This document shows, in pieces, positions 1 through 64,000 of a DNA stretch of 64,000 nt. The position numbers were made by a program, and so were the translations under genes. Origin of the DNA: Jezberella montanilacus (GTDB lineage: Bacteria; Pseudomonadota; Gammaproteobacteria; Burkholderiales; Burkholderiaceae_B). How positions within the stretch are numbered: position 1 is the stretch's first letter; each line of letters opens with the position of its first letter. A model generated the notes under the pieces. That model did not search any database, had not been told where the DNA came from, and worked only from the letters and a program-made list of their open reading frames with translations. Location: assembly GCF_003003055.1 (NCBI RefSeq), contig NZ_PVTV01000014.1, positions 124,001 through 188,000 on the forward strand, read 5' to 3'.

Positions 1-245
1 ACGTGGCCTGGGGTGTCAATCAGATTAAGTGCGTAAATCTGACCGTCTGCTGCCTTATATTGCAGCGCTGCAGTCTGCGCCTTGATTGTGATGCCACGCT
101 CGCGTTCAATATCCATTGAATCAAGGACTTGGGCTGACATCTCGCGGTCTGCTAGGCCACCACAGCGCTGTATAAGACGATCTGCGAGGGTGGATTTGCC
201 GTGGTCGATATGGGCAATAATCGAGAAATTGCGGATGTGCTGCAT
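1..245 (-). CDS. lepA: Elongation factor 4 (LepA), N-terminal part
   Basis: Ribosomal back-translocase GTPase acting in the cytoplasm. Only the first 81 codons lie in the window and the gene runs off the left edge. The translation begins [20 protein letters not shown], containing the G1 P-loop AHIDHGKST, then the switch I region with RERGITIK and the G3 motif DTPGH right at the edge. This pattern matches LepA rather than EF-G or EF-Tu because of the [19 protein letters not shown] segment. The ATG at 245 opens the LepA signature directly. It lies downstream of mucD on the same strand, as in other Burkholderiales, but a terminator-like hairpin separates the two. Confidence 0.97.
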
Positions 246-303
246 AACGCCTAAAAAGAAGTCTGACTGCCTAAGATCGCCTGAACAAGGTCGTTGATCA
301 TAC

Positions 304-324
304 AAAAGGGGCGATAAACGCCCC
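304..324 (-). terminator. Terminator-like hairpin between mucD and lepA
   Basis: On the minus strand GGGGCG-TTTAT-CGCCCC is followed by TTTTG. The 6-bp GC stem with a 5-base loop and a short T-run lies about 80 bases after the mucD stop and 60 bases before lepA. The T-run is short, so it may only attenuate read-through. Confidence 0.5.
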
Positions 325-404
325 CTCGAATGCGGCAAACCCCTATTCTAGCCGTTCTGGATAGAAATATGATTTGCCGCCCGGCTGACTAAGGATATGG
401 GCGA

Positions 405-1958
405 TTATTCGTCGCTTTTACCTTGTCTGATCGCGATCCACTGGGTTTGCTCACCCCGGCGAACCATTAGACCCACCGGCTTGTTTTTATCGGCAGCGGC
501 CACTAATTTAGCAAGTTGCTCGGGACCACTCACGTCACTGTCGTTAACCGCCAGAATAATATCGCCTGCCGCGATATCAGCTGCCGCAGCCAACCCACTC
601 GACTCACTGACCAGCGCGCCACCTTTGATTTTGAGTTTTTTCTGCTGTTCAGCGGGTACCGAGGCCACTTTCATGCCAAGTACTTCGGTTGCCTTTTCGG
701 TTTTCTTTTCTTCCGGCTCTGACTCTTTTTCAGCGGTTTTATCCGTTATCTTCATTTGAGCAACAACCACGCTCAGGGTAAGTGCTTTACCTTTACGCCA
801 GACTTCGAGAGAGGATTTGGTACCGGGCTTGGTTTCGCCGACCAGTCGGGGCAGGTCAGACCACTTAACGATGGGCTTACTGTTGAATTTAAGAATCACA
901 TCGCCTGGTTGCACACCCGCTTTGTCAGCTGGCGTGCCTGCCTCGACCCCGCTGACCATCGCGCCTTCAGCTTTGGGCAAGCCCAGTGCTTCCGAGACAT
1001 CCTTGGTTACTTCACCAATCTGCACACCAATGCGACCGCGAGTCACCTTGCCGTTAGAGCGCAATTGGTCAACCACCAGCATCGCTTCATCAATCGGTAT
1101 AGACAGTGATACGCCCATATAACCGCCACTTCGAGAAACGATTTGCGAATTAATACCAACCACTTCCCCGTTCAGATTTAAAAGCGGCCCACCTGAATTA
1201 CCGGGATTAACCGCGACGTCAGTCTGAATAAAAGGCAAGTATTCACCCGTGTCACGACCGATTGCGCTGACGATGCCCGAGGTCACTGTCGACTCAAGGC
1301 CGAAAGGCGAACCAATGGCAAGAACCCACTGCCCTTTCTTGAGCTGCTTAGGATTACCAATCGCCAGCGCGGTCATCCCTTTTGCGTCAATCTTTAGCAG
1401 CGCCACGTCCGTGCGTTGATCGCTACCGATTACTTTTGCTTTGTATTCCTTGCCACCCGGGACGGTCACAAGGATTTCGGATGCGCCTTCGACTACGTGA
1501 TGATTAGTCAGGATGTAGCCATCATCAGAAATGAAGAAACCTGATCCCACGCCACGCGGCACACTGCGCTGTTCTGGCTCAGGCTGATTTTTACCTTGTG
1601 GTGGCTGTTTACCTTGCGGTGGCATAGGAGGCATGCCGGGCACTTGAAAGTCCGGGCCAAAGAAGTGGCGGAATGCTTCGTAAGGATCTTGACCGCCGCC
1701 AGGCCCAAAGCCGGGTGCTCGCATGGGGATTTTTGCCATCGTACGGATATTCACGACAGCTGGCTCGACCTGTTCAACGATTGTTGTGAAATCCGGCAAA
1801 GATACTTTAGACACCAAACCGGTATTTTGAGCGTGTACCGTGTGGGGATTCACCACACAGGCCACACCTAACAATGTCATCGTAAAACCAATTGTCAGGA
1901 AGGCTCGGCGAGCGAGCGTCGCTGGCAGATACCCAGATAAGCGATACAAATGTTGCAT
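405..1958 (-). CDS. mucD: Periplasmic serine protease/chaperone of the DegP/HtrA family (MucD)
   Basis: Degrades or refolds misfolded envelope proteins and damps the sigma-E response. Counting from the ATG at 1958 the protein is 517 aa. It has an N-terminal signal sequence ending near VHAQ, a Pro/Gly/Gln-rich loop (about residues 80-130), and a trypsin-like domain with His154 (TNHHVV), Asp184 (RTDVALL) and Ser255 (GNSGGP). Two PDZ domains follow. The reading frame stays open ten codons upstream to a TTG that abuts the rseB stop. I prefer ATG 1958 because GGAG lies about 6 bases before it. Last gene of the rpoE-rseA-rseB-mucD operon. Confidence 0.95.
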   Translation of the reverse strand: MQHLYRLSGYLPATLARRAFLTIGFTMTLLGVACVVNPHTVHAQNTGLVSKVSLPDFTTIVEQVEPAVVNIRTMAKIPMRAPGFGPGGGQDPYEAFRHFFGPDFQVPGMPPMPPQGKQPPQGKNQPEPEQRSVPRGVGSGFFISDDGYILTNHHVVEGASEILVTVPGGKEYKAKVIGSDQRTDVALLKIDAKGMTALAIGNPKQLKKGQWVLAIGSPFGLESTVTSGIVSAIGRDTGEYLPFIQTDVAVNPGNSGGPLLNLNGEVVGINSQIVSRSGGYMGVSLSIPIDEAMLVVDQLRSNGKVTRGRIGVQIGEVTKDVSEALGLPKAEGAMVSGVEAGTPADKAGVQPGDVILKFNSKPIVKWSDLPRLVGETKPGTKSSLEVWRKGKALTLSVVVAQMKITDKTAEKESEPEEKKTEKATEVLGMKVASVPAEQQKKLKIKGGALVSESSGLAAAADIAAGDIILAVNDSDVSGPEQLAKLVAAADKNKPVGLMVRRGEQTQWIAIRQGKSDE

Positions 1959-1988
1959 CTTGCACTCCGTTAATAGCGAGAGCCGCAA

Positions 1989-3008
1989 TTAATGCGCGGC
2001 ATGACTCGGGTTGTATTGAATGGCTTTGGCAATTTGTTCGAGCGTACCGGCTGGGACTTCGCCCAGCACTGTCAACCAGAAATCACCAACCTGACCACCG
2101 TAAATATTGACTGAACCGTTTCGAGCTGGACCATGAGGCTTATAGTCAGACAGCCCTGCTTGATAAGGTTCAATAAAAATTGAAATCGTCGCTAAACCGT
2201 CAGATAAGATCAGTTGATTCACTCTGCGCTCGTCCGCGAAGGCGCGACTGACTTGAAGCGTTGCCACATAGCCCGGTGGCGCTGGGATACGCCAGCCGAG
2301 TGCATACAGGTCAATCGGCTTTTCATCCGGCTCGACGGTGCGCCAGCCCTCAAGCGACCAGGATGACTCGAGTTGATTATCGGCCAGCTTGGGATTGATC
2401 GTCAGCTGTGTAAACGAAATCTGCTCAATCATACGTGCCTCATCGGACAGCGTTCGTGCACGCAATAACAAGGCAGTCTCATCGTCGGCGCAAAGCCGAT
2501 AGCCAAACCGGAACTCATCTTTGGGCACAATATCAACCACTCGACAGGCACGACCGGCGACGCGGCTCAACTCAGACCGCAGCTCAATCCGGTAATGCTG
2601 ATCAATTGCTGTCGCATCCGACAACAACAAGCCCGGAAACAAATCGCCCTGCCGACGTTCAAGTAAAACCGTTTGAGTCTCTGGAATCAACTCACGCACA
2701 ACGTTGTTCTGCCGCAGATACTCGCGTGGCTTGCCGTCGAGCGCCTCGAGCCTTTCTCGCTCATTCGTGCCATCAAACACATGAGTAATTCGAGATGACT
2801 GCATGGTGTGCCCATGATGATAAGTAAACACGCCCCGATAATTAAGCGTGTGAGCCGCCTTTTGAATCATCAGCAATAGCTGGGCGTTAGCAGGCCAAAC
2901 TCGCGCCGAGTGGCTATCCCCCGCAGACTGAGCGAGAGCCGAGCCCGTTGCAGCACTGACGGCTAGAATCCCGCAGAGCGTGACGAGCCGGGAAAGTTTT
3001 GGCGTCAC
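1989..3008 (-). CDS. rseB: Sigma-E factor regulatory protein RseB (MucB)
   Basis: Periplasmic protein that binds RseA and protects it from cleavage until displaced by stress lipids or lipopolysaccharide. The 339-aa product has a signal peptide (cleavage near SALAQ) and the two-domain MucB/RseB fold: an N-terminal LolA-like lipid-binding domain including NYRGVFTYHHG near residue 57 and a smaller C-terminal domain from about residue 230. The start overlaps the rseA stop by 4 bases (ATGA), indicating translational coupling. Length and position match the family. Confidence 0.94.
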   Translation of the reverse strand: MTPKLSRLVTLCGILAVSAATGSALAQSAGDSHSARVWPANAQLLLMIQKAAHTLNYRGVFTYHHGHTMQSSRITHVFDGTNERERLEALDGKPREYLRQNNVVRELIPETQTVLLERRQGDLFPGLLLSDATAIDQHYRIELRSELSRVAGRACRVVDIVPKDEFRFGYRLCADDETALLLRARTLSDEARMIEQISFTQLTINPKLADNQLESSWSLEGWRTVEPDEKPIDLYALGWRIPAPPGYVATLQVSRAFADERRVNQLILSDGLATISIFIEPYQAGLSDYKPHGPARNGSVNIYGGQVGDFWLTVLGEVPAGTLEQIAKAIQYNPSHAAH

Positions 3009-3538
3009 TTCACGCTACCAAAAGACACTTGCCTGACTGCAGCAGGCCCGGCAAGTTGCCGATGCGCAGCGACGTAGTCAGGCGCAACCTCGGCCGAAGG
3101 ATTAGCGGGCGCAGACATGGCAACGCTAGACTGAACGTTTGATCCACCCATTTCTGGCGCGAAGAAAGGCCTGACTACCCAAACCACCGCAGCGACTGCC
3201 GCCGCCATGGCCAGCGATGACAAACCATACTGCCGCCAAATACCCTGCTTTGAATTCATGACTGCAATTGCCGCCTCAGGGGCGAGTATCACGACCTCCT
3301 GCTCCAATGCCTTGGCCAGACGCGCTTCGAAGTCAGGGTTCTGGGCAAGCGCGAGGTCGGGAGTACGCAAGACGTCGCCGATCAGATGATAAGTGTGCCA
3401 AGTTTGGCGGGCCGACTCATCGAAGATCTCTGGAGTTAGCGAGGTGTCGGCATCACCGTCCATCCACGCTGAGATCGACTGCGCCAGTCTATCATCGGGG
3501 TTGGATTTTTCGGCCTGCTGGGTCGCGGATGTAGTCAT
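3005..3538 (-). CDS. rseA: Anti-sigma-E factor RseA (MucA)
   Basis: Inner-membrane anti-sigma factor that holds RpoE. The 177-aa protein has an N-terminal cytoplasmic anti-sigma domain (about residues 15-75: SISAWMDGD, then the LIGDVLR segment), one membrane helix at about 104-126 (SLAMAAAVAAVVWVV) and a short periplasmic tail. AGGAG lies about 7 bases before the ATG at 3538. It lies between rpoE and rseB in the standard order. Regulated proteolysis of this protein in response to envelope stress is family knowledge, not visible here. Confidence 0.93.
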   Translation of the reverse strand: MTTSATQQAEKSNPDDRLAQSISAWMDGDADTSLTPEIFDESARQTWHTYHLIGDVLRTPDLALAQNPDFEARLAKALEQEVVILAPEAAIAVMNSKQGIWRQYGLSSLAMAAAVAAVVWVVRPFFAPEMGGSNVQSSVAMSAPANPSAEVAPDYVAAHRQLAGPAAVRQVSFGSVK

Positions 3539-3550
3539 AGCTTGATTCTC

Positions 3551-4150
3551 CTACCAACGTGTGTCACCGTTACCGCCTAATACAGGCCGCAACTTTGCTG
3601 CAATCGCTTCACGAGCCCTAAAAATACGCGACCTAACCGTACCGATGGGGCAATTCATGGTTGTAGCAATATCTTCGTAACTCATCCCTTCGATCTCTCT
3701 TAAGACAATTGCCGTCCGAAGGTCTTCAGGAAGATCCTCGATACTCTTGTTGACCGTTTCAGCGATTTCCCGGCTTGCCATCGCTGATTCTGGTGTGTTG
3801 TTGTCTGTTAGGTTGTCAGTTTCGTTAAAAGTTTCACCATCTTCATTTTCATATGCGTTGGGCGCACTGGGACGGCGGCTGTTTGACGCCAGCCAATTTC
3901 GACCGGTGTTGATAGCGATCCGATAAAGCCACGTGTAAAAGGCGCTTTCTCCGCGAAACTGCGGCAAGGCACGATAGGCCTTGATAAAGGCTTCTTGAGC
4001 GACATCCTCCACCTCTGAAGGATCTCGAACCATGCGTGACAGCAGACGAATGATCTTGCGCTGATATTTCAGCACCAGCAAGTCAAAGGCCTGACGTTCC
4101 CCCCGCTGCACTCTGGCGACGAGTTCAGCGTCAACGTCTCGTTCACTCAA
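3551..4150 (-). CDS. rpoE: RNA polymerase sigma factor RpoE (sigma-E/AlgU)
   Basis: ECF sigma factor for envelope stress. The 199-aa protein has sigma region 2 (about residues 25-95, with EVEDVAQEAFIKAYRAL and FYTWLYRIAINT) and sigma region 4 (about 130-185, with LREIEGMSYEDIA and GTVRSRIFRAREAI). The start codon is TTG at 4150, giving (M)SERDVDAELV as in Bordetella-type SigE. GGAG lies 7 bases upstream, and the TTG overlaps the stop of the preceding membrane-protein gene as TTGA. Translation therefore appears coupled to that gene. Confidence 0.95.
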   Translation of the reverse strand: MSERDVDAELVARVQRGERQAFDLLVLKYQRKIIRLLSRMVRDPSEVEDVAQEAFIKAYRALPQFRGESAFYTWLYRIAINTGRNWLASNSRRPSAPNAYENEDGETFNETDNLTDNNTPESAMASREIAETVNKSIEDLPEDLRTAIVLREIEGMSYEDIATTMNCPIGTVRSRIFRAREAIAAKLRPVLGGNGDTRW

Positions 4151-4707
4151 ACCTTGTCTCCGAAGGACTGCAATCGATCACCCTGCCGTATTTGCCAGTT
4201 GGTCAAAATTGAAAAATACCTATATGCCTGCGCATTTTGTCTATCCAATGTTCGGCGCCAGACCATCACACTAACTTTTTCTTGCGATGCATAGTGGACT
4301 AAGTCAGCTCGGCCAGCGGGTTTCAAGATCAAATAGTATCCAAACATACTCTTTATACACTGAGACAAGGCGACAACCTGAACTGCCCCATCGGCTCTGA
4401 CCAGACGCCATTCACTGTGCGAATCCACAATTAATGCACAGTTATTGACACGATTTCTTACAAATTGTTCCGAAATGATTTGAATTGAAAGTGGACACAG
4501 CGCAGAAAAACCGATCCAAACAATAGAAATGTCGTAAGAGATCAAGGTCGTGGCCGTTAAGGCCGAGATTAAAAGCGTCGAGTAGAAATAAATTCGGCTT
4601 ACCTCGCGCGGGATATCGAGCGCAATGGTAAGCCTCAGTCTGGCGAGCGGATCGGTCAAATTAGATTCGACGAACAGCCATAGATCCGTTCGTGCCACCA
4701 AACCCAA
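4147..4707 (-). CDS. YgfX (CptA)-like inner-membrane protein
   Basis: Function unknown. The protein (up to 186 aa) has two adjacent hydrophobic helices near residues 40-80 (IYFYSTLLISALTATTLI and IVWIGFSALCPLSIQII). A soluble tail follows with the layout of YgfX proteins: WRLVRADGAVQ, a YYLILK strand, and a VWRRTL element where the family has its Trp-Arg-Arg motif. The assignment is from pattern only. The start is unresolved: TTG 4707 and GTG 4698 lie inside the end of fabF, and TTG 4659 lies just after its stop; none has a clear ribosome site. The gene is visibly AT-richer than fabF and rpoE. Its stop overlaps the rpoE start, tying it to the sigma-E operon. Confidence 0.6.
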   Translation of the reverse strand: MGLVARTDLWLFVESNLTDPLARLRLTIALDIPREVSRIYFYSTLLISALTATTLISYDISIVWIGFSALCPLSIQIISEQFVRNRVNNCALIVDSHSEWRLVRADGAVQVVALSQCIKSMFGYYLILKPAGRADLVHYASQEKVSVMVWRRTLDRQNAQAYRYFSILTNWQIRQGDRLQSFGDKV

Positions 4708-5890
4708 AAGAGTTGGACAACGCGACGTCGATTTTTAAGTCTCGTGCGATGTTGGCACAGTAATCCAGGTCGCACTCAGGGTCTTGATTAAAGATATTAA
4801 TCGTCGGCGGTGAGATTTGATGATGCACTGCAAGCGTGGTAAACACTGCTTCGATACCACCGGCAGCACCCAACAGGTGTCCCGTCATTGATTTAGTTGA
4901 GTTGACAACCAGCTTTTTGGCATGATCACCAAAAGCCAGCTTCAACGCGGCGGTTTCGTTTTTATCGCCCAGTGGGGTGGACGTACCGTGAGCATTGACA
5001 TACTGTACTTGATCGGGGTTAATGCCCCCATTTCGTAAGGCATGTGCGATCCCTCGGCGCGGGCCGTCTCGATCGGGAGCAGTGATGTGATGGGCATCTG
5101 AGCTCATCCCATACCCAGCAAATTCACCGTAGATCTTTGCCCCGCGTTTTTTAGCGTGCTCATACTCTTCGAGTATCAACACGCCAGCACCTTCACCCAA
5201 CACGAAACCATCGCGATCGACGTCCCATGGGCGTGACGCCGTTGTTGGGTCATCGTTGCGGGTCGACAAAGCACGCATGGCAGCAAACCCACCGATCCCA
5301 AGGGGAGAAACAGTCGACTCGGCACCGCCTGCCATCATCACATCGGCATCGCCGTACTCGATAAGACGGGCAGCATCGCCAATGGAGTGCAAACCTGTCG
5401 TGCAAGCTGAAACGACCGCATACGATGGGCCTTTGAATCCCAGCATGATGCTGAGATGACCTGAAATCAGATTAATCAGTGAAGCCGGCACAAAGAATGG
5501 GGAGATACGCCGAGGACCGCGCTCGAGGTACTCTGAGTGCGTTTCTTCAATCCGTTGCAAACCGCCAATACCCGAACCAACAATCACCCCTACACGATCG
5601 GCGTTCTCATCGGTAATGCTAAGACCAGAGTCTTTCCAGGCTTGTATTCCCGCAGCGATGCCATAATGGATAAAGGTATCCATTGTTCGGGCTTCTTTCA
5701 CCGGGATATATGCACTCACGTCAAATTCTTTGACTTCACCCGCGATGTGCGAATTGAAAGCCGTTGGATCAAAGCGAGTAATACGCCCGATACCAGATTG
5801 ACCGTTGACGATATTGTCCCAGGCTGTGGCGATGTCATTGCCGACTGGGCTGACGATCCCTAAGCCTGTAATGACGACGCGTCGTTTCAC
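4661..5890 (-). CDS. fabF: 3-oxoacyl-ACP synthase II (FabF)
   Basis: Condenses malonyl-ACP with acyl-ACP in fatty-acid elongation. The 409-aa protein carries the Cys-His-His triad of beta-ketoacyl synthases: Cys163 (SACTTG), His301 (NAHGTSTP) and His338 (TGHLLGAAG). The start is GTG at 5890 with AAGGAG about 7 bases upstream; the product begins MKRRVVITGLG. It is the last fatty-acid gene of the block and runs into the YgfX-like gene and rpoE, so read-through could link lipid synthesis with the envelope-stress operon. Confidence 0.97.
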   Translation of the reverse strand: MKRRVVITGLGIVSPVGNDIATAWDNIVNGQSGIGRITRFDPTAFNSHIAGEVKEFDVSAYIPVKEARTMDTFIHYGIAAGIQAWKDSGLSITDENADRVGVIVGSGIGGLQRIEETHSEYLERGPRRISPFFVPASLINLISGHLSIMLGFKGPSYAVVSACTTGLHSIGDAARLIEYGDADVMMAGGAESTVSPLGIGGFAAMRALSTRNDDPTTASRPWDVDRDGFVLGEGAGVLILEEYEHAKKRGAKIYGEFAGYGMSSDAHHITAPDRDGPRRGIAHALRNGGINPDQVQYVNAHGTSTPLGDKNETAALKLAFGDHAKKLVVNSTKSMTGHLLGAAGGIEAVFTTLAVHHQISPPTINIFNQDPECDLDYCANIARDLKIDVALSNSFGFGGTNGSMAVRRI

Positions 5891-5986
5891 AGACTACTCC
5901 TTACTTACTTGAAGGCCAATAGCAGAACTACCGACCAGAGGGGGCTGACACTGCCAAGCAGTAGTCAACCCGACCCGAACGAGTGA

Positions 5987-6223
5987 TTACTTCGAATTGG
6001 AAGAGATGTAATCAATAGCCTGTTGAACAGTCGTGATTTTCTCAGCTTCTTCGTCCGGGATTTCTGTTTCGAACTCGTCTTCCAGTGCCATAACCAGCTC
6101 GACCATATCGAGCGAATCGGCACCGAGATCGTCAAGAAATGAAGATGCGTTCTTAATCTCGGCTTCGTTAACGCCAAGTTGTTCAGCGACAATCTTCTTG
6201 ACGCGCTGTTCGATGCTTTCCAT
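5987..6223 (-). CDS. acpP: Acyl carrier protein
   Basis: Carries growing acyl chains on 4'-phosphopantetheine. The 78-aa acidic protein starts [12 protein letters not shown]; the prosthetic group site is Ser37 in [13 protein letters not shown] 6223 is chosen over a TTG four codons upstream because GGAG precedes it by about 7 bases and the family begins here. A 96-base gap to fabF contains a small imperfect hairpin (5947-5966, ACTGC/GCAGT with a 3-base loop) without a T-run. That could adjust the relative levels of acpP and fabF mRNA. Confidence 0.98.
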
Positions 6224-6252
6224 GCAGATCTCCAAAAGGAAAAGTCCCGCGC

Positions 6253-6258
6253 ATTATA
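6253..6258 (-). promoter_or_regulatory. Candidate acpP -10 element
   Basis: A perfect TATAAT on the minus strand about 30 bases before the acpP ATG. It lies inside the short fabG-acpP gap and next to a CCCGC/GCGGG inverted repeat. No good -35 is visible upstream, where there is an 8-base T tract. ACP is made in large excess over the other Fab proteins and has its own promoter in E. coli, so an internal promoter is plausible. Confidence 0.4.
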
Positions 6259-6282
6259 GCGAAGCGGGGAAAAAAAAACTCG

Positions 6283-7014
6283 TTACAAATACATTCCACC
6301 GTTCACATGCAGGGTAATCCCTGTGATATACGCGGCGGAGGGTGAGGCTAAAAAGGATACTGCGTGTGCGATATCAGCTGCCGAGCCGAAGCGACCGAGA
6401 GGTATCTGACCGAGCAACGCAGCGGTTTGATTTTCGTCGAGCGCCTTGGTCATATCGGTTTCTATGAATCCAGGAGCCACGCAATTGACCGTTACATTGC
6501 GACTGCCTAGCTCGCGAGCCAAGGCCCGACTCATGCCAGCCACACCGGCTTTAGAGGCCGCGTAGTTCGCTTGACCAGGATTACCGCTTGAGCCGACCAC
6601 CGAAGTAATGTTGATGATGCGACCCCAGCGGGCTTTCATCATCGGTTTCATGACCGCACGACTTAAACGAAAAACAGATTTCAAATTGGTGTCGATTACC
6701 GAATCCCATTCGTCATCTTTCATTCTCATGGATAAGTTATCACGGGTAATGCCCGCGTTATTGACCAGTATGGCCACGCCACCTGCTTGCCCGAGACTAT
6801 CGATCAAGGCGTCGCAAGCAGCGGCGTCGGTGACATTCAGTACGACGCCGTGACCACCGTGGGGCTTGAGCATGGCTGTCACGTCAGCCGCGCCCTCTTG
6901 CGTCGTTGAAGTGCCGGTCACGATTGCTCCACGCACCGCGAGCTCGAGAGCAATGGCTTTGCCAATACCTCTTGAAGCGCCAGTCACCAGTGCTATCTTG
7001 TCTTTCAGATCCAT
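6283..7014 (-). CDS. fabG: 3-oxoacyl-ACP reductase (FabG)
   Basis: NADPH-dependent reduction of 3-oxoacyl-ACP. A short-chain dehydrogenase of 243 aa with the TGASRGIG nucleotide motif at the N-terminus, NNAG near residue 86 and the Ser-Tyr-Lys centre in NITSVVG...YAASKAG. Three ATGs compete (7029, 7026, 7014). I choose 7014 because a GGA lies 7 bases before it and the protein then begins MDLKDKIALVTG like its family. It lies between fabD and acpP. Confidence 0.96.
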   Translation of the reverse strand: MDLKDKIALVTGASRGIGKAIALELAVRGAIVTGTSTTQEGAADVTAMLKPHGGHGVVLNVTDAAACDALIDSLGQAGGVAILVNNAGITRDNLSMRMKDDEWDSVIDTNLKSVFRLSRAVMKPMMKARWGRIINITSVVGSSGNPGQANYAASKAGVAGMSRALARELGSRNVTVNCVAPGFIETDMTKALDENQTAALLGQIPLGRFGSAADIAHAVSFLASPSAAYITGITLHVNGGMYL

Positions 7015-7038
7015 GTTGTTTTCCATCATCTAAGGCGA

Positions 7039-7977
7039 TCAGGCGGCTTGGGACAAGGCTTCAATTGCCGTTCGCATTGACTCGGGATCGGTCACGGCAA
7101 AAGCCTGCATGTCAGGATCGATGCGTTTGATCATCCCAGCAAGCACTTTACCTGGCCCGCATTCGACGATATGCGTCACCCCACGTGCTTTCATGGCCTG
7201 AATAACCTCTACCCATCGGACGGGATGCCAAGCTTGACGGATCAAGGCATCAACGATTGCCGCTGGGTCGCTAGGCGCCTGGACGTCAACGTTATTGATG
7301 ACGGGAATCGACGGGGATTTCAAGCTCAATTTAGCCAAAGCCTGCTGCAACACAGCAGCGGCGGGCTTTAACAAACTGGAATGAAAAGGTGCTGAAACAG
7401 GCAATTGCAAGGCTCGCTTTGCACCTGCAGCTTTGGCAGTCACCATCGCCCGCTGCACTGCCGTTAAATGACCAGCAATCACAACCTGCAAAGGCGCGTT
7501 GTAATTGACAGCTTCAACTACCTCACCTTCGGCAGCAGCCAAACACGCATCACGAACAGCTTGATCCTCAAGTCCCAGTATCGCAGCCATTGCGCCAGTA
7601 CCAACCGGCACGGCGGCCTGCATCGCATCCGCGCGCACTCGCACAACCCTGACCGCGTCACTTAGTGACAGCACACCAGCAGCCGTCAAGGCAGCGTATT
7701 CGCCCAAACTGTGCCCAGCCATGACATCGGCTTTGGGCCCACCAGCTGCTAACCAGGCTTGGTAGGTCGCCATGCCTGCAGTCAGCATGACTGGTTGGGT
7801 GTTCGTCGTTAAATTTAGTTGTTCTGCTGGGCCTGTTGCGATCAATGCGCTCAAATCCATACCTAACGCTGCTGATGCTTCAGCAACAACGCCAGCAACT
7901 TCAGGATAGGCTGCCCAAGCATCGAGCATGCCGACCGACTGCGATCCTTGACCGGGAAATACGAAGGCAAATTTCAT
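7039..7977 (-). CDS. fabD: Malonyl-CoA:ACP transacylase (FabD)
   Basis: Loads malonate from CoA onto ACP. The 312-aa protein starts MKFAFVFPGQGSQSVGM, has the nucleophile Ser90 in GHSLGEY and the partner His199 in SAPFHS, and ends with the ECGPGKVL segment typical of acyltransferases. No strong ribosome site precedes the ATG, but the start coincides with the conserved N-terminus. Neighbours fabH and fabG are on the same strand. Confidence 0.97.
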   Translation of the reverse strand: MKFAFVFPGQGSQSVGMLDAWAAYPEVAGVVAEASAALGMDLSALIATGPAEQLNLTTNTQPVMLTAGMATYQAWLAAGGPKADVMAGHSLGEYAALTAAGVLSLSDAVRVVRVRADAMQAAVPVGTGAMAAILGLEDQAVRDACLAAAEGEVVEAVNYNAPLQVVIAGHLTAVQRAMVTAKAAGAKRALQLPVSAPFHSSLLKPAAAVLQQALAKLSLKSPSIPVINNVDVQAPSDPAAIVDALIRQAWHPVRWVEVIQAMKARGVTHIVECGPGKVLAGMIKRIDPDMQAFAVTDPESMRTAIEALSQAA

Positions 7978-8035
7978 AACGGTATTTTTAAAATTCAGAA
8001 GTTAATCCGAAAGTGTAAGCGAGGTTCGCCAAAGA

Positions 8036-9022
8036 CTACATTTTTACTAAAACAGAGCCCCAGGTAAAACCACCCCCGACGCCTTGCAACAAGAGCACTT
8101 GCCCCGGCCGCACCCTGCCGTCCCGCCTGGCCACGTCCAGCGCGAGAGGGACGCTTGCTGCCGATGTGTTAGCGTGTTGATCGACTGTTACCACGACTTT
8201 CGCGCTATCAATTTCAAGCTTACGAGCCAAGAAATTTAGAATCCGGATGTTTGCCTGATGAGGAATGAACCAGTCGACATCGGCTAACGTCAAACCCGCT
8301 TGCTCAACGACGCTGCGAGCAGAGCGGTCGAGTACAGTCACGGCCTGTTTGAACACGGCCTGACCGTCCATGCGTAAAAATGGGTCACCGACGACCTCGC
8401 CGTGAGAGACGTTACCAGCCGCTTTGAGAATATCCATTTGACTGCCGTCGGCATGTAGCTCGGCGCCAATAATGCCGGGGGTATCAGAAGCGCGCAAGAC
8501 AACAGCCCCCGCCCCGTCGCCAAATAAGACGCAAGTACCGCGATCAGTCCAGTCCAGAATACTTGAGAACACTTCGGCACCAATGACTAAAGCGGATCTG
8601 GCTCGACCCGCACGGATAAAGCTGTCAGCAGTGGTCAGCGCGTAAACAAAACCGCTGCAGACTGCCTGCACATCAAACGCGGCGGCACCTCGATTACCCA
8701 GACCCGCTTGAACCAAACAAGCAGTGCTTGGAAAGACAAAGTCAGGGGTAGAGGTCGCAACGATGATCAGATCAAGTTCGCTCGCGTCAATCCCAGCATC
8801 GAGCAAAGCAGCCTTGGCGGCATGAAGGGCTAAGTCGCTTGTTTTCGCGCCTCGTTCTGCGATGTAACGCTGTCGGATACCCGTTCGGTCAACAATCCAC
8901 TGATCGGACGTTTCGATACCTTTGACAGCCAGTTCGGCCGCCAAGTCGTCGTTCGTGACGCACCTTGGGGGCAAATAGCTACCTGTCCCCACAATTCTTG
9001 AATAAGACATGGCAGCTGTCAT
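8036..9022 (-). CDS. fabH: 3-oxoacyl-ACP synthase III (FabH)
   Basis: Initiates fatty-acid synthesis by condensing acetyl-CoA with malonyl-ACP. The 328-aa protein shows the catalytic set Cys122 (QAVCSGF), His255 (PHQANIR) and Asn285 (HANTSAAS), and ends with the GGGFTWGS glycine loop. AGGAG about 7 bases before ATG 9022 supports this start over the in-frame ATG four codons in. The start overlaps the plsX stop by 4 bases. Confidence 0.97.
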
Positions 9023-10089
9023 GTGTTGTCTCCTGCAGCGCTCTGTGTAGCCAGCGATCTGGATTGGTTCATCTGCCCAATCGAAGCGGTGATGCGATCC
9101 AACAAACCTGTGGTCACGGCATTGCGCGCTCTTTCAAGAGCGCAACTAAAACCGTAAGCATCTGCTGATCCATGACTCTTGATGACCACACCACGCAAGC
9201 CAAGAAGAGCCGCTCCGTTGTATTGACGGTTATCTACTCGTTTGCGAAAACGGGACAACACAGGCAGTGCAGTCAAACCCATCAGGCGGGTCAACCAGCT
9301 TCGATTGAATTCTTCTTTAATCATGCTGCCGAGCATCCGAGCGAGACCTTCAGCAGACTTGAGGACAACATTACCAACAAAACCATCACAGACGACTACG
9401 TCGACGGTACCTTTGAAGATATCGTTACCCTCAACATTACCGTGAAAATTTAAACTACTCGCCCGCAACAAATCAGCTGCTTGCTTGACGACATCGTTAC
9501 CTTTGATAATTTCTTCGCCAATATTGAGCAAACCAACGGAGGGTCGATGATCACTTAGGTTGGCTTGCGCAAGCGCAATGCCCATGATGGCGAACTGAAA
9601 CAGGTGTTCAGCCGTGCAATCAACATTGGCCCCGAGGTCAAGCACGATCGTCGCACCGCCAATCTGATTGGGCAGCAAAGTGGCGATGGCAGGTCGGTCT
9701 ATCCCGTCGAGGGTTTTAAGGACATAGCGAGAAATCGCCATCCAGGCACCGGTGTTACCCGCCGACACACAGGCATCGGCCAAACCGTCTTTAACAAGTT
9801 GCGCAGCAACCCGCATGGATGAATCTTTTTTACGGCGCAAAGCGACTTCTACCGGATCATCCATCTGGACAACCTCAGATGCGGCGATTACCTGATACCT
9901 GGAGGGTTGCACATCCGGAAATGATTTTCTGGCTGCAGACAAAGCTGCCGCTAGCTCATCAGGTAAACCAACGAGAAGTAAAGACGCATCAGGATGCGTC
10001 TGGGCGAACGCCAGACAAGCGGGAATTGTGACGGGCAATCCCGAATCGCCCCCCATGCAATCAACAGCGATGCGAATGGCGTTCACCAC
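9019..10089 (-). CDS. plsX: Phosphate acyltransferase (PlsX)
   Basis: Makes acyl-phosphate from acyl-ACP for phospholipid synthesis. The protein is 356 aa. The N-terminus [13 protein letters not shown] and the later SAGNTGA, LLNIG.E..KGN and CDGFVGN segments are PlsX hallmarks. The start is one of two consecutive GTG codons (10089 or 10086); there is no clear ribosome site. Lies between rpmF and fabH, the conserved order in proteobacteria. Confidence 0.96.
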
Positions 10090-10146
10090 GAATGATTAAC
10101 GCTTCACGCAAATGAGCAACATGGGCCGTTGGCCTGTAGACCAGAC

Positions 10147-10329
10147 TTATTCGTCAGCCTTGGTCTTCAGAACCTTGCGACCACGGTAAAAGCCATTTGG
10201 GCTGATATGGTGACGCAGGTGCTGCTCGCCAGTGTTTGGCTCAATCGCCGTTGGGGGATTGATGATGAAATCGTGTGAACGATGCATACCGCGCTTAGAC
10301 GGTGACTTTTTATTTTGCTGAACAGCCAT
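10147..10329 (-). CDS. rpmF: Ribosomal protein bL32
   Basis: Large-subunit ribosomal protein of 60 aa. Begins [20 protein letters not shown], the bL32 signature, and ends KTKADE. The ATG at 10329 has AGGAG about 6 bases upstream; the open frame extends further upstream but that part is not bL32-like. The cysteine zinc motif found in some bL32 proteins is absent. Confidence 0.97.
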
Positions 10330-10424
10330 GACACTACTCCTGTGGATCTGCGAATTGTACGACAGACCGCTTAATGACAAACCACGCTTAGATACAACCT
10401 ACACAACAAACTGAATAACTATGT

Positions 10425-10964
10425 TTACTTGCTCTTAGCTTTGAGCTGCCCCAACACTGCAAAGGGGGAAGGCCGCTGCGCCGCTTCAGGCGGGTCAGCC
10501 GAACCCTCTGCGCTCACCGTTGCATCAACTGTACAAGCTTCATGCTTAGGGACATAGGGCACTTCTAAAATTAACTCGTCTTCTATCAATTCACCCACAT
10601 CAAACTTGGGTGAACCCAAAATTTTCTCCGGTGCGTCGGGATCATCATCTTCGAGATCATCCTGATCCAGTTCGGACTCTTGCCGCACCAGCTCAAGCGT
10701 GACCTGATGATCAATATCCAACCCTAGATCACCCAAACAGCGCTGGCATTCGAGTACCACATTCGCCTGCACGCTTAAACTTAACCGCGGACTGCCATCC
10801 AAGCCTCTTGAACCAATAAGCTTGTACTGCACCATGCTAGAGTCGGGCTGCCTTGGCAGGCCTTCAAGTAATCGCTGAAATCGGTGAACGTTAAACTCGC
10901 CAACAATCTCTTGCTCACGACGTGCAAATTCAATCGCATCGATATGTGGGGGATAACCGTGCAT
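10425..10964 (-). CDS. yceD: YceD/DUF177 family protein, 23S rRNA accumulation
   Basis: A 179-aa protein of the family linked to 23S rRNA accumulation and always next to rpmF. It shows the CQRCLGDL pair of cysteines near residue 83 and a later HEAC cysteine. It also has an acidic stretch (DQDDLEDDDPDAPE) and the FDVGELIEDELILEVPYVPKH core, which is the family signature. The C-terminal 30 residues are an Ala/Pro-rich tail. First gene of the minus-strand fab block; the promoter is at 10999-11028. Confidence 0.92.
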   Translation of the reverse strand: MHGYPPHIDAIEFARREQEIVGEFNVHRFQRLLEGLPRQPDSSMVQYKLIGSRGLDGSPRLSLSVQANVVLECQRCLGDLGLDIDHQVTLELVRQESELDQDDLEDDDPDAPEKILGSPKFDVGELIEDELILEVPYVPKHEACTVDATVSAEGSADPPEAAQRPSPFAVLGQLKAKSK

Positions 10965-10998
10965 ATAGCCATCCGAGCAAAAAGCGGCAAAGCATCAG

Positions 10999-11028
10999 AT
11001 AATAACGTGTTTTTACTCACATCGTCAA
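10999..11028 (-). promoter_or_regulatory. Sigma70-type promoter of the yceD-rpmF-plsX-fab block
   Basis: On the minus strand TTGACG (11028-11023), an 18-base spacer and TATTAT (11004-10999). The implied start is near 10992, about 28 bases before yceD. It lies in the 79-base gap shared with the divergent maf gene. The plus strand has GATAAT overlapping the same -10 but no convincing -35. Confidence 0.65.
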
Positions 11029-11043
11029 TAAAGGCGACTCACC

Positions 11044-11649
11044 ATGTCAGACGTTCGCCACACGTTAATCCTCGGCTCCAGTTCCCGCTACCGTCAAGAA
11101 TTACTAAAAAGACTAAAAATTCCTTTTCTATCAATTAGCCCTGAAATTGACGAGACACCCAAAGCGGGCGAAGCCCCGTTAGCTCTGGCACTCAGATTAT
11201 CCAAAGAAAAAGCGCTTGCCATCGCACAACTCCACCCGAATGCCATTGTCATCGGTGCAGATCAGGTCGCCAGTTTAGGTGACACCCCAATTGGTAAACC
11301 AGGTAGCAGGCAGGCCGCTCGCGACCAACTTCGGCTGCTATCCGGTCAAACTGTGGTTTTTCATAGCGCCATGACGGTGATTCACAAGGGTTCAATTCAA
11401 ACGATCGATACACCAACCACCTGTGTGTTTCGCCCCTTGTCTGCCCAAGCCATCGCACGCTACGTTGATATCGATGAGCCCTGGGATACTGCAGGTGCGG
11501 CGAAAGCAGAATGTCTTGGTATCGCGTTAATGGAAAGCATGACCAGCAACGACCCCACCGCTATTATTGGGCTCCCGCTCATCACCTTGACCAGCATGTT
11601 GCGGCACGTAGGGCTGGATCCACTCGAACAGGCACACCTTGACCTATGA
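11044..11649 (+). CDS. yceF: Maf-family nucleotide pyrophosphatase (YceF type)
   Basis: Hydrolyses modified nucleoside triphosphates; the YceF subfamily prefers 7-methyl-GTP. The 201-aa protein has the Maf signature LGSSSRYRQELL at the N-terminus, then EIDET, the IVIGADQV motif with the catalytic Asp and GKP. The C-terminal half has WDTAGAAKAE and GLPLITL, closer to YceF than to YhdE. Divergent from yceD, as in E. coli where yceF and yceD are back to back. Its stop overlaps the next gene by 4 bases. Confidence 0.93.
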   Translation: MSDVRHTLILGSSSRYRQELLKRLKIPFLSISPEIDETPKAGEAPLALALRLSKEKALAIAQLHPNAIVIGADQVASLGDTPIGKPGSRQAARDQLRLLSGQTVVFHSAMTVIHKGSIQTIDTPTTCVFRPLSAQAIARYVDIDEPWDTAGAAKAECLGIALMESMTSNDPTAIIGLPLITLTSMLRHVGLDPLEQAHLDL

Positions 11650-12368
11650 CCTCAACTTTCGGCACGCTCCATTTGATTCCCGTTGGCTTAGGCGAAGCAG
11701 AGATTGCGCAATGGTTGCCCAATGCGGCGCAAGCGCAAGCGGCGTCGCTGACCACCTTCATTGCCGAAAATGCCAAAACAGCTCGAGCGTTTTTAAAGCT
11801 AACCCCGCTAACCCGAGCGCTACAAGAGATCACGATTCATGAACTGGGTCACAAAGTTGACGATAAAACGCTGACAAGCTGGTTGCAGCCCTTACGTCAA
11901 GGGATTGATATTGGCGTCGTCTCTGAAGCAGGGTGCCCCGCTGTGGCAGACCCGGGCGCCAGGGTTGTTGCCTTGGCTCATCAATGGGGCGTCAGAGTCA
12001 AGCCCTGGGTAGGTCCTTCTTCTATCCTGCTTGGCTTGATGGCCAGTGGCCTAGACGGGCAACGTTTCGCTTTTCACGGTTACGCCCCAGTCGATGCAAC
12101 GGATCGCGCCCGGCAAATCAAAGTCTGGGAACAAACATCAGCCAAGCAAAAACAAACTCAGCTGTTAATTGAAACGCCGTACCGCAATCAGGCTATGTTT
12201 GGTTCGTTAATCGAGCAGCTGAAAGGCAATACACGCTTATGCGTTGCCCGCTCATTAACAACCGCAAATGAGTTTGTCAGAACCCTCACGATCAATCAAT
12301 GGAAGACCACTACTGCGCCTGATCTTGATAAACATCCAACCCTCTTTCTTTTTCTAGCAGGCGAATAA
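11646..12368 (+). CDS. SAM-dependent methyltransferase of the tetrapyrrole-methylase/RsmI-like fold
   Basis: A 240-aa protein starting TLHLIPVGLGE. It has VVSEAGCPAVADPGARVV (residues about 90-107), which is the SAM-binding EAG.P.ISDPG loop of RsmI-type enzymes, followed by GPSSILLGLMASG and FAFHGYAP. It is shorter and more diverged than RsmI itself, so the substrate is unknown. The maf neighbour is a recurrent partner in betaproteobacteria. It starts on the maf stop (ATGA) and ends on the amidase start (TAATG), so the three genes form one tight operon. Confidence 0.85.
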   Translation: MTSTFGTLHLIPVGLGEAEIAQWLPNAAQAQAASLTTFIAENAKTARAFLKLTPLTRALQEITIHELGHKVDDKTLTSWLQPLRQGIDIGVVSEAGCPAVADPGARVVALAHQWGVRVKPWVGPSSILLGLMASGLDGQRFAFHGYAPVDATDRARQIKVWEQTSAKQKQTQLLIETPYRNQAMFGSLIEQLKGNTRLCVARSLTTANEFVRTLTINQWKTTTAPDLDKHPTLFLFLAGE

Positions 12369-13237
12369 TGTCCCGCTCAGTGCTTGGGCGTGAGTCTCTG
12401 TCTCGTCGCATCAGATGCAATCGCATGCTGGTATTAGCCTTGGTCTCTGCATTGCTCGCAGGCTGTGCACCCACCTCATCCCAGCTGATGGGTAGTCTGG
12501 TCATTGACGAATCATTATCCTCGAAAGCAAAAAAAAGCAGAGTCGAAATTATTGTTCTGCACTACACGGCGTCAAACACACCCATCGCGAAGCTGACACT
12601 GACACAAGAAGAAGTCAGCGCCCATTATTTAGTGACTGATGACAGTCCACCCGTCATTTATCGCCTTGTGCCTGAGACGTATAGTGCCTGGCACGCTGGG
12701 GAAAGCAGTTGGTATGGCAAGTCTGCACTAAATTCTAATTCGATCGGTATCGAGATCGTTCACCCGGGATGGGCTAAAAACTCGACAGGCGAGCTTGGAC
12801 CGACCTACCCGAATGACCAAATCGACATGGTCATCAAACTAGTCAAAGACATTGCAAAACGATATCAGATCACCCCAGAGAACATTGTTGGGCACAGTGA
12901 CGTCGCTCCTTCAAGAAAACTAGATCCAGGGCCTGCTTTTCCCTGGAAGCAATTAGCTGAAGCAGGCCTGGGCCGCTGGTTCAACGAAACTCAAGCTAAC
13001 CAGAATCTGCAAAAATTTAATACCCGCAGCATCCCTGATGCGCGATGGTTTCAGACAGAACTCAAACGAGTGGGCTATGGGGTAACTGAAACGGGCGTGC
13101 TTGACGGCCAGACCAAAGCTGCCATCAATGCGTTTCAACTGCACTACCGCCCGAGTCAGGTGTCTGGGTTGCCGGACGCTGAAACAGCAGCTCGTTTGTT
13201 GGCATTGCCAACAGCTGGCACGGGGCTGAATTTTTGA
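12368..13237 (+). CDS. N-acetylmuramoyl-L-alanine amidase lipoprotein (AmiD-like)
   Basis: Cleaves the amide between MurNAc and the stem peptide, probably anchored in the outer membrane. The 289-aa protein has a lipobox LLAGC with Cys33, then an Amidase_2 domain with zinc ligands His65 (IVLHYTAS), His176 (VGHSDVAP) and Asp186 (KLDPGPAFPW). A C-terminal peptidoglycan-binding-1 domain (about 225-280, with GVLDGQTKAAINAFQ) follows. This order matches E. coli AmiD. Its 3' end overlaps the 3' end of convergent msrQ by 82 bases. Confidence 0.92.
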   Translation: MSRSVLGRESLSRRIRCNRMLVLALVSALLAGCAPTSSQLMGSLVIDESLSSKAKKSRVEIIVLHYTASNTPIAKLTLTQEEVSAHYLVTDDSPPVIYRLVPETYSAWHAGESSWYGKSALNSNSIGIEIVHPGWAKNSTGELGPTYPNDQIDMVIKLVKDIAKRYQITPENIVGHSDVAPSRKLDPGPAFPWKQLAEAGLGRWFNETQANQNLQKFNTRSIPDARWFQTELKRVGYGVTETGVLDGQTKAAINAFQLHYRPSQVSGLPDAETAARLLALPTAGTGLNF

Positions 13238-13827
13238 CGACCCCACCTAACAAAGCGCCAGGCCAGCAGTAAAAACAACACACCAGCATAGATCGATACC
13301 TCTTGAAAGTTGTGTTTACCCGCCTTGTGCCACCAATAATGCAAAATCGCCAGACACCCTATCAGGTAGACCAGCTGATGCAGACGCTGCCAACGTTTGC
13401 CCAGTCGTTTCATTGAAAACTGATTCGAGGTTATCGCCAGCGCGGTCATCGTGAGAAATGCGACCATCCCAACCAGAATGAAAGGTCTCTTGGCGATATC
13501 AGTCAGCATATCGGTCAGATCAAAGCCTTGATCCCACCCGCTCCAGGCCAGCATATGCAACGTACAGTAAAAAAACGCAAACAAGCCACACATGCGTCTG
13601 AGTCGAACGAGAGCAGGTTGCTGGAAGACCTGGCGCACGGGTGTAATAGAAAGCGTGACGAGCAGACAGACGAGTGTCCATGTGCCAGCAGAACGAGTCA
13701 AGAACTCAACAGGGTTTGCGGTCAGGTCATCGTTAATGCCCAACCAGACCCAGCGAACAATTGGCAACAAACCAAGTAAAAACAAGATGGGCTTTAGACG
13801 GCCGACCTGCTTGGCAGATAGCGACAT
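13156..13827 (-). CDS. msrQ: MsrQ, haem-binding membrane subunit of the MsrPQ sulfoxide reductase
   Basis: Passes quinol electrons to periplasmic MsrP. About 223 aa from ATG 13827, which lies one base after the msrP stop; the frame is open 21 codons upstream inside msrP but those are not MsrQ-like. Several membrane helices are visible (PILFLLGLLPIVRWVW, TWTLVCLLVTLSITP, ILVGMVAFLTMTALAIT, SIYAGVLFLLLAWRF). Haem-ligand candidates are His in CTLHMLAW and in LHQLVYLIGCLAILHYWW. The last 82 bases overlap the convergent amidase gene. Confidence 0.93.
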   Translation of the reverse strand: MSLSAKQVGRLKPILFLLGLLPIVRWVWLGINDDLTANPVEFLTRSAGTWTLVCLLVTLSITPVRQVFQQPALVRLRRMCGLFAFFYCTLHMLAWSGWDQGFDLTDMLTDIAKRPFILVGMVAFLTMTALAITSNQFSMKRLGKRWQRLHQLVYLIGCLAILHYWWHKAGKHNFQEVSIYAGVLFLLLAWRFVRWGRQKFSPVPAVGNANKRAAVSASGNPDT

Positions 13828-13828
13828 A

Positions 13829-14797
13829 TCAGTAGTTCTTTGCGAGATCCATGCCTTGATACAGCGAGGCAACTTCGGTCTGGTAACCATTGAACATCAG
13901 CGTTTTTCTGCGTTTACTAAATAAGCCATCTTCACCAATCCGTCTCTCGGTCGCTTGGCTCCAGCGCGGATGCGAGACATCTGGATTCACATTCGCATAA
14001 AACCCATATTCACCAGCTGCCGCCTTCATCCAGCTAGAGACGGGCATCTTCTCGACTAAACGGATCTTGACGATGGATTTGGCGGATTTGAAACCGTATT
14101 TCCAAGGCACCACGGCACGCACCGGGGCACCATTCTGGTTTGGCAAGACTTTGCCATACAGCCCAAGCGTCAACAGCGTCAGAGGATGCATGGCTTCGTC
14201 CATCCGAAGACCTTCGTTGTAAGGCCACTGGATCACGCGCGAATTTACCCCTGGCATATTGTCTGGTTGCAGCGCCGTGATGAACTCGACGTATTTTGCG
14301 TTACCTGTTGGTTGGACTTGCTTGAGCAACTCAGATAATGAATAACCAATCCACGGTATGACCATGGACCAGCCCTCGACACAACGCATGCGATAGATGC
14401 GTTCTTCAAGGGGTGCGAGTTTACGCAAGTCCTCGATATCAAACGTTTTGGGTTGTGCGACCTCACCCTCAATTGTGAGCTTCCAGGGAGTGGTTTGCAA
14501 GGTATGAGCGTGTTGAACTGGATCGCCTTTATCCAAACCGAACTCGTAATAATTGTTATACGAAACAACGTCTTTCTCAGGGGTTGGGGTCTCCATGACC
14601 AGAAATCTGGTATTTGGTGTCGCGCTCAACTTATCTAACGGTTTGGGCGCAGCGGCAAACAAGTCTGTCGACAAGCCCGTCAATCCCAGGGTGGCAGCGG
14701 TCAGCCCAGCTGTTTTCATCCAGTCACGACGCGATTGCCAGACGGATTCTGGGGTGATTTCTTTGCTTGATACTTTTGGGTAACGATATACAGACAT
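13829..14797 (-). CDS. msrP: MsrP, periplasmic molybdoenzyme methionine-sulfoxide reductase
   Basis: Repairs oxidised methionine in envelope proteins with a molybdopterin cofactor. The 322-aa protein has a twin-arginine signal [11 protein letters not shown] near residue 22, the sulfite-oxidase fold, and the molybdenum ligand Cys139 in [11 protein letters not shown]. The GGGGATC motif about 6 bases before ATG 14797 is a good ribosome site. Co-transcribed with msrQ and probably with gph upstream (48-base gap containing a GCGTC/GACGC hairpin without a T-run). Confidence 0.96.
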
Positions 14798-14845
14798 TCT
14801 GATCCCCTTTTGCGTCGGACTGGTTGGACGCTTAGTTTGACCGCA

Positions 14846-15514
14846 TTAAATAGATTGTGGCCCTGTTCTCGCTAATAGCCAAGCTTGTAACGCTGAAATA
14901 TCTGACACCATGGCCGCGTGCGGCTGCGTTTGTAACGATTCTGGTGGGTGCGCACCATACGTTACGCCAACCCCGTGGATGCCCGCGTTAGCGGCCATCT
15001 GCAGGTCGTGCGAAGTATCCCCCACCATCACTACCTGATCTGGTGTGACCATGAGTTCATCCATCAGTTCAAGCAACATGCCCGGATGAGGCTTGCCGAA
15101 GGTTTCATCAGCACACCGGGTCGCTGCGAACTTGTCATGCAAGGCAGTCGTTGCCAGCGCTCGGTTCAAGCCAACCCGACTTTTACCCGTCGCGACAGCC
15201 AGCGTGACGTCCTGAGCTCTCAAGGCGTCGAGCATTTCGATTGCCCCGTCAAACAGTTTTAATGCCTGGTCTTTGGCTAAATAATGGTGGCGGTAGCGCT
15301 CAAGAAACAAGGGCTCGAGACTTTTGGTCAGCTGTGGGACTGCTTTACGCAGCGCGGGTTCAAGCGACAAGCCAATGACCCAAGCCGCCTCAGCAAGCGT
15401 AGGAACAGGCAATTCAAGATCTCGACAGGCACTTTGGATCGCGACTGCGATACCGTGAGTCGAATCCATGAGGGTTCCGTCCCAATCGAACACAACAACT
15501 GAATAAGGTTTCAT
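14846..15514 (-). CDS. gph: HAD-family phosphatase, phosphoglycolate phosphatase-like
   Basis: A 222-aa HAD hydrolase with motif I VVFDWDGTLMDS (Asp10, Asp12), motif II VATGKS, and motifs III/IV around GKPHPGM and MVGDTSHD. An alpha-helical cap lies between motifs I and II. The gene position just after rluC is conserved in betaproteobacteria and the protein is usually called Gph, but substrate specificity cannot be read from sequence. Confidence 0.85.
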   Translation of the reverse strand: MKPYSVVVFDWDGTLMDSTHGIAVAIQSACRDLELPVPTLAEAAWVIGLSLEPALRKAVPQLTKSLEPLFLERYRHHYLAKDQALKLFDGAIEMLDALRAQDVTLAVATGKSRVGLNRALATTALHDKFAATRCADETFGKPHPGMLLELMDELMVTPDQVVMVGDTSHDLQMAANAGIHGVGVTYGAHPPESLQTQPHAAMVSDISALQAWLLARTGPQSI

Positions 15515-15534
15515 TGGTTAAGCAACTAACTGGT

Positions 15535-16503
15535 TTATTTGCCGGCTCGCTGTTCAAGTGTTGCGAGGATTAGCTCGCACGCACTGGGTAGGGGTGCCGT
15601 CAATATTAGCGGGTCTTTCGTGATTGGGTGCGGCATATCCAACCGGTGGGCATGCAAGAACATTCTATTGAATCCTAGCAGACGAAAGCGATCTTTTGTG
15701 TCATCTTGACCATACTTGTCGTCCCCCACAATGGGGAAGCCACTCGCGGCCAGATGTACTCGAATCTGATGCGTTCGTCCGGTGCGCAGCTCCGCATCGA
15801 CCAGGCTGAATTCGCCAAAGCGTTTAACTTTAGACACGATAGTGTGGGATGCTTGCCCTTGCGGATCAACTTTAACCCTGCGCTCACCCGACTGGGTTGT
15901 CCATTTAGCCAGGTTTAACTTAATGTGCTGCCTATCATTAACCCAGTCGCCTTCAACGAGGGCAAAGTAATGCTTGTGCCCTAAACCTTCCCTAAACATT
16001 TCGTGCAAGCCAAGTAAGGCGTTGCGTTTCTTTGCGATCAGTAACAATCCAGAGGTATCCCTGTCCAAGCGATGGGCGAGTTCCAGAAACTTCGCGTCCG
16101 GGCGAGCCATACGCAGCTGCTCAATGACTCCGAACGAGACGCCGCTGCCACCATGCACGGCCACGCCAGCGGGCTTATCGATCACCAGCAGGCCTTCATC
16201 CTCAAAAACCACTGGAAACTCAGCTGCCGGAACATGCTGTGTCTGATTAGGGGTCGGCAGGCGCATCGGTGGCACACGAACCATATCCCCGAGTTTGAGT
16301 TTTACGTCTGGTGAAACTCGCCCTTTATTGATGCGAACCTCGCCACCTCTCACCGCCTTATAAATGTGACTTTTGGGCACACCCTTGCACAACCTGAGCA
16401 GAAAATTATCCAGCCGCTGGCCTTCATGCTCGACGGTCACCTCGACAAGACGAACAACAGGCGTTTTTTCGTGCTCAGCATGAGGTTTTTTCGGTAAAAC
16501 CAT
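15535..16503 (-). CDS. rluC: 23S rRNA pseudouridine synthase RluC
   Basis: Converts U955, U2504 and U2580 of 23S rRNA to pseudouridine in E. coli. About 322 aa with an N-terminal S4 domain (GQRLDNFLLRL, VPKSHIYKAVRGGEVRIN) and the RluA-type catalytic motif ELAHRLDRDTSGLLL with the active Asp, followed by RTGRTHQIRVH. Three in-frame ATGs exist (16533, 16518, 16503) without strong ribosome sites. I choose 16503 because the family begins close to it and because 16533 would lie inside the rne -10 element. Confidence 0.93.
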   Translation of the reverse strand: MVLPKKPHAEHEKTPVVRLVEVTVEHEGQRLDNFLLRLCKGVPKSHIYKAVRGGEVRINKGRVSPDVKLKLGDMVRVPPMRLPTPNQTQHVPAAEFPVVFEDEGLLVIDKPAGVAVHGGSGVSFGVIEQLRMARPDAKFLELAHRLDRDTSGLLLIAKKRNALLGLHEMFREGLGHKHYFALVEGDWVNDRQHIKLNLAKWTTQSGERRVKVDPQGQASHTIVSKVKRFGEFSLVDAELRTGRTHQIRVHLAASGFPIVGDDKYGQDDTKDRFRLLGFNRMFLHAHRLDMPHPITKDPLILTAPLPSACELILATLEQRAGK

Positions 16504-16510
16504 GTTTTCT

Positions 16511-16538
16511 TTGCGCATTACGAAAAGCGGCATATAAT
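16511..16538 (+). promoter_or_regulatory. Candidate sigma70 promoter of rne
   Basis: TTGCGC (16511-16516), a 16-base spacer, and a perfect TATAAT (16533-16538). The implied start is near 16545, giving a 5' leader of about 408 bases before rne. In E. coli rne is also read divergently from rluC with a 361-base leader. No other plus-strand promoter this good is visible in the gap. Confidence 0.6.
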
Positions 16539-16540
16539 CG

Positions 16541-16952
16541 GGAGGCCTTTAAGGGATAAGAAAGCCCTCCGGCGTAGAGATGCAGACTTATATGTCGCGT
16601 CTCCGTCTGGATCGCGAACGACATTGTACCGTTTGCTTTTTTGTCCCTCGGGTAACTGGTTGCTGATCCTTTTTCAGCAAGACACCGTCGTATCCCTGCA
16701 CCAGGTGGTTGTGATTTTTTCGCCTGTTGTTCTCAGCATTTATTTAATACTGTCACCCACTATTGTGATTCTGACCTTTCTGCTGAATGAACCGAGCGCC
16801 TCTGTGCGCACTGTGCTGGTCTGACCGACCTAAAACCTTGCGCGCCTGTCTATGGCGCGAGGCCTGTCTTGTTCGTTTGAGTGCTTCGCCCCTGGTTTCC
16901 CGTGGTGGCTTGTCGCCTTTGCGATTTGCCAATAGAAACGGAGAAACCACAA
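16541..16952 (+). promoter_or_regulatory. Long structured 5' leader of rne
   Basis: A gap of about 410 bases with no convincing gene. Hairpins visible by eye: 16541-16570 (GGAGG/CCTCC and CTTT/AAAG separated by one C-C mismatch, 10-base loop) and 16577-16603 (GAGATGC/GCGTCTC with an inner GAC/GTC). A third, near 16842-16858, pairs GCGCC with GGCGC. In E. coli RNase E cleaves its own leader to autoregulate, and hairpins there are the recognition element. The equivalent role here is inferred. A TTG-started frame of 66 codons inside (16624-16824) has no coding support. Confidence 0.5.
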
Positions 16953-19874
16953 ATGAAACGCATGTTGTTTAATGCAACGCACCAGGAAGAACTGCGCGTT
17001 GCGATCGTTGATGGCCAAAAGCTCATCGACCTCGACATTGAAACCGCCGGCCGCGAACAGCGCAAAGGCAACATCTACAAAGCAGTCATTACCCGCATCG
17101 AACCCGGTCTGGAAGCCTGCTTCGTGAACTATGGTGAAGAGCGCCATGGCTTTCTGCCCTTCAAAGAAGTCGCACGATCCTATTTTAAAGAGGGTGTAGA
17201 TGTTCGCACCGCCCGGATTCAGGATGCGCTGAAAGAGGGTCAAGAGATTATCGTCCAAGTCGAAAAAGAAGAGCGCGGTAACAAAGGCGCGGCTCTGACG
17301 ACTTTTATTTCTCTGGCGGGACGTTATTTAGTTCTGATGCCGAACAATCCACGTGGTGGCGGTGTCTCACGTCGGGTAGAAGGTGAAGATCGTCAAGAAC
17401 TCCGTGAAAACATGGATCAGCTCAATATTCCCCAAGGGATGAGCATCATTGCACGGACGGCTGGTATTGGTCGCTCGGTTGAAGAGTTGCAGTGGGATCT
17501 GTCCTATCTGATGCAACTGTGGACAGCGATAGATGGGGCGGCTAAAGAAAATGCAGGCCCGATCCTGATTTATCTTGAATCCAGCCTGGTCATCCGCGCG
17601 ATTCGTGATTATTTCTCGCCTGATATTGGTGAAATCCTCATTGATACAGACGACATTGCGGACCAAGCGAGTGCTTTCATGAGCGTGGTCATGCCTGACA
17701 ACGTCTCCCGCGTGAAGCGATATCAGGATGATGTCCCCCTCTTCTCTCGTTTTCAGATCGAACATCAGATTGAGACGGCCTACTCGCGCACGGTAGACCT
17801 GCCCTCAGGCGGCTCAATTGTGATCGATCATACAGAGGCGCTCGTTGCAGTGGACGTCAATTCTGCTCGCGCTACGCGTGGTGCCGACATTGAAGAAACT
17901 GCACTGCGCACCAATCAAGAAGCTGCAGATGAAGTAGCCCGCCAGTTACGTTTACGTGACTTGGGTGGTCTGATCGTGATCGATTTCATCGACATGGAAG
18001 ACACCAAGAATCAGCGCTCGGTCGAAAACCGTCTGCGTGATGCCCTGCATTTTGATCGGGCACGCGTGCAAATGGGCAAGATCTCGCGCTTTGGTCTCAT
18101 GGAGCTCTCACGCCAGCGCCTGCGCCCTGCTCTGAACGAAGGCTCTCACATCACCTGCCCTCGTTGTAACGGCACCGGCGTGATCCGCGATGCTGAATCA
18201 AGTGCCTTGCAAGTCCTGCGTCTGTTGCAGGAAGAGGCCATGAAAGAAAACACCGCAGCGGTTCATGCTCAGGTGCCTGTCGATGTCGCGACCTTCCTGC
18301 TCAACGAGAAACGCAGCGACATCACCAAGATCGAGTCACGCCTTAAAGTGAACCTGATCCTGATCCCCAACCGTCACCTTGAAACCCCGCATCATCACAT
18401 TGAGCGTCTGCGCCACGATGATCCGCGTCTGGAAGACGTGAAGACCAGTTTCGATCTGGTGGATGCGCCTTCAACAGACATGAGCTGGGCACCAAAAGAG
18501 CAAGAAGTTGCCACCAAACCCGAAGCGTTGGTTAAGGGGATTACCCCTGCCAAGCCAGCACCCGTATCAACACCGTCACCGCGTGCGGTAAAAGCTGCGG
18601 CTGAACAGGCGAAAACCGAAGCCCCTGGTTTCTTCAAGCGTCTGATGGGATGGTTGACCGGAGCAAGTTCAACTGACGTGAACCCAGTTGTAGCACCTGC
18701 GCCTACCGATACACGCGACCGACCCAGACGGGAAGGCGGCGATCAACGCCGTGGCAACGGTCGAAATCAACGTGGTCGTCGCAATAACGAACCGAGAGCT
18801 GAGAATCGCAGCAACGTTAATGGTGAGGAGGCTTCAACAGAGAACAACCGCCGGCCCCAGCAAAAGCAAGCTCGTGATGACGATCGTGCCAGCGCAGCTC
18901 AACGTGCCCCTGCAGCCAACAACGGCGAGCAAAGCGAAGAGCAAGGTTCCCGCAATAACCGAAACCGTCGCGGTCGTGGCCGTAACCGTCGTGAAGACGG
19001 CCAAGATCTGGCACGCAGCGGTGCGGATGAAGAAAAATTGCAAGGACTGAATCCAGCTCAGGCAGCTCAGTCCGATGACTTCACTAACACCCACGCTGAC
19101 ACCAACTCGGACGAACTAGACTCATTGCGTGATGATGCTCAAGCAGGTGAACAGAGCGATCCAGAACGTAAACGCCGTCGTCGTCGCAGCCGTCGTGGTC
19201 GTCGTCCCAATGAAGAGGGACAAACGGCTCAGGGTTCAGAGGAGCAACCAGCCGATCACGATCAAGATGTTGATGATTTTGATCATTCAAGCTCGGGATC
19301 GTCGGTTGCCTCAGGTAGCGAAAGTCACGTTGTCGCAACACATCATGCTCAGCCATCGCAAGACTCAATGGCGTTCTCGGTACCCTCTTCTGTTTCAATC
19401 ACACCAGTGACTGCACAAGCCGTGCAGGCTGTGGTCGCTGACGCGACATCACAAGAAACTGAAGCCACCGTGGCAGCACCAGCTGAGACTGCATCCATTG
19501 CAGCGGCTGCGCCAGTCGCTGTCGTAGTGGACGAGCCAGTCTTGACCAGTCTGCAGCAAGTGATGACAAAGCCTGTTATCGCTGAACCAGTTGTTACGGT
19601 AGCTGTGGTCGAATCGCCTGTTGCGGCTGCGCCAGTTGTTACGACGCCAGTACCGTTGGTTATGCCAGCCCCTGCACCTGTTGTAGACAAAGCAACTCTG
19701 CACGCTATTGTGCAAGCCGCTGGGTTAACCTGGGTCGAAAGCAATCAGGATCGTGTTGCGCAAGCGCAGGCTAGTTTGCAAGCGACGGTGGCACCGACAC
19801 TTGGACGTGCGCCCAAGCCAGCTGTGATCGTATCAAGCGAACCGTTGGTGCAAGTTGAGACCAACCAGAACTAA
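16953..19874 (+). CDS. rne: Ribonuclease E
   Basis: Endoribonuclease that initiates mRNA decay and processes rRNA and tRNA; its tail scaffolds the degradosome. 973 aa from ATG 16953, with GGAG about 9 bases upstream. The N-terminal half has the S1 domain (KAVITRIEPGLEACFVNYG) and the DNase-I-like catalytic site (VAVDVNSARATRGADIEET and LIVIDFIDMED with both metal Asp). It also has the zinc link CPRCNGTG. From about residue 520 the tail is low-complexity: Arg/Asn/Glu-rich RNA-binding segments (GRNQRGRRNNE, RKRRRRRSRRGRR), then an Ala/Val/Pro-rich stretch. The extreme C-terminus ends in a short conserved-looking GLTWVESN block. Confidence 0.97.
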   Translation: MKRMLFNATHQEELRVAIVDGQKLIDLDIETAGREQRKGNIYKAVITRIEPGLEACFVNYGEERHGFLPFKEVARSYFKEGVDVRTARIQDALKEGQEIIVQVEKEERGNKGAALTTFISLAGRYLVLMPNNPRGGGVSRRVEGEDRQELRENMDQLNIPQGMSIIARTAGIGRSVEELQWDLSYLMQLWTAIDGAAKENAGPILIYLESSLVIRAIRDYFSPDIGEILIDTDDIADQASAFMSVVMPDNVSRVKRYQDDVPLFSRFQIEHQIETAYSRTVDLPSGGSIVIDHTEALVAVDVNSARATRGADIEETALRTNQEAADEVARQLRLRDLGGLIVIDFIDMEDTKNQRSVENRLRDALHFDRARVQMGKISRFGLMELSRQRLRPALNEGSHITCPRCNGTGVIRDAESSALQVLRLLQEEAMKENTAAVHAQVPVDVATFLLNEKRSDITKIESRLKVNLILIPNRHLETPHHHIERLRHDDPRLEDVKTSFDLVDAPSTDMSWAPKEQEVATKPEALVKGITPAKPAPVSTPSPRAVKAAAEQAKTEAPGFFKRLMGWLTGASSTDVNPVVAPAPTDTRDRPRREGGDQRRGNGRNQRGRRNNEPRAENRSNVNGEEASTENNRRPQQKQARDDDRASAAQRAPAANNGEQSEEQGSRNNRNRRGRGRNRREDGQDLARSGADEEKLQGLNPAQAAQSDDFTNTHADTNSDELDSLRDDAQAGEQSDPERKRRRRRSRRGRRPNEEGQTAQGSEEQPADHDQDVDDFDHSSSGSSVASGSESHVVATHHAQPSQDSMAFSVPSSVSITPVTAQAVQAVVADATSQETEATVAAPAETASIAAAAPVAVVVDEPVLTSLQQVMTKPVIAEPVVTVAVVESPVAAAPVVTTPVPLVMPAPAPVVDKATLHAIVQAAGLTWVESNQDRVAQAQASLQATVAPTLGRAPKPAVIVSSEPLVQVETNQN

Positions 19875-19897
19875 TTAGCGTTTTAATATGGGTAAAC

Positions 19898-19927
19898 AAA
19901 AAGGCAATCATGACTGATTGCCTTTTT
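19898..19927. terminator. Bidirectional terminator between rne and the CoA-transferase gene
   Basis: AAAAA-GGCAATCA-TGAC-TGATTGCC-TTTTT: a perfect 8-bp stem with a 4-base loop, flanked by A-run and T-run. It works in both directions and lies between the 3' ends of two convergent genes. Confidence 0.9.
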
Positions 19928-20007
19928 GTTGTGGGTGATGTGAGCTATGCTTTTTACTCGCACCACACTATTTGCCAATTGACCTCAGACTTTTGATCGC
20001 CAAAGCA

Positions 20008-21279
20008 TCAATCCCGCCCTGCGATCACCTCCTTCGCTTTCAAGCCCGCGATTTCGTCATCCGCCAAACCCAACCAGTCCTGCAAGATCTCATCCGTGTG
20101 CTGCCCCAGCAGGGGTGGCGCATAGCGATAATTGACTGGACTTGCTGACAAACGAATCGGGTTGGCAATCAAAGGAACCTCTTTGCCCAGACCGTGCGGC
20201 AACTCGAACCGAGTTTGTAGGTGCTGCACTTGGGGGTGAGCCATGGCTTGTGCATAGTCATTGATGGGCCCAGCTGGCACCCCGGCTTTGAGGAAGACCT
20301 CCTCCCAATGTGCTCGTGGTTGCTTACACATGACTTCTGCAAAACACGCTCGCAAAGCGGCCAAATTGACCATGCGAGCCGGATTATCAACAAATCGAGG
20401 ATCGGTTGCCCACTCTGGGTGACCCAGCGCTTTAGACAAAGCTGAGAACTGACCCTGATTCGCACTGGCGATAATGATGTCACCATCTGCACAAGGGAAC
20501 ACACCGTAGGGTGTGATGGCAGGCGATGCGTTACCGGTGCGCTGAGGGATCTTGCCCGTATTCATGTAGTTGGACAATTGCCCAGAGCTCAAGGCCATCG
20601 ACACAGCAAGTAATGACAAATCGATGTACTGACCTTTGCCTGTCTCATCGCGATGATGCAAGGCTGCCAAGATAGACACCGAGGCATACATCCCGGTAAA
20701 CAAATCGATGAGCGGAACACCCGCACGCTGAGGTCCGCCACCAGGCAAATCATCACGCTCACCCGTGACGCTCATCAAACCGCTGAGACCTTGAAACAAA
20801 TAATCGTAACCAGGTCGTTTAGCAAAAGGTCCATCCTGACCAAAACCCGTCACCGAGCAATAGATCAGACGCTCGTTCAAAGCCGACAAGGAGGCATAAT
20901 CCAGACCATAACGAGCTAAATCACCGACCTTGTAGTTCTCGATGCAAATATCAGCTTGCAGCGCGAGTTGACGAATCAGTACTTGTCCCGCGGGCTTAGA
21001 CAGATCAACCGCCATCGAACGTTTGTTTCGGTTGGCCGATTGAAAATACGAAGATTCGCGCGTCGGTACCCCGTTTGCGTCAGGCACCCAAGGTGGTCCC
21101 CATTGTCTGGATTCATCCCCTGGACCAACACGCTCTATCTTAATAACATCAGCGCCAAGATCACCCAGAAGTTGCGTACACCAAGGTGCGGCAAGAACCC
21201 TAGATAGATCCAGCACTCGCAAAGCTCGCAAAGGCCCAGTTGCCTGTTTTTTTTGACCTACATTTTGCTGATCACTCAT
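20008..21279 (-). CDS. Class III CoA-transferase (CaiB/BaiF family)
   Basis: Transfers CoA between carboxylic acids. The 423-aa protein has the family N-terminus LRVLDLSRVLAAPWCTQLLGDLGADVIKIE (contiguous motif from about residue 20), NKRSMAVDL, GYDYLFQGLSG and the probable catalytic Asp192 in PLIDLFTGMYAS. It also has a C-terminal PLLGQHTDEIL. Four bases after the Bug-receptor gene and last in the atu-type operon, so it may activate the imported acid as its CoA thioester in place of the acyl-CoA ligase found in Pseudomonas atu clusters. Substrate specificity is inference. Confidence 0.9.
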   Translation of the reverse strand: MSDQQNVGQKKQATGPLRALRVLDLSRVLAAPWCTQLLGDLGADVIKIERVGPGDESRQWGPPWVPDANGVPTRESSYFQSANRNKRSMAVDLSKPAGQVLIRQLALQADICIENYKVGDLARYGLDYASLSALNERLIYCSVTGFGQDGPFAKRPGYDYLFQGLSGLMSVTGERDDLPGGGPQRAGVPLIDLFTGMYASVSILAALHHRDETGKGQYIDLSLLAVSMALSSGQLSNYMNTGKIPQRTGNASPAITPYGVFPCADGDIIIASANQGQFSALSKALGHPEWATDPRFVDNPARMVNLAALRACFAEVMCKQPRAHWEEVFLKAGVPAGPINDYAQAMAHPQVQHLQTRFELPHGLGKEVPLIANPIRLSASPVNYRYAPPLLGQHTDEILQDWLGLADDEIAGLKAKEVIAGRD

Positions 21280-21283
21280 TTTT

Positions 21284-22318
21284 TTAATGTGTCTCCATGC
21301 CCGCAGCTTTAATTACTTTACCCCAACGCTCAGTATCGCGCTGTTGCAGCACATGAAGATCATCGGGTGTGCCAACGAAATCCAGTAAGCCTCGCGTCGC
21401 TATGTATTGCTGACCTTCCTCGGACTGCATCGCCTTATTGATCAATGCGTTCATACCAGAGACTGCTTCTGATGGAGAACCTGCTGGCAGCCAGACTGCC
21501 AGCCAGGAAAAGAAGTCGTAGCCGTCATAGCCTTGTTCAGCGATGGTGGGAACTTCAGCTGCGGTCGATACTCGATTAATAACGGTGACACCTAAGGGCA
21601 CGACCTTACCAGCACGCACCTGCGCCATCCCAGTCACAATATCTGCGACGTAGAAGTCAATCTGACCACCTAACAAATCTGTCATCGCCTGAGGGCTCGC
21701 TTTGTAATTCACATTGACCGCGTCAAACCCAGCCTGAGATTTAAGTTGTTCAATCGTGACTCGGCTTGCCACGGCAGCACTGCCATAACTGAGTTTGCCG
21801 GGGTTAGCTTTTGCAAATGCGACAAACTCCTTTAACGATTTCGCGGGAATCTTCTCAGGATTCGCAAGCAATACATAAGGGACTCGAGCAAACGTCGCTA
21901 CTGGCGCAAAATCTTTCTCTGGATCGAAGCTCAATTTCCTATACAAATGCACATTCGTTGAATGCGTTGAATTGCCCGATACCAAAGCGGTGTAGCCGTC
22001 CGCTGGGGATCTCGCGACAGCTTCAGCGGCTATGTTGCCGTCTACGCCGGGCCGATTTTCAACGATAACTGACTGGCCCGTATAACGCTGCATCATCTCA
22101 CCAATAAAGCGAACCGTGCTGTCTGTTGCCGATCCTGCCGCATAGCCGACAATGAATTTAACAGGCTTAGTCGGCCACGCAGTGTTCGATTTTTGCGTTT
22201 GTGTCTGGGTTGATGCTGGACTTTGTGCTTGCGCCAACACCGCATCACTCAGAAAAATCAAAGCTATTGCTGTCACAAAAACTTTACAGGTATGACGAGC
22301 CAAGGATGTCGCATCCAT
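21284..22318 (-). CDS. Bug-type periplasmic solute-binding protein (TctC family)
   Basis: Binds a carboxylate in the periplasm. The 344-aa protein has a signal peptide (cleavage near AVLAQAQ), then WPTKPVKFIVGYAAGSATD and VIVENRPGVDGNIAAEAVARSPADGYT, the classical Bug signature. It continues with DFAPVA and VPLGVT. No TctA/TctB membrane partner is in the window, which is usual for the large orphan Bug sets of Alcaligenaceae. Lies between atuA and the CoA-transferase, suggesting that its ligand is the pathway acid. GGGAG precedes ATG 22318 by about 9 bases. Confidence 0.93.
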   Translation of the reverse strand: MDATSLARHTCKVFVTAIALIFLSDAVLAQAQSPASTQTQTQKSNTAWPTKPVKFIVGYAAGSATDSTVRFIGEMMQRYTGQSVIVENRPGVDGNIAAEAVARSPADGYTALVSGNSTHSTNVHLYRKLSFDPEKDFAPVATFARVPYVLLANPEKIPAKSLKEFVAFAKANPGKLSYGSAAVASRVTIEQLKSQAGFDAVNVNYKASPQAMTDLLGGQIDFYVADIVTGMAQVRAGKVVPLGVTVINRVSTAAEVPTIAEQGYDGYDFFSWLAVWLPAGSPSEAVSGMNALINKAMQSEEGQQYIATRGLLDFVGTPDDLHVLQQRDTERWGKVIKAAGMETH

Positions 22319-22381
22319 TTTTGTCTACTCCCTTTTATATTTTTAATTTGTTACACAGCTGCTGACGAATATCTCACAAAC

Positions 22382-24181
22382 TCAATGCTTTTTCATACAA
22401 CCTTGATCTAATAGTAAAAGCGGTACTTTCACAGGCATATCAAGCAACATCTGCGCAAATGATTTCGCCAGTGGATCGGACCGCAAGCTTGATGTCCCTC
22501 CGCCGCCCAAGGCTTGATGCATAAGAAAATTCATCCCATTGATACCTGGCAAATCGAAACGCTCAACCTCGCCTTCAACCAGATGTTTGAAATAGTCTTT
22601 GACGGTTTCTCTCGTCAATTGCTGTCGCAAGATGGGAAGCAGAGCAACATGTCGTGCAATCACGCCAATGTTTGCATCATTACCCTTATCACCACTGCGG
22701 GCCCAGGCGATCCGCACCAAAGGCACTTCGACATCTGAGGTGTCGTATGTTTGGCGAGCTGCCGTGACAACGACTGAAGGCGGTTCAAGCTGAACCACAG
22801 TCAACGGCTTTTCTATGTCAAGCGTCTGATCCGCCAAGCGCACCTGCACACGCAATTTAGACTTATCGATCAAAAACGAAAATAACCTGATGACTGGTTG
22901 AATATCTGCCCGACCGCCAAAGTGGCTACGCGTGCCAGGTCCCATCGAGGTTCCAGCAGAGATGGACTCTTTCTGTAAAAAAACCAATGCCTTTGCCTGA
23001 GGATGGCGAGCGCCAATTCTCAATACCAACTCGCGAGAGTCGTGCACACGTGCGTTTTCACCGTATTGGGATTCACAACCGAGCAGCTCTACTCGATTTT
23101 CGCTGTAGTCATCAAAGCCACTGGCCTCAAGTTGTCTGCGAGTGCGAGCAAGCAATGCCTCAGCCGTTTTTTTTGCTTTCGCGACTGAATCAATCCCTCT
23201 GATTAATTGATGAGTCGTGATCTGATAACCATCCTGCCACGTGACGCTCACTTTGTAATATTGAGAAGGCGGACGCCCAAGGGCACCATCGATCCGTACC
23301 CGACCCGCATCAATCTGACGGATCCGCACTTGTCTGAAGTCACACACCACGTCCGGTAGTTCATAACGAGCAGGATCACCGATCTCATACACCAGTTGTT
23401 CTGCTCCGCAACCGACACAAACCAGACCACCCGTATTGTCAGGCTTGACCAAATCAAAGCTTCCATCCTCACTTACTTCAAGTACGGGGTAGCCGATATT
23501 GGCCCAGTCCGGCACGTCTTGCCAGTCCGTGAACAAGCCACCCGTGGCTTGGGCACCACACTCAATCATATGGCCGGCCAAACTGCCTTGCGCGAGGCGA
23601 TCCCAATCGTGCCAATGCCAGCCAAATTCATGTGCCAAAGCGCCCAGAGTCAAAGCACTGTCAACGCAACGTCCTGTCACGACGATCTGCGCACCCTCAG
23701 ACAGTGCTTTAGCGATTGGTTGTGCGCCCAGATAGGCGTTGGCAGACAGCACCTTTGCAGGAAGCGACTGGCCACTCTGCAGATCAGTGACACCCTGTTC
23801 GCGCAGGCCGTCAACAAGAGGTGATACGTCATCACCCATTACGATTGCTACTCTGGGTTCAAGACCTAATTCCAGGGCACAAAGCGTGATGGCTTGGGCA
23901 CAAGCCTCTGGGTTCAGGCCACCCGCATTTGCAATCAATGTGACGCCTTGATTCATGCACGGTTGCAAGTACGGCTTAATCACAGCGCTCACAAAATCGG
24001 TTGCATAACCCAGCTGTGGATCTTTCATTCTGGCACGTTGCAAGATCGACATCGTCGTCTCAGCCAGGTAATCAAAGACGATGTAATCGAGCTGAGGCAC
24101 AGTCAATAATTGCGGCATCGAGATTGTGGAATCACCCCAGAATCCACTTGCTCCGCCAATGCGTACGACCTTTTTGCTCAT
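22382..24181 (-). CDS. atuA: AtuA family protein (DUF1446 plus C-terminal AtuA-like domain)
   Basis: Required for acyclic terpene growth in Pseudomonas, exact reaction unknown. The 599-aa protein starts VVRIGGASGFWGDS, and has DYIVFDYLAETTMSIL, IANAGGLNPEACA and VVTGRCVDSALTLG in the DUF1446 part (about 1-450). It ends with a separate C-terminal domain (about 485-590) containing RIAWARSGDKGNDANIG. The length agrees with Pseudomonas AtuA. Its start overlaps the end of the biotin carboxylase gene by 4 bases. Confidence 0.88.
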   Translation of the reverse strand: MSKKVVRIGGASGFWGDSTISMPQLLTVPQLDYIVFDYLAETTMSILQRARMKDPQLGYATDFVSAVIKPYLQPCMNQGVTLIANAGGLNPEACAQAITLCALELGLEPRVAIVMGDDVSPLVDGLREQGVTDLQSGQSLPAKVLSANAYLGAQPIAKALSEGAQIVVTGRCVDSALTLGALAHEFGWHWHDWDRLAQGSLAGHMIECGAQATGGLFTDWQDVPDWANIGYPVLEVSEDGSFDLVKPDNTGGLVCVGCGAEQLVYEIGDPARYELPDVVCDFRQVRIRQIDAGRVRIDGALGRPPSQYYKVSVTWQDGYQITTHQLIRGIDSVAKAKKTAEALLARTRRQLEASGFDDYSENRVELLGCESQYGENARVHDSRELVLRIGARHPQAKALVFLQKESISAGTSMGPGTRSHFGGRADIQPVIRLFSFLIDKSKLRVQVRLADQTLDIEKPLTVVQLEPPSVVVTAARQTYDTSDVEVPLVRIAWARSGDKGNDANIGVIARHVALLPILRQQLTRETVKDYFKHLVEGEVERFDLPGINGMNFLMHQALGGGGTSSLRSDPLAKSFAQMLLDMPVKVPLLLLDQGCMKKH

Positions 24182-26199
24182 GCCGATTCCTTGGCCAACG
24201 CCTCAGCCTTGACTTTGATTCGAACGAGTACGCGACCAGCCATTACTTGATCGCCAGCACGACACGACACTTCTTCGATTTCACCATCAATCTCAGCGCT
24301 TAGCGTGTGCTCCATTTTCATTGACTCGATCACAATCAGAGGATCGCCAGCTTTAATAGTTTCGCCAACCACCGCAGACGTGCGGGCAATTCGCCCCGCA
24401 AGCGGCGCTCTCACCGTCCCGGCGTTAGCCGACAGTGTGCCGTTCTTGGCCTCATGCGTATGCGTCAAGTCGACTGCAAAATAAAAAGCGCCTTTGTATT
24501 GCAGCCATAATTGTCCCTGACCGTCCCTTTCGAAACGCACGTGATAACGCTGTTCATTTAAATCAAACGCGAGGATCGACTGCGATTGATCAGTATGGGT
24601 CAAACTAATCCAAGCGTCGCGACCTTCAGGCTTTACATTCACGACCCCAGGATGGCTCGAAGCATCCACAGTCCAATGCCGAGGCGTCAAACCATCGATT
24701 GCGACTTTGACTATGTGATTCAAGCCAATGGCATTCGTCCAACTGCTACCCGTCACCGCCTTGGTAAAGATCGCCGCTGCGGCAACTTCGACGACCTCTG
24801 GTGTCTCGCGTCGAGCTAAGGCAACATCATCAAAACAGTCGTCGATAAAGGTGGTCGTGGCTTGCCCGTCTTTGAACCGTTGATGCGCAAGACACGTCTG
24901 CAAAAACGTCAAATTGTGCTTAAACCCCAATAACACAGTCTGCTGACAAGCCTGAATCAGTTTATTGATACACGCTTCACGATTGTCACCGTGCACCATA
25001 ATCTTGGCCAACATCGAATCGTAAAAAGCTGACACCTGCGAGCCTGCACGCAATGCAGAATCAGTGCGCGCCATGGGTGCGGGCTCCCAAGCCAAGACCC
25101 TGCCTGTTTGAGGTAAGAAGCCGGCTGTCGAATCCTCTGCGCACAGACGAACCTCCATCGCATGACCTGACCAAGTCACCTCTTCTTGCGTCAAGTTAAG
25201 GGGTCGACCCATTGCAACCTGCAATTGCCATGCAACCAAATCCAGCCCGGTCAATAATTCAGTAACACCGTGTTCAACTTGAAGACGGGTATTCATCTCC
25301 ATGAACCAGAAATTGCCGTCTTCACCTAGCAGAAACTCAAGCGTGCCAGCACCGACATACTGAATGGCTTTACCTGCAGAGACTGCAGTTTGGCCCATTC
25401 TGCTTCGCAACACAGCATCAACGGCTGGTGACGGTGATTCTTCGATCAATTTTTGATGACGTCGTTGAACCGAGCAATCACGTTCACCAAGATGGATAAG
25501 GTTCCCGTGTTGATCACCAAAGATTTGTACCTCAACGTGTCGAGCATTCAGGATGGCTCGTTCAAGAATTAGTTGATCCGAACCAAAGGAAGCTAGGGCC
25601 TCTGATCGGGCTGAGTGCAACGCTGCCAGCAGATCTTGTTTGGCTCGCACCAATCGCATTCCACGCCCACCACCCCCGGCTGCAGCTTTGACCATCAGAG
25701 GGAAACCGATGCGCCCGGCTTCATCGACTAAGGTCTGATCGTCTTGTGCGAGGCCTTGATAACCAGGTATACAGGGCACACCCGCGGCAATCATGACGTC
25801 TTTGGCCTCTGCCTTGTTACCCATCATTTTGATGGCTGTCGCTGAGGGTCCGACAAATACGAGACCTGCCGCGGCGACAGCCTCCGCAAAGTCAGCGTTC
25901 TCTGCTAAAAAACCATAGCCAGGATGAACCGCTTCGGCACCACTTACTTTGGCTGCATCGATAATTTTAGGGATAGCTCGATACGACTCACTCGCTGCAC
26001 TCCCCCCCAGGCAGATAGCCTCATCCGCGTAAGCTACATGAGGGCTGTCGCGATCCGCCTCTGAATAGACTGCGACCACGCGCAATCCCATTCGACGGGC
26101 GCTGCGCATAATGCGCAACGCAATCTCCCCTCGATTAGCCACTAACAGGGTGTTAAACGTAGGTGTCATGCCAAACAATTCCGGTGTCGTTTTCATCAA
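24178..26199 (-). CDS. atuF: Biotin carboxylase/biotin carrier subunit of an acyl-CoA carboxylase (AtuF/MccA type)
   Basis: Carboxylates its own biotin with bicarbonate and ATP, then hands it to the carboxyltransferase subunit. The 673-aa protein has the biotin-carboxylase N-domain (LVANRGEIALRIMRSARRMG near residue 17), the ATP-grasp domain with KAAAGGGGRGMR and LQVEHGVTE, and a linker. The C-terminal biotinyl domain has Lys628 in ESMKMEHT. Whether the acyl substrate is geranyl-, 3-methylcrotonyl- or another CoA cannot be settled by reading; AtuA next door favours the geranyl type. Confidence 0.9.
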   Translation of the reverse strand: MMKTTPELFGMTPTFNTLLVANRGEIALRIMRSARRMGLRVVAVYSEADRDSPHVAYADEAICLGGSAASESYRAIPKIIDAAKVSGAEAVHPGYGFLAENADFAEAVAAAGLVFVGPSATAIKMMGNKAEAKDVMIAAGVPCIPGYQGLAQDDQTLVDEAGRIGFPLMVKAAAGGGGRGMRLVRAKQDLLAALHSARSEALASFGSDQLILERAILNARHVEVQIFGDQHGNLIHLGERDCSVQRRHQKLIEESPSPAVDAVLRSRMGQTAVSAGKAIQYVGAGTLEFLLGEDGNFWFMEMNTRLQVEHGVTELLTGLDLVAWQLQVAMGRPLNLTQEEVTWSGHAMEVRLCAEDSTAGFLPQTGRVLAWEPAPMARTDSALRAGSQVSAFYDSMLAKIMVHGDNREACINKLIQACQQTVLLGFKHNLTFLQTCLAHQRFKDGQATTTFIDDCFDDVALARRETPEVVEVAAAAIFTKAVTGSSWTNAIGLNHIVKVAIDGLTPRHWTVDASSHPGVVNVKPEGRDAWISLTHTDQSQSILAFDLNEQRYHVRFERDGQGQLWLQYKGAFYFAVDLTHTHEAKNGTLSANAGTVRAPLAGRIARTSAVVGETIKAGDPLIVIESMKMEHTLSAEIDGEIEEVSCRAGDQVMAGRVLVRIKVKAEALAKESA

Positions 26200-27368
26200 G
26201 CGGGGCGTTTAGGCAAAATACCCATGTTCTTGCAAATAATCTGCAACATAACTTCATCTGCGCCACCTCCAATCGAAATTAAGCGCAAATCCCGATAAGC
26301 ACGCGAAACGGGGTTGTCGAGTGTGAAGCCCATCCCACCCCAATACTGCAGACACGCATCGGTGACTTCGCGACAGAGACGGCCGACCTTGAGCTTAGCC
26401 ATCGACGCTAACTGAGTCATATCCTCGCCAGCCATGTGAGTATCAGCCGCGCGATAGACCAGTGAACGAAGCAATTCGACCTCAGTCTTCAACTCAGCCA
26501 ATCTGAAGTGCACCACCTGATTGTCAAGGATCGGTCTGCCAAAAGCCACGCGATCACGTGTGTAGGCGATTGTTTCATTGATACACATGTCAAGTGCTGT
26601 CACCCGCCGTGCAGCGGCAGACAAGCGCTCTTCCTGAAACTGCATCATTTGATAGATGAAACCCTTGCCTTCTTCACCGATCAAGTTACGCTGTGGTACT
26701 CGCACCTCATCAAAAAAGATCTGAGCTGTATCAGACGACCACATCCCGATCTTATCGATTTTCTGGACAGTCACTCCTTTTGCGCGCTTGCCATTCTCTT
26801 TAAGTGGTACACAGAGCAATGATTTGCTGCGATGCGGCGTGTCGCTTGAGGTGTTCACTAACAAGCAAACCCAATCGGCTTGCGTGCCATTGGTGATCCA
26901 CATTTTGGATCCATTGATCACATAATCATCGCCGTCTTTGCGAGCGTGGGTCTTGATCGAGGCCACGTCAGAGCCCGCACCCGCCTCAGATACCCCGACC
27001 GAAACCACATTTTCACCGGAAATTGCGGGCGCAAGAAAATTTCGTTTTAAATAGTCAGACCCAAATTGAGTTAAAGCTGGTGTCGCCATGTCGGTTTGTA
27101 CAGCAAGCGCCATACTGACTCCTTGCGCGGCGATGTGACCAATTGCTTCGCAAAAGGCGATTTCAAACGAATAGTCCAAGCCAAGGCCGCCGTATTCAAC
27201 TGGTTTGTGAATACCCAGATACCCGAGCTTGCCCATCTTGCCGAACACTTCATGAGCAGGAAAAATCCCTGCCCGCTCCCATTCGTCCACATGAGGGTTA
27301 ACTTCTTTATCAATAAACTGTCGCACGCTGTCCTGCAGTGCAATGTGCTCGCTGGTGTAATGCATCAT
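26196..27368 (-). CDS. atuD: Acyl-CoA dehydrogenase (AtuD-like)
   Basis: FAD-dependent alpha,beta-dehydrogenation of an acyl-CoA; in Pseudomonas AtuD acts on citronellyl-CoA. The 390-aa protein has the VSEAGAGSDVASIKT and YVINGSKMWITNG flavin/substrate motifs near residues 125-160, RVAFGRPI, and the C-terminal QYWGGMGFTLDNPVSR segment with YRD.R.. that precedes the usual FAD loop. The end overlaps the biotin carboxylase start by 4 bases and the start is 22 bases after the carboxyltransferase gene. Confidence 0.87.
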   Translation of the reverse strand: MMHYTSEHIALQDSVRQFIDKEVNPHVDEWERAGIFPAHEVFGKMGKLGYLGIHKPVEYGGLGLDYSFEIAFCEAIGHIAAQGVSMALAVQTDMATPALTQFGSDYLKRNFLAPAISGENVVSVGVSEAGAGSDVASIKTHARKDGDDYVINGSKMWITNGTQADWVCLLVNTSSDTPHRSKSLLCVPLKENGKRAKGVTVQKIDKIGMWSSDTAQIFFDEVRVPQRNLIGEEGKGFIYQMMQFQEERLSAAARRVTALDMCINETIAYTRDRVAFGRPILDNQVVHFRLAELKTEVELLRSLVYRAADTHMAGEDMTQLASMAKLKVGRLCREVTDACLQYWGGMGFTLDNPVSRAYRDLRLISIGGGADEVMLQIICKNMGILPKRPA

Positions 27369-27390
27369 GTCTCCTTGATTGTTTTAACTG

Positions 27391-29016
27391 TTAAAACCGG
27401 GCAACGCCATACTGAACGCGATTGGGTGTTCGCGCCTGCGCTTCACGACACGTGGCCAAAGTCAGCTCAAGCACTCGACGGGTTTCTCGCGGATCGATGA
27501 GTCCATCATCAAGCATCAAACTACTTGTATAAATAGCCCCAGACTGACGCTCAAAATTATCGATAATGTCCTGCTTTTGTCGAGCTAGGGCGGCACGGTC
27601 CGGTTCAACACCTCGACGGGCTGCAACCCCCAACGCGACAATCTCCATCGTGTCCGCTGCCTGCTGTCCGCCCATGACTGCAGTTTTTGCATTTGGCCAA
27701 CTGAACACAAAACGAGGACCAAACGCACGACCACACATCCCATAATGTCCGGCACCATAAGACGCCGCACACAAAAAGGTAATTTGCGGGACTCGAGCAT
27801 TGGATAGGGCTTGGATCATTTTCGCGCCGTGCTTGATCATCCCTGCTTCTTCAGAAGCGCGACCAACGATAAAACCGGTCGTGTTCTGTAAATAGACAAT
27901 TGGCGTACCAGCCTGATCGCACAGCTGAATAAATTGCGCAGCTTTAGTTGCCCCTTGCGGATCAAGCGAACCGTTATTACTGATGAAAGCAACGGCGTGA
28001 CCTTCAACAAAGGCTTGTATACAAAGCGTAGCTGAGCCATACCCCGCTCGAAACTCAGTCAAGGCAGACCCATCGACGATTCGAGCAACCACTTCGCGCA
28101 TGTCAATTTGCTTGCGAGGATCAGTTGGCATGATGCCCGCGAGCTCATCACTGTCAAACAATGGCTTGGTAAACATTGGTTGGCTTTGAAGCTGCTTGTT
28201 ACGGTTCCAGTCCAGATTGCGCACGATATCCCGGGTCAGCGTAATAGCGTGAGCGTCGTCTTCAGCCACAAAATCCGCCAAGCCCGATACAGTCGCGTGC
28301 ATATCGGCACCCCCCAGGTCTTCTTCGGTTGCGATTTCTCCTGTTGCTGCTTTGAGCAAGGGCGGCCCTGCTAAAAAAGCCCGAGCGCGACCGCGCACCA
28401 TCACCACGTAATCGGACAAACCAGGCAAATAAGCGCCGCCGGCTGTGGATGAGCCGTGCACCGCAGAAATAACAGGTAGCCCAGCAGCAGACAGCAGGGC
28501 CAGGTTGCGAAACATCCCCCCGCTATTAACAAAACGTTCGACACGGTAACTGCGCAGGTTTGCGCCTGCGCTCTCAACCAGTTGAATAAACGGTAGATGG
28601 TTTTCAAGAGCAATATCCTGACAGCGCATAATTTTGCGACCCGTCAGATTTTGCATTGCTCCTGCTTCAATACCAGAATCATTCACCACCACCATGACGC
28701 GAACGCCGTGAATGAAACCAATCCCGGCAATCACTGCGCTACCAGGGATACTGGTGGCAGGATCAGGATTTTCGATACCACAGTAACCGGCCAGGCTCAT
28801 CAGCTCAAGAAACGGCTGACCCGGATCAAGCAACCTGGCGAGTCGCTCTCTTGGTAATAACTGTCCTCGCTTAGCGAAACGATCCGCCGATCGCTGCGAA
28901 GCAAGCATCGTACGCTTGTGCAAGGCAGTAACCTCATCAATCAGCGCTTGCGTGGTTGTACGCTGCTCAACATAGGAATCTGAAAACGTATCAATGGACG
29001 TCGAGAACACTTGCAT
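27391..29016 (-). CDS. atuC: Carboxyltransferase beta subunit of an acyl-CoA carboxylase (AtuC/MccB type)
   Basis: Transfers the carboxyl group from biotin to the acyl-CoA. The 541-aa protein has two crotonase-like halves: VVVNDSGIEAGAMQNLTGRK and VESAGANLRS..FVNSGGMF in the first, VAFISNNGSLDPQGATKAAQF and GFIVGRASEEAGMIKHGAKM in the second. FSWPNAKTAVMGGQQAA follows. This is the architecture shared by methylcrotonyl- and geranyl-CoA carboxylases. First gene of the minus-strand atu-type operon, read from the promoter at 29064-29092. Confidence 0.9.
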   Translation of the reverse strand: MQVFSTSIDTFSDSYVEQRTTTQALIDEVTALHKRTMLASQRSADRFAKRGQLLPRERLARLLDPGQPFLELMSLAGYCGIENPDPATSIPGSAVIAGIGFIHGVRVMVVVNDSGIEAGAMQNLTGRKIMRCQDIALENHLPFIQLVESAGANLRSYRVERFVNSGGMFRNLALLSAAGLPVISAVHGSSTAGGAYLPGLSDYVVMVRGRARAFLAGPPLLKAATGEIATEEDLGGADMHATVSGLADFVAEDDAHAITLTRDIVRNLDWNRNKQLQSQPMFTKPLFDSDELAGIMPTDPRKQIDMREVVARIVDGSALTEFRAGYGSATLCIQAFVEGHAVAFISNNGSLDPQGATKAAQFIQLCDQAGTPIVYLQNTTGFIVGRASEEAGMIKHGAKMIQALSNARVPQITFLCAASYGAGHYGMCGRAFGPRFVFSWPNAKTAVMGGQQAADTMEIVALGVAARRGVEPDRAALARQKQDIIDNFERQSGAIYTSSLMLDDGLIDPRETRRVLELTLATCREAQARTPNRVQYGVARF

Positions 29017-29063
29017 AAGGTGACGCTTTGCCTCTAAGATTATTTATAGTTTATTTGAATTAA

Positions 29064-29092
29064 AATATAATACAGTTGTATTATTTCGTCAA
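29064..29092 (-). promoter_or_regulatory. Sigma70-type promoter of the atu-type operon
   Basis: On the minus strand TTGACG (29092-29087), exactly 17 spacer bases, and TATATT (29069-29064). The spacer and -10 are covered by the palindrome at 29067-29084. On the plus strand the same stretch offers TATAAT (29066-29071) with a weak TTTATA (29043-29048) 17 bases upstream, which would serve the regulator gene. Confidence 0.7.
29067..29084. promoter_or_regulatory. Palindromic operator, probably for the adjacent TetR regulator
   Basis: Perfect inverted repeat ATAATACA-GT-TGTATTAT, 18 bases. It lies between the -35 and -10 of the catabolic operon and over the -10 of the regulator, so one bound dimer would block both. 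Binding is inferred from position and symmetry. Confidence 0.7.
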
Positions 29093-29120
29093 ATATACCT
29101 CCTACGCCTTTGACAATAGA

Positions 29121-29879
29121 ATGAGCAGAAAAAAGCTAGCGCCACCAGACAAACAGTTTTCGAATTCAGACGAGGCATCACCACCTCAGACTCGCTCACT
29201 CGACACAAAACTTGAGCTGCTGTTAGCAGCTGAACAACTCTTTGCGTTAAATGGCCTGTTGGGCGTATCGATGCGGCAGATCGTCTCGGCATCGAATCAA
29301 CGGAATGCTTCGACGATTCATTATCACTTCGGTTCTCGCGATGCATTGATTTATGCAATCTGCGAGTACCGGATACTTAGTATCGAACAAGATCGCGCAC
29401 GCCGACTGGCAGAGTATTTGCAGTCACCTGACAGGGGCTCTAAGCGAGTGATTGCTCTGCTTGAAGCCTTGCTTTGGCCGAGCGCGCAACCGATTATCGA
29501 CAGTCATGGGCAAAGCTATTTCAGACGTTTTCTCGCCCATAGCTTTGTTAGCGATACGGTGGATCTACCTGGTTTTATCAAAGGCCGTTTCGACGCAGGG
29601 ATGCGGCAAATAGCCGGGCTCTTGCAGCAACATCTCACCCATTTATCCGAAGCAAGCTTTCATATTCGGTGGGCGTTGATGATTCGGTCAGTGACCTATC
29701 TGTTAGCCAATCTGGAAGCTCGAGCAGAGGCAACCTCCAAGTCAAAAGCAGCCGCACTGATCAAGCGTGGCGTGAATGACATTGCCGTGAGCTTCGCCGG
29801 GATGTTGCAAGCGCCTGAACAAGAACCCAACGTGACTGATGTGCCGCTGATAAAAAAATCCACCACAAAGAAGAAGTGA
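29121..29879 (+). CDS. atuR: TetR-family regulator (AtuR-like)
   Basis: Probable repressor of the divergent operon. 252 aa from ATG 29121; the frame is open upstream to a TTG inside the operator, which is unlikely as a start. The helix-turn-helix is at about residues 35-80: LLAAEQLFALNGLLGVSMRQIV and ASTIHYHFGSRDALIYAI. The rest is a helical ligand/dimerisation domain with a Lys-rich C-terminus. Followed after 8 bases by the enoyl-CoA hydratase gene, so regulator and hydratase are likely one transcript. Confidence 0.85.
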   Translation: MSRKKLAPPDKQFSNSDEASPPQTRSLDTKLELLLAAEQLFALNGLLGVSMRQIVSASNQRNASTIHYHFGSRDALIYAICEYRILSIEQDRARRLAEYLQSPDRGSKRVIALLEALLWPSAQPIIDSHGQSYFRRFLAHSFVSDTVDLPGFIKGRFDAGMRQIAGLLQQHLTHLSEASFHIRWALMIRSVTYLLANLEARAEATSKSKAAALIKRGVNDIAVSFAGMLQAPEQEPNVTDVPLIKKSTTKKK

Positions 29880-29887
29880 GACGAATC

Positions 29888-30751
29888 ATGACGAAGTCGA
29901 TCAGTCCGGTAGCGACCGCTAGCCCCGTTCAAGAAGAAAACATCCAAGACTTTTTGCTACTGAGTTTCAATCAACCAGAAGCGCGGAATCCACTCGGACC
30001 AGAGGTCATCGCCGCCCTGACCAGTGCAATTGATCGCGCCGAAGCTAACTCAAGCATCCGGGCGGTCATCCTTAGAGGCTACGGCGCGGTTTTTAGCGCT
30101 GGTGGCAATCTTGGTAATTTTCAAGATCGATTGGCTGCCCCGATGAATGCTGACGGCAGCGACCCGATTGCAAAGAGCAATCGCGCGTTCGGTTTGTTTT
30201 TAGAAAAACTTAGAAAATTCCCTAAACCAGTTGTTGTCGCCGCGCACGGAGCGGCGATGGGTGGTGGTGTGGGCTTGGTCTGTGCCGCTGATATTGCGAT
30301 TGTTTGTGCCGATACGAAATTTTGTTTCACAGAGACCAAATTAGGTTTAATACCTGCCCAGATTCTTCCTTTTGTCGTCGAGCGTATCGGGGGCAAAGCT
30401 GCCCGACGTTTAATGCTGAGCGCAGAGAGATTCTCTGCCGCAGACGCCTTACAAATCGGGCTAGTCGATTTCGTTGCGCCAAACATGGACGCGTTACGTG
30501 ATCGCCTCGTTAGTGTCCTGGACAATATTAGTGCTTGCGCACCCAATGCCGTGATGGCGACTAAACGACTCTCCTACCGTAACGACTGGGAGACATCTGA
30601 ACAGGGGCTCAGCCAGCTACTTGACGACTGCGCAGTCGCGTTTGCAGCTGCAATGCGTGATGAGGCGAGCGAAGGTCTGACCGCTATGCGCGAGAAACGA
30701 ACCACCAGTTGGGCAAAGCGCTTCCCGAGAGAAGCTCTTGATCAATGGTGA
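29888..30751 (+). CDS. Enoyl-CoA hydratase/isomerase family protein (AtuE-like)
   Basis: Crotonase-fold enzyme; in the atu pathway the matching step is hydration of isohexenylglutaconyl-CoA. 287 aa from ATG 29888. It has the oxyanion-hole segments VFSAGGNLG and AAHGAAMGGGVGLVCAADIAI, FCFTETKLGLIPAQI and a C-terminal helix set. One of the two usual catalytic glutamates is at the FTETKLGL position. A GTG four codons upstream overlaps the regulator stop and is an alternative start. Convergent with accD, 25 bases apart, with no visible terminator. Confidence 0.85.
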   Translation: MTKSISPVATASPVQEENIQDFLLLSFNQPEARNPLGPEVIAALTSAIDRAEANSSIRAVILRGYGAVFSAGGNLGNFQDRLAAPMNADGSDPIAKSNRAFGLFLEKLRKFPKPVVVAAHGAAMGGGVGLVCAADIAIVCADTKFCFTETKLGLIPAQILPFVVERIGGKAARRLMLSAERFSAADALQIGLVDFVAPNMDALRDRLVSVLDNISACAPNAVMATKRLSYRNDWETSEQGLSQLLDDCAVAFAAAMRDEASEGLTAMREKRTTSWAKRFPREALDQW

Positions 30752-30776
30752 TCGACCGATAGCGTCTTAAATTAGG

Positions 30777-31658
30777 TTAATTAACCACCGCATCAATCGG
30801 CTGATTTGTTAACAAAGCGAGTAGTCGAGCGATTGCTGGCCTCAGTTGCCGACGATCAACAACCATGTCTACTGCGCCCTTTTGTTGCAAAAACTCTGAG
30901 CGTTGAAAACCTTCTGGCAATTTTTCGCGAACCGTGGATTCAATCACTCGAGGCCCAGCAAAACCGATTAACGCACGAGGCTCGGCGATCACAACATCGC
31001 CCATAAAGGCAAAGCTCGCAGAGACACCGCCCATCGTCGGATCAGTCAGTACACTGATAAACGGCTGACCAACCTCAGATAAGCGAGTTAGCATCGCATT
31101 GGTCTTAGCCATTTGCATGAGCGAAAATAGACTCTCTTGCATTCGAGCGCCACCAGAGGCTGAGACGCAAACGAACGGGATACGGTGCTCGATGGCTGCC
31201 TTCACACCCCGAACAAAACGCTCACCGACGACAGATCCCATTGATCCACCCATGAACTGGAACTCGAAACATGACACCACACACGGGATAGCCATGATTG
31301 TGCCGCTCACCACAACTAAAGCGTCGGTTTCACCCGTTTGCTCAACGGCCTCTTTCAAGCGATCCGGGTACTTTCTAGAATCTTTAAATTCAAGTGGATC
31401 TGCTGATTTAATATCGGAGCCAATTTCAACGCGACCTTCAATGTCGAGCAAGGAATCGATGCGGGTTCGAGCACCGATTCGCATGTGGTGATCGCATTTC
31501 GGACAGACATGCAAATTGGCGGACAAATCTTCGTTATATAAAACAGCTTCACAAGCGGGGCACTTTACCCACAGGCCTTCGGGCACTCGTCGCGCAGCGA
31601 TATCGGACGGCTGCGCCTTGTTAATCCGTGGAGGCAGGATTTTACCTAGCCAACTCAT
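30777..31658 (-). CDS. accD: Acetyl-CoA carboxylase carboxyltransferase beta subunit
   Basis: Forms malonyl-CoA with AccA. The 293-aa protein has a four-cysteine zinc ribbon (Cys33, Cys36, Cys52, Cys55 in [10 protein letters not shown] and HVCPKC) and the carboxyltransferase core with SGGARMQES and [22 protein letters not shown]. The start overlaps the trpA stop by 4 bases, the usual trpB-trpA-accD order of Burkholderiales. folC, usually next, is not here; the atu-type locus follows instead. Confidence 0.97.
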
Positions 31659-32515
31659 TGGGACCTCTCAACTGCCGAACGACCGTGGTCAAGCGCAAGG
31701 CGTATCGTATGAAGCCAATTGGCGCCCGCTGTAATTGCTGCGTCAGACTGTCGATCAAGCGGCAAATCAGCCCACGCCTTGGCCATGGTGTCGATTAACT
31801 TACTGCCAATCACCACAGCATCGGCGACATTGCCGATCCGGCGCGCGCTCTCGCTATCACTGATCCCAAAGCCGACCCCGACTGGGAGCGTCACATGCTT
31901 GCGGATATTCGCCAAGCGCGCCGCCACATCATCCACATCAAGATTGCCCGCACCAGTGACACCGTTTAACGACACGTAATACACGTAGCCTTTGGCGATC
32001 TTAGCAACGGCGCTGATACGATCTTCGGTTGAAGTCGGTGCCAATAAAAAGATGGGGGCAATGTGATGCTCATCTAATAAATCAGCGAAATGGGAGATTT
32101 CTTCTGGTGGGTAATCGACCACCAGCAAACCGTCTATTCCAGCAGCTTGCGCTTTTTCAGCGAATATTTTTTGACCCATGCGCTCAATCGGATTGGCGTA
32201 ACCCATCAGAACGATCGGTGTTTGCTTATCGACTTGGCGAAACTGTGACACCATATCCAACACATGGCGCAAACCGACGCCCTGACGGATGGCGTGCTCA
32301 GACGCACGCTGGATCACGGGCCCATCTGCTTGTGGATCAGAGAACGGGATACCCAATTCGATGATATCGGCACCTGCGTCAACGAGTGCATGCATCAGAG
32401 GCACAGTCGAGGCTGGCAAAGGATTGCCGGCCGCAATATAAGGGATCAATGCAGCGCGATTTTGACCAGCAGCCACCGCAAAGGCACTGCCGATACGATC
32501 AGTATTTAAAGACAT
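31655..32515 (-). CDS. trpA: Tryptophan synthase alpha chain
   Basis: Cleaves indole-3-glycerol phosphate and channels indole to TrpB. The 286-aa TIM barrel begins [26 protein letters not shown]. It shows [19 protein letters not shown], with the catalytic Glu near residue 57 and Asp near 68, and later GVGFGISD and VVIGSKLI for phosphate binding. Lies 14 bases after trpB and overlaps accD by 4 bases. Confidence 0.97.
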
Positions 32516-32529
32516 CGATCTGTCAACCT

Positions 32530-33729
32530 TTAAAGCGTCAAGCCTGAATGCTGAGCGACTGTGTTCATGTCTTTGTCGCCGCGGCCAGACAAGTTAACTA
32601 AAATAACTTGGTCAGGGCGCATCGTCTTGGCCAATTTCGCCGCATGGGCCAGCGCGTGAGAGGTCTCAAGCGCAGGGATAATGCCTTCGATTCGGCAGCA
32701 ATGATGAAATGCAGCCAGCGCATCTTCGTCGGTCACGCTGACATACGAAGCGCGGTTACTGTCTTTCAACCAGGCATGTTCAGGGCCAACACCAGGATAA
32801 TCCAGCCCGGCAGAGATGGAGTGAGTTTCGATTACCTGGCCATCTTCATTCTGCAAAACATAGGTCCGATTGCCATGCAAGACGCCAACAGTGCCTGCAG
32901 TCAAGGAGGCGGAATGTTTACCCGTGGAGATGCCCTCTCCGGCCGCCTCGACCCCAATCAACTGCACGTTTTCATGCGAAATATAGGGGTGGAAAATACC
33001 CATGGCATTCGACCCGCCCCCTACGCACGCAATGACGGCGTCAGGTTGTTTGCCAGCATAGTGCGGCATCTGTTCGATCGACTCATTACCAATGACTGAA
33101 TGAAAATTGCGAACCATCATTGGATAAGGGTGTGGGCCTGCCACGGTACCGATAATGTAGAAGGTATCGTCAACATTGGTCACCCAATCACGCATTGCTT
33201 CGTTCAGGGCATCCTTGAGGGTTTTGGAACCGGACTCAACAGGCACAACGGTGGCACCAAGTAATTTCATCCGGTACACGTTGGGCGCCTGACGCTTCAC
33301 GTCTTCGATACCCATGTAAACCACGCATTCCATGCCATAGCGGGCGCAGACTGTCGCGGTGGCCACACCGTGCTGACCAGCACCTGTCTCGGCGATGATG
33401 CGTTTTTTACCCATCCGTCTGGCTAACAATGCTTGACCGAGACTGTTATTGATTTTGTGTGCACCGGTATGGCAGAGGTCTTCGCGTTTAAACCAGATCT
33501 GTGCGCCACCCATTTCTTCAGACCAACGTTTGGCGTGATAGACCGGCGTTGGGCGCCCGACAAAATGCTTAAGTTCATAGGCAAACTCAGCCAGAAATTC
33601 TGGATCGTAACGATACTGCTCATAGGCGAGGCGCAGTTGCTCAATCGCCTGCATCAGCGTTTCAGCTGCAAAGACGCCACCGTAAGGGCCAAAATGCCCT
33701 TTGGCATCGGGAAAATCATAGGGTTTCAA
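32530..33729 (-). CDS. trpB: Tryptophan synthase beta chain
   Basis: PLP enzyme joining indole and serine. With the TTG start at 33729 the protein is 399 aa, begins (M)[19 protein letters not shown] and has the PLP lysine Lys92 in [10 protein letters not shown]. The phosphate loop is [10 protein letters not shown]. The frame is open 23 codons further to an upstream ATG, but those residues are hydrophobic and not TrpB-like, and GGGGAG lies about 7 bases before the TTG. trpF, which usually precedes trpB in this order, is absent; relA lies upstream instead. Confidence 0.95.
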
Positions 33730-33854
33730 AGCGGGCTCCCCGAAAAACAGATGATATGGGCAACAATATGCCAAAAATCCAGACCAGTTAATCTTCAAGT
33801 TTAGCAGTATGTGCGCAGAAATAGCGCAGGTACCGGTAGGGAATTACCTTGCCG

Positions 33855-35999
33855 TTACCGACGAGTTGCGCTCAGGACGCCCGTGACATCCAGCAAGGCT
33901 TGCAGGGCGCGCTGAAGCTCTGGTCCATCGTGCACCTCCACCGTAAATCCCATGTGTGCCAACGATCGTTTGCTTTGCGTGTTGACCGCGATCACATTTA
34001 ATCTGAGGCGCGCAAATACCTCAGAGAGATCTCTCAACAAGCCTGGGCGATCTTGAGCTCGCACACTCAAATCAACTGGGTAGACCAAGCCAACTTTGAC
34101 CGCTCCCCAAGCCACATCGATCGATCGCTCCGGCTGGCGGGCACACAATTCAGCGAAGCTTGCGCAGTCTGCGCGATGGATCGATACGCCGCGACCACGC
34201 GTAACAAAGCCTCGAATTGAATCGGGCGGAGCGGGTCTGCAGCATCGCGCCAATTGTGTCAATAATGAATCGACCCCCACAACCAATACGCCGCTCTTGC
34301 CACCGAGCGCTGCATTATCCCCGCTTGAGTGGTGTGTGATGAGATCCTGTGCGCCAATCTCTTGCGGCACCTCAACCGGTTGAAAAACACTATCAATCTG
34401 CCGCAAACTGAATTCATCTTTCGCGGCAGCAACATAGAGATCCTCGGCATTGGCAAACCCGAGCTGCTGCGCAAGCTGCGACAGATTAATAGCGGTTTTA
34501 CCGAGTCGTTGCAATTCTTTCTCGACCAGTAACTGCCCCTGCACAACACGTTGTTGCAGCTCGATTGCGTTAAACCACGCTCTGACTTTTGCTCTGGCGC
34601 GGGGACTCGCTAGAAAGCCCAAATGAGGATTAAGCCAGTCTCTTGATGGCCCACCCGACTTGGTTGTCACAATTTCAACGGTCTGGCCTGTCTGCAACTT
34701 TGTTTGCAGTGGAACCATCTGACCATCGATTCGAGCACCGCGACAACGATGCCCCAAGTCAGAATGCAGGTGATAAGCAAAGTCAACCGCAGTTGCTCCC
34801 ACGGGGAGCTCAATCACTCGAGCCTGAGGTGACAAAACGTAGATCCTGTCGTCCTGCGGCACCGCCACAGGCGCAGAGCCAGCAACAGGCGAGCCCGCAT
34901 CTGCCTTCCAGGCCAATAACTGCCTCATCCAGGCCAGTTGACGGTCATAACGACCCGACGCCGCGATCTGCCCACCTTTCGCGCCAGATTCTTTATAGCG
35001 CCAATGCGCAGCCATCCCATATTCTGCAAATTCATGCATGGCCTGTGTGCGGATCTGTACTTCAAAGGGCCTGCCCTGATCGTCCGCGACCACCGTGTGC
35101 AAAGAACGATAGCCGTTAGCTTTAGGGCGCGAGATGTAATCATCGAACTCGTTAGAGACGGGCACCCACAGTTCGTGTACTAGCCCTAAAGCTGTGTAAC
35201 AGGCGCGATCGTCGTCCACAATGACGCGCAGCGCTCGGACGTCAAACAATTCGCTAAATTGCAACTGCTTATTAAGCATCTTGTTGTGGATGCTGTAGAT
35301 ATGTTTAGGCCTACCCGATACGTCTGCCTTGACCCCTAAGCCATCCAGTGCAACCGTAAGTCGGGCAATGGTTTGCTGAATAAACAACTCTCGTTCGACG
35401 CGCTTCTCTTCAAGCAAGCGGGCAATTTCTTTGTAACGCTGCGGATCGGTAAAACGAAAAGCCAAATCTTCGAGTTGCCACTTGAGTTGCCAGATTCCCA
35501 GGCGATTAGCCAAAGGGGCATAGAGTTCAAGTGTTTCACGTCCCAGGACAGGATCAGAGGGAATTTTCGCTGCAGCATACCAACGCAAGGTTTGTAGACG
35601 TGAGGCAAGCCGGATCAGGACGATGCGCAAATCAGCTGCCATGGCAAGCAGCATCTTGCGTAACATTTCATTTTGACCGCTTCGATCAAGTGCGGCGGAA
35701 TCAGCAGCGCTAACGATTGAGCCTAGGCGTAATAAGGCTCGTGTACCTTGCAGCAACGAGGCAATCTCAGGGCCAAATAGCCGGCTGACCTCTTCATGCT
35801 GCTGAGAACCAGCAGATTCAGGCAAACCAATCAGCAGCGCCGAAGCCTGGGTAACCGTATCCGCTTGAATTTCCTGCAGAATGTCGGCAGTACCAATCGC
35901 ATGCTCAAGATGAGGCTCGCCAGCCGAAGTTTTGAGATCAGCGCACCGGGGCTCGACCCATTGCCGCACCTGCCCCAGTAAATTGGCGTCTTCGCTCAT
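33855..35999 (-). CDS. relA: (p)ppGpp synthetase RelA
   Basis: Makes the stringent alarmone on stalled ribosomes. The 714-aa protein has a degenerate N-terminal hydrolase domain: the His-Asp pair expected in ALLHD is Ile57-Gly58 (SALLIGLP), so it should not degrade (p)ppGpp. The synthetase domain is intact in appearance (GRPKHIYSIHNKM near residue 229 and NEFDDYISRPKANGYRSLH near 283). TGS and C-terminal ACT domains follow (ELPVGATAVDFAYHLH; DRPGLLRDLSEVF). The monofunctional RelA assignment rests on the lost HD motif. Confidence 0.93.
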   Translation of the reverse strand: MSEDANLLGQVRQWVEPRCADLKTSAGEPHLEHAIGTADILQEIQADTVTQASALLIGLPESAGSQQHEEVSRLFGPEIASLLQGTRALLRLGSIVSAADSAALDRSGQNEMLRKMLLAMAADLRIVLIRLASRLQTLRWYAAAKIPSDPVLGRETLELYAPLANRLGIWQLKWQLEDLAFRFTDPQRYKEIARLLEEKRVERELFIQQTIARLTVALDGLGVKADVSGRPKHIYSIHNKMLNKQLQFSELFDVRALRVIVDDDRACYTALGLVHELWVPVSNEFDDYISRPKANGYRSLHTVVADDQGRPFEVQIRTQAMHEFAEYGMAAHWRYKESGAKGGQIAASGRYDRQLAWMRQLLAWKADAGSPVAGSAPVAVPQDDRIYVLSPQARVIELPVGATAVDFAYHLHSDLGHRCRGARIDGQMVPLQTKLQTGQTVEIVTTKSGGPSRDWLNPHLGFLASPRARAKVRAWFNAIELQQRVVQGQLLVEKELQRLGKTAINLSQLAQQLGFANAEDLYVAAAKDEFSLRQIDSVFQPVEVPQEIGAQDLITHHSSGDNAALGGKSGVLVVGVDSLLTQLARCCRPAPPDSIRGFVTRGRGVSIHRADCASFAELCARQPERSIDVAWGAVKVGLVYPVDLSVRAQDRPGLLRDLSEVFARLRLNVIAVNTQSKRSLAHMGFTVEVHDGPELQRALQALLDVTGVLSATRR

Positions 36000-36005
36000 G
36001 CCACC

Positions 36006-36356
36006 TTAGACGGCTGCCGTCACCACGATCTCAACTTTGTAGTCGGCATTGGCCAAGCGTGCTTCTATGGTTGCGCGCGGAGGTGCATATCCCTCAGGCA
36101 CCCATGCATCCCATGCTTTGTTCATGCCATCGAATTCTTTCATGTTGGCAACGAAGATCTGCGTCATCAGAATGCGGGTTTTATCAGTGCCTGCTTCTGC
36201 CAACAACCGATCAATCGTTGCCAGAATTTGGGCGGTCTGACCGGTGATGTCCTGACGGACGTCATCTGCCACTTGACCCGCCAAATAGGCCACGCCGTTA
36301 TGCACGGCCATATCTGACAGGCGTTTTCCTACATTGACTCGTTTGATGTCGCTCAT
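36006..36356 (-). CDS. RidA-family protein (enamine/imine deaminase-like)
   Basis: A 116-aa YjgF/RidA-fold protein with VNVGKRLSDMAVHNGVAYLAGQV and a C-terminal APPRATIEARLANADYKVEIV. The ATIEA segment retains the arginine before it that binds carboxylates in RidA enzymes. It is only 6 bases from relA and 18 from pncB, within a probable pncB-ridA-relA transcript. The specific substrate is unknown. Confidence 0.88.
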   Translation of the reverse strand: MSDIKRVNVGKRLSDMAVHNGVAYLAGQVADDVRQDITGQTAQILATIDRLLAEAGTDKTRILMTQIFVANMKEFDGMNKAWDAWVPEGYAPPRATIEARLANADYKVEIVVTAAV

Positions 36357-36374
36357 TGAGATTCCTTCAGTTGC

Positions 36375-37550
36375 TCAAACAGGGGGTAATTCAAATACCT
36401 GACGCAGATAGGCCAGGTAGGCTTGATCGTCGCACATCGTTTTTTCGGGTGCATCCGAAACTTTAGCGACTGGTTGCCCGTTACATCTCACCATTTTCAT
36501 GACGATTTGCAGCGGCTCGTGCCCTAAATCATTGGTCAAATTCGTACCAATGCCAAAAGAGGTTTGACAACGACCCGCGAAACGCCGGGTGATTTCAATC
36601 GCTCGAGGGATAGTGAGCGCGTCAGAAAAAACCAGGGTTTTCGTCCGAGGGTCAACACGATTCGCAGCGTAGTGAGCAAGCATACGCTCACCCCAGTCTA
36701 ATGGATCACCTGAATCGTGTCGCGCCCCATCAAACAGTTTGCAGAAGTACATGTCAAAGTCACGTAAAAAGGCATCCAGCCCATAAACATCGGACAGGGC
36801 AATGCCAAGATCCCCGCGATATTCTTTAGCCCATGTCTCAAGCGCAAAGACTTGAGAATCACGCAAGCGCGGGCCGAGCGCCTGGCAGGCCTGCAGGTAT
36901 TCATGCGCCATCGTGCCAAGTGGCGTGACCCCATGCTTCATCGCAAACCAGACATTGCTTGTGCCTGCAAAATGCTCGCCCATTTGGGCTTTCATCGTCA
37001 GCACGACCTCTTCGTGCCAGGCATGTGAAAAACGCCGACGCGTGCCGTACTCTGCCACCCTAAACTGCGCCAGATCGGGCGCATCGAGCACCAGGTGCAT
37101 TTTTGTCTGTAAACGTTTACGGCCCTCGTCCCACGGTGGATTTGGGCAAACGTTTCGAAAATAAACCTCGTTAACGATCGCCAATACCGGGATTTCAAAC
37201 AAAATCGTGTGCAACCAAGACCCCTTGACGGTAATCTCAATTTCGCCGGGTTTATTTCCCTCGGTTACTTCAATGCGCTTTTCAGACAGCTGAAAGAAAT
37301 CCAGGAAATCAATGAAATCACTCTTGATAAAGCGCAAGCCACCCAGGTAGGTGAGCTCTTGCTGGCTGAACCGCAGTTGGCACAGCGCACGGATTTCAGT
37401 GCGGATTTCTTCAATGTACGGACGAAGGTCGACCCCGGGCGTCCTGCACCGGTAACGGTATTCAACCTGAGCCGCAGGAAAATGATGCAAAACCACCTGC
37501 ATCATCGTGAACTTGTACAGGTCTGTATCGAGTAGTGACTTAATAATCAT
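36375..37550 (-). CDS. pncB: Nicotinate phosphoribosyltransferase
   Basis: NAD salvage: nicotinate plus PRPP and ATP to nicotinate mononucleotide. The 391-aa protein begins [24 protein letters not shown], the NAPRTase signature, and has [24 protein letters not shown] with the phosphorylatable His. Further along are [16 protein letters not shown] and [14 protein letters not shown]. First gene of the minus-strand run to trpA-accD; divergent from fdxA with 131 bases between. Confidence 0.96.
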
Positions 37551-37681
37551 GATTTTTCAACAATGACCTCAACCATAGCATAGCCGTCACGAATAAAAGG
37601 GCTTTTACAAGCTGTCTCAGCCATTTAGGTAAAATCTCTCACAAATCCTTTTGCTAACAACTATTAACGCTGGTGAAATCC

Positions 37682-38011
37682 ATGACGCATGTCGTGACTG
37701 AAAACTGTATTAAATGCAAATTTACGGACTGCGTCGACGTTTGTCCTGTCGACTGCTTTAGGGAAGGGCCAAACTTTTTGATCATTGATCCCGATGAATG
37801 CATTGATTGCGCCGTTTGTATCCCTGAGTGCCCTGCCAACGCCATTTTCGCTGAAGAAGATTTGCCGGCCGACCAGCTCAAATTCATTGCTCTGAACGCT
37901 GAATTAGTATCATCGCCGTCTTTCACCAGCATTAGTCGCTCGAAAAAACCGCTGCCCGACGCTGACAACTGGAACGGCATGACAGACAAACTCAAATACC
38001 TCGAAAGGTAA
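37682..38011 (+). CDS. fdxA: Seven-iron (3Fe-4S/4Fe-4S) ferredoxin FdxA
   Basis: Small electron carrier of 109 aa. Starts [13 protein letters not shown], with the 3Fe-4S/4Fe-4S cysteine pattern [17 protein letters not shown] and [12 protein letters not shown]. The ATG 37682 is preferred over a GTG three codons upstream because it opens the conserved N-terminus. Only 5 bases before a ferredoxin-NADP reductase, its likely electron partner. Confidence 0.94.
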
Positions 38012-38016
38012 TAAAT

Positions 38017-38847
38017 TTGACCGATACAAGCGGCTCTCAGGTGATTGGCAAAGAGCTTCGCTATACCAGACAGAGCGTATTGGCCAAAAAGGTTTGGCTG
38101 GACGAAAAGTTGTTTTCGCTACGCGTGACTAAGGATCCAGCCTTTAATTTTTTGCCCGGCCAGTTTGCCCGGCTGGGGCTGTCAATTGCGACAGCCACTA
38201 ACGGAGATCTAGCTGAAGAGTGGCGAGCTTACTCCATGGTGTCCAGCCCGAAAGAAACAGAATTAGAGTTTTTTTCTGTACTAGTTCCCGGGGGCAAATT
38301 CAGCCCAGCGATGGCCAGCCTATCTGTTGGTGATGAAATTCTGATTGATAAAACGGCCTATGGCTTTCTTACCCTCGATCGCTTCCCCGACGGAGAAGAC
38401 CTGTGGCTGTTCTGCACCGGAACGGGGCTATCGGCCTATATTGCCCTGTTGCGAGACCAGCAGGTCTGGGCACAATTCAAAAAAGTGATCCTGATTCACG
38501 GTGTCAGGCACGCAAGTGAGCTTGCTTACCGCGACGAGATGCTTGAGCTGATTCAGGCGGATAAGCCACTGGTTTACCTGCCCGTCACCTCAAAAGAGCT
38601 ATCGTCGCCTGAGCTATCACCTAACGTCCATCCGGACCTGCTGCAACCGAGCCGGATGACCAGCTTGCTGTCATCCGGAGAACTCGAGCAACGTGTGCGG
38701 ATCGCACTCAATCCAAGCTCATCCCGGATCATGCTATGCGGTAATCCAGCGATGGTGACAGACATGCGGAAACTATTATCGGCAAGAGGTTTCGTCGCAG
38801 GTCGCCGTGGGGTAGCGGGTAATCTTGCCGTTGAAAACTACTGGTAA
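38017..38847 (+). CDS. fpr: Ferredoxin-NADP reductase
   Basis: FAD enzyme exchanging electrons between ferredoxin and NADP(H). The 276-aa protein has the FAD motif WRAYSMVSSP near residue 69, a GKFSPAM loop, the NADP-binding FCTGTGLSAYIALLRD and the C-terminal MLCGNPAMVTDMRKLL. It ends in VENYW, an aromatic C-terminus like bacterial FPR. The start is TTG at 38017, five bases after fdxA. No ATG is available near the conserved N-terminus. Confidence 0.93.
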   Translation: MTDTSGSQVIGKELRYTRQSVLAKKVWLDEKLFSLRVTKDPAFNFLPGQFARLGLSIATATNGDLAEEWRAYSMVSSPKETELEFFSVLVPGGKFSPAMASLSVGDEILIDKTAYGFLTLDRFPDGEDLWLFCTGTGLSAYIALLRDQQVWAQFKKVILIHGVRHASELAYRDEMLELIQADKPLVYLPVTSKELSSPELSPNVHPDLLQPSRMTSLLSSGELEQRVRIALNPSSSRIMLCGNPAMVTDMRKLLSARGFVAGRRGVAGNLAVENYW

Positions 38848-38867
38848 CCTACACGATCGCTTTATCT

Positions 38868-38882
38868 TGTTGCGTTGCAACA
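38868..38882. promoter_or_regulatory. Inverted repeat upstream of the PHA depolymerase promoter
   Basis: TGTTGC-GTT-GCAACA, two 6-base arms with a 3-base centre, five bases upstream of the -35 below. It contains TGC-N3-GCA, a spacing seen in operators of PHA regulators of the PhaR type. The match is suggestive only. Confidence 0.35.
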
Positions 38883-38887
38883 TGAGT

Positions 38888-38916
38888 TTGAGCGATAATC
38901 TGGGCACTAGAATAAT
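38888..38916 (+). promoter_or_regulatory. Candidate promoter of the PHA depolymerase gene
   Basis: TTGAGC (38888-38893), 17 spacer bases, AATAAT (38911-38916), about 30 bases before the ATG at 38946. Confidence 0.5.
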
Positions 38917-38945
38917 TAAATAATCAATCAAACTAGGACTTAAGC

Positions 38946-40175
38946 ATGCTTTATAAGTTACATGATGATGTACAGCACGCGATCCTTGGCCCGATGGCCA
39001 CCTTTGCAAACATTGGTGCTGCACTATTTTCTCACCCCAGTAGTCCACTCGCTTACTCACCAGTAGCGCGCAATATCGCAGCCGGCTATGAGCTCATGCA
39101 CCGAATTGGCAAACGCTACGAAAAGCCCGAATGGATGTTGACCGACACAGAAGTGAATGGCAAAAAAGTGTCTGTCTCAATAGAAACAGAAATGGCCACA
39201 CCCTTCTGTAATTTGATCCATTTTGTGCGCGACCTCCCGGCGAAAACGGCTCAGACTCAGCCTAAATTACTTGTCGTTGCCCCGCTGTCGGGTCATCATT
39301 CAACGTTGTTGCGCGATACGGTGCGGGCATTAATACAAAACCACGATGTTTACGTCACGGATTGGGTCGACGCAAGAATGGTGCCTGCTTCGCACGGCCC
39401 CTTTCATCTCAATGACTACGTTAAGCTGGTACGCAGCTTTGTTGAGCATTTATCACCAGACTTGCATGTCGTCTCGGTCTGTCAACCTACAGTTCCCGTT
39501 CTGGCCGCTATCTCGCTGATGGCCTCTGACAAGAGCCCTGCCCTACCCAAGAGTATGGTCATGATGGGTGGGCCAATCGACCCGCGCTGTTCACCGACTC
39601 AAGTCAATAGACTGGCAACAACGCGTCCCTTTGAATGGTTCGAGAATGAAGTCATTCATTCTGTACCGCCGCGCCACCCCGGGTATGGTCGCAAGGTTTA
39701 TCCTGGTTTTCTTCAGCATGCTGGCTTTATGGCAATGAATCCAGATCGTCACTTGAAATCTCATTACGATTTTTATGTTGATCTCCTGCGGGGCGATGAA
39801 GGTGATGCTGAAGCGCATCGTAGGTTCTATAACGAGTACAACGCCGTGCTCGATATGCCAGCCGAGTTCTACCTCGACACTATCCGCATGGTGTTTCAAA
39901 ATTTTGACTTGCCAAACGGCACCTGGGAAGTTGACGGCAAGCTAGTTAAACCTGCAGATATCAAATCCGTTGCACTTTTCACGATTGAAGGCGAGTTAGA
40001 CGATATTTCGGGGGAGGGGCAAACACGCGCTGCTCAAGACCTCTGCAAAGGCATCCCAGCTGCCAGAAAAAAACACTATACGGCACCTCAATGTGGCCAT
40101 TACGGTATTTTTTCGGGTAGCCGTTGGCGCAACACCATCTGCCCACAAATAGCAGAGTTCGTTCGTCAAGCTTAA
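38946..40175 (+). CDS. phaZ: Intracellular polyhydroxyalkanoate depolymerase (PhaZ)
   Basis: Mobilises stored poly(3-hydroxybutyrate). The 409-aa protein has the alpha/beta-hydrolase core [19 protein letters not shown] and a cysteine nucleophile, Cys179 in VSVCQPTVP, in place of the serine of secreted depolymerases. It also has [12 protein letters not shown] and the late His in [13 protein letters not shown]. This is the Ralstonia PhaZ1 type. AGGA lies about 9 bases before the ATG. No phaC synthase is in the window. Confidence 0.94.
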
Positions 40176-40185
40176 GTACTCGCCT

Positions 40186-40791
40186 ATGCTAGCCGATCAG
40201 ATCAACGATCTGCTGCCCCAGACGCAGTGTACGAAGTGCGGTTTCCAGGGCTGTCAGCCCTATGCTGAGGCCATCGCCACCGATCAGGCGGACATCAACC
40301 GATGCCCGCCCGGTGGCAACGAGGGCATCGTTAAACTTGCTCAATTGCTCAACCGCCGCCCCAGTGCACTAGATGAAAGTTGTGGCATTCATCATTCCTT
40401 GCAAGTCGCGCTCATTGATGAGAAACACTGCATTGGTTGCACGCTCTGTATTCAGGCGTGTCCAGTTGACGCCATTGTGGGGGCTGCAAAACGGATGCAC
40501 ACAGTCATCGCAGACCAATGCACGGGTTGCGATTTGTGTTTGATACCCTGTCCGGTTGACTGCATCACGATGGTTGACGTGACCCCAGCACGCACCTGGA
40601 CGTCTGAAGATGCCAAGCGCGCACGAAGTCGCTACCAAAGCCGAAAAAACCGCGTCACTCAGGGGCCGGAGGCATTGCGTTTTGAACAAGAAAACGCCAC
40701 ACCACCCGATCCACGTCCTGCCAGCCCAGACAAGCAAACGTTGATTGCCCAGATGCTGGCAAAAGCGCGGGCGCGCAGAGCCCACACATGA
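40186..40791 (+). CDS. RnfB-like iron-sulfur protein
   Basis: The 201-aa protein begins with a 4Fe-4S domain ([16 protein letters not shown] and CPPGG) and continues with two 4Fe-4S clusters ([16 protein letters not shown] and [16 protein letters not shown]). It ends in a basic tail. It resembles RnfB/RsxB but has no N-terminal membrane helix and no other rnf genes around it. Its role as an electron donor is open. Its stop overlaps the nth start by 4 bases; Nth itself holds a 4Fe-4S cluster and is an rnf neighbour in E. coli. Confidence 0.82.
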
Positions 40792-41426
40792 ACAGACAAA
40801 AGCGCTACGAAATTTTCTCACGGTTACGCTCAGCCAACCCAAATCCAACGACCGAGCTTGAATACCACAGCACCTTTCAGCTACTCATCGCTGTCATGCT
40901 GTCTGCACAAGCAACTGACAAATCGGTCAATCTGGCCACCCGCAAACTCTTCCCTAAATACGGTACACCGAAAGCACTCCTGAAATTGGGCGAAGCAGGC
41001 TTGTGTGAGTACGTCAAAAGTATTGGCTTGTATAAAACGAAAGCCAAAAATGTCATCACAACGTGCTCAATGCTCATTGAGCAACACGCGGGCGGAGTCC
41101 CAGATAATCGAGAAGCGCTTGAGGCCCTTCCCGGGGTCGGTCGCAAAACAGCTAATGTCGTGTTGAACACCGCTTTTGGCCAGCCTACGATGGCCGTGGA
41201 TACGCACATATTCAGGGTATCAAACCGCACTGGGATAGCCCCTGGCAAAGATGTGCTTGAAGTCGAAGAAAAACTTCTTAAGTTCATCCCGGATGAATTT
41301 TTGCTCAACGCGCACCACTGGCTCATTTTGCTAGGTCGCTATGTATGTGTCGCTCGCACACCCAAATGTCCGCAGTGTGGCATTGCTGACTTATGCGAAT
41401 ACCGGAGCAAGACAAAAGCTCAATGA
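40788..41426 (+). CDS. nth: Endonuclease III
   Basis: DNA glycosylase/AP lyase for oxidised pyrimidines. The 212-aa protein has the helix-hairpin-helix [13 protein letters not shown] with Lys120, catalytic Asp138 in [13 protein letters not shown] and the C-terminal iron-sulfur loop [17 protein letters not shown]. Both catalytic positions fall at exactly the E. coli numbers. It overlaps the rnfB-like gene by 4 bases. Confidence 0.97.
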
Positions 41427-41481
41427 GTCAGACCATTGTCAAGTCATCCGACCTGCATCTGAACCCTATGACAAACCCGCA

Positions 41482-41510
41482 TTGAAGTTTTTGCTGCACT
41501 TGCGCATAAT
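41482..41510 (+). promoter_or_regulatory. Promoter of the LIV-type ABC transporter operon
   Basis: TTGAAG (41482-41487), 17 spacer bases, CATAAT (41505-41510). The implied start is near 41517. That leaves only about 9 bases to GTG 41526 but 30 to ATG 41547, which helps decide the start of the first gene. Confidence 0.6.
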
Positions 41511-41546
41511 CGGTTCCCTAAACTAGTGATACCGGATCCGATCAGC

Positions 41547-42320
41547 ATGGGCGACATTATTCTTCAAACGCAAGGGCTCACCAAAGAGTTTCGTGGCTTC
41601 GTTGCAGTCAACGACGTCGCACTGAGCGTCAAGCGCGGACACATCCATGCGCTGATTGGCCCCAACGGTGCTGGCAAAACGACTTGTTTCAACCTGTTGA
41701 CTAAATTTCTTGCACCAACTCGAGGCAAAATTCATTTCAATGGTGTTGATATTACCGGTGACCGCCCAGCACAAATCGCTCGTCGGGGCATTATTCGGTC
41801 ATTTCAAATTTCAGCAGTCTTCCCTCACCTGACGGTACTTGAGAACGTACGGATTGGTTTGCAGCGGCCAACAGGCCTGTCTTTTCACTTCTGGCGCAGC
41901 GAGCGTTGTCTCGATCAACTGAATGAACGAGCGAGGCAGTTACTGGATCAAGTTGACTTGGGCGAATTTGCAGACACAATCACCGGTAGCCTTCCTTATG
42001 GTCGTAAGCGGGCACTCGAAATCGCAACGACCCTCGCGATGGATCCCGAATTAATGTTGCTTGATGAGCCGACGCAAGGAATGGGTCATGAGGATGTCGA
42101 TCGTGTCACGCAATTAATTAAACGGGTGAGCGAAGGTCGTACCGTTTTGATGGTCGAACACAACATGAGCGTTATTTCTAAAATCGCAGACGAAATCACG
42201 GTACTTGCTCGAGGCAGCGTCCTCGCAGAAGGTGACTATGCCAGCGTCTCCCGTAATCCCCTCGTGATGGAGGCCTACATGGGCACCACACAGGGCGAGC
42301 TCGAAGGAGCACATGCATGA
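41547..42320 (+). CDS. livG: ABC transporter ATP-binding protein (LivG type)
   Basis: First ATPase of a hydrophobic amino-acid/amide-type importer. 257 aa from ATG 41547 (a GTG at 41526 is the alternative). Walker A GPNGAGKTT, Q-loop in RSFQISAVFP, signature LPYGRKRALEIA, Walker B LMLLDEPTQGMG and H-loop VEHNMSVI are all canonical. The C-terminal AYMG block is the LivG hallmark. The stop overlaps livF by 4 bases. Confidence 0.93.
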   Translation: MGDIILQTQGLTKEFRGFVAVNDVALSVKRGHIHALIGPNGAGKTTCFNLLTKFLAPTRGKIHFNGVDITGDRPAQIARRGIIRSFQISAVFPHLTVLENVRIGLQRPTGLSFHFWRSERCLDQLNERARQLLDQVDLGEFADTITGSLPYGRKRALEIATTLAMDPELMLLDEPTQGMGHEDVDRVTQLIKRVSEGRTVLMVEHNMSVISKIADEITVLARGSVLAEGDYASVSRNPLVMEAYMGTTQGELEGAHA

Positions 42321-43027
42321 ACATGCCCGCACTTGAAATCTCAGGTCTGAATGCCTGGTACGGTGAATCTCACATCCTTCACGGTGTGGATTTAACCGTC
42401 AATCAGGGTGAGGTCGTCACCTTACTGGGACGAAATGGAGCGGGTCGCACCACGACGCTCCGCTCAATATTGGGCCTGACTGGCACGCGCACAGGTTCAA
42501 TCCGGATCCATGGCACAGAATCCATCGATATGCCGACCTACAAAGTTGCACACCTCGGGGTGGGTTATTGCCCGGAAGAGCGCGGCATCTTTGCCAGCCT
42601 CTCCTGTGAAGAAAATCTGCTGTTGCCGCCCCCGGTCGGTGCTCTTGGGGGTGGGATGTCGTTGTCGGAAATCTACGAGATGTTCCCCAACCTGCTCGAG
42701 AGAAAACATTCACCGGGCACCAGACTATCTGGTGGTGAGCAGCAAATGCTGGCAGTAGGCCGAATATTGCGTACTGGTGCAAACCTGTTGCTGCTGGATG
42801 AAATTTCAGAAGGACTTGCACCGGTAATCGTGCAAGCGCTCGCCCGGATGATCACGACACTGAAAGCAAAAGGCTACACCATTGTGATGGTGGAGCAGAA
42901 CTTTCGGTTTGCTGCACCGCTGGCTGATCGCTTCTACGTCATGGAGCACGGGCAGATTGTTGAGCATTTTGACGCCGGCGAACTTGGTGCGAAACAAGGC
43001 GTGCTGAACGAGTTACTCGGGGTTTAA
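42317..43027 (+). CDS. livF: ABC transporter ATP-binding protein (LivF type) with altered Walker motifs
   Basis: Second ATPase of the importer, 236 aa. The Walker A reads GRNGAGRTT, with Arg44 in place of the invariant lysine (codon CGC). The Walker B/D-loop reads LLLLDEISEGLAP, with Ile replacing the usual Pro. The signature LSGGEQQMLAVGR, catalytic Glu and C-terminal LNELLGV are normal. Such a change should weaken ATP binding at one of the two sites unless this subgroup tolerates it. The LivG partner is canonical, so the transporter may hydrolyse ATP asymmetrically. Confidence 0.92.
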   Translation: MNMPALEISGLNAWYGESHILHGVDLTVNQGEVVTLLGRNGAGRTTTLRSILGLTGTRTGSIRIHGTESIDMPTYKVAHLGVGYCPEERGIFASLSCEENLLLPPPVGALGGGMSLSEIYEMFPNLLERKHSPGTRLSGGEQQMLAVGRILRTGANLLLLDEISEGLAPVIVQALARMITTLKAKGYTIVMVEQNFRFAAPLADRFYVMEHGQIVEHFDAGELGAKQGVLNELLGV

Positions 43028-43137
43028 GCACCAGTTCCTTGTATTATCGCAATCTGGCCGTTATCGCCGAAGTTATCCCCTAGGTTGAATCGGTGCCTTG
43101 ACCATGATCGATGGCTGGTGCCCAAAAGGAGAATTAC

Positions 43138-44349
43138 GTGAAGTTAAGCAAATTAAACTCTGCCCTTGTCTTGGCTGGTCTGGCTTTAGGAAGCCAATTT
43201 GCCTCTGCTGCCGTTTCGGATGACGTCATTCGCATTGGTTATATCACCGACATGTCGGGTGTCTACGCCGATATCGACGGCCCTGCCGGCGCGGAAGCCA
43301 TTCGCATGGCCATAGAAGATGCCGGTGGCAATATCAACGGCAAAAAAATTGAGCTCCTGATCGCAGATAACCAGAACAAGTCTGACATTGCAACTGCGCG
43401 CGCGCGCGAGTGGTTTGACCAGAAAAATCTCGACGTGCTCATCGGTGGCACAAACTCTGGCGTTAACCTCGCCCTGGCAACCGTTGCCGCTGAGAAGAAA
43501 AAGCCATTCATCTCGATTGGTGCGGGTACGTCCGATCTGACTAACAAACAATGTACACCCTACACTGTTCACTACGCCTACGACACCGTTGCGATGGCCA
43601 GAGGTACGGGTGCAGCAGTGGTCAATGACGGCGGTAAGACCTGGTTCTTTCTGACTGCTGATTACGCGTTCGGTCACGCTCTTGAGCGTGACACGACCGC
43701 GGTGATCAAAGCGAGCGGCGGAGAAATCAAAGGGACAGTAAAAGCCCCACTGAACACGGCTGACTTCTCGTCGTTCTTGCTCCAGGCACAAGGCTCAGGT
43801 GCACAAATTCTTGGTCTGGCCAACGCAGGCGGCGACGCGATCAACTCGATCAAAGCCGCTGATGAGTTCGGCATCACCAAAACCATGAAAATGGCTGGTC
43901 TGTTGCTGTTCATCAATGACATCCATGCGCTTGGTCTCAAAGCGACACAAGGTATGTACTTGACTGATGGCTGGTATTGGGATCAAAGTGAGGCTTCACG
44001 CGACTGGACTAAGAAATTTGTTGCCCGCAGCAAGCATCAACCTTCGATGTTGCACGCTGCCGACTACTCCTCGGTCAGTTTTTACCTGAAAGGCGTCAAA
44101 GAGACTGGATCAGACGATGGGGACACCATGATGAAATGGATGAAGTCCAACAAGGTCAACGATTTCTTTGCCAAAGAAGGTTACGTTCGTCAGGATGGCC
44201 GCATGATCCATGATATGTACCTCATGCAGGTAAAAACGCCCGCAGAATCGAAAGCCCCTTGGGATTATTACAAAGTGCTGGCAACGCTTCCGGGTGATCA
44301 GGTGTTTACCAAACTTTCTGAATCAACTTGCTCACTCATTAACAAGTAA
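43138..44349 (+). CDS. Periplasmic substrate-binding protein (LivK type)
   Basis: Binds the transported solute. 403 aa from GTG 43138, which has AGGAG 7 bases upstream; upstream in-frame codons are not needed. Signal peptide KLSKLNSALVLAGLALGSQF with cleavage near ASAA, then VIRIGYITDMSGVYADIDGPAGAEA typical of Peripla_BP_6. One Cys pair candidate is at KQCTP and ESTCSL. The ligand cannot be read; this subgroup in Burkholderiales is large. A terminator-like hairpin follows the stop. Confidence 0.92.
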   Translation: MKLSKLNSALVLAGLALGSQFASAAVSDDVIRIGYITDMSGVYADIDGPAGAEAIRMAIEDAGGNINGKKIELLIADNQNKSDIATARAREWFDQKNLDVLIGGTNSGVNLALATVAAEKKKPFISIGAGTSDLTNKQCTPYTVHYAYDTVAMARGTGAAVVNDGGKTWFFLTADYAFGHALERDTTAVIKASGGEIKGTVKAPLNTADFSSFLLQAQGSGAQILGLANAGGDAINSIKAADEFGITKTMKMAGLLLFINDIHALGLKATQGMYLTDGWYWDQSEASRDWTKKFVARSKHQPSMLHAADYSSVSFYLKGVKETGSDDGDTMMKWMKSNKVNDFFAKEGYVRQDGRMIHDMYLMQVKTPAESKAPWDYYKVLATLPGDQVFTKLSESTCSLINK

Positions 44350-44356
44350 CACTAAC

Positions 44357-44387
44357 AGGCCCTTGTTCTGGCAGACAAGGGCCTTTT
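44357..44387 (+). terminator. Hairpin between the binding-protein gene and the permease genes
   Basis: AGGCCCTTGT, 8-base loop, ACAAGGGCCT followed by TTTTGG: a perfect 10-bp stem with a short T-run. It likely acts as a partial terminator or mRNA stabiliser that makes the binding protein more abundant than the permeases. Confidence 0.75.
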
Positions 44388-44418
44388 GGTATTCATTATT
44401 TTTGCCATACGAAACACG

Positions 44419-45306
44419 ATGATGACAATTTTTGGTATCCCGATACAGGCTTTTCTGGGGCAGCTATTGCTGGGCCTGGTCAATGGCTCTTTTTATGCAA
44501 TTTTGTCTCTCGGCTTGGCAGTCATATTTGGCCTACTCAACGTCATTAATTTCGCTCACGGCGCGCTCTACATGCTGGGTGCCTTTCTTGCCTGGATGGG
44601 CTTAAGTTACTTTGGACTTAATTATTGGGTCATGCTCGCTGTTGCGCCTATTCTCGTTGGGCTGTTCGGTATCTTGATTGAAAAATTCATGCTCAAGCAT
44701 CTCTACAAGCTTGATCATCTCTACGGATTGTTGCTGACCTTCGGTATCACCTTGATCCTCGAAGGATTATTGCGAAGCTTTTATGGTGTCTCTGGCTTGC
44801 CTTACGCCACGCCCGACGCGCTGCGTGGGGCCACAAACCTGGGCTTTATGATCCTGCCAAATTACCGGGCTTGGGTAGTCGTGGCTTCGGTAGTGGTATG
44901 TCTGTTTACATGGTTCATCATTGAGCGTACACGCTTAGGCGCATTGTTGCGTGCCGGGACGGAAAACCCCCGGCTGGTTGAAGCCTTTGGTGTGAATGTC
45001 CCCCTCATGATCACCTTGACTTACGGTTTTGGTGTTGCATTAGCTGGATTTGCGGGCGTGCTCGCTGCACCCGTTCTTCAGATTTCACCGCTGATGGGGT
45101 CCAACTTGATTATTGTGGTTTTTGCCGTTGTCGTGATTGGCGGAATGGGATCCATACTCGGTGCAATCGTTACAGGTCTGGGGCTCGGCATCATCGAGGG
45201 TTTAACCAAAGTTTTTTATCCAGAGGCCTCTAGCACCGTAGTATTTATCATCATGGCAATCGTCCTGCTTGTTCGTCCCGCCGGGCTTTTCGGGAAAGAA
45301 AAATGA
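44419..45306 (+). CDS. livH: ABC transporter permease (LivH type)
   Basis: Membrane channel subunit. About 295 aa from ATG 44419 (or 44422); the open frame begins upstream inside the terminator. Multiple membrane helices, INFAHGALYMLGAF near residue 44, and the cytoplasmic EAA-like loop GALLRAGTENPRLVEAFGVNV match LivH. It ends VRPAGLFGKEK and overlaps livM by 4 bases. Confidence 0.93.
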   Translation: MMTIFGIPIQAFLGQLLLGLVNGSFYAILSLGLAVIFGLLNVINFAHGALYMLGAFLAWMGLSYFGLNYWVMLAVAPILVGLFGILIEKFMLKHLYKLDHLYGLLLTFGITLILEGLLRSFYGVSGLPYATPDALRGATNLGFMILPNYRAWVVVASVVVCLFTWFIIERTRLGALLRAGTENPRLVEAFGVNVPLMITLTYGFGVALAGFAGVLAAPVLQISPLMGSNLIIVVFAVVVIGGMGSILGAIVTGLGLGIIEGLTKVFYPEASSTVVFIIMAIVLLVRPAGLFGKEK

Positions 45307-46286
45307 ATCGTAAAACGCTCGCCTACCTTGTTTTTCTGATTCTGCTCGCCTTTGTGCCCGTGCTAGGAATTTATCCTATCTTTGTCATGAAAATCATGTG
45401 CTACGCGCTCTTTGCATGCGCCTTTAATCTATTGCTTGGTTACACCGGACTGCTGTCATTCGGACATGCAGCTTTTCTCGGTACGTCAGCTTATACGCTG
45501 GGTCACGCCATTAAAGTCTGGGGTTTCTCACCAGAAATCGCAATGGTGATCGCAGTGCTGGCCTCAGGTTTACTTGGGCTGGCTATTGGTGCACTGGCGA
45601 TCAAGCGCAGCGGAATCTACTTTGCCATGATCACGCTAGCCATGTCTCAAATGGTGTTCTTTTTCTTTCTTCAGGCAAAGTTCACGGGTGGCGAAGACGG
45701 TCTTCAAGGGGTGCCACGCGGCTTGCTATTTGGTCTAGTCGATTTAAAGAACGATATCAACCTTTACTACCTCGTGTTGTTTATTTTTGCCGCCGCTTAT
45801 TTCCTTATCTGGCGAGTCGTTCATTCTCCATTCGGGCAAGTACTCAAAGCTTTGCGAGAGAATGAAGCAAGGACAATATCGCTTGGCTATGACGTTGATC
45901 GCTTCAAGCTACTTGCATTTGTGCTGTCAGCTATGCTGGCCGGTCTTGCCGGCGCGACCAAAACCTTGGTCTTTGTTTCGGCCACCCTGTCTGACGCCAC
46001 GTGGCAAATGTCCGGTCTGGTTGTGCTGATGACACTGGTCGGCGGCATGGGAACACTGGTCGGGCCCGTCATTGGTGCCTTCATCATCGTGTTACTTGAA
46101 AATAAAGTTGGTGACTTCGGTGCGGCCCTTTATGATTGGACTGGGGTGGAATGGTTCAGCCACTTAGGTGAATCAGTGACCATCGTGATTGGCCTCATTT
46201 TCGTTGTGTGTGTGCTTGCATTCCGCAAAGGTATTGTCGGTGAACTTAACGCATGGTTTGAGCGTAAGCAAATGGAGAGAACATGA
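45303..46286 (+). CDS. livM: ABC transporter permease (LivM type)
   Basis: Second channel subunit, 327 aa with about eight to ten membrane helices. GYTGLLSFGHAAFLGTSAY and the cytoplasmic loop GQVLKALRENEARTISLGYDV are the LivM signatures. VGGMGTLVGPVIGA is near the end. Overlaps both neighbours by 4 bases. Confidence 0.94.
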   Translation: MNRKTLAYLVFLILLAFVPVLGIYPIFVMKIMCYALFACAFNLLLGYTGLLSFGHAAFLGTSAYTLGHAIKVWGFSPEIAMVIAVLASGLLGLAIGALAIKRSGIYFAMITLAMSQMVFFFFLQAKFTGGEDGLQGVPRGLLFGLVDLKNDINLYYLVLFIFAAAYFLIWRVVHSPFGQVLKALRENEARTISLGYDVDRFKLLAFVLSAMLAGLAGATKTLVFVSATLSDATWQMSGLVVLMTLVGGMGTLVGPVIGAFIIVLLENKVGDFGAALYDWTGVEWFSHLGESVTIVIGLIFVVCVLAFRKGIVGELNAWFERKQMERT

Positions 46287-47155
46287 ACTCTTTTAAAAAA
46301 GCCAGCTTGTCTTGCGGTCTTTCATTGATCGCACTCCTCTCCAGTGCGGTCGTTGTGTCGACCTCCTGGGCACAAGCCACAGCAAGTAAAACAGATACAG
46401 CGAGCGTGCGAACTGCCACACAGATCGAGTGGTTGGGTCAGGCTGGTTTTCGTATCACAACACCAGGCGGCAAGCTAATCGTGGTTGATCCCTGGATCAA
46501 AGGCGGGCCCAAAACGCCAGCAAAATACAAAAACGACTTCGCAGCTTTGGGCAAGATTGACCTCTTGCTCGTGAGCCACGGTCACGGTGATCACTTGGGT
46601 GATGCACCCGACTTGGCAAAGCTCAACAAAACCAAACTGTATGGCCCGGCGGACATGGTGACGCCACTGATCATGATCGGTGCCTTGCCTGCAGATTTGG
46701 GTCACCGTTTTAATAAATCCGGCACTGTCAAACCGCTGGAAGGTATCAAAGTTACAGCAGTGAGAGCCGATCACTCTTCACTGATCGTATGGCCAGACGC
46801 CCAGGGTAAACCTGTATCCCACGCAGGTGGCGAGCCAATCGGCTTTATTATTGAGTTGGAAAATGGCTTCAAAATCTGGCACATGGGCGATACAGGCCTG
46901 TTTACCGATATGGCCTTTATTGCCCAATATTACAAACCTGATCTGGTGATGATCCCAATTGGTGGCAACTTCACCATGGGTCCTGAAGAAGCGGCTTACG
47001 CTATCAAGACCTGGATTAAACCCAAGATGGTATTGCCCATGCACTACAACTCTAACCCTTTGACACCCGGCACCCTAGCTGAGTTTCAGGCGGCAATGAA
47101 AGGCAGCGATATCAAGATTGTTCCGATGACCGAAGGCCAGACACTGAATTTCTAA
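46283..47155 (+). CDS. Exported metallo-beta-lactamase-fold hydrolase (UPF0173 type)
   Basis: A 290-aa protein with a signal peptide (cleavage near TSWAQA) and the zinc motif VSHGHGDHLGDA (His99, His101, Asp103, His104). Further ligand candidates are ADHSS, HMGDTG and LPMHYN. The WLGQAGFRI start of the domain and the GNFTMGPEEAA segment are those of UPF0173 hydrolases, which are normally cytoplasmic. Here it should be periplasmic and is translationally coupled to livM (ATGA). I infer that it processes the solute before or after capture. The reaction is unknown. Its stop overlaps convergent bioY by 4 bases. Confidence 0.88.
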   Translation: MNSFKKASLSCGLSLIALLSSAVVVSTSWAQATASKTDTASVRTATQIEWLGQAGFRITTPGGKLIVVDPWIKGGPKTPAKYKNDFAALGKIDLLLVSHGHGDHLGDAPDLAKLNKTKLYGPADMVTPLIMIGALPADLGHRFNKSGTVKPLEGIKVTAVRADHSSLIVWPDAQGKPVSHAGGEPIGFIIELENGFKIWHMGDTGLFTDMAFIAQYYKPDLVMIPIGGNFTMGPEEAAYAIKTWIKPKMVLPMHYNSNPLTPGTLAEFQAAMKGSDIKIVPMTEGQTLNF

Positions 47156-47715
47156 ACGTTGATCGATCGCTTCACCTGGTAAGCCAGCACTGAAGCGATC
47201 ACTGCCTTGACAATATCGATTGGGATAAAAATGGCAACTGCGACCATCGCTTTGATGGGTGTGAGGCCAGTCACCCAAATCATCCAAGGTACACCCAGGG
47301 CATAGACCACGACCACCCCGCCCGCTACACCGGCCAATACCCCTCGCGCGATTTGCCCCCCGGAGGATCTAGCCCGCCACTTGACTGCCTCTGACTGATA
47401 CCCAAGCCAGCCCACGACGCTTGCACCTGGAATCATCCCAAGCAAAAAACCCCCAGTTGGGCCCGTTAGAACAGCCAAGCCCGCTCGACCACCCGGCAAA
47501 ACAGGGATACCAACCAACGCCATGGACACGTAGAGCAAGACAACCAATGCCGCACGCAATGGACCCAATATCAAACCAACCAACATGACCCCCAGAAGCT
47601 GCAAGGTAACAGGGACGGGTATGACACCAATAGGAATAGGCGCAACCAAGGACAGCACGATCAGTAGCGCAGTCATTAACGCAATAAGAACAAGATCAAT
47701 CGATTTGAGTTTCAT
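47152..47715 (-). CDS. bioY: Biotin transporter substrate-binding subunit BioY
   Basis: S-component of the ECF biotin importer, 187 aa, about six helices. LTGPTGGFLLGMIPGA and the PIPIGVIPVPVTLQLLGVML segment are BioY signatures. Lies last in bioM-bioN-bioY, four bases after bioN. Supplies biotin that AccB and the atu-type carboxylase in this window need; no biotin-synthesis genes are nearby. Confidence 0.94.
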   Translation of the reverse strand: MKLKSIDLVLIALMTALLIVLSLVAPIPIGVIPVPVTLQLLGVMLVGLILGPLRAALVVLLYVSMALVGIPVLPGGRAGLAVLTGPTGGFLLGMIPGASVVGWLGYQSEAVKWRARSSGGQIARGVLAGVAGGVVVVYALGVPWMIWVTGLTPIKAMVAVAIFIPIDIVKAVIASVLAYQVKRSINV

Positions 47716-47719
47716 TTTT

Positions 47720-48322
47720 TTACCTGTTTACTTGCCGGACATCAATTGCGTCTGCGATATCTTGCGCACGCCTTAACGTCCGCACAATCATGGGGACAAT
47801 ACATATCAAAACATGCCGATCCAGGCCTCGGGCCATTTGAGCTTCGCGGATCTCACGCCATTGCAGCGACAACTCGGGGATCATCCTGAGCGTCAAACCA
47901 AACGTCAGGGAAATTGTCGCGCTGTTCACCCATCCCAGACGATCCAAAGGTTTTAAACAAGTCTGGACGACACCCATCAACGCTGACACAGGCGTTGTCC
48001 ACGACAACGCCAGCGCTAGCAAGAGCAGCGACAACATCCTTAACCCAGTCACTGAGGCAAGCTCCCAGCCTTGCAGCCAGGCACTGTAAACAAAAATCAT
48101 CACGATCAACCCAAGAAAAGAACGTGCGCTTTGCCAAAGTTTCTTGGTGATCAAGCCAGCAGAAAAGAGCAAAATAATCACCCCTGACAACCCAGCGAGT
48201 TGGATCCAGACAATTTGGACATTAAGCAGAAAAGAGGAGAAAACCAATAAAAATAATAATTTATAACCAGCCCGCTGACGCTCAAGCCATGACTTCTCTG
48301 CCGCTTGGTTCGTCTGAGTCAT
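47720..48322 (-). CDS. bioN: Energy-coupling factor transmembrane protein BioN
   Basis: T-component that links BioM to BioY. 200 aa from ATG 48322, which overlaps the bioM stop as ATGA; an ATG seven codons upstream is possible. Several membrane helices, then the cytoplasmic coupling motif with AQMARGLD, the Ala-Arg-Gly signature of ECF T-components. Confidence 0.92.
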   Translation of the reverse strand: MTQTNQAAEKSWLERQRAGYKLLFLLVFSSFLLNVQIVWIQLAGLSGVIILLFSAGLITKKLWQSARSFLGLIVMIFVYSAWLQGWELASVTGLRMLSLLLLALALSWTTPVSALMGVVQTCLKPLDRLGWVNSATISLTFGLTLRMIPELSLQWREIREAQMARGLDRHVLICIVPMIVRTLRRAQDIADAIDVRQVNR

Positions 48323-48996
48323 GTGCAATGCTCTTGATACCAAGCGACGGAATCCATCGCTCTACCGTCTTGAACGACACGACCTTGATCGATAACCAAG
48401 ACTCGATCCATTGTCTGCATCAACGCCAAATCATGGCTCACGACAACACAAGGCTGAGGGAGTTCAGCAAGCATGCGCGCGAAGCGTCTGGCATTTTTGA
48501 GATCCAGTTGTGTTGTCGGTTCGTCAAACAAGATAATCTCGGGCGAAGTTGCCAAAACCGCTGCCAAAGCAACCAGCTGTTTTTCACCACCAGATAGCGT
48601 GTGCACGACCCGATCAATCAAGTGCTCACAAGCGACCATGCTGAGGGCATCTCGAACAGCCTGCGCGCGAGCAGAGCGATCGGCAATTAATCGCCTGAGC
48701 CCCAGATCAATATCTTCACCAACAACCGGTAAAACAAGCTGATTATCGGGATTCTGAAAAATAAACCCAACCTTTCTGCGGATTTCGGATAGATGCCGGG
48801 AAACCTCGAGGCCATCAAGGATCACTTGACCAGTGCCTGCCAGGGTCAAACCATTGATCAAGCGCAACAAGGTGCTTTTGCCAGAGCCATTGGAGCCTAA
48901 AATACCTATCCGATGCTCTGATAGATCACACGCGAGTTCCTGCAGAACGCTGCGCTCATCGCGTATGACAGTGACATTTTTAAACTGGATTAACAT
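48319..48996 (-). CDS. bioM: Energy-coupling factor ATPase BioM
   Basis: ATPase of the biotin importer, 225 aa. Walker [11 protein letters not shown]-loop region [10 protein letters not shown] typical of ECF ATPases, signature LSGGEKQL, Walker [13 protein letters not shown] and H-loop VSHD. First gene of bioMNY. Divergent from msrB with 54 bases between; no BirA- or BioR-type operator is evident by eye. Confidence 0.95.
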
Positions 48997-49050
48997 GTAC
49001 GAGGATTATGCAACAGAACTTTTTCCAATCTTTCAACTCAAAGAGCAGAT

Positions 49051-49455
49051 ATGGCAAAAATAAATAAAACTGACGCTGAGTGGCAAGCCCAACTCTCGCC
49101 GCAAGAGTACTACGTCGCCAGACAGAAAGGCACAGAACGCGCCTTCACGGGCCGTTACTGGGATCATAACCAGCACGGCATCTACCGTTGCGTCGGTTGC
49201 GGCACCGCGTTATTTGCTTCAGATACAAAATTCGATGCGGGCTGTGGCTGGCCTAGTTACTTTGACCCTATTAATCCAGAAAACGTTCGTGAAGAAAAAG
49301 ACACCAGTCATGGCATGTTGCGGACAGAGGTAATTTGCAACGTCTGCGATAGCCACCTCGGCCATGTCTTCCCCGATGGTCCGCCACCGACAGGATTGCG
49401 ATACTGCATCAACTCCCTTTCGCTGACCTTCGAACCAGTTGATCACCAGATATGA
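49051..49455 (+). CDS. msrB: Peptide methionine-(R)-S-oxide reductase MsrB
   Basis: Reduces methionine-R-sulfoxide in proteins. The 134-aa protein has two zinc CxxC pairs (CVGCGTALF and [12 protein letters not shown]), the [11 protein letters not shown] motif, and the catalytic Cys in RYCINSLSL. First of four genes joined by 4-base overlaps (msrB, yciB, bolA, ppiC). Confidence 0.96.
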
Positions 49456-50015
49456 AAAAATTCTTGTTCGACTTGTTTCCACTGATTTTGTTCTTTGTCG
49501 CGTACAAAATCAGCGGTATTTACGCAGCAACGGCAGTCGCGATGGCCGCAGGGATTGCACAAATTATCTGGCTAAAATTGTCACGTAAGCCGATCGAGGG
49601 GATGCATTGGATCAACCTTGGCGTCATCGTCATCTTCGGTGGGGCCACCCTATGGCTAAAAGATGACACCTTCATCAAATGGAAGCCAACCGCCCTGTAC
49701 TGGCTATTTGGCTCAGCCCTATTAGTGAGCCAATTCGCCTTAAAACGTAACTTGATGCAAAAGCTGCTGGGCGAAAAAGTCATCATGTCGCCCCACGCCT
49801 GGTCGAAAATGAATATCAGCTGGGCGGTTTTCTTTATCTGTGCTGGAATAGCCAACCTGTTCGTCGCTTTCTCAGGGCACTTCACGGAAGAGCAATGGGT
49901 GAACTTCAAGGTTTTCGGTTTGATGGGGCTCTTGGTCGTCTTCGTAATTGTGCAGTCGATCTGGCTGGGCAAGCACATGCAACCGGTCACCGAAAATAAA
50001 GGTGACGAGCCATGA
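49452..50015 (+). CDS. yciB: Inner-membrane septation/intracellular septation protein YciB (IspZ)
   Basis: Five-helix inner-membrane protein linked to cell division and envelope integrity. The 187-aa product starts [20 protein letters not shown] and has [20 protein letters not shown], both diagnostic. The NISWAVFF and [17 protein letters not shown] helices follow. Coupled to msrB and bolA by ATGA overlaps. Confidence 0.96.
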
Positions 50016-50290
50016 GTTCCAATCCTCATTATGCTCTGCTGCAGGCAAGGCTCGAGACGCTAAATGCGCAAGAGCTACTGATTGAAGATGAGTCTCATCT
50101 CCATGCTGGCCATGCGGGCAACTCAGGTGGGGCCAGTCACTTTCGCGCCACGATCGTGGCCAACTGTTTTGAAACACTACCGATGATTGCGCAACATCGA
50201 CTGGTGTATGATCTCGTGCGCGATTTAATCCCCTTCCCGATCCACGCGTTAGCGTTAAAGACTCGGGCGCCCTCAAAAGGAACTTCATGA
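50012..50290 (+). CDS. BolA family protein
   Basis: A 92-aa BolA-fold protein. LEIEDESHLHAGH-like element (LLIEDESHLHAGHAG), SHFRATIVANCFETL and LVYDLVRDL follow the BolA/IbaG pattern. The conserved His cluster HLHAGH is where BolA proteins share a 2Fe-2S cluster with monothiol glutaredoxins. Function here is not specified by context. Confidence 0.92.
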   Translation: MSSNPHYALLQARLETLNAQELLIEDESHLHAGHAGNSGGASHFRATIVANCFETLPMIAQHRLVYDLVRDLIPFPIHALALKTRAPSKGTS

Positions 50291-51063
50291 AACGTATCGC
50301 TATGCTGACGGCAGCAATTTTGATTGCCTCACCTGTTTTGGCTCAAAACATCGCAACAGTAAACGGCAAAGCCATCACCCAGAAAAGCATGGATCAATTT
50401 GTTGAACTGCTGAAAGGCCAAGGCGCGACAGACTCACCCGAACTGCGCAAGCAAGTCAAAGAAGAGATGATTAATCGCCAGGTCATGGTGCAGGCGGCAG
50501 AGAAAGAAGGCATTGCTAAAGACGCTAACGTCGTGACTGAGCTCGAATTAGCGCGGCAAGGCATTTTGGTACGTGCGCTCATGGCTGATTACCTCAAAAA
50601 GAATGCGATTAGCGATGCTGATTTGAAAGCCGAATATGACAAGCTCAAAAAGGCAGAAGAAGGTGTCATGGAATACCGCGTTCGCCATATTCTGGTTGAG
50701 GACGAAAAGAATGCGAACGACATTCTTGCCAAACTGAAGAATAAATCAGACAAGTTTGAAGACTTGGCTAAAAAGAATTCGAAAGATCCGGGCAGTGCCG
50801 ACAAAGGCGGTGAACTTGATTGGGCGCCTGCCACGAACTACGTTGAGCCCTTCGCTGAGGCGGTCAAAGCCACCGCGAAAGGTGCTTTAGCTGATAAACC
50901 TGTTAAAACCCAGTTCGGCTGGCACATCATTGAAGTCGAGGATACTCGTCCAGTCGAAATACCAAGTTTTGACAAAGTAAGACCACAAATGGAAGAGCGT
51001 ATGCGTCAGCAAACACTTGCCAAGTATCAGCAAGCGTTGCGCGATAAAGCGAAAATTCAATAA
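50287..51063 (+). CDS. Periplasmic parvulin-type peptidyl-prolyl isomerase
   Basis: Envelope protein foldase/chaperone of 258 aa. Signal peptide with cleavage near PVLAQ, a SurA-N-like helical region (about 20-125), and a parvulin domain (about 127-225). The domain contains YRVRHILVEDE, GGELDWAPATNYVEPFAEAV and TQFGWHIIEVEDTRP. Resembles Bordetella Par27-type proteins. Last of the msrB operon, followed by two hairpins. Confidence 0.94.
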   Translation: MKRIAMLTAAILIASPVLAQNIATVNGKAITQKSMDQFVELLKGQGATDSPELRKQVKEEMINRQVMVQAAEKEGIAKDANVVTELELARQGILVRALMADYLKKNAISDADLKAEYDKLKKAEEGVMEYRVRHILVEDEKNANDILAKLKNKSDKFEDLAKKNSKDPGSADKGGELDWAPATNYVEPFAEAVKATAKGALADKPVKTQFGWHIIEVEDTRPVEIPSFDKVRPQMEERMRQQTLAKYQQALRDKAKIQ

Positions 51064-51073
51064 ACCATCTGCA

Positions 51074-51098
51074 GCAAATATTTGAAATAAATATTTGC
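51074..51098. repeat. Perfect inverted repeat in the ppiC-ligA gap
   Basis: GCAAATATTT-GAAAT-AAATATTTGC: 10-base arms, 5-base loop, AT-rich, directly before the terminator hairpin. No T-run of its own. It could protect the 3' end of the upstream message. Confidence 0.5.
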
Positions 51099-51105
51099 CT
51101 TAAAC

Positions 51106-51136
51106 AAGCCACAATCTCTAACGGTTTGTGGCTTTT

Positions 51137-51138
<2 letters not shown>
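51106..51138 (+). terminator. Terminator of the msrB-yciB-bolA-ppiC operon
   Basis: AAGCCACAA, an 11-base loop, TTGTGGCTT, then a run of T to 51138. The T-run reaches the ligA stop codon at 51137, so convergent transcripts meet here. On the minus strand only TTG-TTT follows, a weaker signal. Confidence 0.85.
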
Positions 51139-53173
<2,035 letters not shown>

Positions 53174-53188
53174 TCAAAACAACGCGTG

Positions 53189-54247
53189 TCAAGCAAAAAC
53201 CCGCAACGCACGTTGGCTGCCAGCAGGGAAACCAGCGCTCGCCAACTGTGCGAATAAGACCTGTAACTGCTCATCGATCGAAACATCCGATCCTTGTGCA
53301 ACCTCGCGCCCCATGTCATCCACTAACTCAGCACCCAGCCGGCGAGCCAACTCCAGACCAATCTCAACCATACGCCCAAAGGCACGGGTGTCGGCTGGTG
53401 TGCAGGGCACATCCAGTAAAAGTGTCAAGGTATCAACGCCGGCCATCCCTGCATCAAAAGACTCAGCGTCGGCACGAAATAACGTAAAGCAAACTAATCC
53501 GTGATCGCCATACCAGGCTAACGAGCCTTTTTCGGCAATGAAACCCATACTCTTAGCGGTGCTAACCACATCGGCAACTGCTCGTGTAGACCGTGTGCGC
53601 AAAGTCAATCCAACCTGCCGATCCAGTGCTGCACAGGCGCTGTCTAGGTGCAACGCTGCTTCAAGCACGGCTTGCTGCTCAGGACCTTCAATTGTGGCCT
53701 CCATTTGATCTGCAAGAGATTGGAGTCGATTCCAGATTTGCGACCATTCAATCGCGGTTAGGGCGCCGCTTCTGTTTGCCAACAACACGGCAACCTGCAT
53801 AGAGATGTAGGCGCTCGCTGGATTGATTTTTCTGGATAAGTGCCCTTCGGTGTCCTGGGCAAAAACGCGGATGGGTTTACGCCCCGCGCTGCGCAAGGGC
53901 TGCGCGATCTCTGCGAGATCTTGCGCGCTGATGGGTGATTGAAAGGTAACTTCGATGACGACTTCAATAGTCGGATCCGGCTCTTCAGACTCTTGCACGA
54001 TCGTTTCTTCATTAGCCGTACCGAGGTGACCGATTGTCAAACTGTCAGCATCCTCACCACCCCAAATAGGCTCACGGCGCTTCGGCAAACTGTCTTCCAC
54101 TTCGTTAAAGAGTGGGTCTTTCTCGACCAAAGGCAAGGTAGCCTGCATCCGTCGACGCACACGTCTATCCTGCCACCAGTTAAATCCCAGTAACAAAACA
54201 ATGACAACGCCACCAATGGCGAGTAAGGCGATCTGCAACTCAGGCAT
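53189..54247 (-). CDS. zipA: Cell-division protein ZipA-like, FtsZ-binding domain
   Basis: Membrane anchor for FtsZ. The 352-aa protein has one N-terminal membrane helix (IALLAIGGVVIVLLLGFNWW), a linker, and a C-terminal ZipA domain (about 215-340). That domain contains GFIAEKGSLAWYG, GLVCFTLFRAD and LDVPCTPADTRAF. Position between smc and ligA supports it. Sequence conservation in this family is low outside the last domain. Confidence 0.87.
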   Translation of the reverse strand: MPELQIALLAIGGVVIVLLLGFNWWQDRRVRRRMQATLPLVEKDPLFNEVEDSLPKRREPIWGGEDADSLTIGHLGTANEETIVQESEEPDPTIEVVIEVTFQSPISAQDLAEIAQPLRSAGRKPIRVFAQDTEGHLSRKINPASAYISMQVAVLLANRSGALTAIEWSQIWNRLQSLADQMEATIEGPEQQAVLEAALHLDSACAALDRQVGLTLRTRSTRAVADVVSTAKSMGFIAEKGSLAWYGDHGLVCFTLFRADAESFDAGMAGVDTLTLLLDVPCTPADTRAFGRMVEIGLELARRLGAELVDDMGREVAQGSDVSIDEQLQVLFAQLASAGFPAGSQRALRVFA

Positions 54248-54262
54248 AGGTCAGCTCTGCTC

Positions 54263-57200
54263 TCAAGCTGCTTCAGCGGCGAACTGAAGAGCCGATTCGA
54301 TATCTACTGCCACGATGCGGGATACGCCCTGCTCTTGCATCGTGACTCCAACTAACTGTTTTGCCATCTGCATGGCGATTTTATTATGCGAAATGAATAG
54401 AAATTGCGTTTGGTCACTCATGCTACCAACCAAATTGGCGTAGCGCTCGGTGTTCGCATCATCAAGCGGCGCATCCACTTCGTCCAGCAAGCAGAACGGG
54501 GCAGGATTCAGTTTGAATAACGCAAAGACCAGCGCGGTCGCAGTCAGCGCTTTCTCACCACCAGACAACAAGTGAATGCTGGTATTGCGCTTGCCCGGGG
54601 GTTGAGCCATCACTTGCAGCCCGGCATCGAGAATCTCGTCGCCTGTCATGATCAGACGCGCCTCTCCACCACCGAACAATTTGGGGAAAAGCTCACCAAA
54701 ATGACCGTTCACCTGATCAAACGTCGTCTGCAACAGTTCGCGTGTTTCGCGGTCGATTTTACGGATCGCATCTTCGAGGGTTTCGATGGCCGAATTTAAA
54801 TCACCTACCTGAGAATCAAGAAAGCCTTTTCTCTCGCGTGAGCTCGTGAGCTCGTCGAGGGCCGCAAGGTTCACGGCACCCAGCGCTTCAATTTGGCGCA
54901 TAATACTTTGCACTTCTGATTGCAGCCAACTTGTGCGGGACCATTGTTCGGACTGACTGCTGATTTCAGCTTGCACCAGAACACGATCAACCTGACGAGC
55001 GTCGAGTTGTTCGGCGAATTGCTCTGCAGCCAGCCTGGAGGCTTGCTCTTGTAGTTGCAAGCTGACAATACGCTCTCGCTTAGGCTCTACCGATCGCTCA
55101 AGGGTCAGTCTCTCTTCGTCCGCCTGCCTGAGCTGAGCGCTCAAATTATCCATTTCTATACGAGCTAATCCCAAGGTCTCCTCGCAGATCGAGCGCGATT
55201 CGAGTGCATCTTGCAAACCAGCCTGTGCCGCAGCAGCATCCAAAGTTTGCAGTTCAGCATCAATCGATAACAACTCTTGTTGCGCCCTTGCTAACTGATC
55301 TCTGGCCAGTTGCAGATTTCTTTGCAACTCAGCAATGCGCGAGCGAACACTTCTTTCGTGAAACTCGGCTTCTTGGGCACCACGCTCTTGATCCCGCACA
55401 CAAGCACGAGCCGTATCCGCCTCGGCAGCAATCGCCTCACCTGCGACCTCAGCGTCGGCATACGCTTGTTGCTTCACAGCGAGCTCGCCATCAAACGCTT
55501 CAAACCTGGCATTAGCCTCTTCTTGGGCAGCTAAAAGTTCTTCTTTTTGTGACTTCACTTCAGCGATATCTTGCTCTAAACGCCCAGACTGTGCACGGGT
55601 CTGCTCCAGTTGCTGCTGAACCCGTGTATAGGCAAGCTGCAGGTCGTATAGCCGATTGGTGATCTCTGCTACTCGTTGCCTAGCGGGTCCCAGTGCCTGG
55701 GTGATTTGCTGCCATGCAGCTTCTGCCTGCGAAACTGCAGTGCGTGCTTGATCAGCGATTAAATAATTCGCTTTGATTTCGCGCTGCAGATTCTCGATCT
55801 CTTGTTGACGAGCCAGTAATCCTGATTGCTCAGAATCAGGTGCGTAAAACCGCACGCTCTGAGCATCGACAAGATGACCGGATTGCAGAACCAAGGATGC
55901 GCCGACTGGCAAACTAGTTCTTTTAGCTAAAGCTTCGGCCAGATCGGCAGCAATATAAATCTGCCCTAGCCAGCCATTAAGTAAGGTGCGCAACTCAGGA
56001 TCGCTGATCCGCATTAGAGAAATCAGTGATGTGAGTCCGCCAGCCGTCGCCGGCGCCGCAGCAGGCACCGGTAATTGATAGAAAGCCACGCGAGCAGGAG
56101 GTTTATCCTGAGCAAAAGCACGAGTCCAATCTAGATTACGAACTTCGAGGCTGGTCATGCGCTCGTTTAAAACGGCTTCAAGTGCTGTTTCCCAACCGGC
56201 TTCAATATGCAATTTTTGCCATAGTCTGGATAAACTGGTGAGCTCATGTTTGGCCAACCAGGGCTCTAGCGCGCCTTTTTTCTGAACGTCTTCTTGCAGA
56301 CTGGTCAGTGCCGACAGACGGGCATCAAGCCTTGCAAGCGCTTCTGCATCAGACAATGATTTTTTTTGCGCCTCGGCGCGCCGTGTTTCTGCTTCGGGCA
56401 GCTGCCCCTCAAGCTCTGCTAAGCGACCGGTGGCCTCTTCGAGAAGCTCTTGCGCAACCAGCTTATCCCCTTCAAGCTTTTCAAGCTCGGCAACATCAGG
56501 AGATTGGACGCCAGAGAGCTCAAGCCTGAGTCGTTCGGTTCGCAACTCAAGCGCCTCTAGTTGTCGATCGGTATCGCGCTGGCTTTGCGCCACCAAGGCC
56601 AAGCCCTGCTCAATCCGAGCCAGACCAACCCGCATGTCTTCCCTGACCAAAGCGGCCTGTCGCACGCGCGATTCGATTTCTGGCAAACCCGCCTGAGCCG
56701 TTTCGGCTGAGGCGCGGGCTTCTTCTAGTCGGGCCTGACTAGCGGCCAGGTCTTCTTCGCTGTCTGCAATCTGGGTTTGACAATGCGCTTGCTGAGCTTG
56801 CCATTCGGCCATCTGCTCTTGCAGCTGGGCTTTACGGGCTTGCATCCGGTTGCGTGAATCAACCACATGCCTGATCTCTGCCTCAAGACTGCTGACACTG
56901 GCATTGGCCTCATACAGTCGACCTTGTGCCGCATGGACCGCATCACTTGCTTGATAGTGTGCCTGACGCCGCGACTCGAGCGCAGCCTCTTGGGCACGCA
57001 CACTCGCCATGAGCGCTTCTAACTCATTTTGTGCCTGCTCAATATCAGCCGCCACTTTTGCCCGTTCTTCGTGGGCGGTCAATTCCTTGAGATACCAAAG
57101 CGCGTTTTGCTTGGCTTCGCCGTCTGTCTGCAGGGCGCGATATTCACGCGCTACCTCGGCTTGAGTTTCGAGCTTGTCGAGCTGCGAGTTCAGTTCGCGC

Positions 57201-57793
57201 AAGATATCATCGAGTCGTGTCAAGTTCTCACGGGTGTCCGACAAACGGTTTTCGGTTTCTCTGCGACGCTCTTTATAACGTGAGACCCCTGCGGCCTCTT
57301 CGAGATAAACGCGCAGTTCTTCAGGCTTAGCCTCAATGAGCCGGTTGATCATCCCCTGACCAATGATGGCGTAGCCTTTTGATCCTAAACCCGTACCGAG
57401 AAAAATATCGTGAATATCACGGCGACGAACCTGCTGATTATTGACGAAATAGCTACTCGTGCCGTCTCTGGTCAGTACTCGACGCACTGCAATCTCTGCA
57501 TAGGTCGCCCATTGACCGGCTGCCCGTCCATCCGTGTTGTCGAAAACAAGCTCAACTGATGCTCTGGCAGACGCTTTGCGCTGGCTCGATCCACTAAAAA
57601 TGACGTCTTGCATGGACTCGCCGCGCAACTCAGACGCACGAGTCTCGCCCATTACCCAGCGGACTGCATCAATAATATTCGACTTGCCGCAGCCGTTCGG
57701 ACCCACCACGCCCACCAACTGGCCAGGCGTGGGAATAATTGTCGGGTCGACAAAGGACTTAAAACCCGCAAGTTTGATTTGGGACAGACGCAC
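54263..57793 (-). CDS. smc: Chromosome partition protein SMC
   Basis: Chromosome condensation ATPase. 1176 aa: N-terminal Walker A GPNGCGKSNIIDAVRWVMGE, long coiled coils (about 170-500 and 670-1010), a hinge around 515-640 with Gly-rich turns, and the C-terminal HLLSGGEKALTATAL signature and LLDEVDAPLDDAN Walker B. The start is GTG at 57793 without a clear ribosome site. The product begins RLSQIKLAGFKSFVD as the family does. Confidence 0.97.
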   Translation of the reverse strand: MRLSQIKLAGFKSFVDPTIIPTPGQLVGVVGPNGCGKSNIIDAVRWVMGETRASELRGESMQDVIFSGSSQRKASARASVELVFDNTDGRAAGQWATYAEIAVRRVLTRDGTSSYFVNNQQVRRRDIHDIFLGTGLGSKGYAIIGQGMINRLIEAKPEELRVYLEEAAGVSRYKERRRETENRLSDTRENLTRLDDILRELNSQLDKLETQAEVAREYRALQTDGEAKQNALWYLKELTAHEERAKVAADIEQAQNELEALMASVRAQEAALESRRQAHYQASDAVHAAQGRLYEANASVSSLEAEIRHVVDSRNRMQARKAQLQEQMAEWQAQQAHCQTQIADSEEDLAASQARLEEARASAETAQAGLPEIESRVRQAALVREDMRVGLARIEQGLALVAQSQRDTDRQLEALELRTERLRLELSGVQSPDVAELEKLEGDKLVAQELLEEATGRLAELEGQLPEAETRRAEAQKKSLSDAEALARLDARLSALTSLQEDVQKKGALEPWLAKHELTSLSRLWQKLHIEAGWETALEAVLNERMTSLEVRNLDWTRAFAQDKPPARVAFYQLPVPAAAPATAGGLTSLISLMRISDPELRTLLNGWLGQIYIAADLAEALAKRTSLPVGASLVLQSGHLVDAQSVRFYAPDSEQSGLLARQQEIENLQREIKANYLIADQARTAVSQAEAAWQQITQALGPARQRVAEITNRLYDLQLAYTRVQQQLEQTRAQSGRLEQDIAEVKSQKEELLAAQEEANARFEAFDGELAVKQQAYADAEVAGEAIAAEADTARACVRDQERGAQEAEFHERSVRSRIAELQRNLQLARDQLARAQQELLSIDAELQTLDAAAAQAGLQDALESRSICEETLGLARIEMDNLSAQLRQADEERLTLERSVEPKRERIVSLQLQEQASRLAAEQFAEQLDARQVDRVLVQAEISSQSEQWSRTSWLQSEVQSIMRQIEALGAVNLAALDELTSSRERKGFLDSQVGDLNSAIETLEDAIRKIDRETRELLQTTFDQVNGHFGELFPKLFGGGEARLIMTGDEILDAGLQVMAQPPGKRNTSIHLLSGGEKALTATALVFALFKLNPAPFCLLDEVDAPLDDANTERYANLVGSMSDQTQFLFISHNKIAMQMAKQLVGVTMQEQGVSRIVAVDIESALQFAAEAA

Positions 57794-57948
57794 AATAAAA
57801 GGATGAATATAGTTAACTTCTCAATGATAACGCAGGGGGAGCTCAATGCACCATCGAGGACCAAGCCTATCGAGAACGGACACCGACAGCTATACTCTGC
57901 GGATTGCCCTAAATTGGCAAAAACCTTACTTTTGAGGATATCGACTCA

Positions 57949-59250
57949 GTGAATCGTGGCTTTTACTTGGTTGTAGCGGCACAAGCCCTTTCCTCGATAG
58001 CAGATAACGCACTGTTTATCGCGGCTATCGCGCTGATCCAGCAACTTCAGGGGCCAGACTGGATGGCACCGGTCATCAAGTGGTTTTTTGCCATGTCCTA
58101 CGTCGCCTTGGCCGCCTTTGTGGGTGCGGTGTCGGATTCTTACCCGAAAGGCCAGGTGATGTTCGCGACCAACGGGCTCAAAGTCATCGGATGCCTGATG
58201 ATGTTCTGTTATGGGTTGTTCCATTTGTCCGCCTCAGGGCAAGTCACCTTCGTCTGCGTGGCTTATGCACTGGTTGGAATCGGTGCGGCTGGTTATTCAC
58301 CTGCAAAATATGGCATCGTCACTGAGATGTTGCCGCCCCTGGACCTCGTTAAAGGTAACAGCTGGATTGAAGGCATGACCGTGCTGTCCATCATTTTGGG
58401 AACGGTCGTAGGCGGCATCTTGATTTCACCCACTGTCTCAGCATTCTTTTTACGTAACGCGGCACTCGGAAACCTCGTGAATACGCCCGCCGAGGCAGCC
58501 ATCTTAATCATTGCAGCCATTTATTCTGGTGCCGCGATCATTAATCTGGCGATCCCGAAAACCAACATGACCTATCCAATACAACAAAAAAACCCACTCA
58601 AACTCATGAAAACGTTTGGTGGTTACGTCATGATCTTATGGCGTGACAAGCTAGGTCAAATTTCCCTGGCGGTCACCACCCTATTCTGGGGGGCTGGTGC
58701 CACCTTGCAACTTATTGTCATCGAATGGGGCAAGCAACACTTGGGCTATCGACTGGACCAGACTTCAATCTTGATGGGGGTCACTGCCCTTGGAACGGTG
58801 GTCGGCGCAGCCGCTGCAGGGAAAGTACCACTCAACAAATCTTTACGCGTGTTGCCCATTGGAGTCGTGATGGGGGTTTTAGTGATGCTGATGCCTTGGG
58901 TCACTTCAGCTTGGTCTGCTTATTTCCTGTTGTTTGCGATTGGTGCAACCTCAGGATTTTTTGTGGTTCCCATGAATGCGCTCTTGCAGCACCGAGGCCA
59001 TGTTTTGCTTTCAGCCGGCCACTCTATCGCCGTACAAAACTTTAACGAACAACTCAACATTCTTTTGATGGTCGCGATTTATACGCTTCTGCTTTGGCTT
59101 CACCTGCCTATCAACATCATTATTACGATATTCGCCTCTATTGTTGCGGCGCTGATGTTGGTCTTAATTCGCTGGTGCCACCGGAACCTCTGTCGGCATC
59201 CTGAATTATGCGACCAAATTGGCCAAGAAGGTCACGGCACGGCGTTATAG
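57949..59250 (+). CDS. lplT: Lysophospholipid transporter LplT
   Basis: MFS-type flippase moving lysophospholipids inward for reacylation. 433 aa with about 11-12 helices. NRGFYLVVAAQALSSIADNALFIAAIAL, the PAKYGIVTEMLPP loop and GFFVVPMNALLQHRG are LplT signatures. The start is GTG 57949 with GAGGAT about 9 bases upstream. The partner acyltransferase/synthetase (aas) is not in the window. The cytoplasmic tail RWCHRNLCRHPELCDQ is rich in Cys and His. The 3' end overlaps the convergent glycosylase gene by 6 bases. Confidence 0.92.
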   Translation: MNRGFYLVVAAQALSSIADNALFIAAIALIQQLQGPDWMAPVIKWFFAMSYVALAAFVGAVSDSYPKGQVMFATNGLKVIGCLMMFCYGLFHLSASGQVTFVCVAYALVGIGAAGYSPAKYGIVTEMLPPLDLVKGNSWIEGMTVLSIILGTVVGGILISPTVSAFFLRNAALGNLVNTPAEAAILIIAAIYSGAAIINLAIPKTNMTYPIQQKNPLKLMKTFGGYVMILWRDKLGQISLAVTTLFWGAGATLQLIVIEWGKQHLGYRLDQTSILMGVTALGTVVGAAAAGKVPLNKSLRVLPIGVVMGVLVMLMPWVTSAWSAYFLLFAIGATSGFFVVPMNALLQHRGHVLLSAGHSIAVQNFNEQLNILLMVAIYTLLLWLHLPINIIITIFASIVAALMLVLIRWCHRNLCRHPELCDQIGQEGHGTAL

Positions 59251-60012
59251 CAGACGTTGCAGATCAAACCACACAGACGCTTTTTCTTCAGGTCTGCGCA
59301 ACAGGTATGACGGGTTGTACGTGACAACAACAGGGATTTCCAGCCCCTCTGAACGATAGATAATCGCTTTGTCTCGCAAGGCTTGCAAAGAATCTTCTCC
59401 ACCCAGCAAGGAGTGGGCAGCAAATCGCCCCAACAGCAAAAGCGCTTTGGGTCGCAACAAAGCAATCTGCTGGACTAAAAACGGCCTGCAAGCGGCGAGC
59501 TCTTCGGGCCGCGGGCTGCGGTTGCCAGACGGGCGACACTTGATTGCATTAGTCAGATACACCCGCGAAGCACGATCACGACCAATCGCTCGCAACATAT
59601 TGTCGAGCAATTGACCGGGTTTACCAACAAACGGTTTGCCCTGCCTGTCTTCGTGATCAGCAGGTGCTTCACCAATGATCATCAGCTCAGGTTGCAAATC
59701 CCCTGCCCCAACAACGACCTGCTCACGCTCTTGGCACAGGCCACAGGCCTGACACTGAGTAACAACCTCGCCGAGCGCAGCCATGGTATCCAAACTGCCA
59801 CCGCTAGATTGCGCAGTTGTCACCACAGGCGATTTCACCAGTGGCCGGCTCAAGTTCAGTTCAGTGGGGCGCTGCACCGGTGCATCACTAGCAGCCGGAT
59901 TCTTGGTCTGGGTCGGCTCTGGCAGCCACGGTTTTTCAATACCTAACTCACGTAGCCAAGCCATCTGCAGAGCAGAGACGGTTGACTTCGTGTTCAGGTT
60001 AGCAGCCATCAT
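59245..60012 (-). CDS. Family 4 uracil-DNA glycosylase
   Basis: Removes uracil from DNA. The 255-aa protein has an 80-residue low-complexity N-terminal extension, then the four iron-sulfur cysteines (Cys87, Cys90, Cys159, Cys175). Motif 1 reads GEAPADHEDRQGKPFVG, the specificity region is TNAIKCRP and the late motif is NPSYLLRRP. Motif 1 has Ala where most members have Gly, and the residue before NPSYLL is Tyr rather than His-like. Overlaps the TsaB-RimI gene by 4 bases. Confidence 0.9.
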   Translation of the reverse strand: MMAANLNTKSTVSALQMAWLRELGIEKPWLPEPTQTKNPAASDAPVQRPTELNLSRPLVKSPVVTTAQSSGGSLDTMAALGEVVTQCQACGLCQEREQVVVGAGDLQPELMIIGEAPADHEDRQGKPFVGKPGQLLDNMLRAIGRDRASRVYLTNAIKCRPSGNRSPRPEELAACRPFLVQQIALLRPKALLLLGRFAAHSLLGGEDSLQALRDKAIIYRSEGLEIPVVVTYNPSYLLRRPEEKASVWFDLQRLL

Positions 60013-61259
60013 TCAGCACCAAGAAATACTTTTTTTAATACCAGCGCATCCTCACGGCCACCTCGACCGGCAGGATAGTAATGGTTACGGATACCAATTT
60101 GCTCAAACCCGTACCGTTCGTAGAAAGCTCGTGCCGCGGCGTTGGACGGCCGCACCTCAAGCAAAAGCCCTTCGGCACTTCTGGCTCGTGCGTGACGACT
60201 AACCTGCTCGAGCAACATCGTTGCGATGCCTTGGCGTTGCGCATCTTTGGCTACGGCCACGACCAGGATATGAGTAACATCGGGCGCCCCCATTGCAACA
60301 CAGAAACCAAGCATGCGGTTCTGATCACGAACAACCCAGGCCTCATCACCAGCGATGAGCGAATCCTTAAAGTTTTTTTCTGTCCAGGGAAATGACTGCA
60401 CTGCCCGTTCGATTTCCAGCACTTCTATCAAATCTGCGCTCGTCATGGGTAACAGAGAAATATTCTGACGAAGCGATGCTCGCGGGTTTCCTCCATCGCC
60501 CTGCGCTCTTTCAATCGTCGTAAAAGCGACTTTATCCCTCAAATATAAGGGTGCAGCGTGTTCAGGTGCAATCACTTGTCCTTTATCTAAACGCTGCCGT
60601 GCCAGTCTAGCCACCCAGTCTGCATGCGGCAACTCAGTATGATTGAGCATCACACATCCCTGTAGCCGAAGCAACTTGTGGCTGTACTCTGCGGGCAATT
60701 TCCAACCTTCACCGATCAGTTGTATCACTGGGTCAACCGGACCGCCTTGCAAAGCAGCGTTACGAACCCACCACTCGCGTCGCGTGGCGATCAAGAGGTG
60801 TGCATCTGAGGCAGGCACTAAAACAGGTGGTTGCAGTTCGACAAGCTGCCCCTGCACGCCTGACAGGTAAGCCGCGACATACATTTCGTCCATCCGGGCA
60901 TCAAGTGCACTCACGATTAGCGATCCCTGTTTCGCCTGGGCCGCGGCGGCGACCGCCAGTAGCGCACCGATCGGGATCAAGGGCAAATTAAGGGCCAGTC
61001 CAAGCCCCTGCGCTACACCACAGGCTAGCCTCAAGCCGGTAAAGGCTCCAGGGCCTTGATCAAAGGCGACAGCCGTTAAATCACGTTTTTTTACCCCGTT
61101 TGCCATTAACAAGTCATCCACCAATGGAAGCAGGTGCTGGGCATGACCGGTACTCCCCGTGATGGTGCGTTGATCGAGGATCACGTTAGCCGAACGCGCC
61201 AGGAGCAGCGTCACACTACAGGTTTGTGTTGAAGTTTCTAAGGCGAGCAGGACAGTCAT
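60009..61259 (-). CDS. tsaB: TsaB-RimI fusion protein
   Basis: A 416-aa two-enzyme chain. Residues 1 to about 250 are TsaB, the non-catalytic partner of TsaD in t6A37 tRNA modification (LLALETSTQTCSVTLL, FDQGPGAFTGLRLACGVAQG, SALDARMDEMYVAAY). Residues about 265-416 are RimI, the N-acetyltransferase for ribosomal protein bS18 (MTSADLIEVLEIERAVQSFPWTE; acetyl-CoA loop QRQGIATMLL at 341-350; RPSNAAARAFYERYGF). In most bacteria these are separate neighbouring genes. There is no stop or frameshift at the joint. Overlaps the glycosylase gene by 4 bases. Confidence 0.93.
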   Translation of the reverse strand: MTVLLALETSTQTCSVTLLLARSANVILDQRTITGSTGHAQHLLPLVDDLLMANGVKKRDLTAVAFDQGPGAFTGLRLACGVAQGLGLALNLPLIPIGALLAVAAAAQAKQGSLIVSALDARMDEMYVAAYLSGVQGQLVELQPPVLVPASDAHLLIATRREWWVRNAALQGGPVDPVIQLIGEGWKLPAEYSHKLLRLQGCVMLNHTELPHADWVARLARQRLDKGQVIAPEHAAPLYLRDKVAFTTIERAQGDGGNPRASLRQNISLLPMTSADLIEVLEIERAVQSFPWTEKNFKDSLIAGDEAWVVRDQNRMLGFCVAMGAPDVTHILVVAVAKDAQRQGIATMLLEQVSRHARARSAEGLLLEVRPSNAAARAFYERYGFEQIGIRNHYYPAGRGGREDALVLKKVFLGAE

Positions 61260-61283
61260 CGTGACATTGTAGTGAAAGAATTT

Positions 61284-61313
61284 TGTAACTTTTAGTTACA
61301 GACACGTTAACGT
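61284..61313. promoter_or_regulatory. Inverted repeats in the tsaB-ompR divergent gap
   Basis: TGTAAC-TTTTA-GTTACA (61284-61300) and, three bases on, the perfect 10-base palindrome ACGTTAACGT (61304-61313). GTTACA resembles the half-site of OmpR operators, so autoregulation of the adjacent regulator is possible. The gap is otherwise AT-rich with no unambiguous promoter. Confidence 0.35.
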
Positions 61314-61381
61314 TTTTCATATTGTGTAAAACATTATGAAATTCCATTCTGATGCTTGCCAATGCCTGCTACATTTTTGGC

Positions 61382-62116
61382 ATGAATACAAAGTACCCAT
61401 CCTTATCAAGAAAAATCCTGATTGTTGACGACGACGAAAGATTGCGGGATTTGCTTAGCAGATACTTCACCGACCAAGGCTTTCAAGTTTTTACTGCCGA
61501 CGATGCCAAAGAGATGTCACGCCAGTGGCAACGAGAATATTTCGATCTCGTTGTTTTGGATGTCATGATGCCAGGCGAAGACGGGCTATCGATTTGCCGG
61601 CGCATGCGCGGGGGGCAAGACGACACGCCGGTCATCATGCTGACCGCCAAGGCCGAAGATATCGACCGCATTATTGGTCTCGAAATGGGAGCTGACGACT
61701 ATCTGGCAAAACCATTTAACCCTCGCGAATTGCTTGCCCGGGTCAACGCCATCCTGCGCCGCAGAAGTCAGGATGAACACCCTGGTGCGCCCAGTCACGA
61801 AAGTGAAGCGATCAGCTTTGGTCCGTTTGTTTTGAATCTGGCTAACCGCAGTCTGACACGCCAGAACAACCCGATCACCATCACGACTGGCGAATTCGCT
61901 GTCTTGAAAGCGTTTGCCCGCAATCCCCGCTCGCCCATGTCACGAGACAAACTCATGGAACTCGCCCGCGGTCGCGAATATGCAGCGTATGACAGAAGTC
62001 TCGACGTGCAGATTTCAAGGTTGCGCAAACTCATTGAAACCAATCCTTCTAAACCCGCTTATATCCAAACGGTTTGGGGCCTAGGTTATGTTTTTGTGCC
62101 AACTGGCCATCGCTAA
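61382..62116 (+). CDS. ompR: OmpR-type response regulator
   Basis: DNA-binding regulator of 244 aa from ATG 61382. Receiver domain with the acidic pocket ILIVDDDER, phospho-acceptor Asp60 in VVLDVMMPGEDG, and Lys in DYLAKPFNPREL. A winged-helix domain follows, with TTGEFAVLKAF, RSLDVQISRLRKLIE and TVWGLGYVF. The ERLRDLLSRYF and GREYAAYDRSLDV segments are those of OmpR. It overlaps the kinase gene by 29 bases. Confidence 0.92.
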   Translation: MNTKYPSLSRKILIVDDDERLRDLLSRYFTDQGFQVFTADDAKEMSRQWQREYFDLVVLDVMMPGEDGLSICRRMRGGQDDTPVIMLTAKAEDIDRIIGLEMGADDYLAKPFNPRELLARVNAILRRRSQDEHPGAPSHESEAISFGPFVLNLANRSLTRQNNPITITTGEFAVLKAFARNPRSPMSRDKLMELARGREYAAYDRSLDVQISRLRKLIETNPSKPAYIQTVWGLGYVFVPTGHR

Positions 62117-63035
62117 GCGGCAGAAGTTTTCTCTGTTCTACCGTGCACTGCTGGTGCTAACGCTTATTCTCGCTAGTGGTCTGATGCTTGAAGCCATACT
62201 GGATCAATCGATCAGCGATGATATCTGGCTAAACGCACTCTGCGATGTGCTCTGTTTACTTGGGTTGGCGGTCATCGGGACATTGGCCTTCATGAACTAC
62301 GTCGATCGAGCGCTGATCAACCGACAACGAACTGAAAAAGAGAGTGAGATCATGCTTGCAGGGCTGTCGCATGATTTACGTACTCCGCTGACTCGGATGC
62401 GTCTTGAAATCGAGCTTAGTGCCATGAGTGAGCATTCAAAAACCGCCATCGATCATGATCTGGCTCAGATTGAGCATGCCTTGGCCCAGTTAATGAACTA
62501 CGCGAAACCATCACGAATAAGACCCATTGAAAACATCAATTTGTCTGCGGCGTTACACACCTTTATCCAGACTGAAAAAAGGCGATGGCAGGGATTGAAT
62601 GTGCGCTTAGCTGTCAAAATTGCACCCGACGTTTATGTCAGAATCAGCCAACAGGACATCACGCGCGTTCTCATGAATTTAGTGGATAACGCGCTGCGCT
62701 ATGGTCGGGATGACAGGGGTCAACTGGATTTGCTCATCCGCCTAGAAAGAACCGACGCGCTGGCCTTTCTGGAAATCTCGGATCGCGGTCGAGGGGTCAA
62801 ACCAGAAGATACTGAAAACTTGATACGTCCGTTTGTCAGGGGCCATCGCCAATCCAGCGATGGCGCGGGTACCGGTTTGGGGTTAGCTATTGTCGAACGG
62901 CTGATGAGACGAGCTGATGCTGAGCTCACGTTGATCTCCCGCGAGGGAGGCGGGTTGACCGCTCAGATATGCGCGGCTTGCTATGCGTCGACAGCGAACA
63001 GCAAAGCGACAACGGTCGCAGCGATGCCTTCTTGA
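62088..63035 (+). CDS. EnvZ-like sensor histidine kinase with minimal sensor
   Basis: Partner kinase of the OmpR-like regulator. The 315-aa protein has two membrane helices (about 16-37 and 50-70) separated by only about a dozen residues, so almost no periplasmic domain. A very short linker instead of a full HAMP leads to the phospho-acceptor His95 in [21 protein letters not shown]. The ATPase domain has N-box [11 protein letters not shown]1 DRGRGV and G2 GTGLGLAIV. It starts inside the regulator gene (29-base overlap) and its last 55 bases overlap convergent ispF. Confidence 0.9.
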
Positions 63036-63475
63036 CGACCTAAATAGCCAAGACCTTCATTGGTTTTGGCCTTGATATTGATCACCTCAGGCGCTACTTG
63101 CAGATCAGCCGCAATATTAGCCACCATGGCGCTCGCGTGCGGGCCTATTTTAGGAGCTTGCGCATGCACGGTCGCATCGAGATTACCCAACCGCCATCCT
63201 GCAGCTTGTACTTTGGCGAAGGCCGCCCGTAACAACACCCGGCTATCCGCACCGCGATATGTTGGATCGGTATCAGGAAAGTGACGACCGATATCCCCTA
63301 ACCCGGCGGCGCCCAAAAGCGCATCGGTCACTGCATGCAGCAGCACATCTGCATCAGAGTGCCCCAACAAGCCACGGGCATGAGGGATGGTCACACCACC
63401 GATGATCAACGGGCGCCCCTCAGCGAAGGCATGAACATCAAACCCTTGACCAATTCGCATAGTTGACTGACTCAT
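62981..63475 (-). CDS. ispF: 2-C-methyl-D-erythritol 2,4-cyclodiphosphate synthase
   Basis: MEP-pathway isoprenoid enzyme. The 164-aa protein has [22 protein letters not shown] with the zinc Asp and His, [27 protein letters not shown] with the third ligand, and [17 protein letters not shown] at the C-terminus. It follows ispD on the same strand by 24 bases. The 3' end overlaps the convergent kinase gene by 55 bases. Confidence 0.97.
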
Positions 63476-63499
63476 CTTTGATATTTCATCCCTCTAGCA

Positions 63500-64000
63500 T
63501 CATAACCACGACTCTACCCAGGCGAAGTCCTCGGGCCACGTGACCTTTACATTACGACCTGACCCGTGCACCAAAAGGGGACTAAACCCAGCTGCTTCCA
63601 TGGCCGATGCCTCATCGGTGATGACCAATCCTTGTTCTAACTCTCTTGCTAGCGCTTCTTTTAAGGCAGAAGCCAATTGACCGGCTCTGAACATCTGCGG
63701 CGTCTGAGCCAGCCATAAACCATTTCGATCAACTGTTTCATGGATACGCATACGACCGCTTCTGGCTTCGCCTGTTGGCGGGGTCTGGCGCTTCATCGTG
63801 TCGGCTACAGGCAAGGCAAGTAAACCGCCCTCATCGGCGGCTAAGCAAGCATCGATCAAACGCCCCAGTGCCTCACGAGGCAAACCCGGCCTAGCCGCAT
63901 CGTGAACTAAGACCCAGTCACCAGGGGACAAGGCCGCATCAGCAAGCCCATTCAGAACGGTATGGGCCCGTGTGTCGCCCCCATAAGGCCGCCATACCGT
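63500..64000 (-). CDS. ispD: 2-C-methyl-D-erythritol 4-phosphate cytidylyltransferase, C-terminal part
   Basis: MEP-pathway enzyme, cut by the right edge; 166 C-terminal codons are present and the start lies outside. Readable motifs: VLVHDAARPGLPREALGRL with the conserved Asp-Ala-Ala-Arg-Pro, LPVADTMK, LWLAQTPQMFRAG, ITDEASAMEAAG and a C-terminal NVKVTWPEDF. All are IspD signatures. The frame is open to base 64000. Followed by ispF. Confidence 0.95.
   Translation of the reverse strand, partial: TVWRPYGGDTRAHTVLNGLADAALSPGDWVLVHDAARPGLPREALGRLIDACLAADEGGLLALPVADTMKRQTPPTGEARSGRMRIHETVDRNGLWLAQTPQMFRAGQLASALKEALARELEQGLVITDEASAMEAAGFSPLLVHGSGRNVKVTWPEDFAWVESWL

Follow-up and report, generated by a model that had tools for sequence, protein, structure and literature searches.

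A probable acid-entry variant of a known pathway

The operon described here, from a 64,000-nucleotide stretch of Jezberella montanilacus DNA (the window), is best explained, with moderate confidence, as a form of the acyclic terpene utilisation (Atu) pathway that starts from the acid. The genes of this pathway are known for taking a methyl branch off citronellol- or geraniol-like acids. The organism, a betaproteobacterium, probably feeds on a ready-made free acid. The operon is a real and recurrent variant of an already known pathway.

The eight genes between positions 20008 and 30751 were confirmed at the coordinates given in the first-pass annotation, and belong to the families named there (Table 1). 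Homologues of AtuA, AtuC, AtuD, AtuE and AtuF are all present together. Six genes form a minus-strand operon in the order carboxyltransferase (CT), acyl-CoA dehydrogenase (ACAD), biotin carboxylase (BC), AtuA, Bug receptor and CaiB/BaiF CoA-transferase (CaiB), with successive intergenic spacings of 22 bp (CT-ACAD), -4 bp (ACAD and BC overlapping), -4 bp (BC and AtuA overlapping), 63 bp (AtuA-Bug) and 4 bp (Bug-CaiB). On the plus strand, opposite the operon, lies a divergent pair formed by the TetR and hydratase genes, which overlap by 4 bp. The cluster is flanked by housekeeping genes, RNase E (16881-19874) on one side and accD and trpA on the other. The BC gene probably starts at the ATG at 26196, which was favoured over the TTG at 26199 on reading the open reading frame translation.

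Table 1. Features of the cluster, in window coordinates.
Feature	Position	Strand	Evidence
Class III (CaiB/BaiF) CoA-transferase, SUGCT-like subfamily, candidate activating enzyme	20008..21279	-	PF02515
Periplasmic Bug/TctC-type solute receptor	21284..22318	-	PF03401
AtuA, proposed acetate-releasing 3-hydroxy-3-alkylglutaryl-CoA lyase, natural fusion	22382..24181	-	PF07287 + PF23544
Biotin carboxylase/biotin carrier (alpha) subunit, AtuF-like	24178..26199	-	Pfam BC and biotinyl domains; ESMKM
Acyl-CoA dehydrogenase, AtuD (citronellyl-CoA dehydrogenase) type	26196..27368	-	Identity to Acinetobacter AtuD; FQEERL Glu
Carboxyltransferase (beta) subunit, GCC-type, AtuC-like	27391..29016	-	PF01039; PDB matches; pocket signature; tree
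Perfect palindrome ATAATACAgtTGTATTAT, candidate TetR operator	29067..29084	.	Palindrome search
TetR-family regulator	29121..29879 (ORF called from TTG 29076)	+	PF00440/PF17939
Enoyl-CoA hydratase, AtuE/isohexenylglutaconyl-CoA hydratase-like	29876..30751	+	PDB match; identities

In the proposed pathway, the Bug receptor would bind a free isoprenoid acid with a 3-methyl branch, similar to citronellate or geranate, in the periplasm. Once imported, the acid would be converted to its CoA ester by the class III CoA-transferase, with succinyl-CoA, for instance, as the donor. The AtuD-type dehydrogenase would then introduce a C2-C3 double bond, the geranyl-CoA carboxylase (GCC)-type enzyme would add CO2 to the beta-methyl group (gamma-carboxylation), the AtuE-like hydratase would add water, and AtuA would cleave off the carboxymethyl arm as acetate. 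The resulting 3-oxoacyl-CoA would enter beta-oxidation and then the separate leucine-type methylcrotonyl-CoA carboxylase (MCC) pathway. The steps from desaturation through carboxylation and hydration to acetate release are those expected of the enzyme families; the uptake and CoA exchange steps we infer, as we do the substrate, the CoA donor, the Bug ligand and the permease.

The atuABCDEF clusters of Pseudomonas and Acinetobacter, for which an Acinetobacter plasmid cluster (L098) served as the yardstick, have in common with the window AtuA, the GCC-type subunits, an AtuD-type ACAD, a hydratase and a TetR regulator. The window operon differs in lacking AtuB, in adding the Bug receptor and the class III CoA-transferase, and in carrying its hydratase gene on the divergent arm with the regulator. 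Among Betaproteobacteria, Thauera linaloolentis also has an Atu route that involves GCC, AtuE, and AtuA as an acetate lyase, but its cluster, unlike the one in the window, starts from linalool and carries an isomerase, geraniol dehydrogenases and a proposed AtuH ligase (PMC4847356).

The carboxylase groups with geranyl-CoA carboxylases

A second leucine/isovalerate pathway of the MCC type would run its chemistry in the same order, with carboxylases that are homologous overall. The hydratase, 38% identical to Acinetobacter AtuE and 37% to Marinobacter LiuC, is nearly as close to one pathway as to the other and is thus not diagnostic. Its second-best PDB match (4zu2) is a 'putative isohexenylglutaconyl-CoA hydratase', and it is 46% identical to the hydratase of the cluster on Achromobacter plasmid pA82.

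The carboxylase itself argues against the leucine reading. The best PDB match of the CT was the beta subunit of Pseudomonas GCC (5ikl_B, 559.8 bits), compared with 462 bits for MCC beta (3u9r_B). In a CT tree of 74 rows, built by a quick method with SH-aLRT values as the sole support and a PCC outgroup on a long branch, the GCC side, comprising 70 rows including the window CT, was split from MCC with a support of 99. In MCC beta the pocket Phe is preceded by a three-residue insertion, whereas GCC beta has Gly and no insertion (PMC4673880). The window CT lacks the insertion, does not group with LiuB and carries at the position of GCC Gly162 and MCC Phe191 a Ser, which is small and not Phe. Because this Ser replaces Gly162, the enzyme is classed as GCC-type and not as a proven GCC; most CT relatives have Gly at the position, a few have Ala and one other has Ser. 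The window clade is the sister of characterised GCC (~50% identity), and since the experimentally characterised enzyme falls outside the clade, geranyl specificity is not directly transferable and is at most presumptive. The BC subunit, with an ESMKM biotin site around residue 626, was 45% identical to Acinetobacter AtuF versus 43% to the MCC alpha subunit of the same genome.

Consistent with this placement, the ACAD is 61% identical to AtuD of the Acinetobacter plasmid cluster and 29% to isovaleryl-CoA dehydrogenases, with the Glu of its FQEERL motif aligned with the ERL Glu of the latter. The genome also encodes a separate carboxylase, 71% identical to Pseudomonas MCC beta and adjoined by an isovaleryl-CoA-dehydrogenase-like gene; with this MCC available, leucine can be degraded without the window carboxylase. 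Moreover, the cluster carries AtuA and not an HMG-CoA lyase. Judged by its sequence, the window carboxylase is not a leucine enzyme. The earlier assignment to the Atu/GCC type is backed by PDB matching, signature and tree, in which no grouping with leucine enzymes was seen. A leucine-pathway duplicate, set aside on the CT tree and the pocket signature, is a highly improbable reading of the operon.

AtuA has the fold of a fused citramalate lyase

The first-pass annotation reported the absence of an HMG-CoA-lyase-type gene and took it as grounds to doubt the substrate. No such gene is present in the cluster, but the absence does not extend to the genome, which has five HMGL-family genes, one of them 57% identical to Marinobacter LiuE. 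Nor is the missing gene a gap, since in the Atu pathway the lyase step is assigned to AtuA (PMC4847356). As a sign of another substrate it was rejected on that assignment together with the following structural matches.

A search with a profile built from 38 AtuA sequences recovered 9erq (E=1.7e-8), which belongs to the AtuA family and is named citramalate lyase subunit A. The AlphaFold (AF2) model of the window AtuA (pLDDT 91.5, pTM 0.91) matched chain A of citramalate lyase 9evf at E=2.7e-25 and its 105-residue chain B with a probability of 1.00, the E-value being weaker than for chain A. Predicted structure and profile thus place both the large- and the small-subunit fold of the citramalate-lyase type in AtuA, and the match of the model to both chains of 9evf identifies the window protein as a fused form of the two-subunit lyase. 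Citramalate lyase CmlA/CmlB (9erq, 9evf) is like AtuA in the fold of both subunits and in the acetate-releasing C-C cleavage of a tertiary alcohol; the window AtuA differs in being a single fused chain and would be expected to act on a CoA ester. AtuA is proposed to be an acetate-releasing 3-hydroxy-3-alkylglutaryl-CoA lyase. Literature searches on AtuA and citramalate lyase found nothing direct.

Two unfused versions of AtuA are encoded elsewhere in the genome (L102, C1:568040-570702; L101, C2:120539-124285), each with the large-subunit gene ahead of a gene for a small subunit, which matched the C-terminal domain of the window AtuA in a profile search. They may be enzymes of the citramalate-lyase kind that act on other acids. 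Downstream of each of the genome's three AtuA-family lyase genes, a Bug gene lies on the same strand within ~2.5 kb.

The Bug receptor and CoA-transferase recur with related carboxylases

The genome (3.16 Mb) contains 66 Bug and 20 CaiB genes, so that the mere presence of either in the operon proves little. Both could be passengers of a standard Atu cluster whose acid is activated by an unlinked ligase, a view to which the single TctA permease of the genome and the occurrence of one distant Bug homologue in a genome without a close carboxylase lend some weight. The pattern of inheritance makes it improbable. In a FastTree phylogeny, the window Bug grouped with a support of 99 with the operon-slot Bugs of L010, the nearest relative cluster, from a distant MAG (66% identity), and of four Achromobacter loci (47-48%), and none of the own-genome Bug paralogues that were fetched fell inside the group. 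The orthologues occupy the equivalent slot in L010 and in the four Achromobacter species, and their grouping agrees with that of the carboxylases of the same loci, whose CTs group with the window CT with a support of 98.

The CaiB subfamily (tree support 97) likewise recurs beside related carboxylases in several arrangements. Eight Limnohabitans-type loci have it downstream, whereas three Achromobacter loci and L020 have it upstream and on the opposite strand. Among the loci with enough flank, whose counts are not phylogenetically independent, an AtuB-type SDR and this CaiB subfamily co-occur in one of the 30 that have either: 17 loci outside the window clade have the SDR and no such CaiB, and 13 inside it have the CaiB, one together with the SDR. 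Together with the 4-bp gap between the window Bug and CaiB genes, these patterns indicate at the sequence level that the two are more than passengers, and their earlier description as genuine parts of the operon holds.

Consistent with acid entry in place of alcohol oxidation, as had been proposed from the gene content, a search of the whole genome found no AtuB orthologue. Its closest SDR shares 34% identity, compared with 52-60% for the carboxylase-adjoining SDRs of relatives, so that the absence of atuB reported for the cluster extends to the whole genome. The operon itself has no alcohol-oxidising gene, AtuB or other, and within it atuG and atuH are also absent. The contrast previously drawn with a ligase of the Pseudomonas cluster was too strong: the role of AtuH is no more than a proposal, and it is for FadD4, encoded outside the atu cluster, that activity on citronellic and geranic acid has been measured. 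In relatives other activation genes occur; on Achromobacter xylosoxidans A8 plasmid pA82 (L095, 11881-21466) the carboxylase is immediately preceded by an acetate-CoA-ligase-family gene, and a nearby gene is annotated as 2,4-dienoyl-CoA reductase, as expected for an unsaturated acid.

The assumed role of the Bug receptor in uptake was overstated. The window locus encodes the receptor without TctA or TctB of a tripartite tricarboxylate transporter, no permease gene was found near the operon, and the one TctA of the genome lies on another contig (C3:5813-7069). A shared permease, other transporters or sensing roles could account for the excess of Bug over TctA genes. Transport is favoured by the arrangement in Cupriavidus basilensis, in which the Bug gene adjoins TctA- and TctB-like genes (recognised by eye). 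Literature searches on operons combining Bug and CoA-transferase genes found nothing direct. Two further acyl-CoA carboxylase loci of the genome (L103, C7:26000-32000; L104, C1:448000-455000) each lie beside Bug and CaiB/BaiF CoA-transferase genes, hinting at a general carboxylase/Bug/CoA-transferase module in the lineage.

The CoA-transferase and the nature of the acid

The CoA-transferase belongs to class III by its PF02515 domain and by a catalytic Asp192 that aligned with the Asp of 4ed9 and SUGCT. Its best NCBIfam model was succinate-glutarate CoA-transferase, at 426.7 bits against a cut-off of 750, and it aligned well with human SUGCT. The same chemistry might therefore serve a different acid with a beta-methyl branch. 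Candidates include dicarboxylic or oxidised isoprenoid acids, such as one resembling 3-methyladipate or an omega-oxidised citronellate, and with these a SUGCT-like CoA-transferase and a Bug would naturally be paired. Bug receptors bind carboxylates, and solved relatives among the PDB matches include a terephthalate-binding protein; the Ser in place of Gly162 and a gene annotated as 3-oxoadipyl-CoA thiolase adjoining the pA82 cluster point the same way. Set against this are the identity of the ACAD to AtuD, whose named substrate is citronellyl-CoA (PMC4847356), and the score of the dicarboxylate CoA-transferase model, far below its curated cut-off. Such a substrate is possible but doubtful. The simple citronellate or geranate reading is weakened by the pocket Ser and the dicarboxylate flavour of the CoA-transferase.

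A palindrome in the divergent promoter region

The TetR gene was called from a TTG at 29076, which is probably not its true start. The next ATG, at 29121, leaves a promoter region containing a perfect 18-bp palindrome, ATAATACAgtTGTATTAT, between the CT gene and the likely TetR start, and the TTG is doubted for this reason. The palindrome is the sole site in the genome at up to two mismatches and, as a sequence feature, is a candidate operator of the regulator; a TetR repressor would control both arms from this one site. A palindrome search at the L010 cluster yielded unrelated G-rich repeats only. The TetR beside that cluster is 53% identical to the window TetR. No match was found between the window TetR and the regulator of the Acinetobacter plasmid cluster.

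Distribution and significance

Among the 199 other Burkholderiales genomes that were sampled, nine had a carboxylase of at least 57% identity. A Bug of the closest type (44% identical) occurred in one genome among 200 Burkholderiales sampled, and that genome has no such carboxylase. The clusters of Limnohabitans, Achromobacter and Cupriavidus resemble that of the window in combining GCC-type genes with the CaiB subfamily, a Bug or both, and vary in regulator type (IclR-like or TetR) and gene order; no published function for them was found in the literature. The related carboxylase of same-genus genomes falls on a separate branch and is accompanied by an HMG-CoA-lyase-like gene and by a CoA-transferase from a different subfamily, so these clusters were rejected as a direct template and the window version has a different history. 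At two same-genus loci (L107, 12486-15460; L109, 6337-9364), a probable IclR-type regulator, the other CoA-transferase subfamily and the HMG-CoA-lyase-like gene are divergent from the carboxylase genes.

Several observations count against the preferred acid-entry explanation: the Ser at a pocket position where most relatives keep Gly, the resemblance of the CoA-transferase to enzymes known for dicarboxylates, the location of the one TctA permease away from the operon, the absence of AtuA and hydratase genes beside the L010 cluster, and the fact that, in the 200 Burkholderiales sampled, the sole further Bug of this type belongs to a genome that lacks a close carboxylase.

A bolder proposal, which we advance tentatively and consider rather unlikely, is that Betaproteobacteria have a distinct form of the Atu pathway that begins with the acid. 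A CoA-transferase and a dedicated Bug would there take the place of alcohol oxidation and ligation, and a citramalate-lyase-type AtuA would release acetate from a branched isoprenoid acid that is not geranyl and may be dicarboxylic. The match of AtuA to both solved citramalate lyase chains gives independent support for its acetate-releasing role and makes the lyase step directly testable, including participation of a nucleotide, as structure 9evf contains ADP (together with pyruvate). The operon suggests a way in which Burkholderiales, freshwater Limnohabitans among them, could exploit branched isoprenoid acids while lacking the alcohol steps, and activation by CoA exchange would save ATP.
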